Positions 1-64,000 of a stretch of DNA of 64,000 bases are shown piece by piece. Positions within the stretch are counted from its first letter, which is position 1, and the number at the start of each line of letters is the position of its first letter. A program made the translations under genes and the position numbers. The stretch lies in NCBI GenBank assembly GCA_937959265.1, contig CALGMA010000044.1, positions 1 through 64,000 of the forward strand, given 5' to 3'. The notes under the pieces are model-generated. The model had not been told where the DNA came from, did no database searches, and was given only the letters and a program-made list of their open reading frames with translations. Source of the DNA: an uncultured Anaerolineae bacterium (GTDB lineage: Bacteria > Chloroflexota > Anaerolineae > J036 > Brachytrichaceae).

Positions 1-52
1 TCCCCGCCTTATGCATCGCTTTGATCTTCACAAAGTCCTCCCTGCTGATCAT
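1..52 (-). CDS. istA: IS21-like transposase IstA, N-terminal fragment (runs off window)
   Basis: Seventeen codons are visible from an ATG at 52-50, reading MISREDFVKIKAMHKAG. IstA proteins of IS21 elements open with a similar M-x-x-x-E-D-x-x-x-I-K segment followed by a Gly and a helix-turn-helix. A purine-rich GGAGGACGAG stretch precedes the start. The rest of the gene lies outside the window, so the catalytic DDE domain cannot be seen. The call rests on this short match plus the terminal-repeat structure beside it. Confidence 0.5.
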   Translation of the reverse strand, partial: MISREDFVKIKAMHKAG

Positions 53-141
53 CTCGTCCTCCTCTGCGGAGGACATTCTTACCGGCAAAAAGTGGACTTT
101 TTAACACGGCACTTTCTGGACATTCTCGCCCGTTCCTGACA
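1..141 (-). mobile_element. End of an IS21-family-like insertion sequence (partial)
   Basis: The reverse strand reads from an outer end TGTCAGGAACGGG at about 141 into a short leader and then the first codons of an IstA-like transposase (1-52). The leader carries two direct 9-bp copies of GGACATTCT (71-79 and 118-126, plus-strand reading), which fits the multiple terminal repeats seen in IS21-type ends. The inner part is outside the window. The outer boundary is inferred from the TG-start typical of IS21 ends; no target duplication can be checked. The element ends only about 33 bp before the start codon of the sugar-binding protein gene. Confidence 0.6.
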
Positions 142-174
142 CTTTGTTTTGATCTGCATCTTTCAGGAGTATCC

Positions 175-1572
175 ATGAACACTAAAAATGTGTCTCGACG
201 TAACTTCTTGAAAGTCGCCGCGTTGAGCGGTGCCGGTGTTGCACTAGCAGCGTGCGCGCCGCGGGTAGCCGCACCTGCCGGCGAGCAGGCTCATCAAGCG
301 CCAGCCCCACAAGCACAGGCTGAAACCGTCAAACTAACTTACTGGCATGGCTGGACAGAGCAGTGGCAAGAGATGACGCAGGCAGTGTGTGACGGCTTCA
401 ATGCTAAGAATCCAGGCATCGAAGCCAGCCAAACGTTGGCACCTGGGGGTGACCTGATCGCCAAATTGCTGAGTTCTGTTGCTGCCGGCAACCCGCCGGA
501 TGTAATTACAATCTACTCGGCAATCAACATTCCGAGCCTGGTCGAGCAAAAGGCGCTGGTCCCAATGAGTGAAGCTGACCTCCCTGCAGCGAGAGACTGG
601 TTCCACCCTGCCGTGCTTGACCTGGGCACCTACAACGGCAAGGTGTGGGGCCTGTCCTACTGGCAACAGACTTCGTGCATTGGCTGGAACAAGCGCGCCT
701 TTTCAGAAGTCGGCCTTGATCCGAACAAGCCACCGACAAGCATTGACGAGCTTGACGCCATGGCCGAAAAGCTCACTAAGCAAGAAGGCGATCAGATCAT
801 CCGCATGGGTCATATGCCCGCCAATCACTGGACATGGGCGGCAGTATGGGACGCCAAACTGTACGACGAGACTAATCGCAAAGTCACAGCCAATGACCCC
901 AAGATGATCGACATGTTCAAGTGGATGGCGTCGTACTCGAAGAAGTATGACGTAAAAAGGGTAGCAGCTTTCGAGCAGGGGCTTGCCAGCGAGCGTGCCG
1001 GCACGCTCGATCCCTTTCTGTCCGGGCGAATCGCCATCCACGAGATCGGTGGAGCTTGGAAACTGGGGGATTTCCGCAAGTACGCGACGGATGAGGGATT
1101 TGAGTTTGGCATCATTCCGGCGCCAAACCCTCCCGGCATGACCGGTGTAGCAACGTACAGCTATGGGGACTTCACTGTTGTACCTATTGGAACAAAATAC
1201 CCCGATGCAGCATGGAAGTTTGTCAAGTACACCGGCGGCCTGGGCGGTAGCCTAGAGGACTACTTCACCGTGTTGACATGGGGGAACCGCCCCATCAATG
1301 TGCCGGTGACCACCAAGATTCTAGACTTCGAGCCATTCAAGAGGTTGGTGGCCGATTACCCCGGCTTCCAAGAGATGATCGACATGTTCCTCAAGGGTGA
1401 TCGCGTGTTGCTACCGCCCAAGATGCCGGTAGGCACTTTCTACGCCAGCCGGCTCAGGGCTGCACGTGATCGCATCCGGCTGCTGGAACAGGAGCCAGAA
1501 GCGGCTATGGACCAAGTGGTCGAAGAAGTGCAGAAGGAATTGGACGACTTCTACAAGAAGCAGCAGGGATAG
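175..1572 (+). CDS. Carbohydrate ABC transporter substrate-binding lipoprotein (TAT signal)
   Basis: This 465-residue protein is the extracytoplasmic sugar-capturing component of an ABC importer (family 1 solute-binding protein). The N-terminus has a twin-arginine motif SRRNFLK (residues 7-13), a hydrophobic stretch and a lipobox LAAC with Cys27, followed by an Ala/Pro-rich linker. The mature part shows typical features: KLTYWHGW at the first strand, GNPPDV, and a C-terminal QKELDDFYKK. A GGAG motif sits 5 nt before the ATG. It is followed by two permeases, so it is the first gene of a three-gene transport operon; no ATPase gene is present, as is common when a shared MsmX-type ATPase is used. 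The sugar cannot be told from sequence. An IS21-like end lies directly upstream and may have displaced the native promoter. Confidence 0.93.
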   Translation: MNTKNVSRRNFLKVAALSGAGVALAACAPRVAAPAGEQAHQAPAPQAQAETVKLTYWHGWTEQWQEMTQAVCDGFNAKNPGIEASQTLAPGGDLIAKLLSSVAAGNPPDVITIYSAINIPSLVEQKALVPMSEADLPAARDWFHPAVLDLGTYNGKVWGLSYWQQTSCIGWNKRAFSEVGLDPNKPPTSIDELDAMAEKLTKQEGDQIIRMGHMPANHWTWAAVWDAKLYDETNRKVTANDPKMIDMFKWMASYSKKYDVKRVAAFEQGLASERAGTLDPFLSGRIAIHEIGGAWKLGDFRKYATDEGFEFGIIPAPNPPGMTGVATYSYGDFTVVPIGTKYPDAAWKFVKYTGGLGGSLEDYFTVLTWGNRPINVPVTTKILDFEPFKRLVADYPGFQEMIDMFLKGDRVLLPPKMPVGTFYASRLRAARDRIRLLEQEPEAAMDQVVEEVQKELDDFYKKQQG

Positions 1573-1606
1573 GCGTTTGAGCCTGACCGGCTCCCTCGAT
1601 GCACAA

Positions 1607-1636
1607 CGAACGGGTTCCCGCTTGGGAACCCGTTCG
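1607..1636 (+). terminator. Intercistronic hairpin between binding protein and permease genes
   Basis: A perfect 13-bp inverted repeat, CGAACGGGTTCCC and its complement, has a 4-nt loop (GCTT). No U-run follows, so it is less likely to be a true terminator than a partial attenuator or 3'-end stabiliser that raises binding-protein mRNA over permease mRNA, as known for other binding-protein-dependent transport operons. That role is inference. Confidence 0.55.
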
Positions 1637-1688
1637 CGCAATCATGATGTAGTCACAATTACTTAGGCTGGTCAAAAGGAGACGTGCA

Positions 1689-2609
1689 ATGGTAAGTAGC
1701 CCCTTGAATTCCACCAGACATCTGGATGGAAATACCCCACCGGGGGTGCGTAAAGGGACCTTGCATAGCCGATCGGCCATCTTCAAGCGCTGGTTGATCA
1801 CGTTGTTCAAACACGCTGTGCTGATTTTCTTTGGCATCTTCTTCGTTCTTCCACTGCTATGGATGCTGACAACGGCACTCAAAACAGACCCCGAAGTGTT
1901 ACGTTACCCTCCTACCTTGCTACCTGCAACACCTATCTGGCAAAACTTTCCAGACGCTTTCAATTTCGTCCCATTCGCAACCTACGTCAGAAACAGCTTG
2001 TGGGTATCTTTTACATCCGTAGTCGGCACTCTCATCTCCTGCACACTGGTAGCATACGGTTTCTCGCGGCTCGAGTGGAAAGGACGCGATGTATTGTTCA
2101 TCCTGGTGCTCAGCACGTTGATGTTGCCCTATCCGGTGACCATGGTTCCACTGTATGTGTTGTTCAACCGCATTGGCTGGGTTAACACACTGAACCCGTT
2201 GATCATCCCGCACTTCTTCGGCAACGCATTCTTTATCTTTCTACTGCGCCAGTTTTTCCTGGGCATCCCAAAAGATTTGTCTGATGCTGCGGTGATAGAT
2301 GGATGCTCCGACTTGCGCGTCTTATGGAACGTGATATTGCCACTGTCTCGGCCGGCGTTGATGGTTGTGACTCTATTTCAGTTCCTGAACAGTTGGAATG
2401 AATTCCTAACACCGCTGATTTATCTGAACGACAAAGAGCTTTTCACCATCTCGCTCGGCTTGGCCACGATGCGCAGCGCCTATGGCCTCAGCCGTTTCTC
2501 GCTGATCATGGCCGCAACATCGCTCTTTGTGGTGCCGGTGATTATCTTGTTCTTTGTCGCCCAGAAGACGTTTATTCAGGGCATCACCTTTACAGGAATG
2601 AAAGGATGA
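1689..2609 (+). CDS. Carbohydrate ABC transporter permease, MalG/UgpE-like
   Basis: This 306-residue inner-membrane permease has about six hydrophobic segments and belongs to the binding-protein-dependent transport permease family. The cytoplasmic EAA-type loop that docks the ATPase is visible as DAAVIDGCSDLRVLWNVILP near residues 202-221. The ATG at 1689 has a good ribosome-binding site (AAAGGAG at 1676-1682). The N-terminus is about 30 residues longer than usual and polar before the first membrane segment. It is cotranscribed with the binding protein gene upstream and a MalF-like permease downstream; the two permeases should form the heterodimeric channel. Confidence 0.92.
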   Translation: MVSSPLNSTRHLDGNTPPGVRKGTLHSRSAIFKRWLITLFKHAVLIFFGIFFVLPLLWMLTTALKTDPEVLRYPPTLLPATPIWQNFPDAFNFVPFATYVRNSLWVSFTSVVGTLISCTLVAYGFSRLEWKGRDVLFILVLSTLMLPYPVTMVPLYVLFNRIGWVNTLNPLIIPHFFGNAFFIFLLRQFFLGIPKDLSDAAVIDGCSDLRVLWNVILPLSRPALMVVTLFQFLNSWNEFLTPLIYLNDKELFTISLGLATMRSAYGLSRFSLIMAATSLFVVPVIILFFVAQKTFIQGITFTGMKG

Positions 2610-2672
2610 CGGGTGGCGGACTGCGCCCAATCAGGCGCAACCACCGTCCGCTTACAAACGCTGAGGAAGGAG

Positions 2673-3593
2673 ATGCAAACAATTGGTCCGGCTGCCAATC
2701 TTCACTCGAGGCGAGAAAGAGAAGTGAGGAAAGTCCTCAAAGGCTTGGCCTTTATCTCGCCCTGGTTGATCGGCTTTTTTGCCTTTGGGGTGCTCCCTAT
2801 CCTAGCTTCGTTCTACTTTAGCCTTACCACGTACAGCGTCCTTCAGGCTCCGCGCTGGACCGGTCTGGACAACTATGTTCACTTGCTGGCTAACGACCGT
2901 CTCTTCCGCGTGTCTCTCGGAAACACGCTGTACTACACCTTCTTCTCAAATCTGATTGGCGGCTTTGTAGCCCTATTCCTGGCGATGCTGCTGAACATGA
3001 ACGTGCGCTTTCTTTCGCTCTACCGAACAGTGTTCTACGTGCCCGTTGTGGTTCCAACAGTGGCCTCTGCCATTATTTGGCTCTGGCTATTCAACCCGCA
3101 ATACGGCATCTTCAACTTCATTCTCAGCGTCTTCGGCGTAAGGCCAATCCCGTGGCTGACCAGTCCAGAGTGGTCGAAACCATCGCTGGTTCTTATGAGC
3201 CTGTGGTCGGTAGGAAACGCAATCGTCATCTTCCTAGCTGCCTTGCAGGATATTCCTAGAGAGCTGATGGAAGCCGCTGAACTAGATGGCGCATCTGCTT
3301 GGCAGAAAGTGTGGCGCATCCAGATCCCGTTGATCAGTTCGGTAATCTTCTTCAACCTGGTGATTGGATTGATCGGCTCTTTTCAGGTGTTCAGCCAGGC
3401 TTACGTGATGACAGGCGGTGGACCGGCCGATTCAACGCTCTTCTACGCCCTTTATCTTTACCAGAACGCCTTCGAGTTCCTCAAGATGGGCTATGCCTCA
3501 GCGCAGGCTTGGATTCTCTTCATCATCATTCTGTTCGTATCGCTCCTGGTATTCAAGAGCTCAAATCGCTGGGTGTATTACGCTGGCCGGTAA
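2673..3593 (+). CDS. Carbohydrate ABC transporter permease, MalF/UgpA-like
   Basis: This second permease subunit (306 residues from the chosen start) has six predicted membrane segments beginning with ISPWLIGFFAFGVLP, and an EAA loop ELMEAAELDGASAWQKVW. An in-frame GTG at 2613 would add 20 residues that look non-native; the ATG at 2673 is preceded by GAGGAAGG and gives the normal family length, so it is preferred. It pairs with the MalG-like permease just upstream. The gene ends 10 bp before the convergent ATP-grasp operon. Confidence 0.92.
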   Translation: MQTIGPAANLHSRREREVRKVLKGLAFISPWLIGFFAFGVLPILASFYFSLTTYSVLQAPRWTGLDNYVHLLANDRLFRVSLGNTLYYTFFSNLIGGFVALFLAMLLNMNVRFLSLYRTVFYVPVVVPTVASAIIWLWLFNPQYGIFNFILSVFGVRPIPWLTSPEWSKPSLVLMSLWSVGNAIVIFLAALQDIPRELMEAAELDGASAWQKVWRIQIPLISSVIFFNLVIGLIGSFQVFSQAYVMTGGGPADSTLFYALYLYQNAFEFLKMGYASAQAWILFIIILFVSLLVFKSSNRWVYYAGR

Positions 3594-3602
3594 GGCGCAA
3601 CC

Positions 3603-4691
3603 TTATGCTGGCGCCGGCACGACTACGCGGCGCTGCTCTACCTGGCGCAGCCGCGCCAGCGTGCTGAAAAGCGCCTGACGCCGGTTGCGTCGTGCTACCG
3701 CCATCGAGATGATGTTGCTCACGGCCTCGGCATAGGTGTAGCCCGCAGCGTAACACGCGCCGGCAAAGCCGCCATCCGGGCAAATGTCGGGATTCGGATT
3801 CACGTCCACCACATATGGTTGATCGTGCGCATCAATGCGCAAATCCACCCGGGCATAGTCGCGGCAGTCGAAGGCCCGATATGTATCCAGGGCGATTTTC
3901 TCAACGCGCGCGCGCAATGCATCGGACACGATCGGCTGAGTGATGACCGGCATGCTATCCCACTCCGGGCTATCAGGCACCCACTTGCTATCCCATGTCA
4001 CCATGCGATGGAGCGGGTTCGCCACGCGCGAGAAGTCGATCTCGCGCAGCGGCAACACGCGCGGGCGGCCGTTCCCCCAGATGGCCACGTTGATCTCGCG
4101 CCCGGCGATGAATTTCTCGGCCAGGGCCGGCTCTTTCACCGTCTCCAGCACATAGGTCACCCGGCGACGCAGCGACTCCAGGTCATGCACCACCGCATCA
4201 CGCGTAACGGCCACCGAGCAATGTGAGCTGACCGGTTTGACGATCGCCGGGAAGTTGGCTTCATCCCAGTTGGCCGGCGTCACTTCATCCGGATGCTTGA
4301 ACTCGCGCCCGCCGGGCGTCGGGATCTTCCAACGCTGCAACACCTTCTTGACGCGCCCCTTCTCCACCGAGAGCCGGAGCGTATAGGGCGAGTTACCGGT
4401 GTAGGTAAAGCCCATCGCCTCCATGTCGGCGCACACCCGCGCGTCTCCGCCGATCTCGTCCTCAATGCCTTCGCACCAGTTGAAGACGATCCACTCCGCC
4501 GGATCGTAGGATCGCAGCGCCGGCCGCACGTCCTTCCAGAACTCCGCTACGGCCACCCTGTGACCCAGCTCGCGCAGGCCGTCCACCATGATTTGGGTCA
4601 AGCGATCGGCCTCCGTTCTATCCTGTGGCGACCAGCTCTGATAGATGTTGTAGAGCACAATGACCGGCGCGCGCATTTTGTCCTTCGACAT
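3603..4691 (-). CDS. ATP-grasp ligase, D-Ala-D-Ala-ligase-like (A)
   Basis: This 362-residue protein has the ATP-grasp fold. It would join a carboxylate to an amine through an acyl-phosphate using ATP; the substrate is unknown. Visible landmarks are the ATP-binding strand PAIVKPVSSHCS, the acidic segment FDCRDYARVDLRID and the metal-site strand VVDVNPNPDICPDGG. The last segment differs from true Ddl (EINxxPG), so cell-wall D-Ala-D-Ala synthesis is unlikely. The segment order and the H-C-S and PDGGFA motifs are shared with ATP-grasp B, so the two are paralogues. It is the last gene of a leftward operon with a GNAT gene and two more ATP-grasp genes. The gene product is most likely one step in a small peptide or amide pathway. 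Confidence 0.85.
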   Translation of the reverse strand: MSKDKMRAPVIVLYNIYQSWSPQDRTEADRLTQIMVDGLRELGHRVAVAEFWKDVRPALRSYDPAEWIVFNWCEGIEDEIGGDARVCADMEAMGFTYTGNSPYTLRLSVEKGRVKKVLQRWKIPTPGGREFKHPDEVTPANWDEANFPAIVKPVSSHCSVAVTRDAVVHDLESLRRRVTYVLETVKEPALAEKFIAGREINVAIWGNGRPRVLPLREIDFSRVANPLHRMVTWDSKWVPDSPEWDSMPVITQPIVSDALRARVEKIALDTYRAFDCRDYARVDLRIDAHDQPYVVDVNPNPDICPDGGFAGACYAAGYTYAEAVSNIISMAVARRNRRQALFSTLARLRQVEQRRVVVPAPA

Positions 4692-4710
4692 ACACTATAC
4701 GCTCCTTCCT

Positions 4711-5232
4711 CTATAAACGCTTCCAGTAGATGTTCAAATCGTCGCCCTCAGCATAGTAATCAGGCACGACGGCGACGCAGATGAATCCTGCGCTTTCATA
4801 CAACCTGCGCGCAGGCGCATACTTCGGTGTGGACGAGGTGTAGATCACCATTAACCGTCCACCGGCCTGGTGCGCCTGGGATTCAACCTCGGCCATCAAG
4901 GCCCGGCCGGCGCCCTTGCCCCGCGCCTCGGGCACCACGCAAATCCAGAACAAATCCCAAGTGCGATCGGTGAGCGACTCCGGCCCGTAGCAGGCAAAGC
5001 CGATCATGCGCCCGTCACACCAGCACGACAGCCAACGATAGTTATCCTCGCGCGGAGGAGACTGCCACGTTTCGAGGAACATCGCGTCCACACACTCGGC
5101 GTCTGCACAACCAAAGATCTCCGAGCGCATCAGGATGTTGTAGATGGCCTGCCGCTCGTCGAAGGTGGAAGGGCGCACCTCGACCTGCGCAGGCGCGGGC
5201 GTGCCGGCAATCGCATGCAACGCGCGCATCAT
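4711..5232 (-). CDS. GNAT-family N-acetyltransferase
   Basis: This 173-residue protein has the acetyl-CoA-binding signature VVPEARGKGAGRALM (R-x-x-G-x-G type) about two thirds along, followed by the usual helix and YTSSTPKYAPARRLYESAGF motif. It should transfer an acyl group from CoA to an amine. Its ATG overlaps the stop of ATP-grasp B by 4 bp (ATGA), so the two are translationally coupled, and it probably acetylates an intermediate or product of the ATP-grasp enzymes (inference). It could instead be a self-resistance or salvage enzyme for the product. Confidence 0.85.
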   Translation of the reverse strand: MMRALHAIAGTPAPAQVEVRPSTFDERQAIYNILMRSEIFGCADAECVDAMFLETWQSPPREDNYRWLSCWCDGRMIGFACYGPESLTDRTWDLFWICVVPEARGKGAGRALMAEVESQAHQAGGRLMVIYTSSTPKYAPARRLYESAGFICVAVVPDYYAEGDDLNIYWKRL

Positions 5233-6245
5233 TGCGCCACCTCTGCCATAGTGTGGGGATCACGGGTTGGCATGCGACGCATCGCCAGCCTGACGATGCG
5301 CTCGAGCATGTCGGCATAGTCCAAGCCAGCAGCGCGCGCGGCGTTGGCGAAGCCGCCGTCCGGGCTCACGTCGCAGTTGGCGTTCACGTCGAGGGCCATC
5401 GGCTGATCACCCCACAACCGCAAGTCAACCCGACCGTAGTCGCGGCAGCCGGTCGCCCGGTAGGCGGCGATCGCGACCGCTTCGATCTTCGCTTGCAGCG
5501 CTGGAGAGACCGGTGCCGGGCAGATGGCCGGGATGCGCTGGTAAGCCTCCGACTCCGGCGTCCATTTCGCGTCGAACGTGCACAGCCGGTCGCGAATATC
5601 ATCGAAGGCGTTGTAGGTCATCGTACTGATGCCGAGCACGCTCACATCGTCGTCGCTGCCCCACAGCGACACGTTGTATTCAGGGCTATCCAGGAACGTC
5701 TCGATCAGCGCCGGCTGGCGAAACTCGCCGACGATACGGGTAACCTGCGCGCGTGCCTCATCGGCATTCATCACCACCGAGTCGCGCGTAATGCCGTAGG
5801 AGCAATGTTCGGCCGCTGGTTTGACGATGGCGGGAAAGGCGTCGAAAGCCACGTCCTCCGCACGTTCGACGATCGCCCAGGTCGGCGTCGGCACGCCATG
5901 CGCCTCCAGGAGTGCTTTCATGCGCCACTTGTACTGCGTCTCGTCCAGCGCCCAGGCGTCCGAACCGGTAAAGGCATAGCCTAGCTCGGCCAGCATACGG
6001 GTGACGCGGGCGTAGTAGAACTCCTGCGCCGGCGCGCCCTCGCACAGGTTGAAGATCAACCACTCGCCGGGGTCGAAGGGTCTGAGCAGTGTGATCAGGT
6101 CATGAGCGACTTGCATTGGAAGCACGCGCCAGCCGCGCGACAACAACGCTTCCGTCGCGGCTTTGACCAACGCCAGCGTAGACGCAATCTCGAAGTCATG
6201 ACTGGCTTCGTCGAGTCCGTAGAGGAGAAGCAGCGGAGGGGTCAT
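5229..6245 (-). CDS. ATP-grasp ligase, D-Ala-D-Ala-ligase-like (B)
   Basis: This 338-residue ATP-grasp protein shows the ATP-binding strand FPAIVKPAAEHCSYGI, the CRDYGRVDLRLW segment and the metal-site strand ALDVNANCDVSPDGG. The C-terminal motif and spacing match ATP-grasp A much more closely than classical Ddl, which supports a duplication followed by specialisation. It starts at an ATG at 6245 and sits 47 bp after ATP-grasp C. It ends overlapping the GNAT gene. The exact substrate is not readable from the sequence; ligation of amino acids or amino-acid-like acids is the best general expectation for this clade. Confidence 0.83.
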   Translation of the reverse strand: MTPPLLLLYGLDEASHDFEIASTLALVKAATEALLSRGWRVLPMQVAHDLITLLRPFDPGEWLIFNLCEGAPAQEFYYARVTRMLAELGYAFTGSDAWALDETQYKWRMKALLEAHGVPTPTWAIVERAEDVAFDAFPAIVKPAAEHCSYGITRDSVVMNADEARAQVTRIVGEFRQPALIETFLDSPEYNVSLWGSDDDVSVLGISTMTYNAFDDIRDRLCTFDAKWTPESEAYQRIPAICPAPVSPALQAKIEAVAIAAYRATGCRDYGRVDLRLWGDQPMALDVNANCDVSPDGGFANAARAAGLDYADMLERIVRLAMRRMPTRDPHTMAEVAQ

Positions 6246-6292
6246 CTGTGTCGGAGTGCCGGCTATCGCGCGTCATTCGCATCCGGCGCGCG

Positions 6293-7441
6293 TCACATGC
6301 CATACCGCCTCAAACCCGCATCCAGCACTGCCCGGACTAGGTCGCCATGCGTCCAGCCCTCCGCTTCGGCCATCAGCGTCAGGTCGCTGCGTGGGGTGAT
6401 GCCGGGCAAAGCATTGATTTCGAGGATGAACGGCCGGTTCCGCTCGTCCAGGCGGAAGTCCACACGCGCAAAGTCGCGACAACCGGTGACCATGAAGGTT
6501 TGGTGCGTCAGCCGCTGAATTTTGCGGGTCAGCGCCTCTCCAAGAGGCGCCGGGCACTTGTTTCGATAGAGATGGTCTAGTTCGACCTTTTGCACCGAGC
6601 CGTAGATCGGCAACAGTTCAGGGGGATAGCCACTGAAATCCACCTCGGTAATCGGGAAGAAGTGCACATCGTGACCATTGCCCACCAGTCCACAGGTGAT
6701 ATCACGCCCGGCGATATAGGTTTCGACCAGCGCGGGCTGCTGATAAGCCTCGATTGTCCAGGCGACGCGGTCGCGCAGTTGGCGCTCGTTGTGCGCTACG
6801 CTCTCGTTGTGCACGCCCATACCGGTGCCCTCATGCGCCGGCTTGACGAACAAAGGGAAGTGCAACGTATGACGCAGCGGGTCATCCGGCGTATGGAATA
6901 CCTGAAAGTGCGGCGTCGGCATGCCATAGTAGTGCAGGATGCGCTTGGTGGTTGGCTTGTCGTGCGTGATCGCTGCGGCGAGCGGCGTCGGGCCGGTGTA
7001 GCGCGCACCGACCATCTCCAGCAGTGCCGGCACCTGCGCCTCGCGACTGTCACCGCCGAAGCCCTCGCAAGTGTTGAAGCAAATATCGGGCCGGACTTCG
7101 TCGAGCCAGGACGCAAGATACGCATCACCTTCACGGATTAGCACTTCATGGCCGGCCTGGCGCAGGGCCTGCGCATACGACTCCACATTTTTGTCCGAGT
7201 CCAACTCGGCCAAGATGTCAGGAGGCGCATTGTTGCGGTGGATCGGCGGCGCATTGCGCGCCAGGTTGACGAGTAGCGCGATCCGGTAAGTGCGATTGGC
7301 CGGCGGCGTGTGGAACGTCGGCCATACGTCGGGGGTGACTCGCAACGCCGAGCCGGCGGTCTTACTCGTTCCGTGGTATCCGTTCGTCGTAACGCTTGCG
7401 AGTACGATCTCTGCTTCTTCCTGCTGCGAACTTGCTGCCAT
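6293..7441 (-). CDS. ATP-grasp ligase, Ddl-like (C), first gene of the operon
   Basis: This 382-residue protein is the closest of the three to D-Ala-D-Ala ligases: it has FVKPAHEGTGMGV for ATP binding, GCRDFARVDFRLD and the canonical metal-binding strand EINALPGITPRSDLT. It carries about 50 extra N-terminal residues, and the R-N-K-C-P-A-P segment is shared with Ddl-like amino-acid ligases. A bona fide ddl role is possible, but its place in an operon with two divergent paralogues and a GNAT argues for a dedicated pathway. A sigma70-type promoter (7474-7501) lies upstream and should drive all four genes. Confidence 0.85.
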   Translation of the reverse strand: MAASSQQEEAEIVLASVTTNGYHGTSKTAGSALRVTPDVWPTFHTPPANRTYRIALLVNLARNAPPIHRNNAPPDILAELDSDKNVESYAQALRQAGHEVLIREGDAYLASWLDEVRPDICFNTCEGFGGDSREAQVPALLEMVGARYTGPTPLAAAITHDKPTTKRILHYYGMPTPHFQVFHTPDDPLRHTLHFPLFVKPAHEGTGMGVHNESVAHNERQLRDRVAWTIEAYQQPALVETYIAGRDITCGLVGNGHDVHFFPITEVDFSGYPPELLPIYGSVQKVELDHLYRNKCPAPLGEALTRKIQRLTHQTFMVTGCRDFARVDFRLDERNRPFILEINALPGITPRSDLTLMAEAEGWTHGDLVRAVLDAGLRRYGM

Positions 7442-7473
7442 ATGCGCCAGGACTCATCGAGTCTTACGGCGCG

Positions 7474-7501
7474 ATTCTATGTTGTGCGTTTTACTTGTCA
7501 A
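7474..7501 (-). promoter_or_regulatory. Sigma70-type promoter of the ATP-grasp/GNAT operon
   Basis: On the minus strand TTGACA (7501-7496) is followed after 16 nt by TAGAAT (7479-7474). The predicted start of transcription is about 25 nt before the ATG of ATP-grasp C. A small dyad GACTC-ATC-GAGTC (7451-7463) lies between promoter and gene and could be an operator or a leader hairpin. Confidence 0.7.
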
Positions 7502-7563
7502 TGTTATTCACACCCAGCAAGCTTAAAAGTTTTTTTTAACATTGTTAAAGAGAAGCGCGCAAT

Positions 7564-7890
7564 TTAAGGTTGGTGCTTTTCGGCTTGCTGCGCTTCCCAC
7601 TCTTGGCGTGTGACGAAGATACCACCCTTGATCTCTCGGCTGATCTCATTGTATCGGGGGTCGAAGCGCAGCTCGATTTCAACCTGGCCGTAGCACTTGC
7701 TGTCCACGACCACCTTGCGCACGAAGAAGTTGTCGTCGTCGTCCCGGCTGAGATCGTTGCGCCGGTCAATACGCACCCGTGTGATCGCGCCGCACTTGTG
7801 ACCTTTGACGTAGTAAATCAGTGCGTCTGAGTCTTGGGCAGCGGCTTCCGAGTCGGCTGCGCCGCCGAACAATCGTTTCAACAAATTCAT
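7564..7890 (-). CDS. Conserved small protein of unknown function
   Basis: I do not recognise this 108-residue protein. The start at 7890 (MNLLKRLFGG) is chosen because GGGAG lies a few bases upstream; an in-frame ATG at 7908 would add six residues. After a short amphipathic N-terminus it has an acidic stretch, a segment with a lone Cys-containing motif YVKGHKCGA, an RDDDDNFFVRKVV strand and a C-terminal YNEISREIKGG. There are two cysteines (HKC and SKC), which could be metal ligands or redox-active, but this is not established. No signal peptide or membrane segment is seen. It follows the GH3 gene (7912-10935) with a 21-bp gap on the same strand and may be cotranscribed with it. Confidence 0.7.
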   Translation of the reverse strand: MNLLKRLFGGAADSEAAAQDSDALIYYVKGHKCGAITRVRIDRRNDLSRDDDDNFFVRKVVVDSKCYGQVEIELRFDPRYNEISREIKGGIFVTRQEWEAQQAEKHQP

Positions 7891-7911
7891 GGGCGTCTCC
7901 CGTCGCATGCG

Positions 7912-10900
7912 CTATGCGCGTTGTCGCTCACTATTATCCCTGTTCCGGCTGCGCGCACGCAACATCACCAGCGCCAGGCCGGCGCCCAGCAAGGCAAACA
8001 GCATCGCCATCAGCACAGCGCCGCTCCAATCCAATGCAGCCATCACCCAGTTCAGCCCCGGCGCGCCGAGCGCCGCCAGGGTATAGCTCAGCCAGCCGGC
8101 GACCCATACGCCCAACGCCACCCGCACCTTCGTGTGCAGATCGGGGACGCCGAACCCTCCCTGAGACAGGATGGTGAACACACCCACACTCACCGCTAGC
8201 AACCCGATCAGAGTGAGCAGGAAGCCGGCGAGGTTGGACCGTGCCGCAGAAGGCACACCACGCGGCGTGGGCGTTGGCAGCACTGCCGTCGCTTCGGGCG
8301 CCAGCGACTCGGCCGATACAGTTGCAGGCTGCGACAACTCGGCCGGTGGCGAGGTGGGAATCACCGTCTCCACCGAGACCTTGTCGGTCGCATTCACATT
8401 GATGGTATACGATGTAATCGCCTGATCGGCCTCGGCCCGGATCTCGAGCTTACCTTGCCGCTGCAACTCGATCATGGTCTCTGCAAACCCATCACGGGTG
8501 ATCGCCCTGTTGCCCGGCAGGCGCTGTTCGATGCGCTCGTCTGGATACGAGAGGATGAACTGCACCTCGGTGCCGTCAGGGACCAAACGCCCGTTCAGAT
8601 CGAAGATTGGTCCGGCCCGAACCCGCAGGCGATCACCGATCTTCAACTCAAGCGGCGCGGGCGTGCCTTCCACAGTAGCAGTGATTGGCTCGCTCCCAGC
8701 AGGCACAGCCACGAGCGGAATGACTTGATCGCGATTCGGCGCTGTTTGGACGATGAGCGAGTAACCCAGGCTGTTGATCGAGACCGGGGAATTGCCCGGC
8801 GCCGGGAACTCACCGAACACCGCGCGTAATGCCGCTTCGAGATAGGGCCGGCTGCGGCTGTAGACGCCGAAGTAGGCTGTAGTCCGGCTGATCTCGGTTG
8901 CGTCAAGATAGTACGGCGCACCTAGCGCGAATACGATCACGCGCTTGTCTTTGAGTATGTCGGCGCTCTGAGCAAGGAAGGTGCGCAGTGCGGCAGTCGA
9001 AGGCACGGCCGGGTTGGTGTCTATGACTGCGATGATGATCCAAGTCGCGCGCTCGATAGCAGATTGAATCTTGAGCGGCGGGCGATCGGGCGTCGCCGTC
9101 GGTTGCACCACCTCGCCGACGGCCGGACCGGTCGCTGTCGGCAAGAGCGGTGCACTGCCCGGCGTCGCCGCCAGCGCACTCGCCCGACGATTGTAGTCCG
9201 CCAGGTCGCCGAACGTGAATGAAGCAATGCGCGATGGATCCACCTGCTCGGTCTTGCGTGGGCCATACAGATCGAGCGCGATTTCCTCCAGCGCCGTGCG
9301 CGACACAGCGGGATAAGGCTCGCAACCTACGCACTCACGAATGGTGCGGTTGTCGGTGATGAAGACGATGTAATCGTTCTTTGTTGGCTGTGTCGGCAAG
9401 ACTGCTGGCAGGTCGCGCACGTTCGGCGAGAGCAGCGTGATGCTCTCCTTGGCCATCTTGGCAATCTTGGCAGCCGACTCGTCCTGCTCTTCCAACTGTT
9501 CGACTTCCTTCACCAGGACGTCGCTCAATTTGAACTGGCCCTTATACAGGCGCAGCTTCAGCGAAATGATGCGCATGAGCGATTCATCCACACGGGCGGC
9601 GAACGTCTTATCTTCCGAGTATTTGGTCTGGAAGAACGAGATGGTCTCGATGATGTTCGTCAACTGCTCCGGCCAGTCGTTGGTTAGCCCGAAGTTACCC
9701 AGCACCAGCACATCGTTGCCGGCCATGAACGCCTCCTGAGCGATGCGCCGGGCGTTGAACGACGTCTCGAGCGGGTCGTAGAAACGTCGCACACTGCGCA
9801 CGCCAAGCTGATCACTGAATGTCACACCGCCGCTGTTGCGCCAGGCTGCTGTCTCAGGCAGAGACATCAGAAATTGATACGCTTGCGGGTCGAAGCTGAC
9901 CGGCCGCGTGCTGGCACGAATGTTGCCCTGTAGGCCACGATACCGGATGTGAGATACCAGCAGCCCGTCTACCGTCGTATCTTTCGACGCTTCGCCCTTG
10001 AGCACGGCGAAGAACGGCGCCAACTCGATCAACCGGAGTTGCTCGATGGATTTCTGCACGGTGGGGATCTCTTCGCCCACGTTGCGGTCGGAGGAACCGA
10101 GGCCAGGGAAGTGTTTGCCCACAGCAGCCAGGCGGTTTTTGCCGCCGCTGTGCAGGCCGGCCACGAACGCTGCACCCATCTTCCCCACCCAGAATGGATC
10201 ACCGCCGAACACGTGCGTGCCTAGGTCACCCGGCGTGTTTGGGCGCGGAGTATCGGTGACGTCAAGTGTTGGCCCGAACAACACGTTGACGCCCAACTGC
10301 GCAAGTTCGCTGCCCAGGATCTCACCGATAGTCTGCGCAATGGCCGGCGTCCACGTCGCGCCGATAGCCATCTGGCTCGGGATCTGCGTCACTTCCTGGG
10401 TGATCTCACTCAACTCGGAACGCGTCGTCCAGTCCGCTTCCTGCAAGAGCGCAATGAATAGCGGGATAGCGGAAGCCGAGACCGTCACGTTCGCCATCGG
10501 CGTCATCGGCTCCTGCACGAACTCACTGATCGCCTCCGTGGCTAGCTCGTCGCTGAAGGCCAATTGCTGCAGCGCATTCGTCAAACGAATAATCTGCTGT
10601 GTGACCGGCGGATCGGCCTTGGCGTTGTCGAAGTTCCGATTCGCTGCCCGCAACTGCACACCGCCGATGTGATAGTCCGTGATGAGCCTGGCAATGTCGG
10701 ACGATGGCGAGACATCGTCGCCTGGGAAGCTGACGATGAAAAGCTGGCCAACGCGTTGCGCCAAAGTCATGCGGGCAATGATGGCTTTTGCCTCTTCGAG
10801 ATAGGGGATGGTCGGTGGCTGGGGATCCTGCGCCTGGACCGGCAACGGCGCAACCTGCAGCAAAAGACATCCCAGGCAGAGCAGACTGGCCAGCCAGCGC

Positions 10901-10935
10901 TGCACCAGGGATGGGTGAGTTCGAGCGTGGGACAT
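7912..10935 (-). CDS. Membrane-anchored glycoside hydrolase family 3 (NagZ-like) protein
   Basis: This 1007-residue exported protein begins with a signal peptide (hydrophobic core LLCLGCLLLQVAPLPVQAQ). A GH3 TIM-barrel follows (about residues 40-470) with the motifs KHFPGLG, VSHIRYRG and the nucleophile region GVTFSDQLGVRS. A Rossmann-like GH3 C-terminal domain and a beta-rich region come next, then a Pro/Thr-rich linker and three C-terminal membrane helices. GH3 members of this type cleave beta-N-acetylglucosaminides, for example muropeptides. The family signature is normally KHFPGHG with a D-x-H acid/base dyad; here the loop reads GLGSSDRN, so the usual histidine is absent and the acid/base must differ or activity may be altered. 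The protein is far longer than NagZ (about 340-640). Confidence 0.87.
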   Translation of the reverse strand: MSHARTHPSLVQRWLASLLCLGCLLLQVAPLPVQAQDPQPPTIPYLEEAKAIIARMTLAQRVGQLFIVSFPGDDVSPSSDIARLITDYHIGGVQLRAANRNFDNAKADPPVTQQIIRLTNALQQLAFSDELATEAISEFVQEPMTPMANVTVSASAIPLFIALLQEADWTTRSELSEITQEVTQIPSQMAIGATWTPAIAQTIGEILGSELAQLGVNVLFGPTLDVTDTPRPNTPGDLGTHVFGGDPFWVGKMGAAFVAGLHSGGKNRLAAVGKHFPGLGSSDRNVGEEIPTVQKSIEQLRLIELAPFFAVLKGEASKDTTVDGLLVSHIRYRGLQGNIRASTRPVSFDPQAYQFLMSLPETAAWRNSGGVTFSDQLGVRSVRRFYDPLETSFNARRIAQEAFMAGNDVLVLGNFGLTNDWPEQLTNIIETISFFQTKYSEDKTFAARVDESLMRIISLKLRLYKGQFKLSDVLVKEVEQLEEQDESAAKIAKMAKESITLLSPNVRDLPAVLPTQPTKNDYIVFITDNRTIRECVGCEPYPAVSRTALEEIALDLYGPRKTEQVDPSRIASFTFGDLADYNRRASALAATPGSAPLLPTATGPAVGEVVQPTATPDRPPLKIQSAIERATWIIIAVIDTNPAVPSTAALRTFLAQSADILKDKRVIVFALGAPYYLDATEISRTTAYFGVYSRSRPYLEAALRAVFGEFPAPGNSPVSINSLGYSLIVQTAPNRDQVIPLVAVPAGSEPITATVEGTPAPLELKIGDRLRVRAGPIFDLNGRLVPDGTEVQFILSYPDERIEQRLPGNRAITRDGFAETMIELQRQGKLEIRAEADQAITSYTINVNATDKVSVETVIPTSPPAELSQPATVSAESLAPEATAVLPTPTPRGVPSAARSNLAGFLLTLIGLLAVSVGVFTILSQGGFGVPDLHTKVRVALGVWVAGWLSYTLAALGAPGLNWVMAALDWSGAVLMAMLFALLGAGLALVMLRARSRNRDNSERQRA

Positions 10936-10976
10936 GATCTCAAACGACCCGGTTCCGAGGCCAGGTCAATACCGCC

Positions 10977-11233
10977 TCATGCGGGGGCGACGAAGCGCGC
11001 CCAAGCGTCAATGCCGCTATCCAGATTCACGACATCACCGAAGCCAAGCACTCACAGCACCTGGCAGGCCAATGCACTATGAATGCCACGATTGCACATA
11101 ATCACACAGCAAAAGCTTTACGGTCTAGCCTAGCCCGTGTGTAGATCTCACCGCGCGACATCAACAGCACGTCGTCCATGTGGGCGATTTCGAACGCCCA
11201 CGGCTCACGCAGCATGGCCGGGCTGTCTGCCTG
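10977..11233 (-). pseudogene. Decayed rhodanese-like sulfurtransferase gene
   Basis: Read leftward, one frame gives LREPWAFEIAHM and MSRGEIYTRARLDR, and a second frame gives VIMCNRGIHSALACQVL, then a stop, then VLGFGDVVNLDSGIDAW. These are consecutive rhodanese-domain blocks (D-V-R-E-P-x-E-F-x-x-A-H-I; the C-x-x-G active-site loop; L-G-F-x-x-V-x-N-L-x-G-G-I-x-A-W). At least one frameshift and one in-frame stop break it and the start is missing. The catalytic-loop cysteine is still present as CNRGIH. Confidence 0.75.
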
Positions 11234-11240
11234 TCACCGA

Positions 11241-11559
11241 ATCACACATGCCTCCAGCGAGATACTCCTTATGGCTTGCACGTCGCGCGATTATACGGTC
11301 AAGGGGAGACGGGTTACATCGCCTCCGCGCTCCGGCATCCGGACCTTGCCACCGATCTGATAGTCGTACTTCCGGCGAATTTGATCATCGCAACCGGCGC
11401 CTCGCAGGCGAACCGGCTATCGGGTGCATTCGGCTTACAGGGGCAAGGAGCTGTGAGACAACCGAACACAACAAGAGCTTATAGAATAGGTTTCTGTCGC
11501 CGACAACCTGGCGAGAGCGATACAAGCTGGCGAGAGCGCTACAAGGAAAGGAGTATTGG
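11241..11559. other. Intergenic stretch without a supported gene
   Basis: Between the rhodanese remnant and the next start codon I see no intact gene, tRNA or terminator. A plus-strand frame contains a patch (about 11320-11440) reading LIVVLPANLIIATGA that vaguely recalls flavoprotein nucleotide-binding sequence and may be another gene remnant, but this is too weak to call. Just before the next gene are two near copies of CTGGCGAGAGCG (about 11506-11535) and a strong AAAGGAG. Confidence 0.4.
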
Positions 11560-12039
11560 ATGGCATCCCGCGACGATTTCACAGATGCAGAATGGCAAGT
11601 GCTGGCCGCTGCGCCAGAGGCAGTGGGGTTGGCTGTGCTGGCAGCAGATCCGTTCGGCGCGGTCGAGGAGCGCACAGCGATGTTCGAGGCCTGGCGGCGA
11701 TCTGCAGAGCAGCCCTTCGCCGACAATCAGCTCGTGCTCACGCTCATTCGCAATCGCGACGCGTGGGGCGAGGAGATGCGGCTGCGCACAGCGCGAGAGG
11801 AGGCACTCTCCTCTCTGCCCCCGGACGAAACCAAGGCTTGGGCAGTCGAGCGGTGCCGGCAGGCCATGGCACTGCTGGAGGTGAAAGGCGCGCCCGAGGA
11901 TCGCGAAAGCTACGGGCGCTGGATCGTTTACCTGGCCGAGAATGTGGCCGAAGCAGTGCGAGGTCACGGAGGGCGCGTAGATCCTGCGGAACGCGCCGTT
12001 ATAGACGAGGTTGCAGCGGTGCTGAACGTGAAGCACTGA
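11560..12039 (+). CDS. Hypothetical helical protein
   Basis: I do not recognise this 159-residue protein. The ATG at 11560 has a good ribosome-binding site (AAGGAAAGGAG). The sequence is acidic, has no signal or membrane segment and appears all-helical; the C-terminal part (ENVAEAVR...DPAERAVIDEVAAVL) resembles small helical bundles such as TerB-like folds only in general character. It converges on dnaA with a 12-bp gap. Codon use and composition match the neighbours. Confidence 0.75.
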   Translation: MASRDDFTDAEWQVLAAAPEAVGLAVLAADPFGAVEERTAMFEAWRRSAEQPFADNQLVLTLIRNRDAWGEEMRLRTAREEALSSLPPDETKAWAVERCRQAMALLEVKGAPEDRESYGRWIVYLAENVAEAVRGHGGRVDPAERAVIDEVAAVLNVKH

Positions 12040-12051
12040 TGGGCGCCAGCC

Positions 12052-13428
12052 TCAAGCGGTGACGTTCAGATAGAGTTGTTCGCGCACGCTCATCACGTCG
12101 CGGCGCAGTTGCTCCTCAGTCTCCAGCCGATCTTTGATGCGCTCCACGCCATGGAGGATGGTGGTGTGATCGCGCCCACCGAGTAAGCCGCCGATCTCCG
12201 GCAGCGAGGCATCGGTCTCCTGGCGGATGAGGTACATTGCAATTTGGCGCGGCTGCACCAACTCTTTGTTCCGCGAAGGCGATACCATATCGGCCACCGA
12301 GATGTTGTAGAACTTAGCAACGGTCTCGATCACCTGAGAGGGGGTGATGTGCGCGCGACGGCCTACCAGGTCGGCCAGCGTATCGCGGGCGAACTGGATG
12401 GTGATCGGGCGGCCGGTCATCTCCGATGTGGCGAGCAGACGCGTGAGTGCGCCCTCCAGCTCACGCACGTTGCTCTGGATCTGCTTGGCGACGAACTCGA
12501 TCACGTCAGCAGGGATCGTGCACCCCATCTGAGCCACCTTGTGCTGCAGGATAGCCATGCGCGTCTCCAGGTCTGGCGGAGCGATGTCCACCATCAAGCC
12601 CCATTCGAACCGGCTGCGCAGACGATCCTCCAGCGTGACCATCATCTTGGGTGCTCGGTCGCTGGTGAGCACGATCTGTTTGTTTGCGCCATGCAGCGCG
12701 TTGAAGGTGTGGAAGAACTCTTCCTGCGTGGACTCTTTGCCGGCGATGAACTGCACATCGTCCATCAGCAACATGTCCACGTAGCGATAGCGGTTGCGGA
12801 ACGCTTCCTGCGAGTGCGAGCGGATGGCGCTGATCAGTTCGTTGGTGAAGGTCTCAGAGGTCACGTAACGGCAGACCAGACCACGCTGCTTGGCGCTGTT
12901 GCCGATGGCGTGCAGCAGGTGTGTCTTGCCCAGGCCCGAGCCGCCATACAGGAAGAGTGGGTTGTAGCGCTCGGCAGGCGCTTCGGCCACGGCCATGGCC
13001 GCGGCATGCGCCATGCGGTTGCCCGAGCCAACCACGAACGCTTCGAACGTGTAACGCTTTTGCAGCCCATCGGACGTCGCGCCATTGGTGTATCCCAGTG
13101 AGCGCGTAAGTTGGGCAGGCATCGCGCCATGTGCAGGAGACTCAACCTGACGCGGTGAATCCACCACCGGCTGATTGGCGTTCTGCGTCATGACGATGAG
13201 CGAGACATCCACGCTCCGGCCCATCCGTTCGCCCAGCATGCGCCGGATATCGCTGAGCTTGCGCTGCTCAATCCATTCTTTCGCATACCCGTTCGCCACC
13301 CCAATTACAAACTGCCCATCCTCGTATGTGATCAAACGGGCAGACTTCAGCCACGTCACGTAGCTGCTGCGGCCCATTCCGACCTCGATTTCGCCTAGCA
13401 CAGATCGCCATGCTTCTTCCGCTCTCAT
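12052..13428 (-). CDS. dnaA: Chromosomal replication initiator protein DnaA
   Basis: This 458-residue protein starts replication by binding DnaA boxes and opening the origin. Domain I (MRAEEAWRSVLGEIEVG) is followed by a short linker, the AAA+ domain with Walker A GGSGLGKTH and Walker B LLMDDVQF, and domain IV with the signature GGRDHTTILHG and its helix-turn-helix. An in-frame ATG at 13470 would add 14 unrelated residues, so 13428 with the GAGGGTGG site upstream is preferred. Unlike many bacteria there is no dnaN beside it; the divergent neighbour is a YceD-like gene. The intergenic region has DnaA-box matches. Confidence 0.97.
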   Translation of the reverse strand: MRAEEAWRSVLGEIEVGMGRSSYVTWLKSARLITYEDGQFVIGVANGYAKEWIEQRKLSDIRRMLGERMGRSVDVSLIVMTQNANQPVVDSPRQVESPAHGAMPAQLTRSLGYTNGATSDGLQKRYTFEAFVVGSGNRMAHAAAMAVAEAPAERYNPLFLYGGSGLGKTHLLHAIGNSAKQRGLVCRYVTSETFTNELISAIRSHSQEAFRNRYRYVDMLLMDDVQFIAGKESTQEEFFHTFNALHGANKQIVLTSDRAPKMMVTLEDRLRSRFEWGLMVDIAPPDLETRMAILQHKVAQMGCTIPADVIEFVAKQIQSNVRELEGALTRLLATSEMTGRPITIQFARDTLADLVGRRAHITPSQVIETVAKFYNISVADMVSPSRNKELVQPRQIAMYLIRQETDASLPEIGGLLGGRDHTTILHGVERIKDRLETEEQLRRDVMSVREQLYLNVTA

Positions 13429-13489
13429 CGTCCACCCTCGATGCGCTAGCTTATTTGTTCTCCGAGCCACAAGCCACAGGAGGTCGAAC

Positions 13490-13655
13490 TTCTGTGGACG
13501 ACGACTGTCACAAGTCGCCTGTAACGCGGGAACGCGATTCTATTCATCTCAACGGTCGAACACAAGACGTCGAGCTATCCCCAACCTTAAATTGCGAAGA
13601 AGTTTTAAGATATTTATGACCGTGTGTAAAAAGTGTATCCAAAATGTGCAAAACC
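13490..13655. other. Candidate replication origin / DnaA-binding region
   Basis: In the dnaA-yceD gap, two perfect matches to the relaxed reverse DnaA box TGTGNAWAA occur at 13623-13631 (TGTGTAAAA) and 13645-13653 (TGTGCAAAA), 22 bp apart and thus on the same helix face. A weaker TGTGGACGA lies at 13493-13501. Between them is the most AT-rich patch of the neighbourhood (about 13585-13620), which could be an unwinding element. This may be oriC or only a DnaA autoregulatory site. Confidence 0.45.
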
Positions 13656-13657
13656 TG

Positions 13658-13686
13658 TTGACTGCAACCCTGCTACCTGTTAGTAT
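13658..13686 (+). promoter_or_regulatory. Promoter of yceD-rpoD, leaderless type
   Basis: TTGACT (13658-13663), a 17-bp spacer and TAGTAT (13681-13686) form a good sigma70 promoter. The ATG of the next gene begins only 6 nt after the -10 box, so the transcript should begin at or next to the start codon. It lies 5 bp downstream of a DnaA-box match. Confidence 0.75.
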
Positions 13687-13692
13687 CATTTT

Positions 13693-14181
13693 ATGCGTTA
13701 CCGGCTTCACAAGTTGCTCTACGGGCCGGTTGGCAGCACGCAAGTCGAGCATCTTGAGCGTGGACCGACGAAGTTCGATGATGATTTGCAAGTTCCCTAC
13801 TTGCGCGGTGCGTTCGAATTCGTCCGCCTTAGCGATGTCGTATTACTACGCGGATCGGTCGAGACCGAAGTCCCCGTCCAATGCGTTCGTTCGCTCGAAG
13901 GCTTCAATTTATGTCTCAGCGTGCCTCTAGATGACATCCTCCTTGGCTTGCCACAGTACCCTCACTCCGACGCCGACCCTGATCGCCGGATCAGCGACGA
14001 TGGCTGGATAGATCTGACCGAGACCCTGCGCGAAGAGATCATCATGGCTATCCCCATCAATCCCATCCACCCCAAGTATGCCAGAGCGAGCACGGCCGAC
14101 CTACTGAGCGCACTGGACGAAAACGACCGGGATTGGCTGACCGTCCACCTGAGCAACTCTCAAGACTCGGGAGAACCGTAA
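13693..14181 (+). CDS. YceD/DUF177-family protein
   Basis: This 162-residue protein matches the DUF177 (YceD) pattern: LRGAFEFVRLSDVVLLRGSV, then VQCVRSLEGF in the place of the usual C-x-R-C-L segment, and finally DDGWIDLTETLREEIIMAIPINP, the highly typical I-D-L-x-E-x-x-x-E-x-x-x-x-x-x-P block. YceD proteins are linked to 23S rRNA accumulation and usually lie before rpmF and plsX. Here the gene instead abuts rpoD directly (TAA immediately followed by ATG), and most of the cysteines of the family are missing. It is preceded by a leaderless-type promoter and an origin-like region. Confidence 0.7.
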   Translation: MRYRLHKLLYGPVGSTQVEHLERGPTKFDDDLQVPYLRGAFEFVRLSDVVLLRGSVETEVPVQCVRSLEGFNLCLSVPLDDILLGLPQYPHSDADPDRRISDDGWIDLTETLREEIIMAIPINPIHPKYARASTADLLSALDENDRDWLTVHLSNSQDSGEP

Positions 14182-15390
14182 ATGACCCAGTTTGACGAAG
14201 ATCAAATCGTTGCCTCACTGTTGATCAAGGCTGAAACTCAAGGCTATGTCGTCACAGAAGATATTTTAGAACTACTCCCGGAGGGCGAGGACAACTATGA
14301 GCAGGTCGAACAGGTGATCAACCTGCTGGAAGAAGCAGGTGTGCTCGTGCAGGACCTCGTGGCGCAGGAGGAAGATGAGGGCGAGATCGCCAACCTGGAC
14401 GACGGTGACGACGGCGAGGGAGACGAGGAAGAGGAAGAAGAGGAACCCCCACCCGCCGTCGACGACGACCTGGCCGGCATCAGCGTAGACGACGGCATCG
14501 GCCTATACCTGCGCGAGATGACGCGGGTGCCGCTGCTCACCAACGAGGAAGAGGTTCGCCTGGCGCGCGCGATCGAGCGTAGTCGGGCAGCCGAGGCGCG
14601 CGTCAAGCTGCGCGGCGACCGACTCTCGCCCCGCGAACGCCACCAATACGAGAAGATCATCGAAGAGGGGCGCCAGGCCCGCGAGCACCTGATCAAGGCC
14701 AACACCCGCCTGGTCGTTAGCATCGCCAAGAAATACATGGGGCGCGGCGTGCCGTTCCTTGACCTGATCCAGGAAGGCAACCTCGGCCTGATGAAGTCGG
14801 TCGAAAAGTTCAATTACAAACTGGGCTTCCGCTTCTCCACTTACGCCACATGGTGGATCCGTCAGACCATCACGCGCGCCATCGCCGATCAGAGCCGCAC
14901 CATCCGGGTGCCGGTGCACATGAACGACCGCATTCGCCGGCTATACAAAGCCACGCGCGAGCTGGAGCAGGCGCTCGGCCGCCAACCTACGCCGGCCGAG
15001 GTCGCCCAAGAGCTGGGCGTGGACAGCGAGCAGGTCGAGTGGATGTTGAAAGTGTCGTGGCGGCCGCTGTCGCTGGAGCAGCCGATCGGCGAGGAAGAGG
15101 ACAACGAGTTCGGCTCGTTCGTCGAGGATGAGAACACCCCCTCCCCGGCTCAGACGGTCTATGAGGAGCTGCTGAAGACGAAGATCGAGGAAGTGCTGAG
15201 CACGCTCACCCCGCGCGAGCAGCGCATTTTACGCTTACGCTTCGGATTAGTGAACGGCAAGTGCTATACGTTGGAGGAAGTAGGACAGAAATTCGGCCTG
15301 ACCCGCGAGCGCATCCGGCAGATCGAGGCGCGCGCGCTGCGCCGGCTGCGCCACCCACGCCGTTCACGGCACTTGAAAGACTACTTGTGA
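14182..15390 (+). CDS. rpoD: Primary RNA polymerase sigma factor RpoD/SigA
   Basis: This 402-residue sigma70 has region 1.1 (residues 1-60), an Asp/Glu-rich linker (about 68-95), region 1.2 ([18 protein letters not shown]), region 2 with the -10-recognition segment [19 protein letters not shown], region 3, and region 4 with [15 protein letters not shown] and the helix-turn-helix [20 protein letters not shown]. Having all regions marks it as the housekeeping factor, which recognises TTGACA/TATAAT promoters like those in this window. It follows the YceD-like gene with no gap and ends in a strong bidirectional terminator. Confidence 0.97.
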
Positions 15391-15394
15391 GCGA

Positions 15395-15431
15395 AAATAA
15401 ACCAGGCTTCTGCGAGAAGCCTGGTTTATTT
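15395..15431. terminator. Bidirectional intrinsic terminator between rpoD and the aminotransferase gene
   Basis: A perfect 17-bp stem (AAATAAACCAGGCTTCT and its complement) with a 3-nt loop GCG. A-tract and T-tract arms at both ends give a U-run in either direction, so it should stop the rightward rpoD transcript and the leftward aminotransferase transcript. Confidence 0.93.
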
Positions 15432-15446
15432 ATCTTGGAACAACCT

Positions 15447-16679
15447 TCAAGCGAACGCGAGCGCATCTTTCATCCGCCCGATCCCCTCTTTGATTTTGTC
15501 GAGACCCATGGCATAGCTCAGACGAGCGCAGCCGGGCGCGCCGAAGGCTTCGCCATGCACGATGCCGACTTTCACCGTATCGAGCAGATACATCGCCAGC
15601 GCTTCGCTGGAGTCACACGCGCGACCGTACTTTAGCGGCCGCCCCAGCACGCCGGTGAAATCCGGGAAGACGTAGAACGCGCCGTCGGGGGAGACGCAGT
15701 TCACGCCGGGGATTTCGTTCAGCGCGGCCACGATCCAATCGCGCCGCTCCTTGAACGCCGCCACCATCGCGGCGATTTCGGCCTCCAGGTCGCTCGTGTA
15801 GGCTGCCAGCGCTGCTGCCTGCGTGATGGAGGTGGGGTGCGAGTTGCTGTGGCTCTGGATCTTGAGCATGGCTTTGATGATCCATTCCGGCCCGACCGAG
15901 TAGCCCAGCCGCCAGCCGGTCATGGCATACGCCTTCGACAGCCCATTGATCACGACGGTGCGGTCGTACAGGTCAGGAGCAACGCGCAACCAGCGTGCGT
16001 AGGGCGGGTTGAACACGATGCGGTCGTATAGCTCATCGCTCAAGATGATGACGTCGTTCGTCCGTGCCCACGCTGCAATGTCCTTTAGCTCATCCTCGGT
16101 ATAAACCATGCCGGTGGGGTTCGACGGCGAGTTCAGCACGAAGATGCGCGTACGTGGCGTAGTGTAGCGCGCCAGCAATTCGCCGGTTACCTTGAACTGG
16201 TCGCGCACGGTGGTCGGCACGATCACCGGTGTCGCCTCAGCCAAGCGCACCTGCTCGACATAGCTCACCCAGTACGGCGCGGGGATCAACACTTCATCGC
16301 CGGCCTCACACAACGCCTGAAAGGCAAGGTAAAGCGACTCCTTGCCACCGGTGTGCGTAGCCACCTGGCTGGCCTTGTAGTCGAGGTCGGTGTTCTCTCG
16401 CTCTCGCGCGGCAATGGCTTCCTTGAGCGCAGCCATGCCGCCGGTCTCAGTGTAGCGGGTGAAGTTGTCCTGGATGGCTTTGATGGCGGCTTGCTTGATC
16501 AGCGCAGGCGTGGGGAAGTCAGGCTCGCCGGCGCCGAAACCGATGACCGGCTCGCCCGCGGCGCGCATTTGCTTGACGCGGCCCTCGACAGCCATCGTTG
16601 CCGAGGGTTGCACGGCCGCCGTGCGCGCGCTGACCCGCTGCATGGATTGCGTCGGCGCTTGTGTTCCATTCGTCGTCAT
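15447..16679 (-). CDS. Pyridoxal-phosphate aminotransferase class I/II (aspartate aminotransferase-like)
   Basis: This 410-residue cytoplasmic enzyme is of fold type I. Visible landmarks are GAGEPDFPTP near the N-terminus, NSPSNPTGMVY (the Asn of the cofactor site), ILSDELYDRI (Asp that holds the pyridine nitrogen) and the Schiff-base lysine in NGLSKAYAMTGWRLGY. These match the AspC/prephenate-aminotransferase subgroup (type Ib). Transamination of aspartate or aromatic precursors is the expected reaction; the exact substrate is not readable. The AAGGTGA before ATG 16679 supports the start. The next leftward gene upstream (PhyH) is only 66 bp away. Confidence 0.93.
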   Translation of the reverse strand: MTTNGTQAPTQSMQRVSARTAAVQPSATMAVEGRVKQMRAAGEPVIGFGAGEPDFPTPALIKQAAIKAIQDNFTRYTETGGMAALKEAIAARERENTDLDYKASQVATHTGGKESLYLAFQALCEAGDEVLIPAPYWVSYVEQVRLAEATPVIVPTTVRDQFKVTGELLARYTTPRTRIFVLNSPSNPTGMVYTEDELKDIAAWARTNDVIILSDELYDRIVFNPPYARWLRVAPDLYDRTVVINGLSKAYAMTGWRLGYSVGPEWIIKAMLKIQSHSNSHPTSITQAAALAAYTSDLEAEIAAMVAAFKERRDWIVAALNEIPGVNCVSPDGAFYVFPDFTGVLGRPLKYGRACDSSEALAMYLLDTVKVGIVHGEAFGAPGCARLSYAMGLDKIKEGIGRMKDALAFA

Positions 16680-16745
16680 AATATCACCTTGTTGTATCTG
16701 AGTCTGATTATCGTCGGTCCAGCCCGGCTGCTCACCAGCGCATCG

Positions 16746-17624
16746 CTATGCCGGCGACCAATAGGCCCGGCGCGGCGCTGTGGGCTGGAAGTCTAGTCGC
16801 TCCAGGCCGAGATAGTGCAGCGTAGCGCGTTCTAGCAGCGAGAACTCGTCGGGGGCCTCGCGATTGAGGTTCATCGGCTCCTTGAGCACGACTGGCGGAT
16901 TGCTCATGAAACGGGGCTGGCCGCGCACGTTCTGTGACGAGGCGTGAAGCATGAAGGGGTGCAGGATGACGAAGTCGCCGGCCTCTCCGGTCAATTCCTC
17001 GAAGCGCGTGCACTGGTTGATCAGCGCTTGAAAGTCAAACTCGTGCGGCTCGACGCCTTCGGGATGCTCGTACAGATAGCGCGCCACAACGCGCACCGAG
17101 TCAGGGGCGATGAAAGTCGCGCCACCCTGATGCAGCATGTCAGACCACAACACGATCGTCAGCAGCGCCTGTTCCCGGCTGTCGAGAAAGTGACGGAAGT
17201 AGCTGCCGTCTTTGTGCCAGCCACCCACCTGGGGCGAAGGCGGCTGCCAGGGCTTGTCTGCGCCGCGCCGGAAGTTGACGATAAAGGCGTCGGACCAGAT
17301 GAAGGAGTTGATGGTGGTGAAGTGGCCGCTGTGATGCAGCCGCATCACCTGCGTTTCCAGGCGCTCTTCTCCGCCCACCACGTCGAGGATGGCGTCCCAG
17401 GCTTTCGGCGCAATCTCGCGCACCGGCAAATGGTTTTTGTGATCCATCCACACGATCTCCTTGACCCATGTGGTGGGATCGTTCTTATCGTATCCCAGGC
17501 GGTCATAGGCTTCTTCGATCCATCGGTGAGCGATATCTCTATCCAGACAATCTTTGACGATGAGATAACCGTCCTCCAGAAAGCTGCGCACCTGCGCTTC
17601 AGTCAGAATACGATAGTTGTTCAT
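16746..17624 (-). CDS. Phytanoyl-CoA dioxygenase (PhyH) family protein
   Basis: This 292-residue protein is a non-haem Fe(II)/2-oxoglutarate-type oxygenase. The facial triad is visible as H137-x-D139 in GGWHKDGSYF and a distal His in LHPFMLHASSQN (around residue 232), followed by a Arg-containing strand QPRFMSNPP for the co-substrate. Members hydroxylate diverse small molecules, so no substrate can be named. It overlaps the HAD phosphatase gene by 4 bp (ATGA), suggesting a shared transcript and perhaps a shared catabolic role. Confidence 0.86.
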   Translation of the reverse strand: MNNYRILTEAQVRSFLEDGYLIVKDCLDRDIAHRWIEEAYDRLGYDKNDPTTWVKEIVWMDHKNHLPVREIAPKAWDAILDVVGGEERLETQVMRLHHSGHFTTINSFIWSDAFIVNFRRGADKPWQPPSPQVGGWHKDGSYFRHFLDSREQALLTIVLWSDMLHQGGATFIAPDSVRVVARYLYEHPEGVEPHEFDFQALINQCTRFEELTGEAGDFVILHPFMLHASSQNVRGQPRFMSNPPVVLKEPMNLNREAPDEFSLLERATLHYLGLERLDFQPTAPRRAYWSPA

Positions 17625-18289
17625 GGGTGAATACCTTCGGATGATTTTCGTTTAGCGTTCAACAATTTGGCCACTAGCGGCCCGACATCCAGGATACTAT
17701 CCAGGAAGTAGTCGGCGGCATCGCTCGGCGGGCATTCGATCAAAATCGTCGTCATGCCAATCGTGCGCGCGGCCCGCGTATTGACCGGCGTATCCTCGAC
17801 AAAGATCACCTCGTGCGGCTTCACGCGCAACATCTCTAGCGCGATCTGATAGGACAACGGATCGGGCTTGTTGCGAAAGCTGAGGGCGCGGATGTCTATC
17901 ACCCGCTCGAAGCAATCTTCAATGCCCATGTGTTGCAAGATGCGTAGGGCGTGTTCGATGTTGGAGTTGGTGAACACGGCGCGCCGGAGCGGGATGCTCA
18001 GCAACATCTCGCGCAGTTGTGGATCGGCGGCCAGTACGCCATCCAGCTTGATGTCGTGCACATACTCGAAGTACTCGTCTATGTTGACCGGGTAGCCCTC
18101 TTCCATCATGCCGCGCAAGGCCGTGCCGTAGATGCCGCGAAAACGCCGGCGCAACTCGATCGCTTGCTCGATCGGCACATTGAACCGATTGGCGATGTAC
18201 TGGTTGATGCGCTCGGTGATGGCATCCATCAGCTTTGCCGAGCGCGGATACAACGTCTCGTCGAGATCGAAAAGAATGAGCTTATACAT
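17621..18289 (-). CDS. HAD-family hydrolase, pyrimidine 5'-nucleotidase-like
   Basis: This 222-residue phosphatase has motif I ILFDLDETLYP (nucleophile Asp), motif II VFTNS, a Lys in RNKPDPLSYQ and motif IV IFVEDTPVNTRAA. The LYP after DLDET, the helical cap with YGTALRGM and the total length match the SDT1/pyrimidine 5'-nucleotidase subgroup, which dephosphorylates UMP, CMP or similar monophosphates. It is coupled by ATGA overlap to the PhyH gene downstream. Confidence 0.88.
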   Translation of the reverse strand: MYKLILFDLDETLYPRSAKLMDAITERINQYIANRFNVPIEQAIELRRRFRGIYGTALRGMMEEGYPVNIDEYFEYVHDIKLDGVLAADPQLREMLLSIPLRRAVFTNSNIEHALRILQHMGIEDCFERVIDIRALSFRNKPDPLSYQIALEMLRVKPHEVIFVEDTPVNTRAARTIGMTTILIECPPSDAADYFLDSILDVGPLVAKLLNAKRKSSEGIHP

Positions 18290-18353
18290 CTATGACTGCA
18301 CACTTCCCGGTTGCCAACCTACCCACCCTCTCCCCCACCTGATGCCCCTGACC

Positions 18354-19142
18354 TCACAACGACCTGCTCTGGCCGCCATCCACCACGAGCGCTGTGCCGG
18401 TGATGTAGCTGGCCGCCGGCGAGGCAAGGAAGACGCATGGCCGTGCAAACTCTTCGACCGAAGCGACGCGACCCAGCGCGGTGTGGGCGCCGGATTTGGC
18501 CAGCTCTGCCTCGACCGTCGTGCCGTTTCGCCGGGCATGCGCTGCGGCCAGCTCCAGGATGCGATCGGTCGCCGTGTAGCCGGGGCAGATCAGGTTGACG
18601 CGAATGTTGTCCGGCCCAACTTCGCGCGCCAGGGTCTTGACCATGCCGGCTACCGCCAAACGCAAGCTGTTGCTGAACACCAGGTTATCGAGCGCGTGTT
18701 TGACGCTCACCGAAGTAATGAAGGTGATGCTGCCGCCGCCCTGCTGCTGCATCACGGGGATCACTGCGCGCGCTGCGCGGACGGTGCTCATCAACGTCAG
18801 CTCGATAGCATTGTGCCACGCGGCGTCGTCGAAGTCGATGAAGCGGCCGGCCGGCGGGCCGCCTGCATTCGCCACAAGCGCATCAATCCGCCCAAAAGTG
18901 CGGACCGCCGTGTCTATCAAGCGCGCAATGTCAGCCGCTTTGGAAGAATCGGCGACTACCGGCAGTACGCGGACATCGGTGCAACGGGCGATGTCCTGCG
19001 CCGTCGCATGCAACGCTTGTGCGTTGCGCGCCGAGATCACGACGTGCGCGCCCTCTTCGGCGAATACGCGCGCCGTCGCTGCGCCTAATCCTTTGCTGGC
19101 CGCCATGACCACCGCGACCTTATCCTTGAGTTGCAGATCCAT
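18354..19142 (-). CDS. SDR-family protein lacking the YxxxK catalytic pair
   Basis: This 262-residue protein has a Rossmann nucleotide-binding start (VVMAASKGLGAA), the NAG strand (LVANAGG) and the C-terminal GTALVVDGG of classical short-chain dehydrogenases. At the active site the Ser is present (ITSVSVK), but the YxxxK motif reads FSNSLR, so both the catalytic Tyr and Lys are replaced. A known SDR clade with S-N-x-x-R at this place exists, so this is probably a divergent enzyme and not a broken gene. The reaction is unknown. The gene stands 64 bp upstream of the HAD gene on the same strand. Confidence 0.85.
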   Translation of the reverse strand: MDLQLKDKVAVVMAASKGLGAATARVFAEEGAHVVISARNAQALHATAQDIARCTDVRVLPVVADSSKAADIARLIDTAVRTFGRIDALVANAGGPPAGRFIDFDDAAWHNAIELTLMSTVRAARAVIPVMQQQGGGSITFITSVSVKHALDNLVFSNSLRLAVAGMVKTLAREVGPDNIRVNLICPGYTATDRILELAAAHARRNGTTVEAELAKSGAHTALGRVASVEEFARPCVFLASPAASYITGTALVVDGGQSRSL

Positions 19143-19259
19143 GGTTACAGCGTCGAAAGTGTGCGGGTTGGCCTCTGGGTCGGCGCAGGGCGGGTGGGCA
19201 GAGCCGCCGGCGCGCCTCGGCCGTGCCAGTTCGACAATCGTGCCAGGGCGTCCGGCGTT

Positions 19260-20198
19260 TCAGGATAGCTCAGCGCTCTCGCCCAGGCGATCCAACAGCT
19301 CGGCGAAATCCGCGGGCGGTGAGAAATCCAGCACGTTGCCATCCAGTTCATAGGGCAGGGTGATGAATTCGCCCTGCCAGAACCAGTAGAGGTGTGGGCT
19401 GAGCGAGCCGGGCCCGTCGGCATACATGCCGACGATGGCTTGCAGCATCGAGCCGATCGCTTCGGCCACGCCGATATTGCGGATGATGTGCAGCAAGATG
19501 ACGTCGCGCCTGGGTAGGCCCACCAGCGCGCCGTGCGGCAGATCGTCCGGCAGATAGGCATCGAGGATCAGCGCATGACTGGCCGCGTAGTAGGGATCGC
19601 CGGAATACAGATGGATCTCTACGCCGGGTCGCAAGGCAACTGCCGTGCGCTTCAGCGAGCCGGCGCGCTGCAAATTGCGCCGCCCGATCTCGAACAACTC
19701 CGGGGCTTCCATGTCCCACCCTTTCGCCTCGGATCGTGAGATCGTCCGGACGGTCGTCGGCAGATCCAGCACGATCACCTCGATCGTGCCCTCAGGACCG
19801 GGGCGATGGATGGTCTCGACGGATTGACTCAGCAGATCCACCGGATACAACCGGGCGCGCAATCGCTCGCTCACCTTGTCGAAGTCACCCACGTCCACTG
19901 TCAGGGCGTTCTGATCGTCACTCACGGCGAAGATGCAATCGAAGTGCTCCGCGATCAAGCTAGGCCAGCGCTCGATTGCGACCTGAGCGCACGACTGCGC
20001 GACATTTTGCAGGCCGAGCACACTCGAGTGATCGAACACGCCGGACTCGGCTTGCACGACCCCCTCGTCGGCCTTCACCTGCACGGGAATCCGACGCTCG
20101 ATGAAGTAGCGCTCGACCAGCGCAACGAAGGTGCGAAACTCCTCCGCGTCCAAGTTATGCGCCCAGGATGGGGGGACGTCATGTGCTGAAGCGGACAT
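19260..20198 (-). CDS. Conserved protein of unknown function
   Basis: I do not recognise this 312-residue soluble protein. It has an N-terminal region with VERYFIERRIPVQV and GLQNVAQSCAQ, a central beta-rich part, and a C-terminal region with LVGLPRRDVILLHIIRNIG and SPHLYWFWQGEF. No signal peptide, membrane segment or nucleotide-binding motif is seen. The ATG at 20198 lies 6 nt after a TACACT box (20210-20205), consistent with a leaderless transcript. The gene is divergent from the Lon-N-domain gene. Confidence 0.75.
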   Translation of the reverse strand: MSASAHDVPPSWAHNLDAEEFRTFVALVERYFIERRIPVQVKADEGVVQAESGVFDHSSVLGLQNVAQSCAQVAIERWPSLIAEHFDCIFAVSDDQNALTVDVGDFDKVSERLRARLYPVDLLSQSVETIHRPGPEGTIEVIVLDLPTTVRTISRSEAKGWDMEAPELFEIGRRNLQRAGSLKRTAVALRPGVEIHLYSGDPYYAASHALILDAYLPDDLPHGALVGLPRRDVILLHIIRNIGVAEAIGSMLQAIVGMYADGPGSLSPHLYWFWQGEFITLPYELDGNVLDFSPPADFAELLDRLGESAELS

Positions 20199-20204
20199 GC
20201 CGTA

Positions 20205-20210
20205 AGTGTA
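20205..20210 (-). promoter_or_regulatory. -10 box (leaderless type) for the 20198 gene
   Basis: TACACT on the minus strand ends 6 nt before the ATG at 20198. No good -35 is seen. Confidence 0.5.
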
Positions 20211-20275
20211 GCATCACGTTCGTCTGGCGGCTACCAGCACACATACGTATGGATGGGGCGACCGCTCAGGACAGA

Positions 20276-20281
20276 TATAAT
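20276..20281 (+). promoter_or_regulatory. -10 box upstream of the Lon-N-domain gene
   Basis: A perfect TATAAT lies 22 nt before the ATG at 20304, with a GGAG ribosome-binding site between them. No clear TTGACA lies at -35. Confidence 0.5.
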
Positions 20282-20303
20282 CGGTGCGAACTCTGGAGCA
20301 AAA

Positions 20304-20957
20304 ATGGAGGCGAAGGTTCACGCACTGCCGTTATTTCCCTTGAACGCCGTGCTGTTCCCCGGCCAGACGTTGCCGCTGCACATCTTCGAGCCTCGCTACC
20401 GGATTATGATCCGGCGCTGCATCGAGAACGACGAGCCGTTCGGCATCGTGCTGGCGCGCGACGAAGAGCCAGACGAACCGTACGATATCGGAACATCGGC
20501 ACGCGTGACTGATGCGAAGCGCTTATCCGACGGCCGGATGAACATCGTGACGCTGGGCGAAGAACGGTTTCGGCTGCATGACTTCCGCGTTAGCGAACAT
20601 GGCTATTTGATCGGCGACGTCACGTCGTTCCCATTCGTCGAGGATGCTGCATCTGCCGACCCGCTCGTGAACACGGTATCACGGCGCTTGGCGCGCTATC
20701 TGAAGCTGCTGGGCGAGGCCAACGGTCTCAGTTTCCGATTCGACCACTTCCCCACCCAGCCGGTGGACATCGCTGTGTTTACCGCAATCGCCCTGCGTCT
20801 ACCGTTGGAGCAGAAACAATTCCTGCTTTCTCAAGAGCGCGTGACCGATCTGCTAGCCATTGAGTCCGAGGTTCTGCGCGAGGAACTGAAGATGATCAGC
20901 ATCGTCGCCTCCGCCATCCGGCCTCCAGAGGATAATCACATCTTTTCGAGGAACTGA
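20304..20957 (+). CDS. Lon N-terminal substrate-binding-domain protein
   Basis: This 217-residue protein consists of a stand-alone LON-substrate-binding domain: LPLFPLNAVLFPGQTLPLHIFEPRYR is the textbook start, followed by FGIVL and a helical C-terminal half. It lacks the AAA+ and protease parts of Lon. Such proteins are widespread, of uncertain function, and may bind unfolded or target proteins. The start at 20304 (MEAKVHA) has a GGAG site; an upstream in-frame ATG at 20253 would add 17 residues containing the promoter. It is followed by plsX with a 75-bp gap. Confidence 0.88.
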   Translation: MEAKVHALPLFPLNAVLFPGQTLPLHIFEPRYRIMIRRCIENDEPFGIVLARDEEPDEPYDIGTSARVTDAKRLSDGRMNIVTLGEERFRLHDFRVSEHGYLIGDVTSFPFVEDAASADPLVNTVSRRLARYLKLLGEANGLSFRFDHFPTQPVDIAVFTAIALRLPLEQKQFLLSQERVTDLLAIESEVLREELKMISIVASAIRPPEDNHIFSRN

Positions 20958-21032
20958 ACGCGCAGCAGCGATACGGGGGAAGCGGCTTCTGCCGCGCCTC
21001 GTTCGGAAGCTGTATATCACGCCTGCAAGACC

Positions 21033-22061
21033 ATGAAGATCGTGTTAGATGCGATGGGCGGCGACTTTGGCCCGGGGCCGAATGTGGAAGCCGCCGTGAG
21101 CGCCGCGCGCGAGTTCGGCTGGGAGATCGTCCTGGTCGGCCGCCAGGAGATGATTCGCCCGCTGCTCGTGCAGCACAACACCGCCAATCTACACCTGCCG
21201 ATCGTGCACGCCAGCGAAGTGATCGAGATGAGCGAGCATCCGGCACAGGCGGTGAAGACGAAAAAGAACAGCTCAATGGTGGTCGGCATGCAGATGGTGC
21301 GCAACGGCGACGCCGACGCCTTCGTAACCATGGGCAACACCGGCGGTGCGCTGGCCGCGGCACTCTTTCACCTGGGGCGCATCCAGGGCATCTTGCGTCC
21401 GGCGCTCTCCGCCGTCTTTCCCACTGCAAAAGGGTGGAGGCTCTTGCTCGACGTAGGCGCGAACGCCGACTGTAAGCCGGAGTACCTGGCGCAATTCGGC
21501 CTGATGGGCAGCCTCTATGCCGAGCGCGTGATGGGCATTCGCAACCCGCGCGTGACGATCATGTCCAACGGTGAAGAGGAGACCAAAGGCAACTCACTGG
21601 TGCAAGAAGCCCATCCGCTCCTCAAGAAGACGCCGATCAACTTCATCGGCAACGCCGAGGGCCGCGACCTGCCGGCCGGCAACGCCGACGTCTTCGTGAC
21701 GGACGGCTTCACGGGCAATGTCATCGTCAAGTTGTCCGAGGGTATGGGCGATTTCATCAAGGGCATGCTGCGCGAAGAGATCATGCGCACGCCCAAGAGC
21801 AAGCTGGGTGGCCTGCTGATCAAGGACGCCATCGCGCGCATCGGCGCCCGCACCAACTATGAGGAAATCGGTGGCGCGCCACTCCTGGGCGTGGATGGTG
21901 TTGTAATCATTGGACATGGCCGCAGCAAAGCGCGGGCGATTCGCTCGGCGCTCATGCGCGCTGCCGAGGCCGTTGAGCGCGGCGTTGTGGATGCTATTGA
22001 AAAAGGACTGGAAGCGCTGCCGAGGGCGACAAACGTCGGCGCGCAGATGCCGGCCCGCTGA
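21033..22061 (+). CDS. plsX: Phosphate acyltransferase PlsX
   Basis: This 342-residue enzyme makes acyl-phosphate from acyl-ACP, the first step of the PlsX/PlsY route to phosphatidic acid. The start KIVLDAMGGDFGP is diagnostic, and GNTGGALAAALFHLGRI and GFTGNVIVKLSEG are further PlsX blocks. Length is normal. The next gene is fabF, so acyl-chain elongation and its use for phospholipid are encoded together. The YceD gene that often precedes plsX is here found near rpoD instead. Confidence 0.96.
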   Translation: MKIVLDAMGGDFGPGPNVEAAVSAAREFGWEIVLVGRQEMIRPLLVQHNTANLHLPIVHASEVIEMSEHPAQAVKTKKNSSMVVGMQMVRNGDADAFVTMGNTGGALAAALFHLGRIQGILRPALSAVFPTAKGWRLLLDVGANADCKPEYLAQFGLMGSLYAERVMGIRNPRVTIMSNGEEETKGNSLVQEAHPLLKKTPINFIGNAEGRDLPAGNADVFVTDGFTGNVIVKLSEGMGDFIKGMLREEIMRTPKSKLGGLLIKDAIARIGARTNYEEIGGAPLLGVDGVVIIGHGRSKARAIRSALMRAAEAVERGVVDAIEKGLEALPRATNVGAQMPAR

Positions 22062-22102
22062 GGTTCACGCTGCACCTTGCGCCAGAAGATTGATGACTCG
22101 AC

Positions 22103-23482
22103 ATGGCACGACCCAAACGATTCTCCAGCCTGCGGCGCGGCTTGAGCCGCTTCACCAACGTCAGTAAACGCATGTTGAGGCGCGGACAAGACGCCGCGGA
22201 GCAGCCACGCCCCGTGTTGCATATTCACGCGCCGAACGGCAACAAGCGGCGGCGCGTCGTCATCACCGGCATTGGCGCAATCACCGTGCTGGGCTTGAAC
22301 TTGATGGACACCTGGAACAACCTGGTGGCAGGGCGCAGCGGCATTGGACCGATCACCCAATTCGACCCCAGCAACCTGCCGGTGCGCATCGCCGGCGAGG
22401 TCAAAGGATTCGACCCGCTTAAGTACATTGACGCCAAGGAAGTCCGTCGCATGGCGCGCTGTTCACACTTTGCCGTGGCCGCCGCTCAGGAAGCGATCGA
22501 GCAATCTGGGCTACGCATCGGCAAGGACACAAAGGCCGACCGCGTGGGCATCGTGATGGGAACGGCTTTGGGCGGCTACGAGATGTCGGAGACCGGATCA
22601 CGGGAATACTACCAATATGGCTACAAGCGCACGAATCCGTTTGCCTTGCCCGCCGCACTGCCCAACGCGCCAGGTCACCACATCAGCACGCAGTTCGGGT
22701 TGAAGGGGCCGCTGAGCACAGTGGTGGCGGCATGCGCTTCCGGCACACAAGCCATCGGCGACGGCGCTGAGATGATTCGCCTGGGCAAAGCCGATGCCGT
22801 GTTGGCCGGCGGCGTAGAGGCCGTGGTGATCCCCACCGCGATCGCCGCGTTCTCCAAGATGCGCGTGCTCAGCACGATGAACGATCACCCGGAACTGGCC
22901 CAACGCCCGTTCGACATCACGCGCGATGGCTTCGCCTATAGCGAAGGTTGCGTGGTGATGATGTTGGAGGATTACGAGCGGGCCCGGGCGCGCGGCGCGA
23001 CGATCTACGCCGAAGTGCTGGGCCTGGGCGTGTCGTCGGATGCCTACCACATCGCTATCCCAGACCCCTCGGCCAGCGGGGCGATTCGCGCCATGATGTG
23101 GGCCTTGCAGGACGCCGGCTTGGCGCCGCACCACGTGGATTACATCAACGCCCACGGCTCGGCCACACAAGCCAACGACGTGCTCGAGACGGCCGCCATC
23201 AAGCATGTCTTCGGCGAACACGCCTACGACATCCCGGTCACCAGCACCAAGTCCATGGTCGGCCACGCGATGGGTGCAGCCGGCGCGATTGAAGCACTCA
23301 GCACGGTGATGACGATCAGAACCGGCATCATCCCGCCGACCATCAACCTGCATCATCCCGATCCGGCCTGCGACCTGGACTACGTGCCGCACAAAGCGCG
23401 CCTCAAAGAGGTCAACTTCGCTATCTCCAACTCGTTCGGCCTGGGCGGCCAGAACGCGACGATCGCTTTCGGGAAAGTGTGA
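22103..23482 (+). CDS. fabF: 3-oxoacyl-ACP synthase II (KAS II)
   Basis: This 459-residue condensing enzyme elongates acyl-ACP with malonyl-ACP. The catalytic triad is visible: Cys in VVAACASGTQ, His in NAHGSATQ and His in KSMVGHAMGAAG; the nearby Lys is in STKS. The usual start (RRVVITGIG) lies about 50 residues into the protein, so there is an unusual basic N-terminal extension rich in Arg and Lys. No better start codon lies closer to the domain. The gene follows plsX by 41 bp and is probably cotranscribed. Confidence 0.95.
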   Translation: MARPKRFSSLRRGLSRFTNVSKRMLRRGQDAAEQPRPVLHIHAPNGNKRRRVVITGIGAITVLGLNLMDTWNNLVAGRSGIGPITQFDPSNLPVRIAGEVKGFDPLKYIDAKEVRRMARCSHFAVAAAQEAIEQSGLRIGKDTKADRVGIVMGTALGGYEMSETGSREYYQYGYKRTNPFALPAALPNAPGHHISTQFGLKGPLSTVVAACASGTQAIGDGAEMIRLGKADAVLAGGVEAVVIPTAIAAFSKMRVLSTMNDHPELAQRPFDITRDGFAYSEGCVVMMLEDYERARARGATIYAEVLGLGVSSDAYHIAIPDPSASGAIRAMMWALQDAGLAPHHVDYINAHGSATQANDVLETAAIKHVFGEHAYDIPVTSTKSMVGHAMGAAGAIEALSTVMTIRTGIIPPTINLHHPDPACDLDYVPHKARLKEVNFAISNSFGLGGQNATIAFGKV

Positions 23483-23497
23483 GGCAGCGGTAGCGCG

Positions 23498-24235
23498 ATG
23501 AAGATCGTCGTTGATGAGAAGAAGTACAGGCGCCTGGCACTGCTCGGTCGCATTGCCTTGTTCGGTTCGCTGGGCATTCTACTAGCCGGGTTGCTGCTCA
23601 CGCTGTTCGGCCCACAACTCGGTCTACTTACCCCAGAGAACTCCAGCCTGTTCTTTATCCTTTACTTGATCATCTTATTGGTTGGGTTTGCCGCGTCGCG
23701 CGTCGGCTTTCACTACGGCAACCGCTACCTCGCGCCGACGCGGCCGGATATGGTGCTGCGTGAGAACTTGAAAGGCCTGGACCGCAAGTATGCCCTGATG
23801 TTGTTCTCGAACCCGACCAATTACATGCTGATCGAGCCGGGGGGCGTGACCGTGTTCGTGGTGCGCAACCAGGAAGGCAAGATTACATATAGGGAAGGCA
23901 AGTGGAAGCGCAAGGAGAGCTTGCTGCGCTTCTGGTTCGGCCGCGACGAGCCGCTGGGTGACCCAACCGCCGATCTTACGGAGGAACTGCGCAAGGTCAA
24001 CCAGGTGCTGACCGAGAAACTGCCGACGCTGAAGATCCCCCTGCGCGGCATCATCGTCTTCAGCAATCCCAAGGCCGTGCTTGATGTCGAGCCGTCGCCC
24101 ATCGCCGTGCTGCGCGCCGAGGATCTGAAGGACTACATCCGCGGCGCCGGCAAGTTGAAGGAGCTACCCAACTCGCTGCAGCGCAAGGTGCGGGAGGCAC
24201 TCGGCGCGCCTGAGCTGCCACGTCCCGAGGCATGA
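23498..24235 (+). CDS. Membrane protein with cytoplasmic NERD-like domain (tentative)
   Basis: This 245-residue protein has two N-terminal membrane helices (about residues 17-40 and 50-67) and a soluble C-terminal domain. The soluble part reads LKGLDRKYALMLF, then VFVVRNQEGKITYREGKW and LRGIIVFSNPKAVLDV, a beta-alpha pattern that resembles NERD (nuclease-related) domains; the match is from memory and not strong. It lies 15 bp after fabF. No function is assigned. Confidence 0.75.
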   Translation: MKIVVDEKKYRRLALLGRIALFGSLGILLAGLLLTLFGPQLGLLTPENSSLFFILYLIILLVGFAASRVGFHYGNRYLAPTRPDMVLRENLKGLDRKYALMLFSNPTNYMLIEPGGVTVFVVRNQEGKITYREGKWKRKESLLRFWFGRDEPLGDPTADLTEELRKVNQVLTEKLPTLKIPLRGIIVFSNPKAVLDVEPSPIAVLRAEDLKDYIRGAGKLKELPNSLQRKVREALGAPELPRPEA

Positions 24236-24283
24236 ACGCCGTATCCAAGGGCCGGCTCGTTCAGCAACTGGGTGAACTTAGTC

Positions 24284-24871
24284 ATGGCGGGCATTGCTCA
24301 CGCCACCCTGCGCGCCTTCCTCGCGCTGGACTTTGACGACGACGCGCTGAGCGCGCTCGGCGCGCGCCTGCGCCGGCTGCGCGCGATGCCGTGGGCGAAC
24401 GGCATACGCTGGGTTAGCCCCGATAACCTGCACCTGACGCTGCGCTTTCTGGGTGACGTGACGCCGACCCAGGTCGAGCGCTATGCTGAGGCGTTCGGCG
24501 CAGGGCTGACGCGGATCGCCGGCCTGGCCAAGCTGACCCTGTCCATGACGTCGCCGCGCTTCTTCCCGACGCCGTCGCGACCGCGCGTGATCGCCTGCCT
24601 GGTCGAAGACAACCCTATGCTGTCTGAGCTGGCAAAACTGGCCGAGGCGTGCGCGGTGCAGATCGGCCTCAATCGTGAGGCGCGCCCTTTCAAAGGCCAC
24701 ATCACGCTCGGCCGGACGCGGGATGCGCTCCCGCGCGGCGCCGCGTTGCCGCGCGATGAAGCAGTCACGGCCATTCGACCGACGGCGATCTCTCTCTATC
24801 AAAGCCAGCTCGACCCACGCGGGGCGATTTACACCGCGTTGCGCTCCTTCTCTCTGGGCTCTCATCTTTGA
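24284..24871 (+). CDS. thpR: RNA 2',3'-cyclic phosphodiesterase (2'-5' RNA ligase family)
   Basis: This 195-residue protein has the two H-x-T/I-x active-site motifs of the 2H phosphoesterase superfamily: HLTL in SPDNLHLTLRFLG and HITL in FKGHITLGR. The FLALDF start and 180-200 residue length match the ThpR/LigT family, which opens 2',3'-cyclic phosphates on RNA ends. The start is ambiguous: an in-frame GTG at 24272 is possible; the ATG at 24284 is chosen as closer to the conserved start. Confidence 0.9.
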   Translation: MAGIAHATLRAFLALDFDDDALSALGARLRRLRAMPWANGIRWVSPDNLHLTLRFLGDVTPTQVERYAEAFGAGLTRIAGLAKLTLSMTSPRFFPTPSRPRVIACLVEDNPMLSELAKLAEACAVQIGLNREARPFKGHITLGRTRDALPRGAALPRDEAVTAIRPTAISLYQSQLDPRGAIYTALRSFSLGSHL

Positions 24872-24897
24872 GTGATATCTTGCGCGCAACTGGCACA

Positions 24898-24903
24898 TAT
24901 AAT
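24898..24903 (+). promoter_or_regulatory. -10 box of the cytochrome c maturation operon
   Basis: TATAAT ends 11 nt before the ATG of ccmF at 24915, with a GGAG between them. The leader would be only about 5 nt, too short for that ribosome-binding site if this is the only promoter. Confidence 0.5.
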
Positions 24904-24914
24904 CTCGGAGCAAG

Positions 24915-26942
24915 ATGTTCACCGATTTGGGCCACCTCGCCATCATCTTCGCATTCGTCGCTTGCCTGTACGCCGCCGTCGTCTCGCCGCTGGGCGCGCA
25001 GCGTAACGATGACCGGTTGGTGCAAAGTGGGCGCAGCGCGGCGCTGATGACCTTTCCGCTGATCCTCATTGGCTGCCTGGGGCTGTGGTATGCGCTGCTT
25101 ACGCACGATTTCGGCGTGCAATACGTCGCCAGCGTGTCCAGCCTGGCGACGCCGGTGTTCTTCCGCATCACCGCGCTATGGGGATCACAAAACGGCTCGA
25201 TCCTATTCTGGTGCTTGATCATGTCGGCATTCGTCGCCGCGGCGATGCTGCGCGACTGGGACGCCGCCGGCGATAAGACCCTGCTGCCCTACGTGACGAT
25301 GACGATGGCGCTGGTGCTCGGCTTCTTCCTCTTCTTGCAGCTCTTCCTCACCAACGCCTTCGTGCGCTACGACTTTCCGCCTCAGGATGGACGCGGACTG
25401 AACCCGCTGCTGCGCCACCCCGGCATGATCATCCATCCGCCGATGCTCTACGCCGGCTACACCGGCCTGCTCGTCCCGTTTGCGTTCTGCGTCGCTTCGC
25501 TGATCACCCGCCGCAGCGATGACCTCTGGCTGCGGTCGTCGCGACGCTGGACGCTGGTGGGTTGGGCGTTCCTGACGGCCGGATTGCTGCTCGGCGGACG
25601 CTGGGCGCACGACGTGCTCGGCTGGGGCGGTTATTGGGGCTGGGATCCCTCGGAGAACAAACCGCTGATCACCTGGTTGATCGCGACGCCGTTCCTACAT
25701 TCGGCGATGATCCAAGAGAAGCGCGGCATGTTCAAGAACTGGAACGTGTTCTTGATGATGCTGACGTTTGCCTCGATGTTCTTCGGGACGGCGTTCATCC
25801 GCAGCGGCCTGCTGACCAGCGTGCATGCCTTCGCCGCCAGCGACATCGGCCCGTTCTTCATGGGGGCGATGGTCGTCATCCTGACTGCTTGCGCCGTCCT
25901 CTGGTTGACGCGCCTGGACGTGCTGCGCAGCGAGAACAAGCTGGACTCGGCGTTCTCGCGCGAGGGCATCTTTCTGATCCAAAACGTGCTCTTCCTGAGC
26001 ACGGCGTTCACCGTGTTCATCGGCACGATCTTCCCCATCCTGAGCGAAGCCATCGGCGGCACGAAGATCACCGTCGGGCCGCCATTCTTCGACCAGACGG
26101 CCGGGCCGCAGATGGCCGCGCTGGTTGCGCTGATGGGCGTTGCGCCGTTGTTGGCGTGGGGCAAGTCCAACGGCGCTGCCGTGGGCCGGCAGATGCTCGC
26201 GCCGCTGCTCTTCGCCGTCGCAGTGATGATTGCCCTGTTCGCGGCCGGCGCGACTCAGCCGGTCCCGTTGCTGTTGTTCGGCCTGTGCGCCTATACTCTG
26301 GCGCAGACGGTCATGGAGTATGTGCGCGGCGCGCGGGCGCGCATGCGCAGCATGAACGAGTCCGCGCCGGTTGCGCTCGTTCGACTGGCGCAGAAACACC
26401 AACGGCGCTACGGCGGGTATCTGGTGCACATCGGCGTGGTGCTGATGGCCATCGGCGTCATCGGCAAGGGGTTCTACGGCTACGACATCATCACCACGCC
26501 GGCGGTGAAGCTCAACGAAAGCTTCACGGTGGGCGACTACACGTTCACCTATCGCGGCATCCGCCCCGTGCCGTGCGAATTCAACGACTGTCAGACGATC
26601 CAGGCGATGTTGCTGGTTACGTCGGCCAACGATAGTCGCGTCCTGGGCGCGGTCTTTCCCTATCGCGATCACTACCCGGTGCAGCAACACACCGCGACGA
26701 TTCCCGCCATCAGCGGCACATTCAACACCGAAGTCTATGTGCTGCTGGCGGCGTGGGAAGACGGCGGCGCAACGGCGTCGTTCCAGGTGTTCATCAACCC
26801 GCTCATCAACTGGATTTGGGTCGGCGGGATCGTCATGATCCTCGGGTTCGTGGTGTGCTTCTGGAAAGCGCCCGAGCGCGAGGCGGTTGCATCGCCGGCT
26901 GTGGCGCGGCGCGCAGTCGGCGCGGGCGCGCCGGCGAGGTAA
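24915..26942 (+). CDS. ccmF: Cytochrome c-type biogenesis protein CcmF (haem lyase subunit)
   Basis: This 675-residue polytopic membrane protein attaches haem to apocytochromes c together with CcmH. The haem-handling WWD domain is clear as WGGYWGWDPSENKPLITWL starting at Trp237, and several conserved His lie in the loops (HPPMLYAGY, HDVLGWGG, HSAMIQEKRG). About 13-15 membrane helices are predicted, with a C-terminal periplasmic domain and last helix. It starts the operon ccmF-ccmH-ccmG-ccmI-like-cytochrome c. Confidence 0.95.
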   Translation: MFTDLGHLAIIFAFVACLYAAVVSPLGAQRNDDRLVQSGRSAALMTFPLILIGCLGLWYALLTHDFGVQYVASVSSLATPVFFRITALWGSQNGSILFWCLIMSAFVAAAMLRDWDAAGDKTLLPYVTMTMALVLGFFLFLQLFLTNAFVRYDFPPQDGRGLNPLLRHPGMIIHPPMLYAGYTGLLVPFAFCVASLITRRSDDLWLRSSRRWTLVGWAFLTAGLLLGGRWAHDVLGWGGYWGWDPSENKPLITWLIATPFLHSAMIQEKRGMFKNWNVFLMMLTFASMFFGTAFIRSGLLTSVHAFAASDIGPFFMGAMVVILTACAVLWLTRLDVLRSENKLDSAFSREGIFLIQNVLFLSTAFTVFIGTIFPILSEAIGGTKITVGPPFFDQTAGPQMAALVALMGVAPLLAWGKSNGAAVGRQMLAPLLFAVAVMIALFAAGATQPVPLLLFGLCAYTLAQTVMEYVRGARARMRSMNESAPVALVRLAQKHQRRYGGYLVHIGVVLMAIGVIGKGFYGYDIITTPAVKLNESFTVGDYTFTYRGIRPVPCEFNDCQTIQAMLLVTSANDSRVLGAVFPYRDHYPVQQHTATIPAISGTFNTEVYVLLAAWEDGGATASFQVFINPLINWIWVGGIVMILGFVVCFWKAPEREAVASPAVARRAVGAGAPAR

Positions 26943-26947
26943 ACACG

Positions 26948-27430
26948 ATGCTACGGTTTGCCTTTCACACTTTACGCTTTAGCGGGCTGCTCTTCCTTGC
27001 GGCGTGTCTCTTGGGGCGGCCCGTCATCGCGCAGGTTCCTGCGCCGGATGAAGAGACTTATCGCATCGCCAAGCAGTTGAACTGCCCCACGTGCGCAGGG
27101 CGCAACCTGGCCGATTGCCCCACTGAGACCTGCGCGCAGTGGAAGGCGGAGATTAAAGCGCAGCTCGACACGGGCAAGAGCGCCCAAGAAGTACTGGACT
27201 ACTTCCAGGCGCGCTTTGGCCCCACCGTGCTGCAAGAGCCGCCCAAGGCCGGCGTGACTGCGCCGCTATGGGCGGCGCCGGTCGGCGCGGCGCTGATATT
27301 CTTGCTCGCCGCCGGCGCAGCGATGTGGCGCGCGGCGCGCCGCGGCGAATCGGCCAACGTCGCCGCCGCCGACGCCGCCGAAGACCCGTTCGTGGCAGCG
27401 CTGGAAGCAGAAGTGAGGCGCGATGGTTGA
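26948..27430 (+). CDS. ccmH: Cytochrome c maturation protein CcmH/CycL
   Basis: This 160-residue protein has a signal peptide (FSGLLFLAACLLGRPVIAQ), a periplasmic domain with the redox pair in LNCPTCAGRNLADC (Cys-x-x-Cys) and a C-terminal membrane helix. CcmH reduces or holds the apocytochrome cysteines for CcmF. The region after the pair is slightly expanded with two extra cysteines (DCPTETC), unlike the usual LADSD. The ATG at 26948 follows the ccmF stop by 5 bp, and the 3' end overlaps ccmG by 8 bp. Confidence 0.9.
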   Translation: MLRFAFHTLRFSGLLFLAACLLGRPVIAQVPAPDEETYRIAKQLNCPTCAGRNLADCPTETCAQWKAEIKAQLDTGKSAQEVLDYFQARFGPTVLQEPPKAGVTAPLWAAPVGAALIFLLAAGAAMWRAARRGESANVAAADAAEDPFVAALEAEVRRDG

Positions 27431-28016
27431 CGAGCCTTCGGTCGCCCGCCAGCCATCGCGCGCGCGCGGGATGAGCGGCAAACCGTTGATCGTCGCCGCC
27501 ATCTTGCTGGGCATCGTCGCGATCGCCGGGGTGTTTGCCATCGCCCTAAACCTGGTGTCCCAGCAAGGCGCGCGCCCGAAGCCCGGCTCGCCGGCGCCCG
27601 ACTTCACCCTGGCGCTCTACCCCGGCTACCGCGCCGGCCTGCCAGAGCAAATCCGACTGAGCGACCTGCGCGGCAAGGTGGTGGTGATGAATTTTTGGGC
27701 CTCATGGTGCGTGGAGTGCTACAAAGAAGCCGACGCCCTGGAAGCGGTCTATCGCAAATACAAGGATCGCGGCGTCATCTTCCTCGGCATAGATTACCTG
27801 GATACCGAAGCGCCGGCGTTGGCGTACCTGAAGCAGTACGACGTCACCTATCCCAACGGCCTGGATATGCAGCAGCGCATCGCCCGCGCCTATCGCATCA
27901 CCGGCGTGCCGGAGACGTTCTTCATAGACAGAAACGGCGTCGTGCGCGAAGTCACCATCGCCCCGCTGACCGAAGCGCAGCTCATCGCCAAGATCGAGGC
28001 GTTGCTGGCCGAGTAG
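27423..28016 (+). CDS. ccmG: Membrane-tethered thiol-disulfide oxidoreductase (CcmG/ResA/TlpA-like)
   Basis: This 197-residue protein has one N-terminal membrane helix (about residues 20-44) and a periplasmic thioredoxin fold: APDFTLALYP, NFWASWCVECYKE with the Cys-x-x-Cys pair, and the cis-Pro strand ITGVPETFFID. It should deliver reducing power to CcmH or apocytochrome. It overlaps ccmH by 8 bp, so translation is probably coupled. The active-site dipeptide VE (CVEC) resembles ResA (CEPC) type rather than general thioredoxin (CGPC). Confidence 0.9.
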   Translation: MVDEPSVARQPSRARGMSGKPLIVAAILLGIVAIAGVFAIALNLVSQQGARPKPGSPAPDFTLALYPGYRAGLPEQIRLSDLRGKVVVMNFWASWCVECYKEADALEAVYRKYKDRGVIFLGIDYLDTEAPALAYLKQYDVTYPNGLDMQQRIARAYRITGVPETFFIDRNGVVREVTIAPLTEAQLIAKIEALLAE

Positions 28017-28083
28017 CGCCCGTGGAGGGCTAGACGCAAACGCTCAGATTGCGACGCGGTTCAAATTCTCAATTTGGATTTCA

Positions 28084-28563
28084 ATGTCCCCCGGAACACT
28101 CCTGCTTGGCCTTGCCCTCTTGATCATCTTGGCGCTGGTCGTGGCGCTGCCGTTGTTCGACCGCAAGACGCCGGCCATCGAGCCGCCCAGCCGGCGCGAG
28201 ACGCTGGAGCAAGAGCGCCGCGCCGTCATCGGCGCCATCCGCGAGCTGGACTTCGACTACCGCACCGGCAAGATCGGCGCGGAAGACTACAAACGACTGC
28301 GCGAGGCGCGCGTGGCACGTGGCGCGCAAATCCTGCGCGAGCTGGCCGAACTGGCCGATGAGCATGATGCTACGGATGTGGAAGCGGAGATCGAGGCGCA
28401 AGTCGCGCGCTTGCACAAGGTCGCCGCATCCGATGGCCGCGCGCCGGCCAAGGCCGTCTGCCCGAGTTGCGGTCACGCGGTCGGCGCCGATGATAAGTTC
28501 TGCCCGCAGTGCGGACAGCGCCTCTGGCCCCGGCAGTCCGAGGCAGTGGCAAGCGCAGAATGA
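28084..28563 (+). CDS. CcmI-like protein with C-terminal zinc ribbon
   Basis: This 159-residue protein has one N-terminal membrane helix (residues 5-23), then a helical block ETLEQERRAVIGAIRELDFDYRTGKIGAEDYKRLR that matches the N-terminal part of CcmI (cytochrome c biogenesis). The TPR part of CcmI is missing and is replaced by a zinc ribbon with C-P-S-C-G and C-P-Q-C-G pairs near the C-terminus. It probably organises the haem ligation complex. The last codons overlap the start of the cytochrome gene (ATGA). Confidence 0.8.
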   Translation: MSPGTLLLGLALLIILALVVALPLFDRKTPAIEPPSRRETLEQERRAVIGAIRELDFDYRTGKIGAEDYKRLREARVARGAQILRELAELADEHDATDVEAEIEAQVARLHKVAASDGRAPAKAVCPSCGHAVGADDKFCPQCGQRLWPRQSEAVASAE

Positions 28564-30398
28564 GCAAATTCGGGCGAGCGATTCAACCTATGAAGCGAAG
28601 CTTGGGGGTTCTCGTTGCCGTTGCTGCGATGATGCTGGGCGGCTGCACGATGTCCAGCCGCCCAACGTTGCCGGTGGAAGTGCTGCTGACGCCGGCGGCG
28701 ATGCCGACCGTCGCCGCCGACGGCGAAGCAGTACCAATCCAACCACCTGACGCCGCCGCCGGTGCGGCCATTTATGCGGAGAAATGCGCGGCCTGCCACG
28801 GCAACGCCGGCAAGGGCGATGGCCCCAGCGCCGCGCAGATCCGCGCGCAGGGCAAGGTCGTCGCCAGCCTCGTGGAGCCGGCGCGCTTCCGCGCAGCGCG
28901 CCCGCGCGACTGGCACAACGTGATCACCAACGGGCGCATCCAGAACCTGATGCCGCCCTTCCGAGGCTCGCTGAACGCGCAGCAGCGCTGGGACGTGCAG
29001 GCTTACCTTTGGGCGCTGGGCGCAACGCCGGAGAGCATCCAGGCCGGCGAGCAGCGCTATCAGGCCCAGTGCGCCGCATGCCACGGAGCCAACGGCGAGA
29101 CGCCGGTTGGCGACGCCCGGCGCTCACTCAACACACCGCGCTTCTTGGCCGAGCACTCGCTGCTGGACATCGCCAATCTGATGCTGCGCGGCGACGCGCA
29201 CGCCGGCATTGACCTAGATGAAGCGCAGCGCTTCCAAGTTGCCAACTTCGTGCGCGCACTGGGCTATCGCTACGCCGACCCGGCGGCGATCCGCCTCGCG
29301 GCCATCACCGGCGACGGAGTCATCAACCTGCGCGCGGTCAACGGCACGCCGAACGGCCGGCCCATCCGCGCGCTTCCGGTAACGCTGCGCGTGTATGACA
29401 CGGCCGGCGAAGTCTTCTCGCGCACGGCGGCGCTGGACGATGCCGGCTTTGTCTCGTTCGACAACCTGCCGACGCGCGCCGACTACTTCTATCAGGCCGA
29501 GCTGGACTACAGCGACGGACGGTTCTACGCTGCGCCGATGCAGTTCCCGATCACCGGCACGCAGTTGATCAGCGACATCCTGCCGGTGTTCGAGACGACC
29601 ACCGACCCCAGCGCGATCCAGATCAACGAGCTACACATCTTTGTGCAGAACATCACGGAGAACGCGGTAACGATCGTCGAGTACTACTTATTCGACAACA
29701 TCAGCGACCGCGCTTACATCGGCGAGGCAGGTCCTAACAACAGGCGGCGCACGCTCAAGATCAGCGCGCCGAAGGACGCGCAGAACCTGCGCTTCGATGG
29801 CCTGGGCCTGGGCAGCCGGTTCTTCCAGGATGGCGAGGTGATCTACGACAGCGACGTTGTGGTGCCCGGCCTGCGCTCGGCGCAGATCGCGATGCTCTAT
29901 GAGCTGCCTTATCGCGATCGCCGCGCCTTCGAGCGGCGCGTGTTCTACCCCGTCCAGCGCGCCGATGTGATCGTGCCGGAGGTGAGCGGGCCGGGCGCGC
30001 CGTTCACGGTGACGGGCGGCCTGACCGACCAGGGGGTGCAGCGATTGGCCAGCGGCGACCTGCGCGTGTTCCTCAGCCCAAAGGCGCTGGCAGCCGGCGA
30101 GACATTCTCGTTCGAGCTGCGCGGCCGGCCGTTGGCAGCGCCGGCGCCCGGCTCCGACCCGCGCGCCATCGGCTTTGGCCTGATCGCCTCTGGCTTGGCG
30201 ATTGGCCTCGCCTATTTCGTCGTGAGCCGCGCGCGCGCTCAACGAGCGGCCGAGGCTGCCGCCCCCCAGCGCCGCAAGATCCTCTTGCGCGAAATCGCCG
30301 ACCTGGACGACAAGTTCGCCCTGGACCAAATCGCGGAAGCGGACTATCGCGCGCAACGCGACCGGCTGAAGCGCGAGCTGGTCGCGCTATGGGAATGA
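28560..30398 (+). CDS. Dihaem c-type cytochrome lipoprotein with C-terminal membrane anchor
   Basis: This 612-residue protein begins with a lipoprotein signal (LGVLVAVAAMMLGGC), then two cytochrome c domains, each with a CAACH haem site (about residues 76-80 and 170-174). A large beta-rich region follows, and a C-terminal membrane helix (GLIASGLAIGLAYFVV). The cytosolic tail reads REIADLDDKFALDQIAEADYRAQRDRL, resembling the conserved helical block in the CcmI-like protein encoded just before. The ATG overlaps the previous stop by 4 bp; an alternative start at 28590 would omit 10 residues. It is likely an electron carrier or sensor at the outer face of the membrane, matured by the upstream proteins. 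Confidence 0.85.
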   Translation: MSKFGRAIQPMKRSLGVLVAVAAMMLGGCTMSSRPTLPVEVLLTPAAMPTVAADGEAVPIQPPDAAAGAAIYAEKCAACHGNAGKGDGPSAAQIRAQGKVVASLVEPARFRAARPRDWHNVITNGRIQNLMPPFRGSLNAQQRWDVQAYLWALGATPESIQAGEQRYQAQCAACHGANGETPVGDARRSLNTPRFLAEHSLLDIANLMLRGDAHAGIDLDEAQRFQVANFVRALGYRYADPAAIRLAAITGDGVINLRAVNGTPNGRPIRALPVTLRVYDTAGEVFSRTAALDDAGFVSFDNLPTRADYFYQAELDYSDGRFYAAPMQFPITGTQLISDILPVFETTTDPSAIQINELHIFVQNITENAVTIVEYYLFDNISDRAYIGEAGPNNRRRTLKISAPKDAQNLRFDGLGLGSRFFQDGEVIYDSDVVVPGLRSAQIAMLYELPYRDRRAFERRVFYPVQRADVIVPEVSGPGAPFTVTGGLTDQGVQRLASGDLRVFLSPKALAAGETFSFELRGRPLAAPAPGSDPRAIGFGLIASGLAIGLAYFVVSRARAQRAAEAAAPQRRKILLREIADLDDKFALDQIAEADYRAQRDRLKRELVALWE

Positions 30399-32039
30399 AG
30401 GGACGCTTTGCGCCTGTTGCTCGGCCAGGTACTTCTCCTTGTTTGCGCTGCGCGCCACTTTGCCGCTGCTGGTTTTGATCAACCATCGCGCGTCCACCAT
30501 CACCACTTGCCGCACGGCCACGTCGGAATTGCGCGTCACGTGCTGGCGGACGGCTTCGGCCACGCGCGCGCGCTCCTCGGCATCTTCGCTTTCCGCTTCG
30601 GCGACGATCACCACATCTTCGGTGCCGGCCTCGGGGTTGAACACGCCAAATGCCGCCACGCGCCCCGGACGCACGCCGGGCACCTCGCCGGCCAACTGTT
30701 CCAGGTCCTGCGGATACACATTCTTGCCGCCGACGATGATCAAGTCTTTCTTGCGGCCGGTGACGTAAACCTCGCCATCCAGCACGTAACCCAGGTCGCC
30801 GGTGAGATAGAAGCCCTCGAAGAACGCCTGAGCGGTAGCATCCGGGCGGTGGTAATACTCGCTCAACATGCAGTCGCTCTGCAAGGCAATCTCGCCGATG
30901 GCGCCTTCAGGCAAGTCGCGCCGATCTTCGCTCAAAATGCGGATGCGCACGTTGGGCAGCGGACGACCCGAGGAAACCTGGCCGGCGTTGCCGATGCCGC
31001 CGCCCGCGTTGCGCGCGATGGGCGCGCCGATGACGCTCTGCGTGACGGCAAACGCGTTTTCGGCCATGGCGTAGCACGTGGCCAGCGCCTCTTCCCGCAG
31101 GCCATAGGGCTTGAACTTTTGCAAGAAGACCTGATGGCTGGCGTGATACACCGGCTCCGAGCAGTTGATCACCGCGCGCAGGCTGGACAGGTCAATGCCG
31201 TCTAAATCGCGCTCGCGGATGCGCGTGGCGCAGAAGTTGTAGGCGAAGTTCGGCAACCAGGTGAGCGTGCCGCGATACTTTGCCACGGCCTGCATCAGTT
31301 TGACCGGCGCGCGCACCCAGTCGAGCGGCGACATCAGCACCAGCGGCACGCCCCGCAGCACCGGCAGCACGAACGACGCGATCAAGCCCATGTCGTGATA
31401 CAGCGGCAGCCAGCTCACAATCACGTCGCGTTCATTCAGTCCGATGGCCGGGGCGTAGGCGTTGAGCTGATTGAACACGGCGCGATGCGACAGGGCGACG
31501 CCCTTTTGCAAGCCCGTGCTCCCCGACGAGTGCTGTAGCAACACCAGGTCACTGTCGCTGCGCTTCATTCCACCCAGCGAGGCAAAATCCGGAATGGCCG
31601 CAGTGACTTCGCCGACCACGATAGGCGCGACGCCGGCCGCGCCCGACGCCTCGATAGCCGATTCGACCTCGCGGGCGAAATCGGGATAGGTGACGATCGC
31701 GCGCGGCCGCGTAACGCGGATGAGGGAGGCAAGGTCCTTGCGATAGCGCTCCGGCAGCAGCTTCTCGGTCAGCGGTGGCAGGATCGCAGGGACTGCGCCG
31801 TGCAACACTGCGCCCCAGAACGCATACACCAATGGCTCGCCGTGCGGCAGAATGATCACGACCACATCGGACTGCCCGACGCCACGCTGAGCCAACACCT
31901 GGGCGAAGCCGGCCGCGCCGCACATCAGGTCGCGATAGGTGAGCGTCACATCATCGCGGCGGGCGAATTGCAAGTGAATGGCCGGCCGCTCCGGCGCGTC
32001 CGCATAAGCCCGCGCAAGGACTTGCGAGAAGTTCGTCAT
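30387..32039 (-). CDS. Fatty-acyl-AMP-ligase-like adenylating enzyme (Dlt-like cassette, DltA role)
   Basis: This 550-residue ANL-superfamily enzyme activates a carboxylic acid as acyl-AMP and should load it onto the adjacent carrier protein. Motifs visible are LLQHSSGSTGLQKGV (P-loop A3), SWLPLYHDMGL (FAAL-type A4), VTGRKKDLIIVGGKNVYPQDLE (A8) and the catalytic A10 lysine in TSSGKVARS. The SWLPLYHDMGL block is typical of fatty-acyl-AMP ligases rather than D-Ala ligases, so the acyl group is more probably a fatty acid than D-Ala (inference). It overlaps the carrier-protein gene by 4 bp and the convergent cytochrome gene by 12 bp. Confidence 0.87.
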   Translation of the reverse strand: MTNFSQVLARAYADAPERPAIHLQFARRDDVTLTYRDLMCGAAGFAQVLAQRGVGQSDVVVIILPHGEPLVYAFWGAVLHGAVPAILPPLTEKLLPERYRKDLASLIRVTRPRAIVTYPDFAREVESAIEASGAAGVAPIVVGEVTAAIPDFASLGGMKRSDSDLVLLQHSSGSTGLQKGVALSHRAVFNQLNAYAPAIGLNERDVIVSWLPLYHDMGLIASFVLPVLRGVPLVLMSPLDWVRAPVKLMQAVAKYRGTLTWLPNFAYNFCATRIRERDLDGIDLSSLRAVINCSEPVYHASHQVFLQKFKPYGLREEALATCYAMAENAFAVTQSVIGAPIARNAGGGIGNAGQVSSGRPLPNVRIRILSEDRRDLPEGAIGEIALQSDCMLSEYYHRPDATAQAFFEGFYLTGDLGYVLDGEVYVTGRKKDLIIVGGKNVYPQDLEQLAGEVPGVRPGRVAAFGVFNPEAGTEDVVIVAEAESEDAEERARVAEAVRQHVTRNSDVAVRQVVMVDARWLIKTSSGKVARSANKEKYLAEQQAQSVPSFP

Positions 32040-32284
32040 TGCCGTGACCGGATTAGGGCGACCAGTTGCTCGAGCGTGTCGAATGTGTCGGCGTTGAGTT
32101 CGCCGTCGTCAATCCGCACGCCGAATTTGTCCTCGACGAACAGGCCCAGGTCAACCAGGTGGAACGAGTCAATCAGGCCGCTGGAGATCAACGGCTCATC
32201 CGGCTTGATCGCGCGTTTCGGGTTCTTTAGGATGGCGCCGGCGATGTATTCCGCGATAGGCGCTGCAATCGAATCATCCATCAT
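32036..32284 (-). CDS. Acyl carrier protein (Dlt-like cassette, DltC role)
   Basis: This 82-residue protein has the carrier-protein fold with the phosphopantetheine Ser in GLIDSFHLVDL (D-S-x-x). It would be loaded by the adenylating enzyme downstream and hand the acyl group to the MBOAT protein. An in-frame TTG at 32308 would add eight residues, but ATG 32284 gives the usual length and follows the SGNH gene stop by 7 bp. It overlaps the adenylating enzyme gene by 4 bp. Confidence 0.85.
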   Translation of the reverse strand: MMDDSIAAPIAEYIAGAILKNPKRAIKPDEPLISSGLIDSFHLVDLGLFVEDKFGVRIDDGELNADTFDTLEQLVALIRSRQ

Positions 32285-32291
32285 GTCACCA

Positions 32292-33413
32292 TTATCTCCG
32301 GCCAACAATCACTGTGGCCAACGCCTCGGCCAGCATTCGCGATCCCGCCGGCGTGAGGTGCACCGCGCTGTTGGTGAATTCTTCTTGGGGCGCCAAGTCC
32401 CAGGCGTCGAAGTAGTCCACGCGGCGCAATTGCAGATGGTCGCGCAATAGCGCGCGGTACTGGTCATAGGCCCAACGCGGGTAGAAGAAGTTATAGCGCG
32501 CGTCGCTATTGCGCCCTGTGCTGACCAAGATCGGCTCGTTGACGACGAGCACACGCGCGCCGGCGTCGGCGGCCATGCGAATGCCGGCGTCCAGCACATC
32601 AAACGCCAGCGCATCCTTCGGCAGCGTCGGCGGCAGCAGGCCCTTGAACGACCGGTCGGCGTCCAGGTCGCGCTGCGCCGGCTCGTAAGTCTCCGGGATG
32701 TGCTGGTCAATGCGCGTCGCCGCCCACAGCGCGCCATAGGTCTGTAGGCGTAGCCAATCGGCGAGCGCGCGGCGTTGGCCGACAAGCGTCCGCTGAAGGA
32801 ATGTGGGGGCAAGGAGGGCCGGATCGTCTGGGCGGCTGCGCAGACGATGCTCGGCGATCAGCACGCGCACCGCCTCGGCATTGTGCTGCACGATCGGATG
32901 CGCGAGTTGCTTATCGGCCGGGAAGGATTCGAGCGTGATCAGCCAGACCACAAGGTCGGGCTGGTATGCCACGGCGCGGCCGAGCACGAGCAGATCTTTG
33001 GTCAGCGACATGATCGGATAGCCGAGGTTGTAGGCGCGCACGATGCGCCCGTCGGCGGTCTTCAGGCGCATGGCGTTGAGCTGACCGGCCAAGGTGTCTT
33101 CGTTGCGCAACAGCCAGCCCCAGGTGGCCGAATCGCCGATGAGCAACACGCGGTATTCATCCATGCGCTTGGGCGCGCCCGCCAACTCGTGAGAGGCGAA
33201 CATGGCGTTGAGGTCGAACAGGCTTAGGTTGTAAGCCCGCGCGGGATCGTCGCCGTAGGGCAGGCGCGCGCGCCCCGGCCACAGCGCGTTGTAGAGCGAG
33301 AGCCGCCCCAGGGCAGGCACGGGATCGGTCAGCGCAAAGACGAGGTTGAGCGCGCCGAACAGCGCCAGCGCCTTGACGACAATGCGAAAGGCGATGCGAG
33401 CGTCGAGCATCAT
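32292..33413 (-). CDS. SGNH-hydrolase-like acyltransferase (Dlt-like cassette, DltD role)
   Basis: This 373-residue protein has a single N-terminal membrane helix (about residues 6-28) and an extracytoplasmic SGNH domain. The nucleophile block is VLLIGDSATWGW (G-D-S), and the C-terminal catalytic His lies in SAVHLTPAGSRML; the Asp usually three residues before it is Ser here. DltD-type proteins transfer acyl groups to cell-surface polymers. The ATG at 33413 overlaps the MBOAT stop (ATGA). A longer reading of the frame to 33806 overlaps MBOAT heavily and is rejected. Confidence 0.83.
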   Translation of the reverse strand: MMLDARIAFRIVVKALALFGALNLVFALTDPVPALGRLSLYNALWPGRARLPYGDDPARAYNLSLFDLNAMFASHELAGAPKRMDEYRVLLIGDSATWGWLLRNEDTLAGQLNAMRLKTADGRIVRAYNLGYPIMSLTKDLLVLGRAVAYQPDLVVWLITLESFPADKQLAHPIVQHNAEAVRVLIAEHRLRSRPDDPALLAPTFLQRTLVGQRRALADWLRLQTYGALWAATRIDQHIPETYEPAQRDLDADRSFKGLLPPTLPKDALAFDVLDAGIRMAADAGARVLVVNEPILVSTGRNSDARYNFFYPRWAYDQYRALLRDHLQLRRVDYFDAWDLAPQEEFTNSAVHLTPAGSRMLAEALATVIVGRR

Positions 33414-34834
33414 AGGCCAAAGAGCTTGCGGAACACGCCGAGCGACAGCGCAGCGTCCGGCAACGCGAACCACACCCAACCCAGCGCCACGAAGTGAAAG
33501 GTGAGCAGCGCGCCCGCCGCGTTTGTTGCGCGCTGCAGGTGCGGTCGCTCCTGCAAGGAGGTCAATCGCGCCTTGGCGAAGTCGGCCCAGCGATTGTGTA
33601 GGAACAGCCCAGCGCCGTGCCACAGCCCCCACAGGGCGAAGTTCAACGTGACGCCGTGCCACACGCCGATGAGCAGCATGGTCGTCACCTGGCCGACGAA
33701 TATGATCGCCGGCGTCGCCCACGCGCGCGTCCGCAGCGCGCGGGTGAGCGGGTTGAAGTAGTAGGCGCGAAACCACTGCGCCAGCGACATGTGCCAACTG
33801 TTCCAAAACTGGGTCAGGTTGGGCTTGAGATAGGGACGGTTGAAGTTCTCCGGCAGCCGGACGCCGAAGATGCGCGCGACGCCAATGGCGATGTCGGTAT
33901 AGCCGCCGAAGTCAAAGTAGATGCGCCAGGCGTAGGCGTAGACGAGCAACCACATCCAGCCGGCGCCTTGCGCCTGCGTCGCATTGATCTCGTTGAGCGC
34001 CAGGAGTGCCAGCCAGTCGGCCAGGACGAACTTCTTGAACGCGCCGATGGCGATGCGCCGCGCGCCCTCGGTTGCGTCGGGCCAGTTGAAGGCGAACGGC
34101 GCGCGCAGGTCCTTGAGGAAGCGATCCGGCCGGTCAATCGGCCCGGCGATCAGCGCCGGCGCGAAGACGGCGTAGGTGACGAACTCGCGCAGCGACATAG
34201 CCGGCAGCCGGCCCGACGCGCGCTCGCGCAGCGCCGCGATCAACCGGAAGCAAATGTAAGAGAACCCCAGCCAACGCACGTCGAGCGCCGACGCCTGCGC
34301 CGCCGATTGACCTTGTGTGACGCGCAGGAGCGCAGCGAACGCCTGGGTGAGCGGCTCGTATTTCAGCGCGAACAACAGCGCCACCAGCGCGATGACCAGC
34401 GCCGTCGTCCACGCCGACCGTGGGCCGATGATGCGGCCGGCGGCGACGGCCAACAGCGCGGTGATCGCCAGCGCCGCCAGCACACTCAGCACCGCCGGCG
34501 GCGAGGTGCGCGTGATCAACGCGCTGAGCGGCTCGACGAAGCGCAAAGCAGCGATCCCCAGCGCAATGCCGCCGATGAGCGCCGCATCGGTCAACGTCGC
34601 CCGATCCGGCTGCCGGTGCGTCGCAAGGGCCGACGACGTCGCCGCCCAAACGATGACCGTCAGCGCGAGTGAAGCCGTCGGCAGCCAGAAATCCATCTGA
34701 CGGATGGGCATGGCCGGTTGCAATGCGTAGAGCGCCAGGACGCTGGCCGCGAACAAGGCGAGATTGCGCGCCGGGGCCTGAGCGAGCGCCAAGCGACCCG
34801 CAGCCGCCGGCGGGGAGGTCTCGGTCGCAAGCAT
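33410..34834 (-). CDS. MBOAT-family membrane acyltransferase (Dlt-like cassette, DltB role)
   Basis: This 474-residue polytopic protein belongs to the membrane-bound O-acyltransferase family. The diagnostic RPYLKPNLTQFWNSWHMSLAQWF block and the catalytic-His block LLIGVWHGVTLNFALWGLWHG are present. About 12 membrane helices are predicted. In Dlt systems the MBOAT protein moves the acyl group from the carrier protein across the membrane to the DltX microprotein. It starts directly after the stop of a 42-residue DltX-like ORF and ends overlapping the SGNH gene. Confidence 0.9.
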   Translation of the reverse strand: MLATETSPPAAAGRLALAQAPARNLALFAASVLALYALQPAMPIRQMDFWLPTASLALTVIVWAATSSALATHRQPDRATLTDAALIGGIALGIAALRFVEPLSALITRTSPPAVLSVLAALAITALLAVAAGRIIGPRSAWTTALVIALVALLFALKYEPLTQAFAALLRVTQGQSAAQASALDVRWLGFSYICFRLIAALRERASGRLPAMSLREFVTYAVFAPALIAGPIDRPDRFLKDLRAPFAFNWPDATEGARRIAIGAFKKFVLADWLALLALNEINATQAQGAGWMWLLVYAYAWRIYFDFGGYTDIAIGVARIFGVRLPENFNRPYLKPNLTQFWNSWHMSLAQWFRAYYFNPLTRALRTRAWATPAIIFVGQVTTMLLIGVWHGVTLNFALWGLWHGAGLFLHNRWADFAKARLTSLQERPHLQRATNAAGALLTFHFVALGWVWFALPDAALSLGVFRKLFGL

Positions 34835-34963
34835 TCAGAAGCCCTGATAGATCCACTGAGGCGCGCTATCGGCGGAGGCGACGACCAGCGCGAGGATGAG
34901 CAAGCACAACAACAGCGCGATCAGGTTCTCGCGCGAGAAGACGCGGCGGCAAAACCGTTGCAT
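34835..34963 (-). CDS. DltX-like membrane microprotein
   Basis: This 42-residue ORF (ATG at 34963-34961) abuts the MBOAT start with no gap. It has a basic N-terminus (M-Q-R-F-C-R-R), a single hydrophobic helix (about residues 14-29) and ends in WIYQGF. DltX of Gram-positive dlt operons has the same architecture: one membrane helix and a conserved C-terminal aromatic tail of the type F-x-Y-x-x-F, whose Tyr is the proposed acyl carrier in trans-membrane transfer. Here the first aromatic is Trp. With MBOAT, SGNH, carrier protein and adenylating enzyme following, this completes a five-gene Dlt-like set. A TAGAAT -10 box lies 7 nt upstream. Confidence 0.75.
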   Translation of the reverse strand: MQRFCRRVFSRENLIALLLCLLILALVVASADSAPQWIYQGF

Positions 34964-34970
34964 CCGACAA

Positions 34971-34976
34971 ATTCTA
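34971..34976 (-). promoter_or_regulatory. -10 box (leaderless type) of the Dlt-like cassette
   Basis: TAGAAT on the minus strand ends 7 nt before the ATG of the DltX-like gene. No TTGACA-like -35 is seen at the right distance. Confidence 0.5.
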
Positions 34977-35094
34977 CCCAGAGCCTACCCGCCCGCGCCC
35001 CCTTTCGCCTGCCCCGCTGATCCTTCCTGCGTCCACTCTCTCGCCGGCAATACACCCTAGCCTTGTGGCATGCGTGGAGATGCGCCTTGTCCAA

Positions 35095-36378
35095 TCAGCC
35101 TCCCACCGGTCGTGCAACCGCCCGATAGCCGCGCAGCACTGGGAACCGCGCCGCCACCCACAATGTGAGCAGCACGGTAATGATGCCGCCGCTCACCACG
35201 CTGAAGGGCACGCCGAACGCGGCCGCAACCAGGCCGGCTTCCAACTCGCCGAGCTGCGGCCCGCCGATGAAGAAGACCATGTTCACGCCCACCATGCGGC
35301 CACGCAGCGCATCGGGCGTATGCATCTGGCGGATGATGTTGCGGATGACCGTCGAGACAGTATCGGCCGCGCCGGTCAGGGCGAAGCAGAAATAGGACAG
35401 CGCAAAGTTCGTCGCAATGCCAAAGAGCGCGGTAGCTGCGCCGAAGACCAGCACACTGCCGATCAGCACTGCGCCCTGGCGTTGGATCTCCCGGCGCAGC
35501 GAGGTGACCACGCCGGCAATTACCGATCCCAGTGCCGAGGCGGTGGAGAGCAAACCATACCCCGCGGCATCGGTGCGCAGGATCTCTGCGGCGATGATCG
35601 GCAGCATGGTGCGCGCCGACGAAAAGAACGTGGCAAAGAAGTCCAGCAGCATGGTGCTGGCGATCATCGGCGAGCGGAACACGAAGCGCAGTCCCTCGCC
35701 GATGGCGCGCAGGCTGACGGCGTTGCTGCGCGCATGGCGCGCATCGTCGCGATACCTCATCATCAGCAGCGCGACGATGACGCACAGGAACGAGAGGGCG
35801 TTCAGCGCATAGATCACGCCCACGTTTGCCACGCCGATCAGCGCACCGGCAATGGCCGGGCCGGCGATGCTGGCGATCTGCATACCCAGCGTGTTCAGGC
35901 TCACAGCGTTGGTGAAGTGTTCGCGCGGGACGATGTTCGGCAAGAGCGCCTGGCGCGCGGGGTTGCCAAACGCCGTCGCCGCCGCGATGCCCGCCGTGGC
36001 GAGGTAGATCGGCCACACAGCCGTATTGCCGCACAGCGCCAGCACAGCCAATGCAGCGGCGAACAATAGTGAAACGACCGACGCCCACAGCATCAACCCC
36101 TGTCGGTCGCGCGCATCGGCCAACGCGCCGCCGACCAATGCAAACGCGATGATCGGCAACACACGCACCAAGCCGAGCGCGCCCAAGCCAAGCGCATCGG
36201 CGGCCAGCGTGACCGACGCGCCAGATACCTCCCAGGTGATCGTCCGGCCGCGCAACAAGGCGAAGATGTCCCAGTTGACCGCCGTCAGTTGCATCTGCGA
36301 ACCGACGAACGAGGCGAATTGGCCAAGCCAGAGCAAACGAAAATCGCGATGTTGGAGCGCAGGCAGGCGCTGAAGCAC
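35095..36378 (-). CDS. MFS transporter (enterobactin-exporter/DHA3-like)
   Basis: This 427-residue transporter has about 12 membrane helices. The start LPALQHRDFRLLWLGQFASFVGSQMQ and the loop ADARDRQGLM are typical of the DHA3/EntS-like MFS drug and siderophore exporters. The start codon is uncertain: GTG 36378 directly precedes the family start and lies 9 nt after a TACAAT box (36393-36388); an ATG at 36423 would add 15 residues and nearly touch the divergent prfB start. The substrate is unknown. Confidence 0.85.
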   Translation of the reverse strand: MLQRLPALQHRDFRLLWLGQFASFVGSQMQLTAVNWDIFALLRGRTITWEVSGASVTLAADALGLGALGLVRVLPIIAFALVGGALADARDRQGLMLWASVVSLLFAAALAVLALCGNTAVWPIYLATAGIAAATAFGNPARQALLPNIVPREHFTNAVSLNTLGMQIASIAGPAIAGALIGVANVGVIYALNALSFLCVIVALLMMRYRDDARHARSNAVSLRAIGEGLRFVFRSPMIASTMLLDFFATFFSSARTMLPIIAAEILRTDAAGYGLLSTASALGSVIAGVVTSLRREIQRQGAVLIGSVLVFGAATALFGIATNFALSYFCFALTGAADTVSTVIRNIIRQMHTPDALRGRMVGVNMVFFIGGPQLGELEAGLVAAAFGVPFSVVSGGIITVLLTLWVAARFPVLRGYRAVARPVGG

Positions 36379-36433
36379 AACACCGCAATTGTAGACGTCG
36401 GCAAGCTGTTTTCCTGCTATCATCGGTCTTGCT

Positions 36434-37547
36434 ATGCTGGAAGTGCTCACCTCACTGAAAGACAGGCTGGCCGATGCCCAGGCGCGCATCGCCGACCTGC
36501 GGGAGCGTCTTTGACATCGCCGCGAAAGAGCGGCGCATTCGCGAGATTGAGACGCTGACATCGGACGCAAACTTCTGGAATGACCCCGTCCGCGCGCAGG
36601 CATTGATGCGCGAGATGGCGACGCTCAAAGCGAGCGTGGACGCTCACGAACAGCTCTTGCAACGCGCTTCGGACGCGGCGGTGATGATCGAGCTGGCCGA
36701 TGAGAGCGATGACGAAGCGGCGGCGCGCGACGCGGAGGGCGAAGTCCGCGCACTAGAGGCAGCGCTCGAGCGCGCCGAGCGCGCGTTGATGTTCTCCGGC
36801 AAATACGACCACGCCGACGCGATCCTCACGATTCAGCCGGGCGCCGGCGGCGTGGATGCGCAGGACTGGGCCGAGATGCTGTATCACATGTACCTGCGCT
36901 GGGCCGAACGACACGGTTTCAAGGCGAGCGAAATTGACTACACCCCCGCAGAAGTGGCCGGCATCAAGAACGTCACGCTGCAAATCTCCGGCGACCGCGC
37001 CTATGGCTACTTGCGCAGCGAGCGCGGTGTGCACCGCCTGGTGCGCCTATCGCCGTTCAACGCCGGTAACACCCGCGAGACGTCGTTCGCCCGCGTGGAC
37101 GTGTATCCCGACATCCAGGACGGCGACATCCACATCGAGATCAACCCGAACGACCTGGAGATAGACACCTACCGCTCGCAAGGCGCCGGAGGGCAGAACG
37201 TCCAGAAAAACGAGAGCGCCGTGCGCATCAAGCACATCCCAACCGGCATCGTCGTCACCTGCCAGGATCAACGCAGCCAGACGCAAAACCGCGAGCGCGC
37301 CATGCACATTTTGAAGGTGCGGTTACAGGAGCTGGAGGAGCGCCGGCGCGAGGCCGAGTTGCGCCAGTTGCGCGGCGAGCACGTGGACGCCGAGTTCGGC
37401 AACCAGATTCGCAACTACGTACTGCATCCCTACCGGCTTGTGAAGGACACGCGCACCGGCTACGAAACCAGTCAGACCGACGAAGTGCTGGACGGCGACT
37501 TGGATGCCTTCATGGAAGCCTATTTGAAATCGAGGATCGAGGGTTGA
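36434..37547 (+). CDS. prfB: Peptide chain release factor 2, with programmed +1 frameshift
   Basis: RF2 recognises UGA and UAA stop codons and releases the finished protein. The first 26 codons (from ATG 36434) end in CTT followed by TGA (36512-36514); a +1 shift at CTT-TGA-C joins them to the long downstream frame, giving about 370 residues. Specificity motif SPF (LSPFNAGNTRET) and the catalytic GGQ (QGAGGQNVQKNESAVR) are visible. A TATCAT -10-like box (36418-36423) lies 10 nt before the ATG. The last codons (SRIEG) are formed by the start of an intergenic inverted repeat. Confidence 0.95.
36501..36515 (+). promoter_or_regulatory. Programmed +1 frameshift site of prfB
   Basis: GGGAGCGT-CTT-TGA-C: a Shine-Dalgarno-like GGGAG a few bases before a slippery CTT and the in-frame TGA followed by C. 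This is the classical RF2 autoregulatory arrangement, in which low RF2 favours frameshifting. Confidence 0.93.
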
Positions 37548-37588
37548 GAGTTGAGGACGAAGCGAGCACAGGCTTCCCTCCTCGATTT
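37527..37588. repeat. Inverted repeat at the prfB 3' end
   Basis: AAATCGAGGA (37527-37536) is repeated inverted at 37579-37588. The left arm contains the last codons of prfB and the middle carries GAGGGTTGAGAGTTGAGG, a low-complexity purine pattern. It resembles small dispersed intergenic repeats. Confidence 0.5.
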
Positions 37589-37609
37589 TCGATTCCGGGT
37601 ACACCATTC

Positions 37610-38227
37610 ATGAAACTGCTGGCCGTCAGCGATGAGGTCGTCGCATGGATCCACAGCCCACAACTTGCGGAGCGCTGCCGAGATGTGGACATCGTGCTGA
37701 GCTGCGGCGACTTGCCCAACGACTATCTCGAGTACATCGCGACGATGCTCGGCAAGCCCTGCTTCTATGTGCATGGCAACCACGACCGCGAAGACCGGCG
37801 CGGGCTGGAGGGATGGATTAACCTCGACCTGCAGCGCTACCGGCTGGGCGCGCTGCGGCTGGCGGGCCTAGAAGGCAGCCCGCGCTACAAACCCGGCGCG
37901 CCCTTCCAATACACGCAGAGCGACCAGTGGCTCCGCGCATTCTGGTTGGCGCGCAAGATGGCGCAGGGGCTGGCGCGTTGGGGTCGCGGCGCGGATATCG
38001 TGATTAGCCACGCGCCGCTGCGCGGCATCCACGACGGGAGCGATCCGGCGCACATCGGCTTCGACGCGTTCAACTGGCTGGTCAAGGCGTTCAAGCCGCG
38101 CCTGTGGCTGCACGGCCACCAACACCGCAACTATGCGCCGATGCAGGCGCGCGAAACCCGGCTCGACCAGACGCTCATCGTGAACGTGCATCCCTATCGC
38201 ATCCTCGAATTTCCGGACCGGCCATGA
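37610..38227 (+). CDS. Calcineurin-like metallophosphoesterase
   Basis: This 205-residue protein has the metallophosphoesterase metal motifs: VLSCGDLPNDY (GD) near residue 35, VHGNHDRED (GNHD), SHAPLRG and LHGHQH (GHxH). The first Asp-x-His is not obvious: the start reads LLAVSDEVVAW. It may hydrolyse a phosphodiester or nucleotide; the substrate is unknown. The start at 37610 (MKLLAVSD) is preferred over an earlier in-frame codon inside the repeat. The stop overlaps the next gene by 4 bp (ATGA). Confidence 0.85.
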   Translation: MKLLAVSDEVVAWIHSPQLAERCRDVDIVLSCGDLPNDYLEYIATMLGKPCFYVHGNHDREDRRGLEGWINLDLQRYRLGALRLAGLEGSPRYKPGAPFQYTQSDQWLRAFWLARKMAQGLARWGRGADIVISHAPLRGIHDGSDPAHIGFDAFNWLVKAFKPRLWLHGHQHRNYAPMQARETRLDQTLIVNVHPYRILEFPDRP

Positions 38228-38886
38228 CCCAAATCCCGCACACGTTCTCCAGGCGCATCACGCGCCGCATCAGCCTCGACTATCTGCTGCACCTGCCACC
38301 CGGTTATTCGCGCCGAGGCAGGTTCCCGCTCATTCTCTTCCTGCATGGCTCAGGCGAGCGCGGTTCGAACGTCGAGGTCGTGAAGCGACACGGCATCCCC
38401 AAGGCAGTTGTGCAGTGGACCGACTTTCCCTTCATCACCGTCTCCCCCCAATGTCCCGAACACACGACCTGGATCATGCAGGCTGACGCGTTGTTGCTGC
38501 TCCTGGACGACGTGATGCGCCGCTACGCAGTAGACCCGGCGCGGGTATACCTCACCGGCCTGAGCATGGGCGGCTACGGCGCCTGGTATCTGGGCAGCGA
38601 GCACCCCGAACGATTCGCCGCAGTTGTCCCGGTCTGCGGCGGGTTCAACGGGTTGTTGGGCTATCCGGAGCGCGTATGCGGCTTGCGTTATACGCCGGTA
38701 TGGGCATTCCACGGCGCAAAAGACAAGATCGTGTCGCCGAGCGAGTCGCGCATCCTGGTGCGCAAGCTGCGCAGTTGCGGCGGAAGCGTCCGGCTGACGA
38801 TCTACCCTGATGCCGGACACGACTGTTGGACGCGTACCTACGCCAACCCCAGGCTCTACGCGTGGCTTGCACAGCAGCGGCGCTGA
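38224..38886 (+). CDS. Alpha/beta hydrolase, dienelactone/polyhydroxyalkanoate-esterase-like
   Basis: This 220-residue esterase has the oxyanion segment LFLHGSGERG, the nucleophile elbow GLSMGGYGAW, and a C-terminal acid/His region FHGAKDKIV and DAGHDCW. Members are often called predicted peptidases or phospholipase-like esterases. No signal peptide is seen, so the protein is probably cytoplasmic. It is translationally coupled to the phosphoesterase gene by an ATGA overlap. The substrate is unknown. Confidence 0.87.
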   Translation: MTQIPHTFSRRITRRISLDYLLHLPPGYSRRGRFPLILFLHGSGERGSNVEVVKRHGIPKAVVQWTDFPFITVSPQCPEHTTWIMQADALLLLLDDVMRRYAVDPARVYLTGLSMGGYGAWYLGSEHPERFAAVVPVCGGFNGLLGYPERVCGLRYTPVWAFHGAKDKIVSPSESRILVRKLRSCGGSVRLTIYPDAGHDCWTRTYANPRLYAWLAQQRR

Positions 38887-38890
38887 TGCT

Positions 38891-39454
38891 TCACCGGCCC
38901 TGCTGCCTGGAGGCCAGCGCTTGCGCGGCTTTGGCGTAATCCCCGCGCGTGCGCGTCTCGGCGATCAACGCGCCGGCAAACCACATCGTGTTGACGGCGA
39001 GCAGTGCAATCCCGCCCGGCGCGCCGCCGATGGCGCACCAGGTCGCCGCTAGCGTACACAAGAACGCCGAGCTGGTCATGCCGGCGCCGAACATTATCGC
39101 TTGTGCGATCGGTGAAGCGGCTCGCAGAGATGCTCTGTCCACGTGCGCGGCAAAGAACGGCAAGCGCACGAAGAGTTGGCGCATGCCAGGCGGGTAGGCC
39201 GTGGCGTGCGTCGTTCCGCCGATCGAATAGTGTGTAAAGCGAATGCCGACCAAGCGCCCTACCAGCCAATGTGCCGCTGCATGTACGCTGAAGTAGATCA
39301 GCAGATAGCCGGCGATCATGCCAGCAATGCGGAACTCGATCGCAACGCCGCTCATGCTCAATGCAAGCGCCGCGACGCCGCCGGCCAGCATCACGCCCTG
39401 GACGGCGTTGCCGGCGGTGATGCTCAGCCGTGCGCGTTCAACCCGTCGCGCCAT
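38891..39454 (-). CDS. Membrane protein with degenerate M50-like HxxxH motif
   Basis: This 187-residue protein has about four membrane helices. One helix contains SVHAAAHWLVGRLVGI, which resembles the zinc-binding HExxH helix of M50/site-2 proteases but has Ala in place of the catalytic Glu. A C-terminal motif of the family (N-x-x-P-x-x-x-L-D-G) is not recognisable. It could be an inactive member or an unrelated protein. The start overlaps the end of the glycosyltransferase gene by 17 bp on the same strand. Confidence 0.7.
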   Translation of the reverse strand: MARRVERARLSITAGNAVQGVMLAGGVAALALSMSGVAIEFRIAGMIAGYLLIYFSVHAAAHWLVGRLVGIRFTHYSIGGTTHATAYPPGMRQLFVRLPFFAAHVDRASLRAASPIAQAIMFGAGMTSSAFLCTLAATWCAIGGAPGGIALLAVNTMWFAGALIAETRTRGDYAKAAQALASRQQGR

Positions 39455-40313
39455 CGCCAGCCTGGCGGTACTGCGCCGGCACCAATTGCATCGCCAGCCA
39501 ACGCTTGAGCGGTGTGTAATGCTTGCGATAGTAGCGCTGCCGGCTGCGCCACTTCAGCTGCTCAGCACGTTCGCTGACCTGCCCGCTGCTTGCTCCACCG
39601 TAGTGCGTAACAACCGCCTGCGGCACACACCAGATCTCCCAGCTGGCTTTGTGCATGCGCATCGCCCAATCCACCTCCTCGGCGTACATCTCGAGGCCTT
39701 CATCGAGCAGGCCGACCTGCCGGATGGTTTCGCCACGCGCGAACATTGCTGCACCAAGTGGGTGGCCAACCCGGAAGGGCGGTCCATCGTATTGCGCCGC
39801 GTTGTAGCGGCCATCCAGCCGGGTGTTGCGGAACCGCCACAAGACCGGTTGCGTTTCGAGCGCAAGCTGCACCAAACCTGGCAATGCGAACGCGCCGTGT
39901 TGCAGGCTGCCATCCGGGTTGAGCAGCTTCGGCCCGCACAACCCGCAGCGCGGATGCGCCCGCATGAACCCCAGCAATGCCCGGGCTGCGCCGGGATGCA
40001 CGACCGTGTCGGGGTTCAACAGCCAGGCGAATTGCGCATCGGGACTTGCTTGATCACTGCTCGCCCCTGGCTGGTAGACGCTCCGCAAGGCGAGGTTATT
40101 GCCCTTGACGTAGCCGATGTTCTCGTCACAGGCAATCAGTTCGACCGATGGGAACTCGGCGCGCACCATCGCCGGCGTGCTGTCGGTTGAGGCACTATCC
40201 ACGACGAGGATGCGGCGCGGAATGCCAGAGGCGTCAAGGTCCGCAATTAGCGAGGCAAGGCACGCGCGCAACAAGTCGCGCACGTTCCACGAGACGATGA
40301 CGACGGCCAACAT
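39438..40313 (-). CDS. Glycosyltransferase family 2 (rhamnosyltransferase-like)
   Basis: This 291-residue protein has a GT-A fold: VVIVSWNVRDLL at the start, VVDSASTDSTP for nucleotide binding, and WLLNPDTVVHPGA with the D-x-D-like NPDT. The block GPKLLNPDGSLQ is typical of WbbL-like rhamnosyltransferases acting on cell-surface polymers. No membrane segment is seen. GTG 40319 is an alternative start two codons earlier. It lies 18 bp from the lipoprotein gene upstream on the same strand. Confidence 0.9.
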   Translation of the reverse strand: MLAVVIVSWNVRDLLRACLASLIADLDASGIPRRILVVDSASTDSTPAMVRAEFPSVELIACDENIGYVKGNNLALRSVYQPGASSDQASPDAQFAWLLNPDTVVHPGAARALLGFMRAHPRCGLCGPKLLNPDGSLQHGAFALPGLVQLALETQPVLWRFRNTRLDGRYNAAQYDGPPFRVGHPLGAAMFARGETIRQVGLLDEGLEMYAEEVDWAMRMHKASWEIWCVPQAVVTHYGGASSGQVSERAEQLKWRSRQRYYRKHYTPLKRWLAMQLVPAQYRQAGDGATG

Positions 40314-40331
40314 GATCACTCGTCTTCAGCG

Positions 40332-41594
40332 TCACGGCTCGACCAGCGTGACGAGAATTGGCGTGACCCGGCTGTTGATGGGCGCGATCTCAACTTGTTC
40401 TTGGATCAACGCGCCCCAGATGCGAAATGGGTTGCGCACCGGCACGCGGTTGAGCACGATGCACCCCCGCACGACGACCTGCCGGCCGGGCGGGAGGTAA
40501 TACAACTTCACACCGTCGCGCGCGACGACCTCCAGCTCATCCAGCATGCCCACGCCCCAGCGCCAAGGATGGTCTTCGCCAGTGTTGGTCTCGAAATCTA
40601 CGCCCACGCGCCATACGCCTGGCTCCTCGGGGAAGCCCTTGGTGTAGCGATTGGTCTCCATGGTGTAGCAGTCGTTTGGATCGAATGGGCCGGCGGTGCG
40701 GATGGGCGTGCTGCTGACGTTGCGAATGGTGGTAGTGAAGTAGAGCGTGTCGCCCAACTTCATCGTCAATTCCGGCGTCGCGCCTACGCCCGACCACTGG
40801 ATGCCGTTGCCGTTGGGCTGTAACACGATCTCGGCCATCGGCCGGCCGCTGTCGGCGATCGTCAGCGGCGCTGTGACGACATCGCGCTGGCCGATGAGGT
40901 CCTCGGCTTCGGCGACGATGACATATTGCCCATCGGGCGGCGGGTCGGCGCCCAGGTCTATGCCGCCGTCGTAGTCATAGAAGTAACGCCCGGCAGGCAA
41001 CACCTCGTCCACTGGCAACCGCTGCAGCAGTCCCTCCTGGCGCGGCACGTCGTAGCGGAAGTTGTCCGGGCCGATCACATACACGCGCAGCTTGGCCGGC
41101 TGGGTAATGAACACGTTGATATACACATGGTCGTCTATCGCATCGCGGTTCGGCGTGATGACGTTCGTCGAGACGGTGAATTCCTCGATTTTGGGAAAGG
41201 GCAAGTCGGCCCCTGTGATCGTGAGCGTGCCGGTATGCGTCGCCGTCCGGCCGTCGAGCGCCGTCGCCTCCAGCGTCCAGATATATTCGCCGTCGGGCAG
41301 CAGGCGGCCATCCTCGACGATGCCGTTGAACAGATATTCGTATGGGCGAGGGATAGCCGGCCGCTCCACATCACGCCGAATGTCATAGCGCCGCCCCTGG
41401 CGATCGGTCAGATAGATCGAAATTCGCGCCGGGGCATTGACCCGATAGCTGATCCGGGCCAGGTCATCCTTACCGTCCGCATTCGGGCTGATCACGCTCG
41501 GCGCAACCAGCACCTCACTCACCGGCTGAGAATTGAAAGCGCAGGCCGCAAGCATGCCCATGAGCGCAAACAGCGCCCATACGCGTCGCATCAT
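40332..41594 (-). CDS. Secreted lipoprotein with repeated FlgD-like/Ig-like domains
   Basis: This 420-residue protein starts with a lipoprotein signal (MMRRVWALFALMGMLAAC, Cys18). Two related domains follow: VISPNADGKDDLARISYRV and VITPNRDAIDDHVYINVFI, the start of FlgD-like Ig-type folds (S-P-N-x-D-x-x-x-D). The C-terminal 150 residues are beta-rich and unknown. Function is probably structural at the cell surface. The start at 41594 is chosen because TATACT lies 7 nt before it; a longer frame to 41723 would overlap a divergent small lipoprotein gene. Confidence 0.8.
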   Translation of the reverse strand: MMRRVWALFALMGMLAACAFNSQPVSEVLVAPSVISPNADGKDDLARISYRVNAPARISIYLTDRQGRRYDIRRDVERPAIPRPYEYLFNGIVEDGRLLPDGEYIWTLEATALDGRTATHTGTLTITGADLPFPKIEEFTVSTNVITPNRDAIDDHVYINVFITQPAKLRVYVIGPDNFRYDVPRQEGLLQRLPVDEVLPAGRYFYDYDGGIDLGADPPPDGQYVIVAEAEDLIGQRDVVTAPLTIADSGRPMAEIVLQPNGNGIQWSGVGATPELTMKLGDTLYFTTTIRNVSSTPIRTAGPFDPNDCYTMETNRYTKGFPEEPGVWRVGVDFETNTGEDHPWRWGVGMLDELEVVARDGVKLYYLPPGRQVVVRGCIVLNRVPVRNPFRIWGALIQEQVEIAPINSRVTPILVTLVEP

Positions 41595-41601
41595 CGTTGC
41601 C

Positions 41602-41607
41602 AGTATA
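41602..41607 (-). promoter_or_regulatory. -10 box (leaderless type) for the 41594 lipoprotein gene
   Basis: TATACT on the minus strand ends exactly 7 nt before ATG 41594. Confidence 0.55.
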
Positions 41608-41689
41608 ACAGTCACCCTTGCACGATTGGCCATCCGTCGTGCGGTGGTTGCGCGACGTTGCGACAATTCATTAGGGGGAACCCGTAGAC

Positions 41690-41824
41690 ATGTCGCGCAA
41701 GAGGGTCTTTCAAGCAATTGCAATCACGGTGCTCACTACGGCGCTGCTATTTACCGCTTGCGGCGCAGCCGGACCGCTTTACACCCACACAACGATCAGC
41801 GTGCACTACGTCCACGCGCGATGA
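41690..41824 (+). CDS. Small lipoprotein, 44 residues
   Basis: This short ORF has a clear lipoprotein signal: basic S-R-K-R start, hydrophobic stretch and lipobox LFTAC, with a mature tail of about 22 residues ending in YTHTTISVHYVHAR. An AGGGGG site lies about 11 nt upstream of the ATG. It is divergent to the larger lipoprotein gene and 42 bp before radA. The tail has four His and two Tyr; function unknown. Confidence 0.6.
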   Translation: MSRKRVFQAIAITVLTTALLFTACGAAGPLYTHTTISVHYVHAR

Positions 41825-41854
41825 AGTGAATGTCCCTGCGCAGAACATCCGTGC

Positions 41855-41860
41855 TACACT
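41855..41860 (+). promoter_or_regulatory. -10 box (leaderless type) of radA
   Basis: TACACT ends 6 nt before ATG 41867. A -35 is not evident. Confidence 0.5.
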
Positions 41861-41866
41861 GCGGCC

Positions 41867-43249
41867 ATGCCGAAGACAGCCGCACCCAAGCTGAAGACGC
41901 AATATGTGTGCACGAACTGCGGCAGCGTGTACGCACGCTGGTCGGGCAAGTGCCCGGAATGCGGCGAGTGGAATACGCTGATCGAGGAAGTGGTCGAAGA
42001 ACGGTCGGCGGCTGCAGGCCGGCGTGTCCCCGCGCTTGGCGCTAGGCCGCAGAAACTGGCCGACGTGCGCGCCGATGCCATCCAACGGCTGCCGTTGCCC
42101 ATCGGCGAATTCAGCCGCGTGCTGGGCGGCGGCATTGTGCCCGGCTCCCTCGTGTTGATCGGCGGCGACCCGGGCATCGGCAAAAGTACGCTGCTGCTGC
42201 AAAGCGCAGTGCTCGTCGCCAGGCACGTCGGCCCGACTTTGTATGTCAGCGGTGAAGAGAGCGCCCAACAAATCAAGATGCGTGCCGAGCGGTTGGGCGT
42301 GGGCGATAGTGAACTCTATCTACTCACCGAGACCAACCTCGATGCGGTTGTGCACGCGATCGAGATCATGAAGCCAAAGTTGTGCATCGTGGATTCGATT
42401 CAGACGATGTATGTGGATGGCCTGCAATCCTCACCCGGCACGGTCACCCAGGTGCGCGAGAGCGCACAGCGACTGCAAGCGATCGCCAAAGCCAGCGACG
42501 TGGCCGTCTTCATCGTCGGTCATGTGACCAAGGAGGGCAACATCGCCGGGCCGAAGGTGCTCGAGCACATCGTGGACACGGTGCTGCAATTGGAGGGCGA
42601 CCGCTTTCAATCGTTCCGCGTGCTGCGCAGCATGAAAAACCGCTTCGGCGCAACCAGTGAGGTGGGCGTGTTCGAGATGGCTGGCGACGGCATGCGCGAA
42701 GTACTCAACCCCAGCGAGGCCTTCCTGGCCGAACGGATGCGGCACGCGCCCGGTAGCACAGTAGCTGTCACGATGGAAGGTACTCGCCCGCTGCTGGTGG
42801 AAGTCCAGGCGTTGACCAGCGCCACCCAGAACCCTATGCCGCGCCGCACTGCCAACGGCTTCGACTACAACAGGCTCTTCCTGCTGATCGCCGTGTTAGG
42901 CAAGCGTATCGGCATTCGCCTATACGACCAGGATGTATTCGTAAACGTGGTGGGCGGGCTAACGATTGACGAGCCGGCCGCCGATCTGGCTGCCGCGGTC
43001 GCCATTGCCAGCGCGCACAAAGGCACACCGGTGTCGGCCGACATCGCGGTGGTCGGCGAGGTGGGGTTGAGCGGCGAAATTCGCAGCGTCGGCCAGCTCA
43101 ACCAACGGCTGAACGAAGCTGCCAGGCTCGGCTTCACGCGCTGCATCCTACCCAAAACCGCGCGCAAAGTGGAGCATCCACCGGAGGGGCTACAGTTGTT
43201 GCCAGTGCGCAGCCTGGGCGAAGCGCTGGATGTGGCGCTGAGCGCGTGA
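41867..43249 (+). CDS. radA: DNA repair protein RadA (Sms)
   Basis: This 460-residue ATPase helps recombination by extending branch migration. Motifs: N-terminal zinc finger YVCTNCGSVYARWSGKCPECGEW, Walker A GGDPGIGKST, the RadA-specific KNRFG (RSMKNRFGATSEVG), and a C-terminal Lon-protease-like domain (PAADLAAAVAIASA). Length is normal. It probably has a leaderless transcript from the TACACT box just upstream. Confidence 0.96.
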   Translation: MPKTAAPKLKTQYVCTNCGSVYARWSGKCPECGEWNTLIEEVVEERSAAAGRRVPALGARPQKLADVRADAIQRLPLPIGEFSRVLGGGIVPGSLVLIGGDPGIGKSTLLLQSAVLVARHVGPTLYVSGEESAQQIKMRAERLGVGDSELYLLTETNLDAVVHAIEIMKPKLCIVDSIQTMYVDGLQSSPGTVTQVRESAQRLQAIAKASDVAVFIVGHVTKEGNIAGPKVLEHIVDTVLQLEGDRFQSFRVLRSMKNRFGATSEVGVFEMAGDGMREVLNPSEAFLAERMRHAPGSTVAVTMEGTRPLLVEVQALTSATQNPMPRRTANGFDYNRLFLLIAVLGKRIGIRLYDQDVFVNVVGGLTIDEPAADLAAAVAIASAHKGTPVSADIAVVGEVGLSGEIRSVGQLNQRLNEAARLGFTRCILPKTARKVEHPPEGLQLLPVRSLGEALDVALSA

Positions 43250-43354
43250 GCTTTCGGCCAGTGTGCAGCCTCGGAGCGCTCGACCGACTCTCCTGTGGGC
43301 GCGCAGTGCGTTCGCGCCTACCACTCGGATGAATTTGCGCAAAGCAACCACGCC

Positions 43355-44362
43355 ATGAAATTGCTCAACAAGATCCTCGTCACCGGCGGCGCCGGCTATA
43401 TCGGCAGCATCGCCACGCAAGAACTCATCAATGCCGGCTACGACGTCATCGTATTCGACAACCTGTACCAAGGTCACGCCGAAGCCGTCCACCCCAAAGC
43501 CACATTCGTGCAGGGCGACCTGGCCGACAAAGCCGCCGTCAAGGCGTTGTTCGACAACCACCCCGGCATTGACGGCATCATGCACTTTGCATCGTATACG
43601 TTGGTGGGTGAGAGCATGGAGAAGCCGCTGATGTATCTGCGCGACAACTTGGTCAACGCCGCTAATCTACTGGAAGAGGCGATCGCGCATGACGTGAAGC
43701 GCTTCATCCTCTCATCCACGGCCAACCTGTTCGACCTGCCGCCGGATAAGAAGTTCGACGCAATAGACGAGCACTTCCCCATCATCCCCGGCTCACCTTA
43801 TGGCGAGAGCAAGTTCTTCATCGAGCGCATGCTGTACTGGTTCAACCGCATCTACGGGTTGAAATATGCCTGCCTGCGCTACTTCAACGCTTGCGGCGAC
43901 TCGCCCGATCGCGGCGAGGATCACAACCCCGAGACACATCTCATCCCGCTCGTGCTGCAGGTGGCGCTGGGCCAGCGTCCGCACGTCACTATCTTCGGCG
44001 ACGACTACCCGACCAGAGACGGCACATGCGTGCGCGATTACATCCACGTGATTGACCTGGCCCACGCGCATATTCTGGCGATGGAGGCACTCGACCGGCT
44101 GGGGACGCGCAAGTACAACCTGGGCAACGGCAAAGGCTACACAGTCAAGGAAGTGATCGAGACGGCGCGCAAAGTCACCGGTCACCCGATCCCGGCGGTC
44201 GTCGGCCCACGCCGGCCGGGCGACCCGGCCGTGCTCATCGCCTCGTCGGAGACCATCCAGCGCGAACTCGGCTGGGAGCCGAAGTACGCCAGCCTAGAGG
44301 CGATCATCCACAGCGCATGGGAGTGGCACCGGACGCACCCGCACGGCTACAAGCGCTTGTAG
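43355..44362 (+). CDS. galE: UDP-glucose 4-epimerase
   Basis: This 335-residue extended SDR interconverts UDP-glucose and UDP-galactose. The NAD-binding motif is [10 protein letters not shown], the catalytic Ser is in [10 protein letters not shown] and the Tyr-Lys pair in YGESKFFIE. Substrate-binding block [10 protein letters not shown] follows the GalE pattern YFNxAGAxPD. The start 43355 ([12 protein letters not shown]) is preferred over an in-frame upstream codon at 43295. It provides sugars for surface polymers, in line with nearby glycosyltransferase genes. Confidence 0.95.
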
Positions 44363-44396
44363 CCAGCTCAGCGGGCTCAATCAGCCAGCAGGCGCA

Positions 44397-45566
44397 TCAG
44401 TAGCCGGTCATCTCCACATATCCCACGCCGGCAACCGGCCCGGCGGCTGAAACGCCCTCGAACGTCACGGCGCCTTCCCAGTAACGCTGCGTCAGGCGCA
44501 TCTCCTGATCCAGGATGCGCGCGACGATCTCGATATCCAGGCCATAGCGCGGCGACGCCAGCCGCCATCGCACCGGATATGTCGCGCCGGTCTGCCGGCT
44601 GGTCCAGCGATCGAGCACGGTGATCGTCACCTCATCCTGGCGAACGAGTTCCGTGCGTCCATCGGCACCCACATACGTGCCTTTGGCAAAGGTGATGTCA
44701 CCAGTCTCCTTTTGGCGCAGCTTGAAGAACATGATCTCGCGCCCGTCGTCGAATTGCAGGGAGAACCAGTCCCAGCCTTCGGTATCCTCATCGAGGGCGC
44801 TGGTGCTCCACTCGCGGTCGAGCCAGCTATTACCGGTCGCCTCGAATGTTCCGCGCGGCGTGGTTACTTTGCCCGCTGTCGCCATGCGCGTCATCGAGTA
44901 GTAATACGAGGCGTTCCCCGGGTTGGGCGACTTCTGGCTGAGGCCGCGATCGCCATGAAAGACGAACGGCTTGGTGCTTGTTAGGGTAAGATCAATGGCG
45001 TAGCCATCCTGCGCGGCAACCAGTCGAACCCGAGCCGCGTCGCCATCGTCATGCGCAGCGGTTGCCGACCAATCTTCGACGAACACGCGAAACGGGCTGG
45101 CCTGCGCGCCGGCCAGGCCGGCGGTGCCCCGGCTATACTTCTCGAACGAGACATGCGCGTTCGCTGCGCTGTCGGTGATGGCAAAGTGTGCGAAGTACAC
45201 CTGATCGAAAGCGAAGGCTGAATCACGATCGGCGAGCATCGCTTGCTCATCGGGTGGGACGAGCGCGCGGCGAAAGAACGTGAGCTGGTAACCGAAGTGG
45301 CGCCCCGAAGCGTCGAATAGGTTGCCGGTGTAATACCACCATTCCGTCTGATAGGCGTCGTGCGGGCCATGATCGCACGGGAAGTCGAACGCACGCGGTT
45401 CTCGCGCATGCGCGAAGCGGTCCGACATCGCATCGCGTTGCAGGCCGGCGACGGTCGCCCGCGCCTGCTCGCCACTACCCTCGGGCGCGCTAAAAGCAGC
45501 CCAGCCCAGCGCCGTCAACCCCAATAACGCCGCCATACTCACGCCAATCTGTAAGCCTCTGTTCAC
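44397..45566 (-). CDS. Exported AttH/CrtC-like (lipocalin-like) protein
   Basis: This 389-residue protein has an N-terminal membrane or signal segment (LQIGVSMAALLGLTALGWAAF) and the conserved start of the AttH/hydroxyneurosporene-synthase superfamily: FPCDHGPHDAYQTEWWYYTGNLFD. Two lipocalin-like beta-barrel halves follow; EWSTSALDEDTEGWDWFSLQFDDG is another family block. Some members hydrate carotenoids (CrtC), others have unknown roles, so a carotenoid role is possible but not shown. The GTG start at 45566 has AGAGGTGG just upstream. It is divergent, 23 bp from the DUF547 gene. Confidence 0.87.
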   Translation of the reverse strand: MNRGLQIGVSMAALLGLTALGWAAFSAPEGSGEQARATVAGLQRDAMSDRFAHAREPRAFDFPCDHGPHDAYQTEWWYYTGNLFDASGRHFGYQLTFFRRALVPPDEQAMLADRDSAFAFDQVYFAHFAITDSAANAHVSFEKYSRGTAGLAGAQASPFRVFVEDWSATAAHDDGDAARVRLVAAQDGYAIDLTLTSTKPFVFHGDRGLSQKSPNPGNASYYYSMTRMATAGKVTTPRGTFEATGNSWLDREWSTSALDEDTEGWDWFSLQFDDGREIMFFKLRQKETGDITFAKGTYVGADGRTELVRQDEVTITVLDRWTSRQTGATYPVRWRLASPRYGLDIEIVARILDQEMRLTQRYWEGAVTFEGVSAAGPVAGVGYVEMTGY

Positions 45567-45576
45567 AACCCACCTC

Positions 45577-45582
45577 TATGAT
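45577..45582 (+). promoter_or_regulatory. -10 box (leaderless type) of the DUF547 gene
   Basis: TATGAT ends 7 nt before ATG 45590. It also lies between two closely divergent genes. Confidence 0.5.
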
Positions 45583-45589
45583 TGATTCG

Positions 45590-46486
45590 ATGCGAACGAT
45601 TCTAGCTACCGCGCCTGTGAATCGGCTGAGCGACGCAGCGATCCGCGTTCGAGACGCAACGCTGGGTTGGGCGCTCGGCAAACCCGATGACACGGTTCGC
45701 GCGACGCGTACCGGCGCAGTCACATCGGACATTGCCGCCGAATTGCGCGGGACGATGAACCGGCTGAAAGCGCATGCAATCAGCCAGGACGGAATGCGGG
45801 TGAACTATGCCGACGCGCGGCGCAGCCGCGACTATGCATACTACCGCGAGCAGCTCTTGCCACAACTGGCCGCCTTCGACCCGGCAGTGCTACGCACGCG
45901 CGCAGAACGCGTGGCGTTCTGGATCAACCTTTACAACGCAGTCGTCATTGACGCCGTGATCACCGCCGGCGTGACGCGCAGCGTCACCGAAGGCAGCCTG
46001 GGCGGGCTGCGGTTCTTCCGGCGCGCCGGCTGCGTTGTGAACGGCCAACGCCTGAGCTGCGATGACATCGAGCATGGCATCCTGCGCGCCAATCGCGGCC
46101 ATCCGTTCATTCCGGGCCACCAATTTACCTCGAACGACCCACGGCGAGCCTGGGTAATCGAACCACCCGACCCGCGCATCCACTTCGCGCTGAACTGCGC
46201 CAGCCGCGCCTGCCCGCCCATCGGCGTCTACGACGCCGGTCGGCTGAACGAGCAGCTCTGGCAGGCAGCGTGCAGCTTCGTGGATCAAAGCACACGCCGC
46301 GCCGGCGAGGTGCTAGAGGTATCGGCGTTATTCCGCTGGTACGCGGGGGATTTCGGCGGGCGCGCCGGCGTGATCCACTTCCTATGCGCGCATCTGCCTC
46401 ACGACAACCGACGCGCCGTGATCGAACGATGCGACACGAGAACGCGGCTGCGCTACGCAGACTACGACTGGGGGTTGAATGCATGA
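45590..46486 (+). CDS. DUF547-domain protein
   Basis: This 298-residue protein carries the DUF547 core: AFWINLYNAVVIDAV, FFRRAGCVVNGQRLSCDDIEHGILR and IHFALNCASRACPPIGVY. The two conserved Cys (N-C-A-S-R-A-C-P-P) and the Asn of the INLYNA block are intact. The core resembles a papain/transglutaminase-like fold, but no activity is established. Start 45590 is chosen because of the TATGAT box 7 nt upstream; ATG 45578 would add four residues. Confidence 0.88.
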   Translation: MRTILATAPVNRLSDAAIRVRDATLGWALGKPDDTVRATRTGAVTSDIAAELRGTMNRLKAHAISQDGMRVNYADARRSRDYAYYREQLLPQLAAFDPAVLRTRAERVAFWINLYNAVVIDAVITAGVTRSVTEGSLGGLRFFRRAGCVVNGQRLSCDDIEHGILRANRGHPFIPGHQFTSNDPRRAWVIEPPDPRIHFALNCASRACPPIGVYDAGRLNEQLWQAACSFVDQSTRRAGEVLEVSALFRWYAGDFGGRAGVIHFLCAHLPHDNRRAVIERCDTRTRLRYADYDWGLNA

Positions 46487-46522
46487 TCGTCGTGCGATCA
46501 CGTGGTCAATTCGTCAGTGTGA

Positions 46523-46528
46523 TACATT
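46523..46528 (+). promoter_or_regulatory. -10 box (leaderless type) of the peptidase-oxoprolinase operon
   Basis: TACATT ends 6 nt before ATG 46535. Confidence 0.45.
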
Positions 46529-46534
46529 CTCTGC

Positions 46535-48307
46535 ATGCACAAGCTCCTTGACATCGAGTTCCTCGCGCGCGCGCCGGAGATCGAAGCCGAATTCGATGTG
46601 TCGCCCGACGGCAACCGCGTTGTTTTCACCGACAACCGAACCGGTCGCTTCGAGGTGTATCTGCTTGACCTGGAGACGCGGGCCATCCGGCAACTGACCG
46701 ATCATGGACGAGGCGCGACCTGCCCGCGCTTCTCGCCCGATGGACAGCACGTGATTTATGCGCAGGATCACGACGGCGATGAGCGCTGGGATTTTTACCT
46801 GATCCACCTGGCCACCGGACGCTCGCGCTGCTTGCTCGAACAACGAGTCGCTAGCTATCCGGCAACAAGCTGGTCGCCAGACGGCCGGTCGCTGCTCATC
46901 ACATCGGCCCGCGACAGGCGATTCACCCTGCACAGCTACGACCTGGAGACCGGCGCGCTGATGCCGCTCACCCGCCACGCATTCAACGACGAGCATGGCG
47001 TTTACTCGCCCGACGAACGCCAGATTGCGTTCGACACACATACCGTCGGACAGGATCGCGGCGTCTTTGTGATCGCACCCGACGGCTCCGGGCTTCGTGC
47101 CTTGCCGCTGCCTGACGCCGCCGACCCACAATGGTCGCCCGATGGCAGATTCCTGCTGTTCCACTCGATGCGCGAGAGCGAAGACGTCGGCTTGTTCGAG
47201 CTTAGCACCGGCCAGGTGCGCTGGCTGGCCGAGAGTTGCTGGGATGAATGGGGGGCCGCCTGGTCTCCGGATGGCCAGCACGCGCTTTACCTCGAAAACG
47301 AGGATGGCGCGCACAGCGTATGCGTGATTCATGTCGCCAGTGGAGAACAGATAGCGCGCATCGCGCCGGAGGACGGCGTGATCGAGCGCGCGCGGTTCGC
47401 GCGCGGCGGCCGGTCGGTCGTGTTCGAATTCAGCAACCACCGCATACCCCACAGCCTGTGGGAATATCGCCTCGATGCGCGCACCTGCGACCAGCTTACC
47501 CTGCCGCTGAAGGACACACTGAATGCGCCGTTTATCGCCCCCTACTACGTGCGCTATGAGAGCGCCGACGGGCTGATCGTGCCGGCCATCGTCTATCCTG
47601 CGCGACAGGCCGGCCGCGACGCCGGCGCAATCCTGCTGATTCACGGCGGGCCAACCTGGGCCTATCACAACTTCTGGCATCCGGCAGCGCAACACTTCGC
47701 TCAAATGGGCTACACCGTGATTGGGCCAAACTATCGCGGCAGCACCAGCTACGGCCGCGCATACCAAAATGCCAACCGTTACGACATCGGCCGCGGCGAC
47801 GTGCTGGATTGCATCGCCGGTGTAGAGTGGCTGTTGCGGGAGGGCATGGCCGGCCACGGCAAGATCGGTGTGACCGGCGCCAGCCAGGGCGGCTACATGA
47901 CGATGATGTGCCTCGCCAAATATCCGGACTATTGGGCTGCAGGGTCGTCGCTCATCGGTTTCTTCAACTACTTCACCGAATTCGAGACGGAGCGTGAGGA
48001 TTTGCGCTACTGGGACCTGCAGAACATGGGCAATCCGGCAAAGCCGGAGGACGCTGCGCGCTACCGCGACCGCTCGCCGATCTTCTTCATAGATCGTGTC
48101 ACGGCACCGGTGCAACTCATCGCCGGCCGCACCGATCCACGCTGCCCGGCCGCTGAGACCGAGCAAGTGCATCACGCACTTCGCGCGCGCGGCATCCCGG
48201 TGGAGATGATCCTCTACGAAGATGAAGGCCACGGGTTCAGCAAGGTGGAGAACCGCGTAGATGCCTATCGCCGCCGGGCAGCGTTCTTCGCCCGGCATCT
48301 CGGTTGA
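46535..48307 (+). CDS. S9-family (prolyl oligopeptidase/acylaminoacyl) peptidase
   Basis: This 590-residue serine peptidase has an N-terminal beta-propeller built of PD40-type repeats (FDVSPDGNRVVF, FSPDGQHVIY, WSPDGRSLLI, YSPDERQIAF, WSPDGRFLLF, WSPDGQHALY) and a C-terminal alpha/beta hydrolase with the nucleophile GASQGGYM, acid in GRTDPRCP and His in DEGHGFSKVENR. It cleaves short peptides in the cytoplasm (no signal peptide). It precedes the 5-oxoprolinase genes by only 10 bp, so peptides bearing pyroglutamate or glutathione-like products may be its substrates (inference). Confidence 0.93.
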   Translation: MHKLLDIEFLARAPEIEAEFDVSPDGNRVVFTDNRTGRFEVYLLDLETRAIRQLTDHGRGATCPRFSPDGQHVIYAQDHDGDERWDFYLIHLATGRSRCLLEQRVASYPATSWSPDGRSLLITSARDRRFTLHSYDLETGALMPLTRHAFNDEHGVYSPDERQIAFDTHTVGQDRGVFVIAPDGSGLRALPLPDAADPQWSPDGRFLLFHSMRESEDVGLFELSTGQVRWLAESCWDEWGAAWSPDGQHALYLENEDGAHSVCVIHVASGEQIARIAPEDGVIERARFARGGRSVVFEFSNHRIPHSLWEYRLDARTCDQLTLPLKDTLNAPFIAPYYVRYESADGLIVPAIVYPARQAGRDAGAILLIHGGPTWAYHNFWHPAAQHFAQMGYTVIGPNYRGSTSYGRAYQNANRYDIGRGDVLDCIAGVEWLLREGMAGHGKIGVTGASQGGYMTMMCLAKYPDYWAAGSSLIGFFNYFTEFETEREDLRYWDLQNMGNPAKPEDAARYRDRSPIFFIDRVTAPVQLIAGRTDPRCPAAETEQVHHALRARGIPVEMILYEDEGHGFSKVENRVDAYRRRAAFFARHLG

Positions 48308-48317
48308 AGCCGCGCAC

Positions 48318-49082
48318 ATGACCACGACACAACCTTCCTCTCCCCGAGTGATTTTGAACTGCGATTGCGGCGAAGGGATGGCCGACGACGCCGTGATCCT
48401 CTCACACGTCACCGCAGCCAACATCGCTTGTGGTGGGCACGCCGGCGACGCCGATTCGATGCGTACTGCGCTGCGCTTGTGCAAGCAGCTCGGCGTGAGC
48501 GCCGGCGCGCATCCCTCATATCCGGATCACGCCCACTTCGGGCGGCGCGTGCTGCCAATGACACCCGCCGAGATTGCCGCCTCCGTCCGCGAACAGATGC
48601 AGGCGCTATCCGCCATTGCATCCGAGGAGGGCATGCTGCTTACGCACGTTAAGCCTCACGGCGCGCTCTACAACCAGGCCGCAGCACACCGCGAGATTGC
48701 CGATGCGATCGCACGCGCCATCGTCGAGTGTGACCCAGGTTTGGCGCTGATCGGCTTGACGGGATCGGCGCTCATCGAGGCCGGCGAAGCAGCCGGGCTA
48801 TATGTGTTGCGCGAAGCATTTGCCGACCGTGCCTACGAGCACGACGGCTCGCTGCGCGCCCGCGACTTGCCCGACGCGCTCATCGAGGACAACACGCGCT
48901 GCCTGGCGCAGGCCGAAGACATTGTCCTACGCGGGCTGGTGATGGCATATGACGGCGCACTCATCGCGCTGCGCGCCGACACGATCTGCATCCACAGCGA
49001 CACACCGGGCGCAGCCGAGCGCGCGGCTTTCCTGCGGCGTGGGCTGCTACAAGCCGGCGTCGAGTTGGTCGCCGTGCGATGA
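48318..49082 (+). CDS. pxpA: 5-oxoprolinase subunit A (LamB/YcsF family)
   Basis: This 254-residue subunit works with PxpB and PxpC to hydrolyse 5-oxoproline to glutamate using ATP. The signature NCDCGEGMADDA, NIACGGHAGD, HPSYPDHAHFGRR and HVKPHGALYN blocks are complete. The start 48318 gives the usual length; an in-frame codon at 48261 lies inside the peptidase gene. Its stop overlaps pxpB (ATGA). Confidence 0.95.
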   Translation: MTTTQPSSPRVILNCDCGEGMADDAVILSHVTAANIACGGHAGDADSMRTALRLCKQLGVSAGAHPSYPDHAHFGRRVLPMTPAEIAASVREQMQALSAIASEEGMLLTHVKPHGALYNQAAAHREIADAIARAIVECDPGLALIGLTGSALIEAGEAAGLYVLREAFADRAYEHDGSLRARDLPDALIEDNTRCLAQAEDIVLRGLVMAYDGALIALRADTICIHSDTPGAAERAAFLRRGLLQAGVELVAVR

Positions 49083-49717
49083 CGCCCTGGCGCATCCACC
49101 CGATGGGTGAGGCGGCGTTGCTGATCGAGTGCACGTTGGATGACGTCGCCAGCGCCAACGCACACGCGCTGGCACTGGCCAAAGCTTTACCCGCGGAATT
49201 GCACCCACTGCCGGCTATTCGGTCGGTGTTGGTTCGTTTCGACCCCCTGCGCCATGCACAGGACGACGTGCAAGCCCGCATACGAGGCGCACTCACTGAA
49301 GCTTCGCCGAACGCGCTCCCTTTGGGGCAGCAGGTGACCATACCCGTGCGCTATGGCGGCGGAGAGGGCCCCGACCTGGAAGACGCCGCGCGCCGGCTTG
49401 GCCTCGCGCCGGATGAACTGATCGCGCAACACACGGCACGGCCGTGGCGCGTGTTGATGATCGGCTTCGCGCCGGGTTTCCCCTACATCGGCCCACTGCC
49501 GGCATCGCTGACGCTGCCGCGGCGCGCCACGCCGCGCGCCATCGTGCCGGCCGGTTCGGTTGCCATCGCCGCCGGCATGACCGGCATCTATCCGTCGCAA
49601 TTGCCAGGCGGCTGGCACCTCATTGGTCGAACCGAAGTCATGCTCTTCGATCCCGCATGTGAACCGCCGGCATTCCTGCAACCCGGTGACTATGTGCAGT
49701 TTGTGGCGATCACCTAG
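49079..49717 (+). CDS. pxpB: 5-oxoprolinase subunit B
   Basis: This 212-residue protein matches KipI/PxpB: the HPMGEAALLIE start and GFAPGFPYIGPLP and LPRRATPRAIVPAGSVAIA blocks are diagnostic. It forms a complex with PxpC. ATG overlaps the pxpA stop by 4 bp. The pxpC start follows after a 54-bp gap that has a hairpin-like GATCGGC-CT-GCCGACC and a strong ribosome-binding site. Confidence 0.95.
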   Translation: MTPWRIHPMGEAALLIECTLDDVASANAHALALAKALPAELHPLPAIRSVLVRFDPLRHAQDDVQARIRGALTEASPNALPLGQQVTIPVRYGGGEGPDLEDAARRLGLAPDELIAQHTARPWRVLMIGFAPGFPYIGPLPASLTLPRRATPRAIVPAGSVAIAAGMTGIYPSQLPGGWHLIGRTEVMLFDPACEPPAFLQPGDYVQFVAIT

Positions 49718-49771
49718 TGACCCGACGCCCTGATCGGCCTGCCGACCGGGGATGAGAAGAAAGGAGCAGGC

Positions 49772-50746
49772 GTGTTGTGTGTTATCGCTTCGGGCGCGCT
49801 GTGCACCGTACAAGACCTGGGACGCTCGGGACATCAACGCTTCGGTGTGCCGATCGGCGGCGCGATGGATCGCGTCGCTTGCGTCATTGCCAACCGGCTG
49901 GCTGGCAATCCGCCAACTACCGCCTGCCTGGAGATCACCGCCGGCGGCGCTGCCTTCGAGGTCATGGCGCCGTGCGTGATCGCCGTGACCGGCGGGGACC
50001 TCGGCGCGACGCTCAATGACCGGCCGCTGCCGACCTGGACGAGCACGCTCGTCCGGCCAGGCCAGCACATCGCCTTCGAAGGGCGCCGTCAAGGCGCGCG
50101 CGCCTATCTTGCGCTGGCCGGCGGTGTGGATGCGCCGCTCGCGCTTGGCTCGCGCAGCACCTATCTGCCCGGCCGGTTCGGCGGCCTGGGCGGACGGGCG
50201 CTGCAAATGGGCGACGTGATCCGACCGGCGTCATCGGCGTTCGACCTGGCGCGTCTTGCCGGACGCATCTGGCCTGCGCCTGTGGACTACGCGCCGCTCA
50301 TCCGCATCCTGCCCTTTCACACCTCGCCTGGCCAGCCTGACCCGACTGACCCCACCACACTGAACGACCTGACTGCCCGACCCTGGCGCGTCGGCGCAAC
50401 GTCGAATCGGATCGGCCTGCGGCTGGAGGGTGCTGGGCTGCGCAGCGAGCAAGCCGGCGACCTGCCGTCGTTCGGCGTCTTCCCCGGTGTCATCCAGCTC
50501 CCACCCGACGGGCGCCCCATTCTGCTCATGGCCGATGCCCAACCCACCGGTGGCTATCCGGTGATTGCTGTGGCGATTCAGGCCGACCTGCATCGCGCAG
50601 CACAGCTCATGCCCGGCGACGATGTACGCTTCACCTGGACGACGCACGAAGCAGCGATCGCTGCCTGGCGCACACTGAACGCCCTGCTCGATTCGCCGAT
50701 TGATGTGGATGAGGGCATCGCGCTGGCCGCCGCCGCGCAAGGCTGA
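49772..50746 (+). CDS. pxpC: 5-oxoprolinase subunit C
   Basis: This 324-residue protein belongs to the KipA/PxpC (biotin-dependent carboxyltransferase-like) family. The GTVQDLGR-type start reads LCTVQDLGRSGHQRFGVPIGGAMD, and further blocks are RAYLALAGGVD, GSRSTYLPGRFGG and the C-terminal LLMADAQPTGGYPVIA. The start codon is GTG with AAAGGAG six bases before it. It completes the pxpABC set. Confidence 0.95.
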   Translation: MLCVIASGALCTVQDLGRSGHQRFGVPIGGAMDRVACVIANRLAGNPPTTACLEITAGGAAFEVMAPCVIAVTGGDLGATLNDRPLPTWTSTLVRPGQHIAFEGRRQGARAYLALAGGVDAPLALGSRSTYLPGRFGGLGGRALQMGDVIRPASSAFDLARLAGRIWPAPVDYAPLIRILPFHTSPGQPDPTDPTTLNDLTARPWRVGATSNRIGLRLEGAGLRSEQAGDLPSFGVFPGVIQLPPDGRPILLMADAQPTGGYPVIAVAIQADLHRAAQLMPGDDVRFTWTTHEAAIAAWRTLNALLDSPIDVDEGIALAAAAQG

Positions 50747-50752
50747 TACCAT
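50747..50752 (+). promoter_or_regulatory. -10 box (leaderless type) of the 50760 SDR gene
   Basis: TACCAT ends 7 nt before ATG 50760 and overlaps the last bases after pxpC. Confidence 0.4.
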
Positions 50753-50759
50753 CGCGCGC

Positions 50760-51512
50760 ATGGAGAACACACGACTGCTCCGAGGACACGCGGCGCTCGT
50801 CACCGGCGCCGGGCGCGGGATCGGCCGCGCCATCGCGCTGATGCTGGCGCGCGAAGGCTGCGACGTCGGGCTGATCGCACGGGATGCCCAAGCACTGCGC
50901 CAGACGCAGGCCGAGTGCGAAGCATACGGGGCGCGCGCATTGCCTTTGGCAATGGACTTGAGCGAGACGGCATCGCTCCCTTTGGCCGTCAAGGCGTGTG
51001 ACGAGGCGTTCGGCGGGCTGAACGTGCTGGTCAACAACGCCGGCATCCATCAATTCGCCTCGGCCACGGAGGCCGACTTGAAGGTGTGGGATCGGATGCT
51101 GGACGTCAACCTGCGCGCAGCGATGCATGCGACGCGGCTAGCACTGCCACGCATCATCGCTGGCGCGCAGGCCGGTCGGCGCGGCGCGGTTATCTTCATC
51201 TCGTCGCTGGGCGGCAAATTCACCGCGCCGACCAACGCCGGCTACGCTGCGGCCAAACACGCGCTGACCGGATTCGGCGGCAGCGTGTTCGAAGACGTGC
51301 GCGACTTCGGCGTGAAAGTGTGCGTGATCTATCCCGGGTGGACGAATACCGGCCTGCTCGCCGACTGGTTGCGACCCAACGAGGTGATCCAGCCAGAGGA
51401 TATCGCCGAGGCAGTGCGCTTCGTCATCACCTCGGCGCCCACCGTCTGCCCCACCGAGATCGTGCTACAAACGCAGTCGTCGCGGGCGGCACGCCTTCTC
51501 TCGACAACTTGA
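50760..51512 (+). CDS. Short-chain dehydrogenase/reductase
   Basis: This 250-residue classical SDR has VTGAGRGIGRA for NAD(P), LVNNAG, the catalytic Ser in FISSLGG and the Tyr-Lys pair in YAAAK. The C-terminus lacks the usual GxxxxVDGG and ends with PTEIVLQTQSSRAARLL, as in some sepiapterin-reductase-like or FabG-related enzymes. The substrate is unknown. It follows pxpC by 13 bp; whether it belongs to that pathway is unclear. Confidence 0.9.
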   Translation: MENTRLLRGHAALVTGAGRGIGRAIALMLAREGCDVGLIARDAQALRQTQAECEAYGARALPLAMDLSETASLPLAVKACDEAFGGLNVLVNNAGIHQFASATEADLKVWDRMLDVNLRAAMHATRLALPRIIAGAQAGRRGAVIFISSLGGKFTAPTNAGYAAAKHALTGFGGSVFEDVRDFGVKVCVIYPGWTNTGLLADWLRPNEVIQPEDIAEAVRFVITSAPTVCPTEIVLQTQSSRAARLLSTT

Positions 51513-51566
51513 ACAATCCATCGCAAAATTCGGCGCATTCGAAACACCTCGCCGAGGTGAAGCGCC

Positions 51567-52520
51567 CTGAGCACGTTCATCATCGCCAACCCGGCTTCCG
51601 GCAACGGTGCTACCGGCCTGCGCTGGAGCGGCGTCGCCGCCCGGTTGCGCGCCGAAGGGATTCGGTTCGACGCGCAGCTCACCGAAGCACCTGGGCACGC
51701 CGTTGACTTGGCGCGCGAGGCAGCGCAGCAGGGCTACACGCGAGTGATCTGTGTAGGCGGCGACGGCACGTTGAACGAGATCGTCAACGGTCTGATGCAG
51801 GTCGAGGTCGAACGGCGCCCCGCGCTAGGTCTGATCCCCAGCGGCACCGGCACCGACTTCGCGCGCGGGCTGGGCTGGCCGAAAGCATTGGACGGCGTCA
51901 TTGAGGCTATCCGACGCGGCACCGAGCGGCGCATTGATGTTGGCATGACCTCGTTCTACCGCGCTGGTCAGGCGCGGGCGCGCTACTTCATCAACGTGGC
52001 AGGCGCCGGCTTCGACGGAGATGTGTCCGACGTGGTCAACCGCGAGGGCAAGCACGGCGGCTCGTTGGCTTACTTTCTCACCGTCTTTCGCGTGCTGGCC
52101 GGCTATGAGCACAAGCACGCACGCGTGACACTGACTGCACCGGACGGCAGCGAACACGTCCTGCAAGGACACTATAACCTGATCGCCGTGGGCAACGGCC
52201 AATACTTCGGCGGCGGCATGCGCATCAGCCCCAACAGCGATACATGCGACGGCTGCTTCGAAGCCATCGTGATCGAGGCAATGAGCCGCGCCGAGTTCGT
52301 GCTGAACTTTCCGAAGGTCTATCGCGGCACACATCTCTCACACCCGAAAGTGAGCGAATATCGCGTGGTCGCCATTCGCATCGAGTTAGTCAACACCAGC
52401 CAGCGCATGTTCGTGGAGGCCGAAGGTGAATTGTTCGGCGAAGCACCGGCCAGCTTTCAAGTCATCCCAGGCGCGCTCCGGCTGATTGCACCCTCGGGCT
52501 TGCTACAATCACGACAATGA
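51567..52520 (+). CDS. Diacylglycerol/lipid kinase (DagK/YegS family), CTG start
   Basis: This 317-residue kinase phosphorylates lipids at the membrane face. The family start [10 protein letters not shown], the [13 protein letters not shown] loop and [12 protein letters not shown] are all present. The start is unusual: an in-frame TGA lies at 51558-51560, and the only plausible initiator before IIANPASG is CTG at 51567, preceded by a well-spaced GAGGTGA. The next conventional start (TTG 51645) would remove the conserved N-terminal loop. The stop overlaps guaA (ATGA). Confidence 0.87.
52504..52509 (+). promoter_or_regulatory. -10 box (leaderless type) of guaA
   Basis: TACAAT ends 7 nt before ATG 52517, inside the 3' end of the lipid kinase gene. 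Confidence 0.5.
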
Positions 52521-54181
52521 CCGACGCCATTGCCGTCCTCGATTTCGGCTCGCAGTACTCGCAACTCATCGCCCGCCGCGTTCGCGAAGCACACGTATAT
52601 TGCGAACTGTTCCCCTGGGACGCGCCACGCGAGAAAGTGATGGCGTTGCAGCCGCGCGGCTTCATCCTCTCCGGTGGGCCGAACAGCGTATACGACGCCA
52701 GCGCGCCGGCACTGCCCGGCTATGTATTGGAGAGCGGCCTGCCGGTGCTGGGCATCTGCTACGGCATGCAACTGCTGGCGCATGCGCTTGGCGGACGGGT
52801 GGCGCCATCGCTACAGCGGGAGTACGGCGAGGCGAGATTGGAGGTTGAAGACTGTGAGCTGTGGCCAGACGCGACTGCTCATCTTCAGTCGCCGATCACT
52901 GTGTGGATGAGCCACGGCGATCGCATCGAGGCGCTGCCCCCGGGTTTCAAGGTCATCGCGCGCACAGCGCATTCACCGATCGCTGGCATGGCCGACCCGT
53001 TGCGTCGGCTCTACGCGATCCAGTTCCATCCTGAGGTGAACCACACCCAGCACGGACGCGAGATCATCGCCCATTTCGTGCATGCCATCTGCCGCTGCCG
53101 TGCGTCATGGACACCGGCAAACATCATCGAAGAGAGCGTGCAGAAGATCCGTGACCAAGTGGGACGGCGACCGGTGATCTGCGGGCTGTCCGGTGGCGTG
53201 GATTCATCGGTCGCAGCGACGCTGGTGCACAAAGCGGTGGGTGATCAACTCACGTGCGTATTCGTGAACACCGGCCTGCTGCGCAAGGGCGAACCGGAAC
53301 AGGTCGTCGAGACATTCGAGCGTGAGCAGGGCATGCGGCTGATCGCCGTGGACGCCAGCGAGGAGTTCCTGGAAGTCTTGAGCGGTGTGACCGACCCGGA
53401 AGAAAAGCGCCGGCGCATCGGCGAGAAGTTCATCCGCGTGTTCGAGGCGGTGGTGAGGGAACACAGGATAGGGTCGAGGGACTGGGGGGCAAGGGTTGGG
53501 GAGCCAGCATTAGAAGGCGGAGGTCAGGGGGCAGGAGTCGGAAGTCAGAAGTCCAGAGTGGAGATCGGGACGGCATTTGCCGATGATCGCCCATTGCTGT
53601 GCCAGGGCACGCTGTATCCTGACGTGATCGAGAGTCGCGGACCGGAGCGCCAAGCGGCGGCGAAGATCAAAACGCATCATAACGTGGGCGGGTTGCCCCA
53701 GGACATGCAGTTCGAGTTGCTAGAGCCGCTGCGCTACCTGTTCAAGGACGAGGTGCGCGCCATCGGCGCAGCACTGGGGCTGCCGGACGCGATCGTATGG
53801 CGTCAGCCTTTCCCCGGACCGGGCCTGGCCGTACGCGTGCTGGGCGAGGTGACGTGGGCGCGTTTGGAGCGTCTGCGCGCGGCCGACGCGATTTTGCAAG
53901 AAGAATTGCACCGCGCCGATTTGATGCGCGCTACGTCGCAGGCGTTCGCCGTGCTGCTGCCGGTGCGCACCGTGGGCGTGATGGGCGATGGACGCACCTA
54001 CAGCGAGGTCATCGCCATCCGCGCCGTGACCACCGACGATTTCATGACGGCCGACTGGGCGCGCATCCCCTTCGATGTGCTGGCGCGCATCAGCAACCGC
54101 ATCGTAAACGAAGTGTCCGGCATCAACCGCGTCGTTTATGACATCACCACCAAGCCGCCGGCGACCATCGAGTGGGAATAA
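52517..54181 (+). CDS. guaA: GMP synthase (glutamine-hydrolysing), with an in-frame insertion
   Basis: This 554-residue enzyme converts XMP to GMP. The N-terminal glutaminase has Cys81 in GICYGMQLL and the His-Glu in QFHPEVNHT; the ATP pyrophosphatase has SGGVDSS (about residue 226), and the C-terminal dimer domain ends [13 protein letters not shown]. Between [13 protein letters not shown] and [14 protein letters not shown] lies an insertion of about 37 residues rich in Gly, Arg and Ser (about residues 316-353) encoded by purine-rich repeat-like DNA; the family normally has only a short linker here. All catalytic residues are intact and the frame is kept, so the enzyme is probably active. Confidence 0.95.
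53464..53575 (+). repeat. Purine-rich repeat-like insertion inside guaA
   Basis: This stretch includes GGTCAGGGGGCAGGAGTCGGAAGTCAGAAGTCC, i.e. tandem GTCRGRAGTC-type units. The pattern differs from the surrounding codon use and resembles dispersed intergenic repeats found in several filamentous bacteria. Its length is a multiple of three within reading error, since the frame is open. Confidence 0.5.
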
Positions 54182-54309
54182 ACCGCTGCGCACAACGATC
54201 GGACGACGCAGGGACAAAACTCCCTTCAATCTAGTTCGTATGAATGGGTGAGGCACCGTGCGCACTGGCGCAGAGCAACCGCCTTTGGCACACTCAAAGG
54301 AGCGCAACA

Positions 54310-55329
54310 ATGGATTTTGGAGCAACGCTTTCGCGCGCATTTAACATCGTCTTGAAGCATCGGGCACTATGGATCCTAGGCTTTCTGGCATCGCTGGCCG
54401 GCGGCGTGAACAGCGCCGGTAATTCTTTCAATGCCTCGAGTGGATCGTTTACACCCGGCCCATCAGGCGAGATTTCGCCCGAGGCCGAGCGTTTCTTCGA
54501 CCAAATCACCAGAGAGCCTGGGCTGGTGGTAGGGGCGCTGGCCGGCTTTTTGTGCATCGTGCTGCTCATCAGCCTGGTGCTATGGGTCATCAGCATCATG
54601 GCACAAGGCGGACTGATCGGCGGCGTGCGACAGATCGAGGAGGAGGGCAACACGACGTTCGGACAGGCATGGTCAGTCGGTGTACGCAATTTCTGGCCGC
54701 TGTTCGGCTTGAGCCTGCTGCTGGCGCTGCCAGGGCTTTTGCTGCTGGCAATGTTCGCGCTGCTATTCGGCGGTACGCTCGTCCCCATCATCGCAGCAGC
54801 AGCCTCGGGCGATGAAAGCGCCTCGGCGGCCGCAGCCGGCAGCGTGTTTGTACTTATCTGCGGCGGCGGCGCATTAGGGTGCGTCGGTCTGATCTACGCG
54901 ATCATCGCAGCCGCACTGCAGACGTTCGGCGAGCGCGCCATCGTGCTGGAGAAGAAGGGCGTGATAGATGCGCTCAGCCGAGGTTGGGAAGTATTCCGCA
55001 GCAACCTGGGTAACATCATTCTGCTGGCGCTGCTGATGTTCGTGATCGGCCTCGTGGTCGGCTTTGTCATCGCGATCGTGAGTGGCTTATTGTTTGCGCC
55101 CACGCTGGTCACGGCCATCTTGAGCGCAGGCAGCGAAGGCGGCGTCGGCACCGGCACGCTGATCCTCGGTGGCCTGACCTTCCTGGTGGTAGTGATCGTC
55201 AGCGCCATCATCAACGCAATCTTCGCGGCGTTCAGCTCGACGGTGTGGACGCTGGCCTACCGGCAGTTCACCGGCGTGAGCGGCCTCATCGCCGAACCGA
55301 CATCTCCTGCGCCGCTGCCGACAGCGTAA
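54310..55329 (+). CDS. Polytopic membrane protein of unknown function
   Basis: This 339-residue protein has about six membrane helices, with an N-terminal amphipathic segment (MDFGATLSRAFNIVLKHRALW) and an extracytoplasmic loop rich in Ser/Gly. The overall pattern (long helices with ALQTFGERAIVLEKKGVIDALSRGWEVFR in the loop) resembles DUF7544/glycerophosphodiester phosphodiesterase membrane-domain proteins, as judged from memory. The ATG 54310 has AAAGGAG. A longer frame to 54244 is not supported. Confidence 0.8.
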   Translation: MDFGATLSRAFNIVLKHRALWILGFLASLAGGVNSAGNSFNASSGSFTPGPSGEISPEAERFFDQITREPGLVVGALAGFLCIVLLISLVLWVISIMAQGGLIGGVRQIEEEGNTTFGQAWSVGVRNFWPLFGLSLLLALPGLLLLAMFALLFGGTLVPIIAAAASGDESASAAAAGSVFVLICGGGALGCVGLIYAIIAAALQTFGERAIVLEKKGVIDALSRGWEVFRSNLGNIILLALLMFVIGLVVGFVIAIVSGLLFAPTLVTAILSAGSEGGVGTGTLILGGLTFLVVVIVSAIINAIFAAFSSTVWTLAYRQFTGVSGLIAEPTSPAPLPTA

Positions 55330-55369
55330 AGGCCTCGCTCGAGTCGGTCGGATCATCAGGTGGGCCTGT

Positions 55370-55990
55370 CTATGGGGTCGGCGGCGTGTCCGGCAGGATG
55401 GATGTGCTGCCGACTGCTGACTTTCCCAATCCTAGCGCGTCGGCCACACGGTTGGCATAGTTGAACCAGCCGGCGATCATGACGATCTGCAAGATCCCCC
55501 GGTCATCGAAGCCGACGCCACGCAGCATCTGCACATCGCGCTCAGTCATCTTGTAGGAGTGCTTCGTCATCTTGACGACGAAGTCGAGCATGGCGCGATC
55601 CCGCGCATCCAGGGCTGCCTGGGTGTAATCCGTCCGCAACGCGGCGGCGAGTTCGTCGTCGAGCGATTCCCGACGCAAGAACTCGACATGGCTCTCCGTT
55701 CAGTAGAAGCAGCGATTCTGCGCGCTGACGACGGCAGCGATCATCTCCTGTTGCCGGCGAGAGAGCGGCAGATCGGGCTGGTAGAGCACGCCCAGCGCCG
55801 AGCCGATGTGCAACATCGCTTGGGGGATCAGGCTGTGCGCGGCGATGATGCTGTCTTCGCTGCCGTCGGGATTGATAAGCGTCGGCACGGCGTCCCGGTA
55901 GCTCGACGGATAGAGGGCGTAGATCTGCGCATAGATGGCGCGCAGCTCGGGGCCGGCGACATCGGAGGGGATGGTTTCGATCCAGGGCAT
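55370..55990 (-). CDS. AhpD-like peroxidase-related protein, probable selenoprotein (UGA=Sec97)
   Basis: Read through an in-frame TGA (55702-55700), this is one continuous 206-residue protein. N-terminal part: MPWIETIPSDVAGPELRAIYAQIY; then LSRRQQEMIAAVVSAQNRCFY, the TGA, TESHVEFL; then the C-terminal part with MLDFVVKMTKHSYKMTERDVQMLRGVGFDDRGILQ and NYANRVADALG. This fits carboxymuconolactone-decarboxylase/AhpD-type peroxidase-related enzymes whose active site is C-x-x-C-x-x-x-H. The UGA sits exactly at the second Cys, and a SECIS-like hairpin follows after 12 nt. A mixed selenenyl-sulfide site (CxxU) is inferred; a nonsense mutation is the alternative. Start 55990 is 6 nt after a CACAAT box with TTGCGC 17 bp upstream. 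Confidence 0.75.
55658..55687 (-). ncRNA. SECIS-like hairpin downstream of the UGA
   Basis: On the mRNA, GUCGAG (55687-55682) pairs with CUCGAC (55663-55658), UUC pairs with GAA inside, leaving a 9-nt loop UUGCGUCGG and a 3-nt bulge UCG. It begins 12 nt after the UGA and has GU in the loop, as in known bacterial SECIS elements. It lies within coding sequence. Confidence 0.55.
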
Positions 55991-55996
55991 AGCCGG

Positions 55997-56025
55997 ATTG
56001 TGGAACGCAACCCGCGACTGCGCAA
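55997..56025 (-). promoter_or_regulatory. Promoter of the selenoprotein-like gene
   Basis: TTGCGC (56025-56020), 17-bp spacer, CACAAT (56002-55997), then 6 nt to ATG 55990. Confidence 0.5.
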
Positions 56026-56079
56026 CACGGCCGGAACCTGTAGCAGGTAACATAGGTATCAGCAAGAGGAGAAAGACAG

Positions 56080-56664
56080 ATGACGAATTCACCAACGGAT
56101 GCAAAAGATGGCACCGCCGGCACGACAGAAATTGCCACCCTGGGCGGCGGTTGCTTCTGGTGCCTCGAAGCGGTGTATGAACAACTTAATGGCGTGCTCA
56201 GCGTGGAGTCGGGCTATTCGGGTGGGCACGTACGCAACCCTAGCTATGGGGATGTATGCGAAGGGATCACCGGCCATGCCGAAGTAGTGCAGATCACATT
56301 CGATCCGCATGTGGTCTCGTTCCGCGAGCTGCTCGAGGTGTTCTTCGTCATTCACGATCCAACCACGCTGAATCGCCAGGGCGCGGACGTGGGCACGCAA
56401 TATCGCTCGGCCATCTTCTATCACTCGCCCGAACAGCGCGAGACTGCGAAGCAAGTGATCGCCGAAGTGAAAGCGGCCAAGATCTGGGATGACCCAATCG
56501 TGACCGAAGTGACGCCGTTCGATGCGTTCTATAAGGCCGAGGCGTATCACCAAGGCTACTTCCGCAATAATCCCAATCAGGGCTACTGCCGCGTGGTGAT
56601 CGCGCCGAAGGTGAGCAAGTTTCGCAAGCTGTTCGTGGATAAGCTGAAGAAGCAGATGGCGTGA
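56080..56664 (+). CDS. msrA: Peptide methionine-(S)-sulfoxide reductase MsrA
   Basis: This 194-residue enzyme repairs oxidised methionine. The catalytic Cys25 is in GGGCFWCLEA; YSGGHVRNPSYGDVCEGITGHAE and the HDPTTLNRQGADVGTQYRS block are diagnostic of MsrA. AGGAGAAAG lies before the ATG. It is divergent from the AhpD-like gene, so the two oxidative-stress functions share an 89-bp promoter region. No msrB domain is fused. Confidence 0.95.
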   Translation: MTNSPTDAKDGTAGTTEIATLGGGCFWCLEAVYEQLNGVLSVESGYSGGHVRNPSYGDVCEGITGHAEVVQITFDPHVVSFRELLEVFFVIHDPTTLNRQGADVGTQYRSAIFYHSPEQRETAKQVIAEVKAAKIWDDPIVTEVTPFDAFYKAEAYHQGYFRNNPNQGYCRVVIAPKVSKFRKLFVDKLKKQMA

Positions 56665-56670
56665 TCTACC

Positions 56671-56701
56671 AGAAACCCGATTTCGTCGAAGTTGGGGTTC
56701 T
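56671..56701. terminator. Hairpin between convergent msrA and the regulator gene
   Basis: AGAAACCC (56671-56678) pairs with GGGGTTCT (56694-56701) with one mismatch, with further partial pairing inside (TTCG/CGAA). No strong U-run, so it is a weak candidate. Confidence 0.4.
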
Positions 56702-56707
56702 AACTTC

Positions 56708-59296
56708 TCAGCGTCCCAGATTATCCCTTGCCTGCTGCGCCTCAGCCGCCAGACCCAGCTGTTCGCTCAACGCCAGTGCCTTCGACCATGCGTCGCATTC
56801 GGCGGCATCGCCGCTGGCCTGGCGACACCTTGCCAGCGCCAGCCAGGCGTGCGCTTCGGCATATCGGTCGGACGCATGCTGCGCACTGTTGATCGCCTCG
56901 CTCAGGAGTCGCTCGGCCTGCGCAAAATCTCCGCGCGCGTGAGCCACGCCGCCCAGGGTGATGAGCGCATACGGCCGGTGTGATTCTTCCTCCTCACGCA
57001 ATGATTGATGGGCAAAGCGCTCGGCGTCATCGAGTGCATGCAATCGCAAGCAAGCCTCAGCGGCAGCCGCTGCAAAGCTGGCAGCGAGAAAGGCGTGCTT
57101 CATCGCTTCGGCAGCGTCAAGCGATTCCCGCGCCAGCGCCAGCGCCTCTTCATACCGACCCGCCACGACGTAGGCCGACGATAGGTTGAGCGCGTCGTAG
57201 AGCGCATTGACCGGCTCACCTACGCTCCGTGCATGGTCGAGCGACTGAGTGAGGTTGACGATGGCCTGCTGTGCATCACCCATTCGCATGAACAAATGGC
57301 CAAGGTGCGATTGTGTCGTGGCGCGGACCGATCTACCGTCGCGCATCTCTGCCGAGAGAGCCAACGCGGCCTCGTAGTGTCGGAGCGCCTCGGCATAGTT
57401 ACCCGCTTCCTCCTCAACCAGGCCGCGAAAGTTGAATGCCTGACTCGACGCGATCAGCGCCTGTTCGCGCGCTTGAGCCAGATCACGCAGCCGCGACACG
57501 TAGACGTAGCCGATCTTGGTGTGCAACCGCTCCATCTGGCGTGGACCTGCCTCGCGCAAGGCTTGCAGGCCTTCACGATAGTGCGCCAGCGCCTGCTCCA
57601 CGCGGCCCTGCATGTGCAGCGCATCGCCCATCAACTCGCGCGCCAGCGGCGTCAGTGCGCCTTTTGTAGGCCAGGCCAGGCTGGACAATTCCGCTTCAGC
57701 TTTCTCTGCTTCGCCCAGGCGCAAGGCCAGCTCCGATCGAATGAGCGCCAGCGCACGGCGATCTTCCGCACCCGGCAATTCGTTTTGCCGAACTGCGCGA
57801 AAGGTCTCGCGCGCGGCCGGCCCATGGCCCTTGTCCATCTCCTCAGCGCGATGGTTGAACCACAGCCATACCGCCAGCGCAGGCTGCCCAGCCTGCACGT
57901 AGTGATACGCCGCAGCAGTGTATTCGCCGCGCGCCTCACGCACAACCGCAGCATGCAGGTGCAATGCTGGCAGCGCATCGGAGGTGATGCGTTCACACAC
58001 GAAGTCACGCACCTGTGCAGCGACGCTGATGCCACCCTGACCATCCACCTGTACCAGGTCGACGCGCAGTAGCCGCTCCAGCACAGCGCTATGCGCCCGC
58101 CAGGCGTCCACCGGCGCGGGCGAACGAAAGACAGACAGCGCCATCAGCATCGTGCACTCGTCGTCACTCAGGCGCTTCCACACACGCGCAAAAAGCGCCT
58201 GCGCTGAGCGCTCCCCGTTCAACTGGCTCACCACGCTCTCTGTTGGCTCACCCTCGCGCATCAGCAGCGCACTGAGTTTGATCAGCAACGGATGGCCGCG
58301 TGTGGCGGCATGCAACGTCGCGCCCTGTGCGTCGCTCACCGCTAGACCTTCGAGCGCCAGCATCCGTTGCGTGTCGGGCAACGACAGACCACTAAGTGCG
58401 AACTGGTGGTCGGCATCGAATAGCGGCTGCTGGCTGAGCGAGAGTACCGGCGTCACATCGGTGAGCGCCTCCAGGAATTGAATTACCTGAGCGTGCAACC
58501 GCATCTCTGGCCGTAATTGGTCGCTGTCGTCCACGCAGATCAGGATAGGCTGGCCAGACAGCTCACTCAGGTCGTGCCGAATCAGGCCGAGGATGCGCTC
58601 GGCGGTGATCGCGCCGTGATCGGCGGCCAGTTGCCGCCATGCGTTGGACGCGCCCAGGCCGCGTAGGAAGTGGCTGAAAGAGAACACGAAGGCGCTCAAT
58701 GAATCGTTCAGCCCAGGCCGTACGGTGAACCAGAATGCGCGCTCGCGTCCCCAGCGTTCGGCGATGGCCGAACCGAGTGTGGTCTTGCCTATGCCGCTGC
58801 GACCGGTGAGAGACACACTATGCCGCCTCACCAGTGCATCCAGGCAAGCCGAAATGAGAGCGTCCCGCCCAACGATGTATCGCGCTTTGGGTCGCTCGGC
58901 TCGCAGGGGCGGCGCGACCATATGATTGAGTGCACCGGCAAGCGATTCGATGGCAGCATTACGGTGACGGTAATACGTCGCCTCCGACATGCCCAGTTGG
59001 CGAGCCACGCCGATATTGTTCAAATTGGCTCTGCGCTGAAAAAAAGAGGCGTTCAACACGCGCTGGTGCGCCTCGTCCACACTGGCGGCGGCGCGTCGCA
59101 AGGCCTCGATCAAAGCCTGACCGCGATCGGCCGGTGCAGCGCTGTCGCCGTCTGTCGTACGATCGAGCACGGCGCCGATGAAGTAGGGCGCAGCCAGCGG
59201 CGAGTGATTGCCCAGCCAGATCGCGTCGTTGCACCGCTCCAGCGCCTGCTCCACAGCCTGAACGAAGGCATCGGCGGACTTTTCGCTCTTAGCCAC
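56708..59296 (-). CDS. STAND-type ATPase regulator with HTH and tetratricopeptide repeats
   Basis: This 862-residue protein has an N-terminal helical region with a helix-turn-helix-like segment (NIGVARQLGMSEATYYRHRN, about residues 94-113), an ATPase core with Walker A TGRSGIGKTT (about residues 164-173) and Walker B PILICVDDSDQL, a winged-helix-like part, and a long C-terminal array of TPR-type repeats (for example AEALRHYEAALALSAE, ALALARESLDAAEAM). This matches signal-transduction ATPases (MalT-like) that sense ligands and control transcription. The start is GTG 59296, 7 nt after a TAAAAT box; the ATG at 59353 would place the promoter inside the gene. Target genes are unknown. Confidence 0.85.
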   Translation of the reverse strand: MAKSEKSADAFVQAVEQALERCNDAIWLGNHSPLAAPYFIGAVLDRTTDGDSAAPADRGQALIEALRRAAASVDEAHQRVLNASFFQRRANLNNIGVARQLGMSEATYYRHRNAAIESLAGALNHMVAPPLRAERPKARYIVGRDALISACLDALVRRHSVSLTGRSGIGKTTLGSAIAERWGRERAFWFTVRPGLNDSLSAFVFSFSHFLRGLGASNAWRQLAADHGAITAERILGLIRHDLSELSGQPILICVDDSDQLRPEMRLHAQVIQFLEALTDVTPVLSLSQQPLFDADHQFALSGLSLPDTQRMLALEGLAVSDAQGATLHAATRGHPLLIKLSALLMREGEPTESVVSQLNGERSAQALFARVWKRLSDDECTMLMALSVFRSPAPVDAWRAHSAVLERLLRVDLVQVDGQGGISVAAQVRDFVCERITSDALPALHLHAAVVREARGEYTAAAYHYVQAGQPALAVWLWFNHRAEEMDKGHGPAARETFRAVRQNELPGAEDRRALALIRSELALRLGEAEKAEAELSSLAWPTKGALTPLARELMGDALHMQGRVEQALAHYREGLQALREAGPRQMERLHTKIGYVYVSRLRDLAQAREQALIASSQAFNFRGLVEEEAGNYAEALRHYEAALALSAEMRDGRSVRATTQSHLGHLFMRMGDAQQAIVNLTQSLDHARSVGEPVNALYDALNLSSAYVVAGRYEEALALARESLDAAEAMKHAFLAASFAAAAAEACLRLHALDDAERFAHQSLREEEESHRPYALITLGGVAHARGDFAQAERLLSEAINSAQHASDRYAEAHAWLALARCRQASGDAAECDAWSKALALSEQLGLAAEAQQARDNLGR

Positions 59297-59303
59297 GCCG
59301 TGA

Positions 59304-59309
59304 ATTTTA
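59304..59309 (-). promoter_or_regulatory. -10 box (leaderless type) of the STAND regulator gene
   Basis: TAAAAT on the minus strand ends 7 nt before the GTG at 59296. Confidence 0.5.
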
Positions 59310-59369
59310 GATGGCAGAACCCACGTTCTATCGCCGTGAGAGCACGGGTGCATTCGCGTTTAGGGGCAG

Positions 59370-59441
59370 GTAGGGGCGGCCCTGCGTGGCTGCCCGCACC
59401 ATGCCCGACGGACGCGGGCAGGCATATAGGCCAGCCCCTAC
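59370..59441. repeat. Palindromic intergenic repeat (MITE/REP-like)
   Basis: GTAGGGGC (59370-59377) and GCCCCTAC (59434-59441) form the ends of a 72-bp element. Inside, GCTGCCCGC and GCGGGCAGGC pair, so the RNA or DNA could fold into a long hairpin. It has the look of a dispersed non-coding palindromic repeat. A partial copy of the end (TAGGGGCAGG) lies at 59361-59370. Confidence 0.6.
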
Positions 59442-59522
59442 ACAACAATACAATGCGCCATGAGAGCACTTGTCCGCAGTTTGATGGTCGTGCTGCGCGC
59501 GCGCCTCTATCATTACCCTGTA

Positions 59523-60422
59523 ATGAAGACAATACGAGCGTTCCTGAGTTTGACTCTAGTGACGATCAGCTTGGTCAGCGCACCGTTGCAACCCACCGTC
59601 GCTGTCTATTCATCCGGCTCGGCCAGCCCATCCGCAATCCCAGCCGCCTGCGTCACCAGGACGCGCATCCAACCGCGCACGCCTGGTTGGGTGTTCGCAT
59701 TGAACTTCGACGCGTTTGGGGCAGAAAATGCGCCGCTCGGCTGCCTGATGCTGTACCGCACTGTGCTCGCACCGACCGACTTTGCGGAGGTGCCGTGCAA
59801 GGCTGTCGGCAACGTGGCATTCAGCAACGGTCAGGCGACCTTCACCAACGGCTACATCTTCTGTGGGGTGAACATTCAGGAGCGCCTGGCGGCCTTTTCG
59901 CCACCGGCCGTCGTGCCCAACCGGCAAAGTTACCCGTATTTCACCCTCATCGCGGCCGGTACGCTCTCGAACGCTCTGCACACCGATCCTCGCAGCAACC
60001 CAATCGGCGTGTATCGGGCCAACGCCGAAAGCGAGCCCTCCATCGGGTTGTATGTGCCTCTGCTGGCGAATGTCCCGGAGATGCGCTCCGAGTTCAACGG
60101 CGTGGCCAACGTCACGGCGAACAACGCGATTGACAACGACATCCCGCTCACCTTCACCGTGGATCACGACGGCGGACCGGACGTCTATACCGTGACGCAC
60201 TTCCTCAACGACAGCATCCTGTCCACCTTTGCACCGCGCGGGCCGGTGAACTTCTATACCAACGGCGGCGCGTTCTGGATCGGCGTCTCGCCCAGCAACC
60301 TGTCGCGCACCTTCAGCGGCACGCTGGATGAAGTGATCTTCGACCCCATTGATGGCGGCCGACCACCCACCTTTCAGCATGCACAACACTTGCAGTTCGT
60401 GCCGCTGGCGGTGAAACAGTAG
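59523..60422 (+). CDS. Exported protein of unknown function
   Basis: This 299-residue protein starts with a Sec signal peptide (MKTIRAFLSLTLVTISLVSAPLQPTVAVYS). The mature part has four Cys and a central segment NNAIDNDIPLTFTVDHDGG that looks like a beta-sandwich with an Asp/Asn-rich turn, and a C-terminal part with a LamG-like feel (NFYTNGGAFWIGVSPSNLSRTFSGTLDEVIFDP). I do not recognise a family. An in-frame ATG at 59460 would add 21 residues. A good terminator follows. Confidence 0.7.
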   Translation: MKTIRAFLSLTLVTISLVSAPLQPTVAVYSSGSASPSAIPAACVTRTRIQPRTPGWVFALNFDAFGAENAPLGCLMLYRTVLAPTDFAEVPCKAVGNVAFSNGQATFTNGYIFCGVNIQERLAAFSPPAVVPNRQSYPYFTLIAAGTLSNALHTDPRSNPIGVYRANAESEPSIGLYVPLLANVPEMRSEFNGVANVTANNAIDNDIPLTFTVDHDGGPDVYTVTHFLNDSILSTFAPRGPVNFYTNGGAFWIGVSPSNLSRTFSGTLDEVIFDPIDGGRPPTFQHAQHLQFVPLAVKQ

Positions 60423-60449
60423 GGAACGCTCTCTGCAGCGTTCCCTTTG
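60422..60449 (+). terminator. Intrinsic terminator after the 59523 gene
   Basis: GGGAACGCT (60422-60430), loop CTCTGC, AGCGTTCCC (60437-60445), followed by TTT. It overlaps the last base of the stop codon. Confidence 0.65.
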
Positions 60450-60618
60450 GCGAGCTATACAGAGCAGTCCCTATACGAGCAGTGAACGCAGTCAACAGTG
60501 AGAGTCCTTCGGCTCAACTTGAGAGGCGCAGCGCCGCCATCTGCCCTAAGCTATGTGTAGCGCGCGTGGTGGGCATTGCCCGGAGGGAGGGCTGCTCGCC
60601 CCGCACACAGGAGAATGC

Positions 60619-63600
60619 ATGCAACACTTTCATACATCCTCTCATCGCATCAGCGCTATGGTAGGGGCAGCGCTGATCATCACATCGCTCGCTCAGACAC
60701 CAGCGCCCGTCACAGCCGCACCCACCCACGATGCCGACGCTACTGACACGGCCGCCAACACGCTGTATCTATCCGGCTCGGGTTACCTCAACGTGCCCAA
60801 CGCGCCGGCGCTCAACCCCAGCGGCGGCCTCACAGTCGAAGCATGGGTGCGCCGAATTGACACCTCGACAGCGTGCCAGACCATCGTCGGCAAGGGCTAC
60901 CAGACCGGCTTTTGGCTGGGCATCTGCAACAACAAGCTACGCTTCTACAGCAATGGCGGAGGATCGTCTTTCGACGGCACAAAGGCTTTCGTTTCAGGCG
61001 AATGGACACATGTGGCTGCGACGTTCGACGGGACAACGCGCCGCCTGTATGTCAACGGCAACCTCGATGTTGAGAGCATCCGCGCAAGCCCGCTGCCGGT
61101 GAACACAGCACCGCTGCGAATCGGCGCAGACGTCGGCGACTTAGTCAGCGACTACCGCTTCACCGGTCACCTGGCCGACGTGCGCTTATGGGGCGTGGCG
61201 CGTAGCCGCGACGAGATCCGCCGCAACATGGTGCGCCTGTTCGACGCGCCAACGCCCAACCTGATCGCCGCCTGGCATCTGGAAGGCACGCCCGCAGACG
61301 TCTTCGGCAATCACAACGCGACCGGCGTGGGCGCGTTCTTCTTCAACGGCCCGGCTGCGCCGCCGATGGTGCACAACCCAATCAAGGTGCCGCGCTTGCC
61401 CGTCATACCTACGGTGGATGGCATCTGCAGCACCGGCGCCGGCGAATACGGCGGTGGCGCGCTGCGGCTGCGCCTGCCAATGTGGCTAGACGGGGTGAGC
61501 TATCCGCAAAGCCCGGTGTGGCTGAACGTCGGCGCGACGTCAAGCAGTGTCTACGTGTGCATGGAGCAAGCCGAGCTGGATACCGCGGCCATGGCGGTCT
61601 ACCTCGACCCGAACAACAGCGGCGATGCGCTGGCCCAGCCCAGCGACTGGGCCTTCATCGCCATGGCCAACGGCACACGCGAGTGCAAGAATGGGGACGG
61701 CGCCGGCGGTTACGTCACTGCTGCATCATGCACGTATGACGCGCGCCATGCCTTCCCAGATGAATTCAAGGCGAGCGCCGAATTCGTCTTCCCGCGATCA
61801 CTCTTGTCTAGTTCGCCCGCCCTCTTCCGCCTAGCCTTCGCGCACCAGGGCATCGGCGGCATCACGGGCAATGACCGCACATGGCCGCTCGGCGCGGCGC
61901 AAAACGCGCCGGTCACTTGGCTGACGTTCGTGATCAACGACGCCGACCTGCCGCGCGCCGACAGCAGCAATCCGATTGTCTCCGTGCGACACACGCCGAA
62001 CATCGTCCGGCGCGGTGTGACGGTCTACTTCACCGCCTCGGCGGCAGATGACGTGGACATCGAGAGCATTGACCTGATCGTGGATGGCGTGTCGCGCCGC
62101 ACGTGCGGCTTCGCCGGCGCGAACGACCGCAGCGGCGAATGCACCTTCAACACCACCCTGCCGCTGGGCCGGCACAGCTACTACGCCCGCGTGGTGGATC
62201 ACCGCGGCCGGGCCGGTTTCGCACCGCTGTCGAGCTTTCTAGTACAGGTAGATGGCCGCGCGCCGGTCATCACCATCAGCCACTCGCCGCGCTCGCCGGC
62301 TATTGGCGCGGCCGTCACTATCAACGCCACCGCCACAGACCCAAGCGGCGTGCGCACCATTACCATCAATTCGCCGTCTCTCCGCACATGCACCTTCAGC
62401 GGCGCGAACACGAGCGAAACATGCTCGGTCACTCTCACACCCGGAAGCCGGCGCATCGTTAACTACTCCGCCAGCGCCACCGACAACGAAGGTTTGTATG
62501 CCTACACGTCCGGCGTGAGCATCTTGTTCGGCAACACACCCACCGCGACGCGGCCCGACACTGACCAGGACGGCATCGTAGACGAAATCGAACGGCTGAT
62601 TGGCACACACCCAACGAATCCCGACACCGACCGCGACGCGCTGCCCGATGGCTGGGAGGTCTTGGGCCTGGACTTCGGCAGCGAGGTCGTCAATTTGCCA
62701 GCGTTGGGCGCGAACCCGCTGCGCAAGGATGTGTTCGTGCAGTACGATTACGAGCGGGGCGCAAAGGTCGAGCCGGAGACGTGGCCTTACATCATCGAGC
62801 TGTTCCGCCGCCACGGCATCACCCTGCACCTGACCGAGAACGAGCGCCCGCGCCCAACGTCCGGCTTCCTCGCCCCGACCACCGGCGTGACTTCAACCAT
62901 CGGCGCAGATCAAGCCGCCGCGACGATAGACCCGACCACCGGCCAGTACTACTTCCCGCCCAAGCTGAGCTGGACGCATCACTACATCTACAGCCGCCAC
63001 AACCCGGGCCGCAGCGGCGCGTGGCATCACGTGACGATTGACGTGAACACGCTGAACTGCCCGCTCACCTCGCCCGATCCGCAGAACGACTCGGCCTGTC
63101 GCTGGTTCATCGGCGAGGATGGGGGGACGCACACCCTGCGCTACGCGGCCGCACACATCTACCGCGTGGTGCATGAGCTAGGTCACAACCTGGGCCTAGG
63201 GCACGGCGGGCGGCAGGGCACCGGTGTGCAGACGCGCCTGGGCGACATCGTGTACTACGCCGGTGATTGGGAGAGCACCAACCAGAAACCGCACTACATC
63301 AGCGTGATGAACTATCGCTACAGCACCAGCCATCTGTGCTACAAGGCGGCCACGGGCGAGTGGCTCTCCGCGACGGATTTCCAGAGCGGCACGTTGCCCT
63401 CGCTCAACGAGGGCGGGCTGTTCGAGAGTTCGTCGCTCGGCTACACCCTGCCCCGCAATGTGCAGTGCGACACCGCCGACGCGGCCTTCGTGCCCGTGTT
63501 CAACTACGGCTGCACCGACAGTATGAGCCAGAAATGGATCGTGCTGAGCGATGGCACGCGCACCCTGGGCCGCCTGCGCGAGGGCAGCGATTGGCAATTC

Positions 63601-64000
63601 ACCAGCCTGCCGGCGCATGGCCCCGGCGTGGATTGGAACTGCAACGGCAGTATTCAGGCTGGCGCACTCAGCCAGAACATCAACGGCGATGGCGTCGAAG
63701 ATGCCTTCGGCAACGGAACGTTGGAAACGTTGACTAGTCCCGACGACTGGATCGGTTTGCCGTATGGCCCGGGCAGCGGCTGCTGGATCGCGCGCGACAC
63801 CAGCGCAGCCATCGCAGCGGTGATGCCGGCAGCGTATCGCGCGGCCATCGGTGGGAGCGACTGCCGGCTGGCGTCGGCGACGGACATGGGGATGAGCCTG
63901 TTCACGAGCGAGGCATCCCTGCTGCCGGCGCAACGCGCCGCTGCTGGTGCGCCGGCGCGTGTAGCAGCGCATGGCGATCATGGCGCCGCCAACGACGTGT
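60619..64000 (+). CDS. Secreted LamG/metzincin-type metalloprotease (3' end outside window)
   Basis: An open frame of at least 1127 codons runs off the window. AGGAG lies just before the ATG. A signal-peptide-like start (residues 14-30) is followed by a LamG-like domain (LYLSGSGYLNVPNAPALNP; GEWTHVAATFDG; FTGHLADVRLWGVARS; residues about 53-205), a beta-rich middle with two Ig-like parts, a calcium-type motif series (DTDQDGIVDEIERLIGTHP, DTDRDALPDGWE), and then a protease part. The zinc-binding helix VVHELGHNLGLGH fits HExxHxxGxxH, and a Met-turn SVMNY follows about 50 residues later, so it is metzincin-like. The protein is exported and probably degrades or binds extracellular substrate. Confidence 0.85.
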   Translation, partial: MQHFHTSSHRISAMVGAALIITSLAQTPAPVTAAPTHDADATDTAANTLYLSGSGYLNVPNAPALNPSGGLTVEAWVRRIDTSTACQTIVGKGYQTGFWLGICNNKLRFYSNGGGSSFDGTKAFVSGEWTHVAATFDGTTRRLYVNGNLDVESIRASPLPVNTAPLRIGADVGDLVSDYRFTGHLADVRLWGVARSRDEIRRNMVRLFDAPTPNLIAAWHLEGTPADVFGNHNATGVGAFFFNGPAAPPMVHNPIKVPRLPVIPTVDGICSTGAGEYGGGALRLRLPMWLDGVSYPQSPVWLNVGATSSSVYVCMEQAELDTAAMAVYLDPNNSGDALAQPSDWAFIAMANGTRECKNGDGAGGYVTAASCTYDARHAFPDEFKASAEFVFPRSLLSSSPALFRLAFAHQGIGGITGNDRTWPLGAAQNAPVTWLTFVINDADLPRADSSNPIVSVRHTPNIVRRGVTVYFTASAADDVDIESIDLIVDGVSRRTCGFAGANDRSGECTFNTTLPLGRHSYYARVVDHRGRAGFAPLSSFLVQVDGRAPVITISHSPRSPAIGAAVTINATATDPSGVRTITINSPSLRTCTFSGANTSETCSVTLTPGSRRIVNYSASATDNEGLYAYTSGVSILFGNTPTATRPDTDQDGIVDEIERLIGTHPTNPDTDRDALPDGWEVLGLDFGSEVVNLPALGANPLRKDVFVQYDYERGAKVEPETWPYIIELFRRHGITLHLTENERPRPTSGFLAPTTGVTSTIGADQAAATIDPTTGQYYFPPKLSWTHHYIYSRHNPGRSGAWHHVTIDVNTLNCPLTSPDPQNDSACRWFIGEDGGTHTLRYAAAHIYRVVHELGHNLGLGHGGRQGTGVQTRLGDIVYYAGDWESTNQKPHYISVMNYRYSTSHLCYKAATGEWLSATDFQSGTLPSLNEGGLFESSSLGYTLPRNVQCDTADAAFVPVFNYGCTDSMSQKWIVLSDGTRTLGRLREGSDWQFTSLPAHGPGVDWNCNGSIQAGALSQNINGDGVEDAFGNGTLETLTSPDDWIGLPYGPGSGCWIARDTSAAIAAVMPAAYRAAIGGSDCRLASATDMGMSLFTSEASLLPAQRAAAGAPARVAAHGDHGAANDV

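Follow-up and report, generated by a model that had tools for sequence, protein, structure and literature searches.

A four-gene ATP-grasp ligase operon of an uncultured Anaerolineae bacterium as a putative form of a widespread β-lysine amide cassette

The window analyzed here, a stretch of 64,000 nucleotides from an uncultured Anaerolineae bacterium (contig CALGMA010000044.1, positions 1 to 64,000), carries four consecutive open reading frames on its minus strand in the order C, B, GNAT, A. Gene C (6293–7441) encodes a Ddl-like ATP-grasp ligase of 382 amino acids, gene B (5229–6245) a second Ddl-like ligase of 338 amino acids, the GNAT gene (4711–5232) an N-acetyltransferase of 173 amino acids, and gene A (3603–4691) a third Ddl-like ligase of 362 amino acids. 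An initial annotation, made from the DNA letters and translated reading frames, had placed these genes at the same positions and read them as three ligases of the D-Ala-D-Ala type with one acetyltransferase. Both statements are borne out: each ligase has a match to Pfam PF07478 (C, 1.1e-32; A, 1.4e-23; B, 1.0e-18), and GNAT families are matched by the remaining product. The genes are also as tightly packed as had been described, with 47 bp between C and B, an overlap of 4 bp between B and the GNAT gene, and 19 bp between the latter and A.

Upstream of gene C lies a σ70-like promoter, TTGACA-16-TAGAAT (7474–7501, minus strand), which agrees with the consensus at 11 of 12 positions. By chance alone, a region of that size would contain about one site of this kind, but the hexamers and the 16-nucleotide spacing are identical upstream of C in seven of eight loci of the window's family. 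It is therefore very probably the genuine promoter of the operon, as the annotation had proposed. The operon itself is genuine. An A-type ligase is encoded in 27 of the 28 genomes of the window's own family, and the fetched family loci that hold all four genes keep the order C-B-GNAT-A. Because a single-contig sister genome (G006) carries the operon as well, it is not an artefact of assembly. B is an accessory copy, since loci of genus g3 (G010 and one locus of G017) have C and A with no match to B between them.

The comparison of gene neighborhoods that the annotation had suggested shows that these genes are conserved together well beyond the family, with C and an A/B-type ligase adjacent across phyla. 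A wider scan, in which each species was represented by a single genome, gave more than 580 stretches that encode relatives of A and B; 80 loci were kept. Outside the window's family, the gene adjoining C is kamA, encoding a lysine 2,3-aminomutase family protein. Among the 80 loci, the order C-A-GNAT-KamA recurs in Desulfuromonadales, Ignavibacteria/Bacteroidota, and Acidobacteriota/Aminicenantota, the order KamA-C-A-GNAT in Anaerolineae and Dehalococcoidales, and in Bathyarchaeota A adjoins a divergent C-KamA. At least two ligases together with KamA are present in 33 of the 50 loci with full context, 29 of which also hold the GNAT gene, and some Anaerolineae have KamA-C alone. We use the label Dehalococcoides-like for genomes partly on the basis of their position in the phylum and of a named Dehalococcoidales locus (L141). 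Locus L144 bears the title Deltaproteobacteria but clusters with L141, and mis-binning or transfer may account for this.

The window's own genome has one KamA, encoded on a different contig (G000:C27:22970-24181). With 530.8 bits against the lysine 2,3-aminomutase cut-off of 525.4, it qualifies as an AblA protein, and it retains Asp293 and Asp330 (numbering of the solved enzyme 2a5h), the two residues that bind the lysine side chain in this enzyme family. All six Anaerolineae KamAs tested exceed the same cut-off, most cassette KamAs from outside the Chloroflexi fall slightly under this equivalog cut-off (465–525 versus 525.4 bits), and Asp293 is present in 79 of 80 KamAs. Glutamate or arginine 2,3-aminomutase was considered as the identity of this enzyme and rejected, as the scores are below the cut-offs and the lysine-binding aspartate pair is present. 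In the KamA tree, the unlinked enzymes of the window's family make up a single clade nested within the cassette-linked KamAs of Anaerolineae, which suggests that linkage to the cassette was probably lost in this family while KamA was kept; by the same tree, the unlinked KamA of the window's genome is orthologous to the cassette-linked ones.

Co-occurrence agrees with this picture. Among 111 genomes sampled evenly across the phylum, KamA was found in 24 of 25 genomes with the cassette and in 18 of 86 others (Fisher p = 5e-12, an optimistic value because the sampled genomes are related), so that about a fifth of the cassette-less genomes also have the enzyme. For 22 genomes, no intact set with a linked KamA was seen at the fetched ligase locus, yet 20 of them gave a KamA match. 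Within the window's family, KamA was not found in five of 27 cassette-bearing genomes (G001, G013, G021, G023, and G025); all five are drafts, although G013 is 94% complete in 20 contigs. Since other lineages have KamA beside the cassette and the window's genome has it on a different contig, one building block of the product is very probably β-lysine.

The three ligases have the hallmarks of working enzymes. In an alignment of 32 A/B and 30 C proteins to Escherichia coli DdlB, Lys97, Lys144, Glu180, Lys215, Arg255, Asp257, and Asn272 are invariant in all 62 ligases, and Glu187 and Glu270 are Glu or Asp in all of them; C, A, and B should therefore all be active ATP-grasp ligases, as predicted from these catalytic residues. 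Their acceptor sites differ. The C family has an acidic residue at Glu15 and keeps Gly276 (30 of 30) and Ser281 (28 of 30), and gene C of the window conforms on all three counts. In the A/B family, Gly276 is replaced by Asp (29 of 32), Ser281 by Ala or Gly (31 of 32), Leu282 by Gly (31 of 32), and Tyr216 by Trp (32 of 32), and the window's gene A has Asp, Gly, and Trp at positions 276, 281, and 216, respectively. In established Ddl structures, Gly276 and Ser281 hold the acceptor carboxylate. Their retention in C and replacement in A/B lead us to infer that the acceptor of C is an amino acid and that the acceptor of A and B is a molecule without a carboxylate at the Ddl site, possibly an amine.

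Phylogeny separates C (SH-aLRT 91), A/B (97), and true Ddl (100) into distinct groups. The scores against the Ddl model TIGR01205 (C, 140.7 bits; A, 82.9; B, 78.9) are far below its cut-off of 245.65. AlphaFold2 models of A (pLDDT 94.1) and C (86.7, with residues 1–45 predicted to be disordered) matched Ddl-type structures alone in PDB fold searches and gave no clue to the substrate. The EINALPG strand that had been noted in C is present. The divergent motifs H-C-S and V-N-x-N-x-D-x-x-P-D-G-G attributed to A and B are likewise found in both, but the cysteine of the former is not general in the family (Ala in 15, Cys in 11, and Gly in 6 of 32 proteins). A and B are indeed paralogues, but old ones: they share 36% identity, and the tree rules out a simple recent duplication.

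We consider it reasonably probable that the genes serve a β-lysine pathway in which the ATP-grasp ligases form amide bonds and the GNAT acetylates. In this pathway, KamA, identified elsewhere in the genome, would convert L-lysine to L-β-lysine, a reaction expected from its family and active site. Ligase C would then use ATP to form an acyl phosphate at the carboxylate of one amino acid and couple it to a carboxylate-bearing acceptor, β-lysine being one of the two partners. A, together with B where present, would form another amide bond, this time with an acceptor that lacks a carboxylate of the Ddl kind, such as a second amino group of β-lysine or a di- or polyamine. Finally, the GNAT would acetylate a free amine, as a last or a protecting step. 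The assignment of the three steps after KamA is drawn from residue replacements in the sequences, and we likewise infer that β-lysine is a substrate of C, of A, or of both, and the order of the ligations. Three observations count against this pathway: the KamAs of genomes that lack the cassette, the family genomes with the cassette in which KamA was not found, and the cassette KamAs that score under the equivalog cut-off. The outcome would be an acetylated β-lysine amide or oligopeptide, small and soluble, with protective solute, cofactor, and signal as candidate roles. A role as compatible solute would echo N-ε-acetyl-β-lysine. However, freshwater or groundwater is where several hosts originate, and this weakens the case for a simple salt-stress solute; papers on the compatible solutes of Dehalogenimonas mention ectoine and mannosylglycerate but not this cassette. 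The initial annotation had envisaged a small peptide or amide built from amino-acid-like units with an acetylation step. This is still the best reading of genes conserved together, but its key component, KamA, was absent from that proposal. On balance, we favor the view that the operon in the window is the Roseilinea/Thermoflexales form of a widespread β-lysine cassette.

Two alternatives keep the ligases at the center and change what they act on. The first, which we regard as unlikely, is that they attach β-lysine or other units to a protein, with a LysW-like carrier and EF-P among the candidate acceptors. Six Anaerolineae genomes encode, immediately upstream of KamA, a second zinc-ribbon protein of the LysW kind (PF21344), distinct from the LysW of lysine biosynthesis; other zinc ribbons with acidic tails occupy this position in further Anaerolineae genomes, and EF-P adjoins A in one locus. 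However, the LysW-like proteins have divergent tails, most of which lack a final Glu, and neither the cassettes of other phyla nor the window's operon were seen to have such a carrier nearby. As the carrier is local to some Anaerolineae, this explanation is only a minor rival. As for EF-P, the loop of the protein in the window's genome reads APGNWRA, with no lysine at the position of E. coli Lys34, and its KamA scores 260.3 bits against the cut-off of 369.3 for the EpmB model TIGR03821. EF-P β-lysylation by an EpmAB system is thereby rejected.

The second, to which we give the same low weight, is polyamine conjugation, with the ligases coupling β-lysine or other amino acids to putrescine or homospermidine and the KamA linkage marking one branch only. 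In seven delta-proteobacterial loci (L107, L110, L112, L115, L117, L119, and L120), polyamine genes precede C-A: all seven have a pyruvoyl arginine decarboxylase, and an agmatinase-like gene and a gene resembling deoxyhypusine/homospermidine synthase are each present in five. The loss of Ser281 and gain of Asp in the A/B acceptor site would suit an amine, and KamA is also present in six of the seven genomes. This linkage is limited to one delta-proteobacterial group, whereas that to KamA spans phyla. Because these C-A loci sit with polyamine genes instead of KamA, the amine may vary. The linkage to polyamine genes, with KamA in most of these genomes, suggests, as a lead that fits the A/B site, that the acceptor of the β-lysine pathway may be a di- or polyamine.

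Slightly less probable still is a variant of the N-ε-acetyl-β-lysine compatible-solute pathway, in which the solute is made by KamA and the GNAT, the ligases having a subsidiary part. The cassette does contain both an AblA-equivalog KamA and a GNAT, but the window's GNAT scores only 12.2 bits against the AblB model TIGR03827 (cut-off 205.1) and is not AblB. A Dehalococcoides-like genome has, besides its KamA-C pair, a separately encoded AblA-AblB fusion, whose two domains exceed their cut-offs with 754 and 346 bits. On these two findings, we reject the N-ε-acetyl-β-lysine pathway alone as an explanation. In addition, some Chloroflexi have KamA-C without a GNAT (L078, L080, L081, and L084), and C is thus tied more closely to KamA than the GNAT is.

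The Ddl-like appearance of the ligases and the model scores would suggest cell-wall synthesis, even where wall genes are absent. The view that they serve as additional D-Ala-D-Ala or D-Ala-X ligases in making peptidoglycan or its cross-bridges could draw on the fold, the ATP-grasp residues, Gly276/Ser281 in C, the Ddl entries among the best PDB matches, and the failure to find a canonical Ddl in the window's own metagenome-assembled genome (MAG), but this role is largely refuted and highly improbable: MraY is over the cut-off in none of 11 near-complete Dehalococcoidia-type and four Bathyarchaeota cassette genomes (Anaerolineae do have it), sister genomes encode a separate canonical Ddl over the cut-off, and the linkage to KamA would be left unexplained. 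The window's MAG lacks MraY too. As Ddl and MraY lie 8 kb apart on one contig in the relative G010, the gap in the MAG probably reflects a missing cell-division/wall cluster. The annotation had named membership in a known peptidoglycan pathway as an outcome that would contradict its proposal, and these genomes do not support it.

Each of the enzyme families involved is already known, and their combination is not described in any paper that we found. A literature search for KamA with ATP-grasp ligases, or for this gene set, returned no description, subscription papers lying mostly outside its reach. Whether KamA, one to three Ddl-derived ligases, and a GNAT constitute a previously undescribed, widespread pathway to a new class of β-lysine amides, in many bacterial phyla and in archaea and including organisms without peptidoglycan genes, we judge to be evenly balanced. 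If they do, anaerobic and thermophilic bacteria and archaea would share a common, unnoticed metabolite, and Ddl-derived ligases with changed acceptor sites would become available for making amides of β-amino acids. KamA would also gain a directly testable role beyond N-ε-acetyl-β-lysine and EF-P modification.

Several known systems share parts of this cassette. The AblA/AblB pathway also pairs a lysine 2,3-aminomutase with a GNAT, but the cassette's GNAT is not AblB, KamA is accompanied by one to three conserved ATP-grasp ligases, and an AblA-AblB fusion coexists separately in one genome. EpmAB likewise draws β-lysine from a KamA-family aminomutase; however, the cassette KamA is not EpmB, and the EF-P of the window's genome has no acceptor lysine. 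LysW carrier systems have a parallel in the LysW-like paralogue that precedes KamA in six Anaerolineae genomes, whereas elsewhere the cassette has no carrier nearby, the paralogue's tail is divergent, and the ligases are of the Ddl type (PF07478) rather than the LysX/RimK type. The NAGGN dipeptide pathway, in which the GNAT/ATP-grasp enzyme Ngg acts on Gln, would follow the same chemical logic, with a GNAT and an ATP-grasp giving an acetylated dipeptide amide, but it is not known to include an aminomutase, and its ATP-grasp is of a different type and part of a fused protein. With Ddl itself (PF07478, TIGR01205), the cassette ligases share the fold, the catalytic residues, and probably an acyl-phosphate mechanism. 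In contrast to Ddl, they fall below all Ddl cut-offs and into separate clades, are encoded alongside true Ddl and also in genomes that lack MraY, and, in A and B, have lost the acceptor-carboxylate residues.

Directly upstream of KamA, the lysine 2,3-aminomutase, six Anaerolineae genomes encode a LysW-like zinc-ribbon protein (PF21344) that represents a second, divergent copy (L028:4529-4867, minus strand; L033:1295-1591; L050:2638-2910, minus strand; L081:6981-7226; L085:4508-4828; and L027:223-471, where L numbers denote loci from other genomes with relatives of the window's ligases). A canonical LysW is also encoded elsewhere in the genome in five of the six. Most of the KamA-adjacent proteins have acidic tails, and most lack the C-terminal Glu. 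In other Anaerolineae, the same position is held by a different, rubredoxin-like CxxC ribbon protein, also with an acidic tail (L032:11461-11742, minus strand; L024:5780-6010; L040:5950-6297; and L103:3840-4052).

In seven delta-proteobacterial loci (L107, L110, L112, L115, L117, L119, and L120), a pyruvoyl arginine decarboxylase gene is followed by the ligase genes C-A, as in L112:3457-8068, and most of these loci also contain agmatinase-like and deoxyhypusine/homospermidine-synthase-like genes. KamA is located elsewhere in the genome in six of these seven genomes. In some delta-proteobacteria, C and KamA are separated by genes for a PAS-type sensor and for response regulators (L109:918-8020, L118, and L121), and an OmpR-type regulator gene lies 5' of the cassette in several Anaerolineae.

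Among the genes 3' of the cassettes, those after KamA-C-A-GNAT at L027:5434-11222 include one for an APC-type permease and two TrkA-like genes for potassium uptake, and an APC-type permease also comes after C at L078 (all identified by eye). In one genome each, an elongation factor P gene directly follows A (L028:521-1078, minus strand) and apparent pdxS/pdxT genes for synthesis of PLP, the cofactor of KamA, follow GNAT (L025:9747-11295, identified by eye).

In the window itself, the gene upstream of the operon (7912-10935, minus strand) encodes a protein of 1007 aa, in which an N-terminal domain of glycoside hydrolase family 3 is combined with a long C-terminal part of low similarity. Canonical Ddl and MraY were not found in the whole MAG to which the window belongs, and both are present in its relatives. 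Because the two genes lie 8 kb apart in a relative of the same family (G010), the missing cell-division/wall cluster is probably an assembly gap.

A KamA-AblB fusion is encoded at L191:4647-6872 (754 and 346 bits, both above the cut-off), and this Dehalococcoides-like genome carries a separate KamA-C pair as well.

Follow-up and report, generated by a model that had tools for sequence, protein, structure and literature searches.

A Dlt-like five-gene cassette of Anaerolineae that probably fatty-acylates an outer surface molecule

Acyl shuttles and the layout of the cassette

Shuttling of acyl groups on the tyrosine of a short C-terminal tail has been shown experimentally in two systems, Dlt and PatAB, that combine an MBOAT protein with an SGNH protein (PMC12148441). 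In PatA/PatB and other fused-tail MBOAT-SGNH pairs, the tail, a motif of the Y-x-x-F type, is part of the MBOAT itself and the donor is acyl-CoA. In Dlt, by which Gram-positive bacteria attach D-alanine to their walls, the tail is carried by a stand-alone microprotein, DltX, that works with a carrier protein and a ligase dedicated to the system. Outside Dlt, MBOAT/SGNH systems are described as having neither a dedicated carrier protein nor a DltX-type microprotein (PMC12148441). Here we describe a cassette that resembles the fused-tail pairs in its Y-x-x-F type motif, MBOAT and SGNH protein, and differs from them in having a separate microprotein and a carrier protein and ligase of its own. 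No description of it was found in the limited set of literature searched.

The cassette lies in a stretch of 64,000 nucleotides (the window) from a genome of 4.0 Mb in 52 contigs. Its named neighbour is Candidatus Roseilinea sp. NK_OTU-006, and the MBOAT identity of 89% to it marks the window as Roseilinea-type Chloroflexota. An ORF check located five tightly coupled minus-strand genes at 30387-34963 in the order X-B-D-C-A, flanked upstream by an MFS transporter gene and downstream by a convergent gene. The preliminary description had reported five overlapping leftward genes in this order; all five ORFs were recovered and their part families matched, and the overlap applies to two junctions, B/D (ATGA, with the ATG of D at 33413) and C/A (also ATGA). 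The other two pairs only abut: the ATG of B directly follows the TGA stop of X, and D and C are spaced by about 4 bp. Read-through of the X stop codon, giving an X-B fusion, was considered and rejected, as there is no sign of selection for it: the two genes share a frame in 33 of 70 loci, and all three stop codons are used.

The likeness to Dlt extends to the five kinds of parts, the stand-alone microprotein with an aromatic tyrosine tail, the dedicated carrier protein and ligase, the MBOAT with a DltB fold and the SGNH protein with a single helix. There are differences too. The models of DltX, DltB, DltD and DltC do not take in X, B, D and C, the tail begins with W, D is without the block-V Asp, the ligase is of the fatty-acyl-AMP-ligase (FAAL) type with no amino-acid clamp, and the cassette was found here only in Anaerolineae. 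Of the curated Dlt models tested, not one scores up to its cut-off with a cassette part; judged by those models, the parts are analogous to dlt parts and not orthologous.

The microprotein and its MBOAT partner

X (34835-34963, minus strand) encodes 42 residues with one transmembrane helix and the C-terminal tail WIYQGF, in which Tyr39 is the putative acyl-accepting residue. This ending is close to DltX tails, for example FLYFGF (PMC11035591), and has the aromatic-x-Tyr-x-x-Phe form seen in MBOAT-SGNH shuttle systems, here on a partner microprotein. X has no meaningful family match in Pfam or NCBIfam. The DltX model PF12459 did not match X or three of its relatives at E-values up to 10, and it found nothing in genome G000, while it did match in the Bacillus subtilis and Lactococcus lactis controls.

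Conservation of X was followed in two ways. In the named scan for cassette loci, the best 80 loci were counted and all 80 belong to Chloroflexota. X adjoins B in 70 of these, ending in WIYQGF in 68 of the 70; the other ten comprise two loci where X is cut by masked sequence, three contig ends and five in which X lies elsewhere in the genome, where a genome search recovered it at E 1e-19 or better. A culturable relative, Leptolinea tardivitalis YMTK-2, has X-B at L189. In a sample of 400 Chloroflexota genomes spread evenly over the phylum, X was present in 34 and B in exactly the same 34, none having only one of the two, and all 34 are of the class Anaerolineae. Thus, relatives that keep the MBOAT also keep X with its aromatic tail (34/34 genomes; 77/77 informative loci), and the earlier claim of a 42-residue membrane microprotein ending in WIYQGF proved sound: the ORF is real and its tail near-invariant.

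Of 93 distinct X genes, 91 encode the tail WIYQGF, one FIYQGF and one WVYQGF. Compared in pairs, the tails are 99% identical and the remainder of the protein 24-56% (24% at the N-terminus and 54% in the helix), and the tail is encoded by 42 different 18-mers. It is important to note that this set was chosen by a pattern fixing tail residues 1, 3 and 6, so that the unbiased support comes from the free positions I, Q and G and from the profile searches. The presence of X in every genome with B, together with the invariant tail, indicates that X is more than a chance ORF. We consider it an unannotated microprotein family whose invariant tail is probably function-bearing. X could alternatively serve just to hold B and D together structurally, or as a translational-coupling leader, with no acyl intermediate involved, and its abutting B in many loci would suit either role; but a near-invariant end of six residues on an otherwise variable protein, kept even when far from B, makes this explanation very improbable.

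B (33410-34834, minus strand) is an MBOAT O-acyltransferase (PF03062, E 1.7e-18) with the fold of DltB, which is also its nearest family (TIGR04091, 214 bits; DltB in the PDB, E 6e-42). It does not reach the equivalog cut-off of TIGR04091 at 375 bits, and neither do its relatives at 196-239 bits, whereas a true DltB encoded in the related genome G019 scores 421. His348 and His393 are invariant among relatives and align with the WNRWHMSLS and GFWHG segments of DltB. For structure prediction, X and B were modelled in combination, using a joint alignment of natural in-frame X-stop-B stretches purely as a modelling device. In structure comparison, the combined model matched DltB with Z 28.8 over 384 residues, followed by PORCN with Z 23.8. 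The tail of X has a pLDDT below 50 and is unplaced in this model, so the prediction gives no support for docking of the tail at the histidines of B.

Related genomes also encode fused-tail MBOATs ending in FIYFQF or FVYLQF. These are separate proteins and fall outside the B clade, which itself has a support of only 0.64. In one genome (G053), two such proteins, both ending in FIYFQF, stand in tandem at L059:7519-11400, a few kb upstream of X-B-D-C-A. The window's own genome has a second MBOAT on contig C2 (L066:7977-9230), with Asn at the position of the first active-site His of B (RNWNITTTRW).

The carrier protein, the ligase and their linkage to the shuttle

C (32036-32287, minus strand) is an acyl carrier protein with a PF00550 match above cut-off and the conserved phosphopantetheine site GLIDSF. 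Against the DltC equivalog TIGR01688 it scores 23.9 bits, where the cut-off is 52.35. A (30387-32039, minus strand) is an adenylating enzyme of the FAAL type with all core motifs present (PF00501, E 5e-52), and its best solved relatives are FAALs. It shares with LpFAAL (3kxw), EcFAAL (3pbk) and FadD32 the A4 motif PLYHDMG, an adjacent acyl carrier protein partner and, in most relatives, the length of the FAAL-specific insertion; it differs in standing outside any polyketide or lipopeptide assembly line. In alignment, PLYHDMG takes the place of PFSFDVS in the true DltA of G019. A lacks the amino-group-binding Asp of the A4 FDxS motif; at the position of this Asp in the FDVS of DltA it has His215, which is conserved in 29 A proteins. 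The insertion measures 39-43 residues in 26 of the 29 A proteins, compared with 42 in LpFAAL, which agrees with the earlier assignment of A as a FAAL-type rather than a D-Ala-type ligase. In the window and two Roseilinea-type relatives it is shortened to 27 residues, and this shortening in the window's own lineage would count against the reading of the cassette as a fatty-acyl relay. According to published work on FAALs, their rejection of CoA is not due mainly to this insertion (PMC8460268). On its motifs, A looks built for fatty acids.

The cassette might be thought a diverged version of true D-alanylation, or of another amino-acid system, since its parts are of the same kinds, no solved protein is closer to B than DltB and the DltC matches of C, though sub-threshold, exist. 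Besides the missed cut-offs and the His in A, a relative stands against this: G019, of the same family, has both the cassette and a genuine dlt set held separately, in which DltA scores 500 bits, DltB as given above, DltD 171 bits, and DltX exceeds its cut-off. We therefore give amino-acid transfer very little credence. The dlt operon of G019 lies on contig C140 (L239, 5741-9858), where the DltA, DltB, DltD and DltX models score at or near cut-off; lateral transfer or contamination may account for it.

Co-occurrence across genomes bears on whether A and C serve the X-B pair. Of the 34 genomes with X and B, 32 also have A, and of 20 tested genomes without the pair, one has A at a comparable score. 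The exceptions are G139 and G255, with X and B and no match to A, and G300, with A and without X and B; G001 is without X, B, C and A together. C and A are retained even where the cassette genes are scattered over several contigs. For example, G013 keeps X, B-D, C and A on four contigs. In three genomes (G081, G082 and G083), X lies directly behind A and not before B, an arrangement that links ligase and shuttle. A variant order, X-D-C-D-D-A, occurs in G080 (L234, 6104-11863); D is present there as three paralogues, and B is encoded at another place in that genome. In three genomes, the A-X pair stands beside genes that by eye appear to be for hydrogenase maturation (L233, L235 and L238).

These data also bear on the possibility that X-B-D is a transferase driven by acetyl- or acyl-CoA and that A-C, part of an unrelated lipid pathway, is its neighbour by chance. 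Many relatives have no C and A inside the sampled flank of B, and the two genomes with X and B and no match to A would agree with such an arrangement. However, it sits poorly with the presence of A in nearly all X/B genomes and with the A-X pairs, and B is DltB-like, the donor route of DltB itself using a carrier protein. We regard a CoA-driven transferase as unlikely.

The SGNH protein, the proposed relay and the wall

D (32292-33413, minus strand) is an SGNH-type protein with one N-terminal helix. Residue numbers for D start at the codon at 33392, and those of the full protein are higher by seven. Its GDSL/SGNH match (PF13472) is below cut-off, there is no DltD match in Pfam or NCBIfam, PF04914 is without a match in G000, and phmmer against the PDB returned nothing. 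The AlphaFold model (mean pLDDT 94) has an SGNH fold, and its structural matches include four DltD entries (Z 14.3-14.6; 260-279 residues aligned) that are among those of longest coverage, with several esterases equal by Z. In the D alignment, the GDS serine is kept in 66/66 and the block-V His in 65/65, and the block-V Asp usual in SGNH enzymes is replaced by Ser or Thr. By its sequence, D is an SGNH protein outside the DltD family, and the missing Asp would count against the relay. With the catalytic Ser and His in D, and the active-site histidines and fold in B, assignment of the cassette to the MBOAT-SGNH acyl-shuttle mechanism class is supported.

We propose to read the cassette, with a probability of roughly 70%, as an acyl relay of the Dlt type across the membrane, moving a fatty or fatty-like acid in place of D-alanine. 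In short, A would adenylate the acid and load it onto the phosphopantetheine of C, as its family and linkage suggest. At the cytoplasmic face, B would accept the acyl group that C carries and send it along the tunnel of the MBOAT to the tail of X outside the membrane, where Tyr39 would receive it. The fold shared with DltB and the invariance of both the histidines and the tail suggest this handover. From X the group would go to the catalytic serine of D. In the step we hold least firmly, D would join it by an ester bond to a hydroxyl on an envelope molecule outside the cytoplasm, for which a glycan associated with the wall is the likeliest candidate. The relay is drawn by analogy with Dlt and PatAB and builds on the parts, their conservation, co-occurrence and folds as observed here; its chemistry we infer, from the acid that is carried and the acyl-tyrosine to the final acceptor. 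Attachment of a fatty or other acyl group to a surface polymer had been suggested before, and of this suggestion the mechanism class and the FAAL-type ligase find support, the acid and the acceptor being conjectural. Overall, the cassette probably fatty-acylates an outer surface molecule.

Several lipoproteins accompany the cassette. In 35 of the 80 loci, a small one of about 130 residues and no known family is encoded immediately upstream of X (e.g., L139:8409-8798 and L142:8414-8800). SGNH-like lipoproteins, mostly with GDC instead of GDS, occur in or near it in 40 of the 80; many stand between D and C with KxGDC, Cys replacing the block-I Ser (e.g., L146:11641-12573, L203:12675-13640 and L156:11545-12490). 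They are multi-copy in cassette genomes, with Cys in 45 and Ser in 12 of those scored. This family also occurs without the cassette, as in G001, and was rejected as an obligatory part. Proteins combining LysM, SH3 and SGNH domains adjoin the cassette at L045:5178-6857 and L134:9339-10799.

Taken with the lipoproteins, these LysM, SH3 and SGNH neighbours hint at the wall as the acceptor site. The same relay could instead end on a small molecule of the envelope, such as a glycolipid or a lipoprotein, with no wall glycan involved. The frequency of both kinds of lipoproteins around the cassette and the absence of a recognisable glycan-binding part in D speak for such an acceptor, but the LysM and SH3 domains of some SGNH neighbours point to the wall and characterised MBOAT/SGNH pairs act on polymers (PMC12148441), which leaves it a doubtful alternative to a wall-associated glycan. 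The envelope itself has been described in part. Chloroflexota stain Gram-negative. They are described as monoderms without LPS genes, and a genome announcement reports lipoteichoic-acid genes in one of them (PMC8793728), so the preliminary remark that such bacteria are not known for lipoteichoic acid should be taken cautiously.

If the relay is correct, the MBOAT/SGNH shuttle machinery would be separated from D-alanine and classical lipoteichoic acid, and the tyrosine shuttle would be able to carry a much larger hydrophobic group. This would depart from the published view, in which D-alanylation is the sole MBOAT/SGNH pathway to have a microprotein like DltX or a carrier protein of its own (PMC12148441), and it adds, with X, a family easily missed at its size. 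Tentatively, a large and mostly uncultured class may decorate its wall, possibly the peptidoglycan, with fatty acyl chains by way of a dedicated acyl carrier protein and a 42-residue tyrosine shuttle, giving a hydrophobic wall. The cassette would also open a testable route into the poorly known envelope of monoderm Chloroflexota.

Follow-up and report, generated by a model that had tools for sequence, protein, structure and literature searches.

A Sargasso Sea study described AhpD-like selenoproteins with a CxxU motif in 2005, with 27 sequences (PMC1088965), and a 2026 review lists the AhpD-like family as TIGR01926, with CxxU as its motif (PMC13188914). An earlier note on the DNA studied here, made from its letters alone, had described CxxU forms as established for AhpD-like proteins, in agreement with this listing. 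Decoding of such genes involves a bacterial SECIS hairpin, for which the model in use calls for a loop of 3-9 nt with a G as its first or second nucleotide, 4 bp or more in the stem, a distance of 16-37 nt from the UGA and an energy of -7.5 kcal/mol or lower (PMC13188914).

Here we analyze a 64,000-nucleotide stretch of DNA from an uncultured Anaerolineae bacterium (the window), which almost certainly contains a working selenoprotein gene, with its UGA read as Sec97 and an AhpD-fold redox protein as its product. The reading frame, the codon pattern among homologues, the Sec machinery, purifying selection and a conserved hairpin are all evident in the sequences. The gene lies on the minus strand (55370-55990), running from the ATG at 55990, a position common to relatives in the alignment, to the TAG at 55372-55370, and comprises 206 codons including Sec97. 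The earlier note had recognized two ORFs in one frame separated only by a TGA and proposed that, joined, they encode a full-length AhpD-like protein. They do form a single frame, in which the TGA at 55702-55700 (codon 97) is the sole internal stop, with no other nonsense changes. The joined product matches PF02627 (CMD/AhpD domain) and exceeds the curated cut-off of NCBIfam TIGR01926, 'peroxidase-related enzyme' (113.5 vs 81.8 bits), and also that of the AhpD core domain TIGR00778; the canonical AhpD model TIGR00777 gives no match. No paralogue is found elsewhere in the source genome at E < 0.2. In the joined protein, codon 97 takes the place of the second Cys in the CxxC motif of AhpD (N-R-C94-F-Y-U97-T-E-S-H101), as the proposed reading NRCFY-UGA-TESH had it.

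Among 70 homologues, the codon aligned with Sec97 is TGA in 57 and TGC or TGT in 13, with no other codon, and the Cys-containing homologues line up at the UGA. No other stop is present inside the domain in those TGA forms for which stop positions are listed, the set to which this statement applies. TGA relatives within the genus include two draft genomes (87 and 84-87%) and a single-contig genome (91%), and further ones occur in three g225 genomes of the same family (62-65%) and in five planctomycete MAGs (60-65%). Within the genus, dN is 0.02-0.03 upstream and 0.04-0.06 downstream of the TGA, with dS of 0.42-0.60 in both parts, and in this comparison purifying selection acts on both sides. 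A pseudogene or a sequencing error, in which a Cys codon had mutated or been misread to TGA, might be considered given that TGC and TGT are one base change away and that the source genome is a draft (4.0 Mb in 52 contigs, 94% complete) with an estimated contamination of 5.1%. Against this, separate assemblies from the genus retain TGA rather than TGC or TGT, and since one of these is a single-contig genome, the TGA in the window is not an assembly error. TGA is moreover found in most homologues read, across two phyla, and purifying selection persists past it. We regard this explanation as already refuted by the comparisons, with a negligible probability.

Some homologues depart from the simple arrangement. 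Two TGA homologues lie in longer frames, L091 (G730) of 376 codons and L079 (G411) of 293 codons, the former with a second partial match downstream; both are possible domain fusions or repeats. Another match (L099, G807:C337:2443-2856), on a short contig and near the contig end, contains two TGA, one TAG and one TAA, and is possibly a decayed copy.

The earlier note had suggested a search for selA, selB, selC and selD, and all four are present in the source genome, which encodes SelA, full-length SelB, SelD and a tRNA-Sec with anticodon UCA (tca). The selD gene (G000:C6:171103-172038, minus strand) is itself a selenoprotein gene, with TGA in frame where this enzyme usually has Sec (SCAGUAGKL), which means that Sec decoding is needed by at least one further gene. 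All seven of the CFYU relatives whose genomes are named carry selA, which was not found in any of the three alphaproteobacterial CxYC relatives. In a survey of 400 Chloroflexota genomes, 64 have matches to the AhpD-like family, 42 of them counted as TGA forms, a count that reflects the number of stops rather than a codon reading where the locus was not read individually. Of these 42 genomes, 41 carry selA, compared with 281 of the 358 others (Fisher p 0.0015, ancestry not corrected for). The sole TGA-form exception in which selA was not found, G188, has tRNA-Sec and is a draft with 84% completeness. In G815, the TGA gene and tRNA-Sec are present and selA was not found. A more distant TGA relative, SAR202 G408 (1.9 Mb), yielded no convincing selA and no tRNA-Sec match, probably due to incompleteness of the genome.

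The clade of the window protein (n = 14) contains 13 Sec forms and a single Cys form, in G626, whose genome yielded no selA and no tRNA-Sec, and this fits a change from Sec to Cys upon loss of the Sec pathway. True termination at the UGA, or low-level readthrough as Trp or another amino acid without Sec, would leave the codon pattern unaccounted for, in that the alternative state is always Cys and never Trp or any other residue. Near-cognate tRNAs can cause some readthrough of UGA, which lends this alternative a general plausibility. The occurrence of the TGA form nevertheless tracks selA, and in this genome UGA is a normal stop in other genes while the Sec pathway is complete, making termination or non-Sec readthrough very unlikely.

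Cys forms vary in their motifs. The G626 protein (L064), the nearest Cys form to the window protein, reads N-C-T-K-Y-C, with the first Cys displaced by one place to give CxxxC. In the Chloroflexota genus g54 (L035-L037, L039, L040, L045), C-A/G-L-C replaces CxYC; these genomes have selA despite the Cys form, and thus represent a Cys clade within Sec-using bacteria.

The predicted SECIS (55648-55685, minus strand) is proposed on the basis of model fit, compensatory pairs and synonymous conservation. It consists of an outer stem GAGUUC/GAACUC with a flanking C-G pair and an inner stem CGUCG(G)/CGACG, which pair columns 18-24 with 49-55 and 28-33 with 41-46 (numbered from the U of UGA), and places its loop about 29-30 nt after the UGA. 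The window sequence fits the bacterial model, with a 6 bp stem, the loop GAAUCGC, a distance of 30 nt from the UGA and an energy of -16.4 kcal/mol. The same is true of 55 of the 57 TGA forms and of 4 of the 13 Cys forms. When the model is applied strictly, two of the five CFYU members from planctomycetes do not fit. Ten displaced positions within these genes, used as controls, satisfy the model in about half of the sequences (22 to 43 of 53-57), and fit to the model is therefore weak evidence when taken by itself. Across 12 relatives, 90.4% of pair cells are kept and three pairs show two-sided compensatory change, while the inner stem is broken in ~18% of cells. Covariation was not significant with the first eight relatives alone and became so only with 12. 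It supports the predicted SECIS to a moderate degree, because few events underlie it and shuffles equal the score in 9 of 500 trials. Across these 12 relatives, synonymous codon identity peaks at 0.71 in codons 11-20 after the UGA, compared with 0.37-0.58 elsewhere. Folding of the window RNA by itself is no better than that of shuffled sequences (z -0.38), so that the case for a SECIS rests on comparison.

A different hairpin, with GU in its loop, had been proposed in the earlier note, which gave no letters for it. As reconstructed here, it has the stem GUCGAG/CUCGAC with GU within the loop (UUGCGUCGG). This hairpin can form, and it overlaps the conserved SECIS-like hairpin, but it is not itself conserved: 74% of its pair cells are kept and no covariation signal is seen, and after tests on 8 and on 12 relatives it was rejected as the conserved element.

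An AlphaFold2 model of the product, with the TGA read as Cys, has a pLDDT of 84.5 and is nearly all helical, suggesting an AhpD fold. Its best structural matches are 6k40, 2pfx and 3c1l. The catalytic set of Mycobacterium AhpD comprises Glu118, Cys130, His132, Cys133 and His137. The AhpD spacing Glu-x11-Cys-x2-Cys/Sec-x3-His is retained in the selenoprotein, with Glu82, Cys94, Sec97 and His101 invariant (alignment A3); in the 12-sequence alignment this holds for the AhpD-type glutamate Glu82 (55745-55747), for Cys94, the first residue of the CxxU motif (55709-55711), and for the AhpD-type histidine His101 (55688-55690), all on the minus strand. Tyr96 stands where AhpD has His132, beside the second Cys. 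Because the catalytic spacing is kept, we infer that Sec97 occupies the peroxide-attacking position, with Cys94 as the predicted resolving Cys.

In the proposed pathway, selenophosphate would be made by SelD, and SelA would convert Ser-tRNA(Sec) to Sec-tRNA(Sec), which SelB would bring to the UGA, guided by a hairpin ~15-50 nt downstream, with the ribosome putting in Sec97 rather than terminating. The product, a member of the TIGR01926 'peroxidase-related' family, would adopt an all-helical AhpD fold and carry Sec97 at the second CxxC position, where AhpD has its peroxide-attacking Cys. The selenolate would probably reduce a hydroperoxide or a disulfide, forming a selenenylsulfide with the resolving Cys94 that would then be recycled by a cellular thiol donor, while Glu82 and His101 would form a proton relay. 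Peroxidase or reductase activity is predicted from sequence. That the selenoprotein is not mainly a peroxidase, acting instead as a thiol/selenol-disulfide reductase or in other CMD-fold chemistry, is a less favored but serious alternative: different chemistries occur on the CMD/AhpD fold, matches from the fold search include the debrominase Bmp8 and CMD-family proteins, and the TIGR01926 name says only 'peroxidase-related'. A mainly peroxidatic role is favored by retention of the AhpD Glu, Cys, Cys/Sec and His, and by the titles of the closest solved structures, which name alkyl hydroperoxide reductase, peroxidase-related or antioxidant-defence proteins.

The sequences from the family f1 (four from g1, the genus of the window, and three from the genus g225) form one clade (95/93), next to planctomycete sequences. 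A recent transfer from Planctomycetota to Roseilinea, suspected from the wide tree, was rejected when the addition of g225 gave this family clade, and any cross-phylum exchange therefore predates the g1/g225 split. The wide tree requires at least 3-4 changes between Sec and Cys. Distribution within the genus is patchy, with the gene in 4 of the 9 genomes searched, and the members without it still carry selA. Family matches occur in 128 of 392 Planctomycetota genomes, most of those listed having one TGA.

The divergent msrA neighbor described in the earlier note is real (56080-56664, plus strand), with a Cys active site, GGGCFWC. The pairing is kept in three other g1 genomes and was not found at the g225 or planctomycete loci, and it therefore gives no strong functional hint. 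Elsewhere in the window, a GuaA-like ORF (52517-54181, plus strand) has a 26-residue Gly-rich stretch, perhaps a small inserted repeat; the L024 relative has a shorter, different stretch. A broader proposal, which we consider doubtful, would treat the CFYU clade as a subfamily of selenoproteins in its own right. This clade would have a SECIS of its own, two-tiered and long-spaced (loop ~30 nt downstream of the UGA), would have passed between Planctomycetota and a single Chloroflexota family, and in g1 would be coupled to MsrA in oxidative-damage repair.

The AhpD-like family is common in both Chloroflexota and Planctomycetota, and two reviews of the prokaryotic selenoproteome, one of them PMC13188914, do not mention these phyla under these names, so the breadth of AhpD-like selenoproteins in them may be under-reported. 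This is a matter of annotation, not of principle. Standard annotation would cut the gene into two fragments and miss the protein. Switches between Sec and Cys that go with having or lacking the Sec pathway (e.g. in G626) offer a natural series for the study of Sec gain and loss.

The gene is an addition to the already known AhpD-like CxxU selenoprotein family, given that it passes the cut-off of TIGR01926, the family already listed as such. It shares with this family a single Sec, the CxxU motif, Cys homologues and a SECIS-like hairpin. Unlike many TIGR01926 members, in which the loop lies 16-25 nt from the UGA and contains GU or GGU, the loop in the window is at ~30 nt, and within TIGR01926 the protein falls in a CFYU subclade common to one Chloroflexota family and Planctomycetota. 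It resembles NF041238 (AhpD_rel_CFYUT) in its literal CFYUT motif and AhpD core, but its score of 66.9 bits falls short of the 175-bit cut-off and its match covers only positions 177-333 of the 357-position model, so that membership is ruled out by score and length despite the identical string. With the Cys-type peroxidase-related or AhpD proteins of solved structure (2pfx, 6k40, 2oyo, 3c1l and 2prr) it shares the predicted fold (TM about 0.73 by query and 0.8 by target), and its sequence is similar to theirs across the CxxC region, differing in the 2pfx and 2oyo alignments by its Sec at the position where those proteins have Cys.
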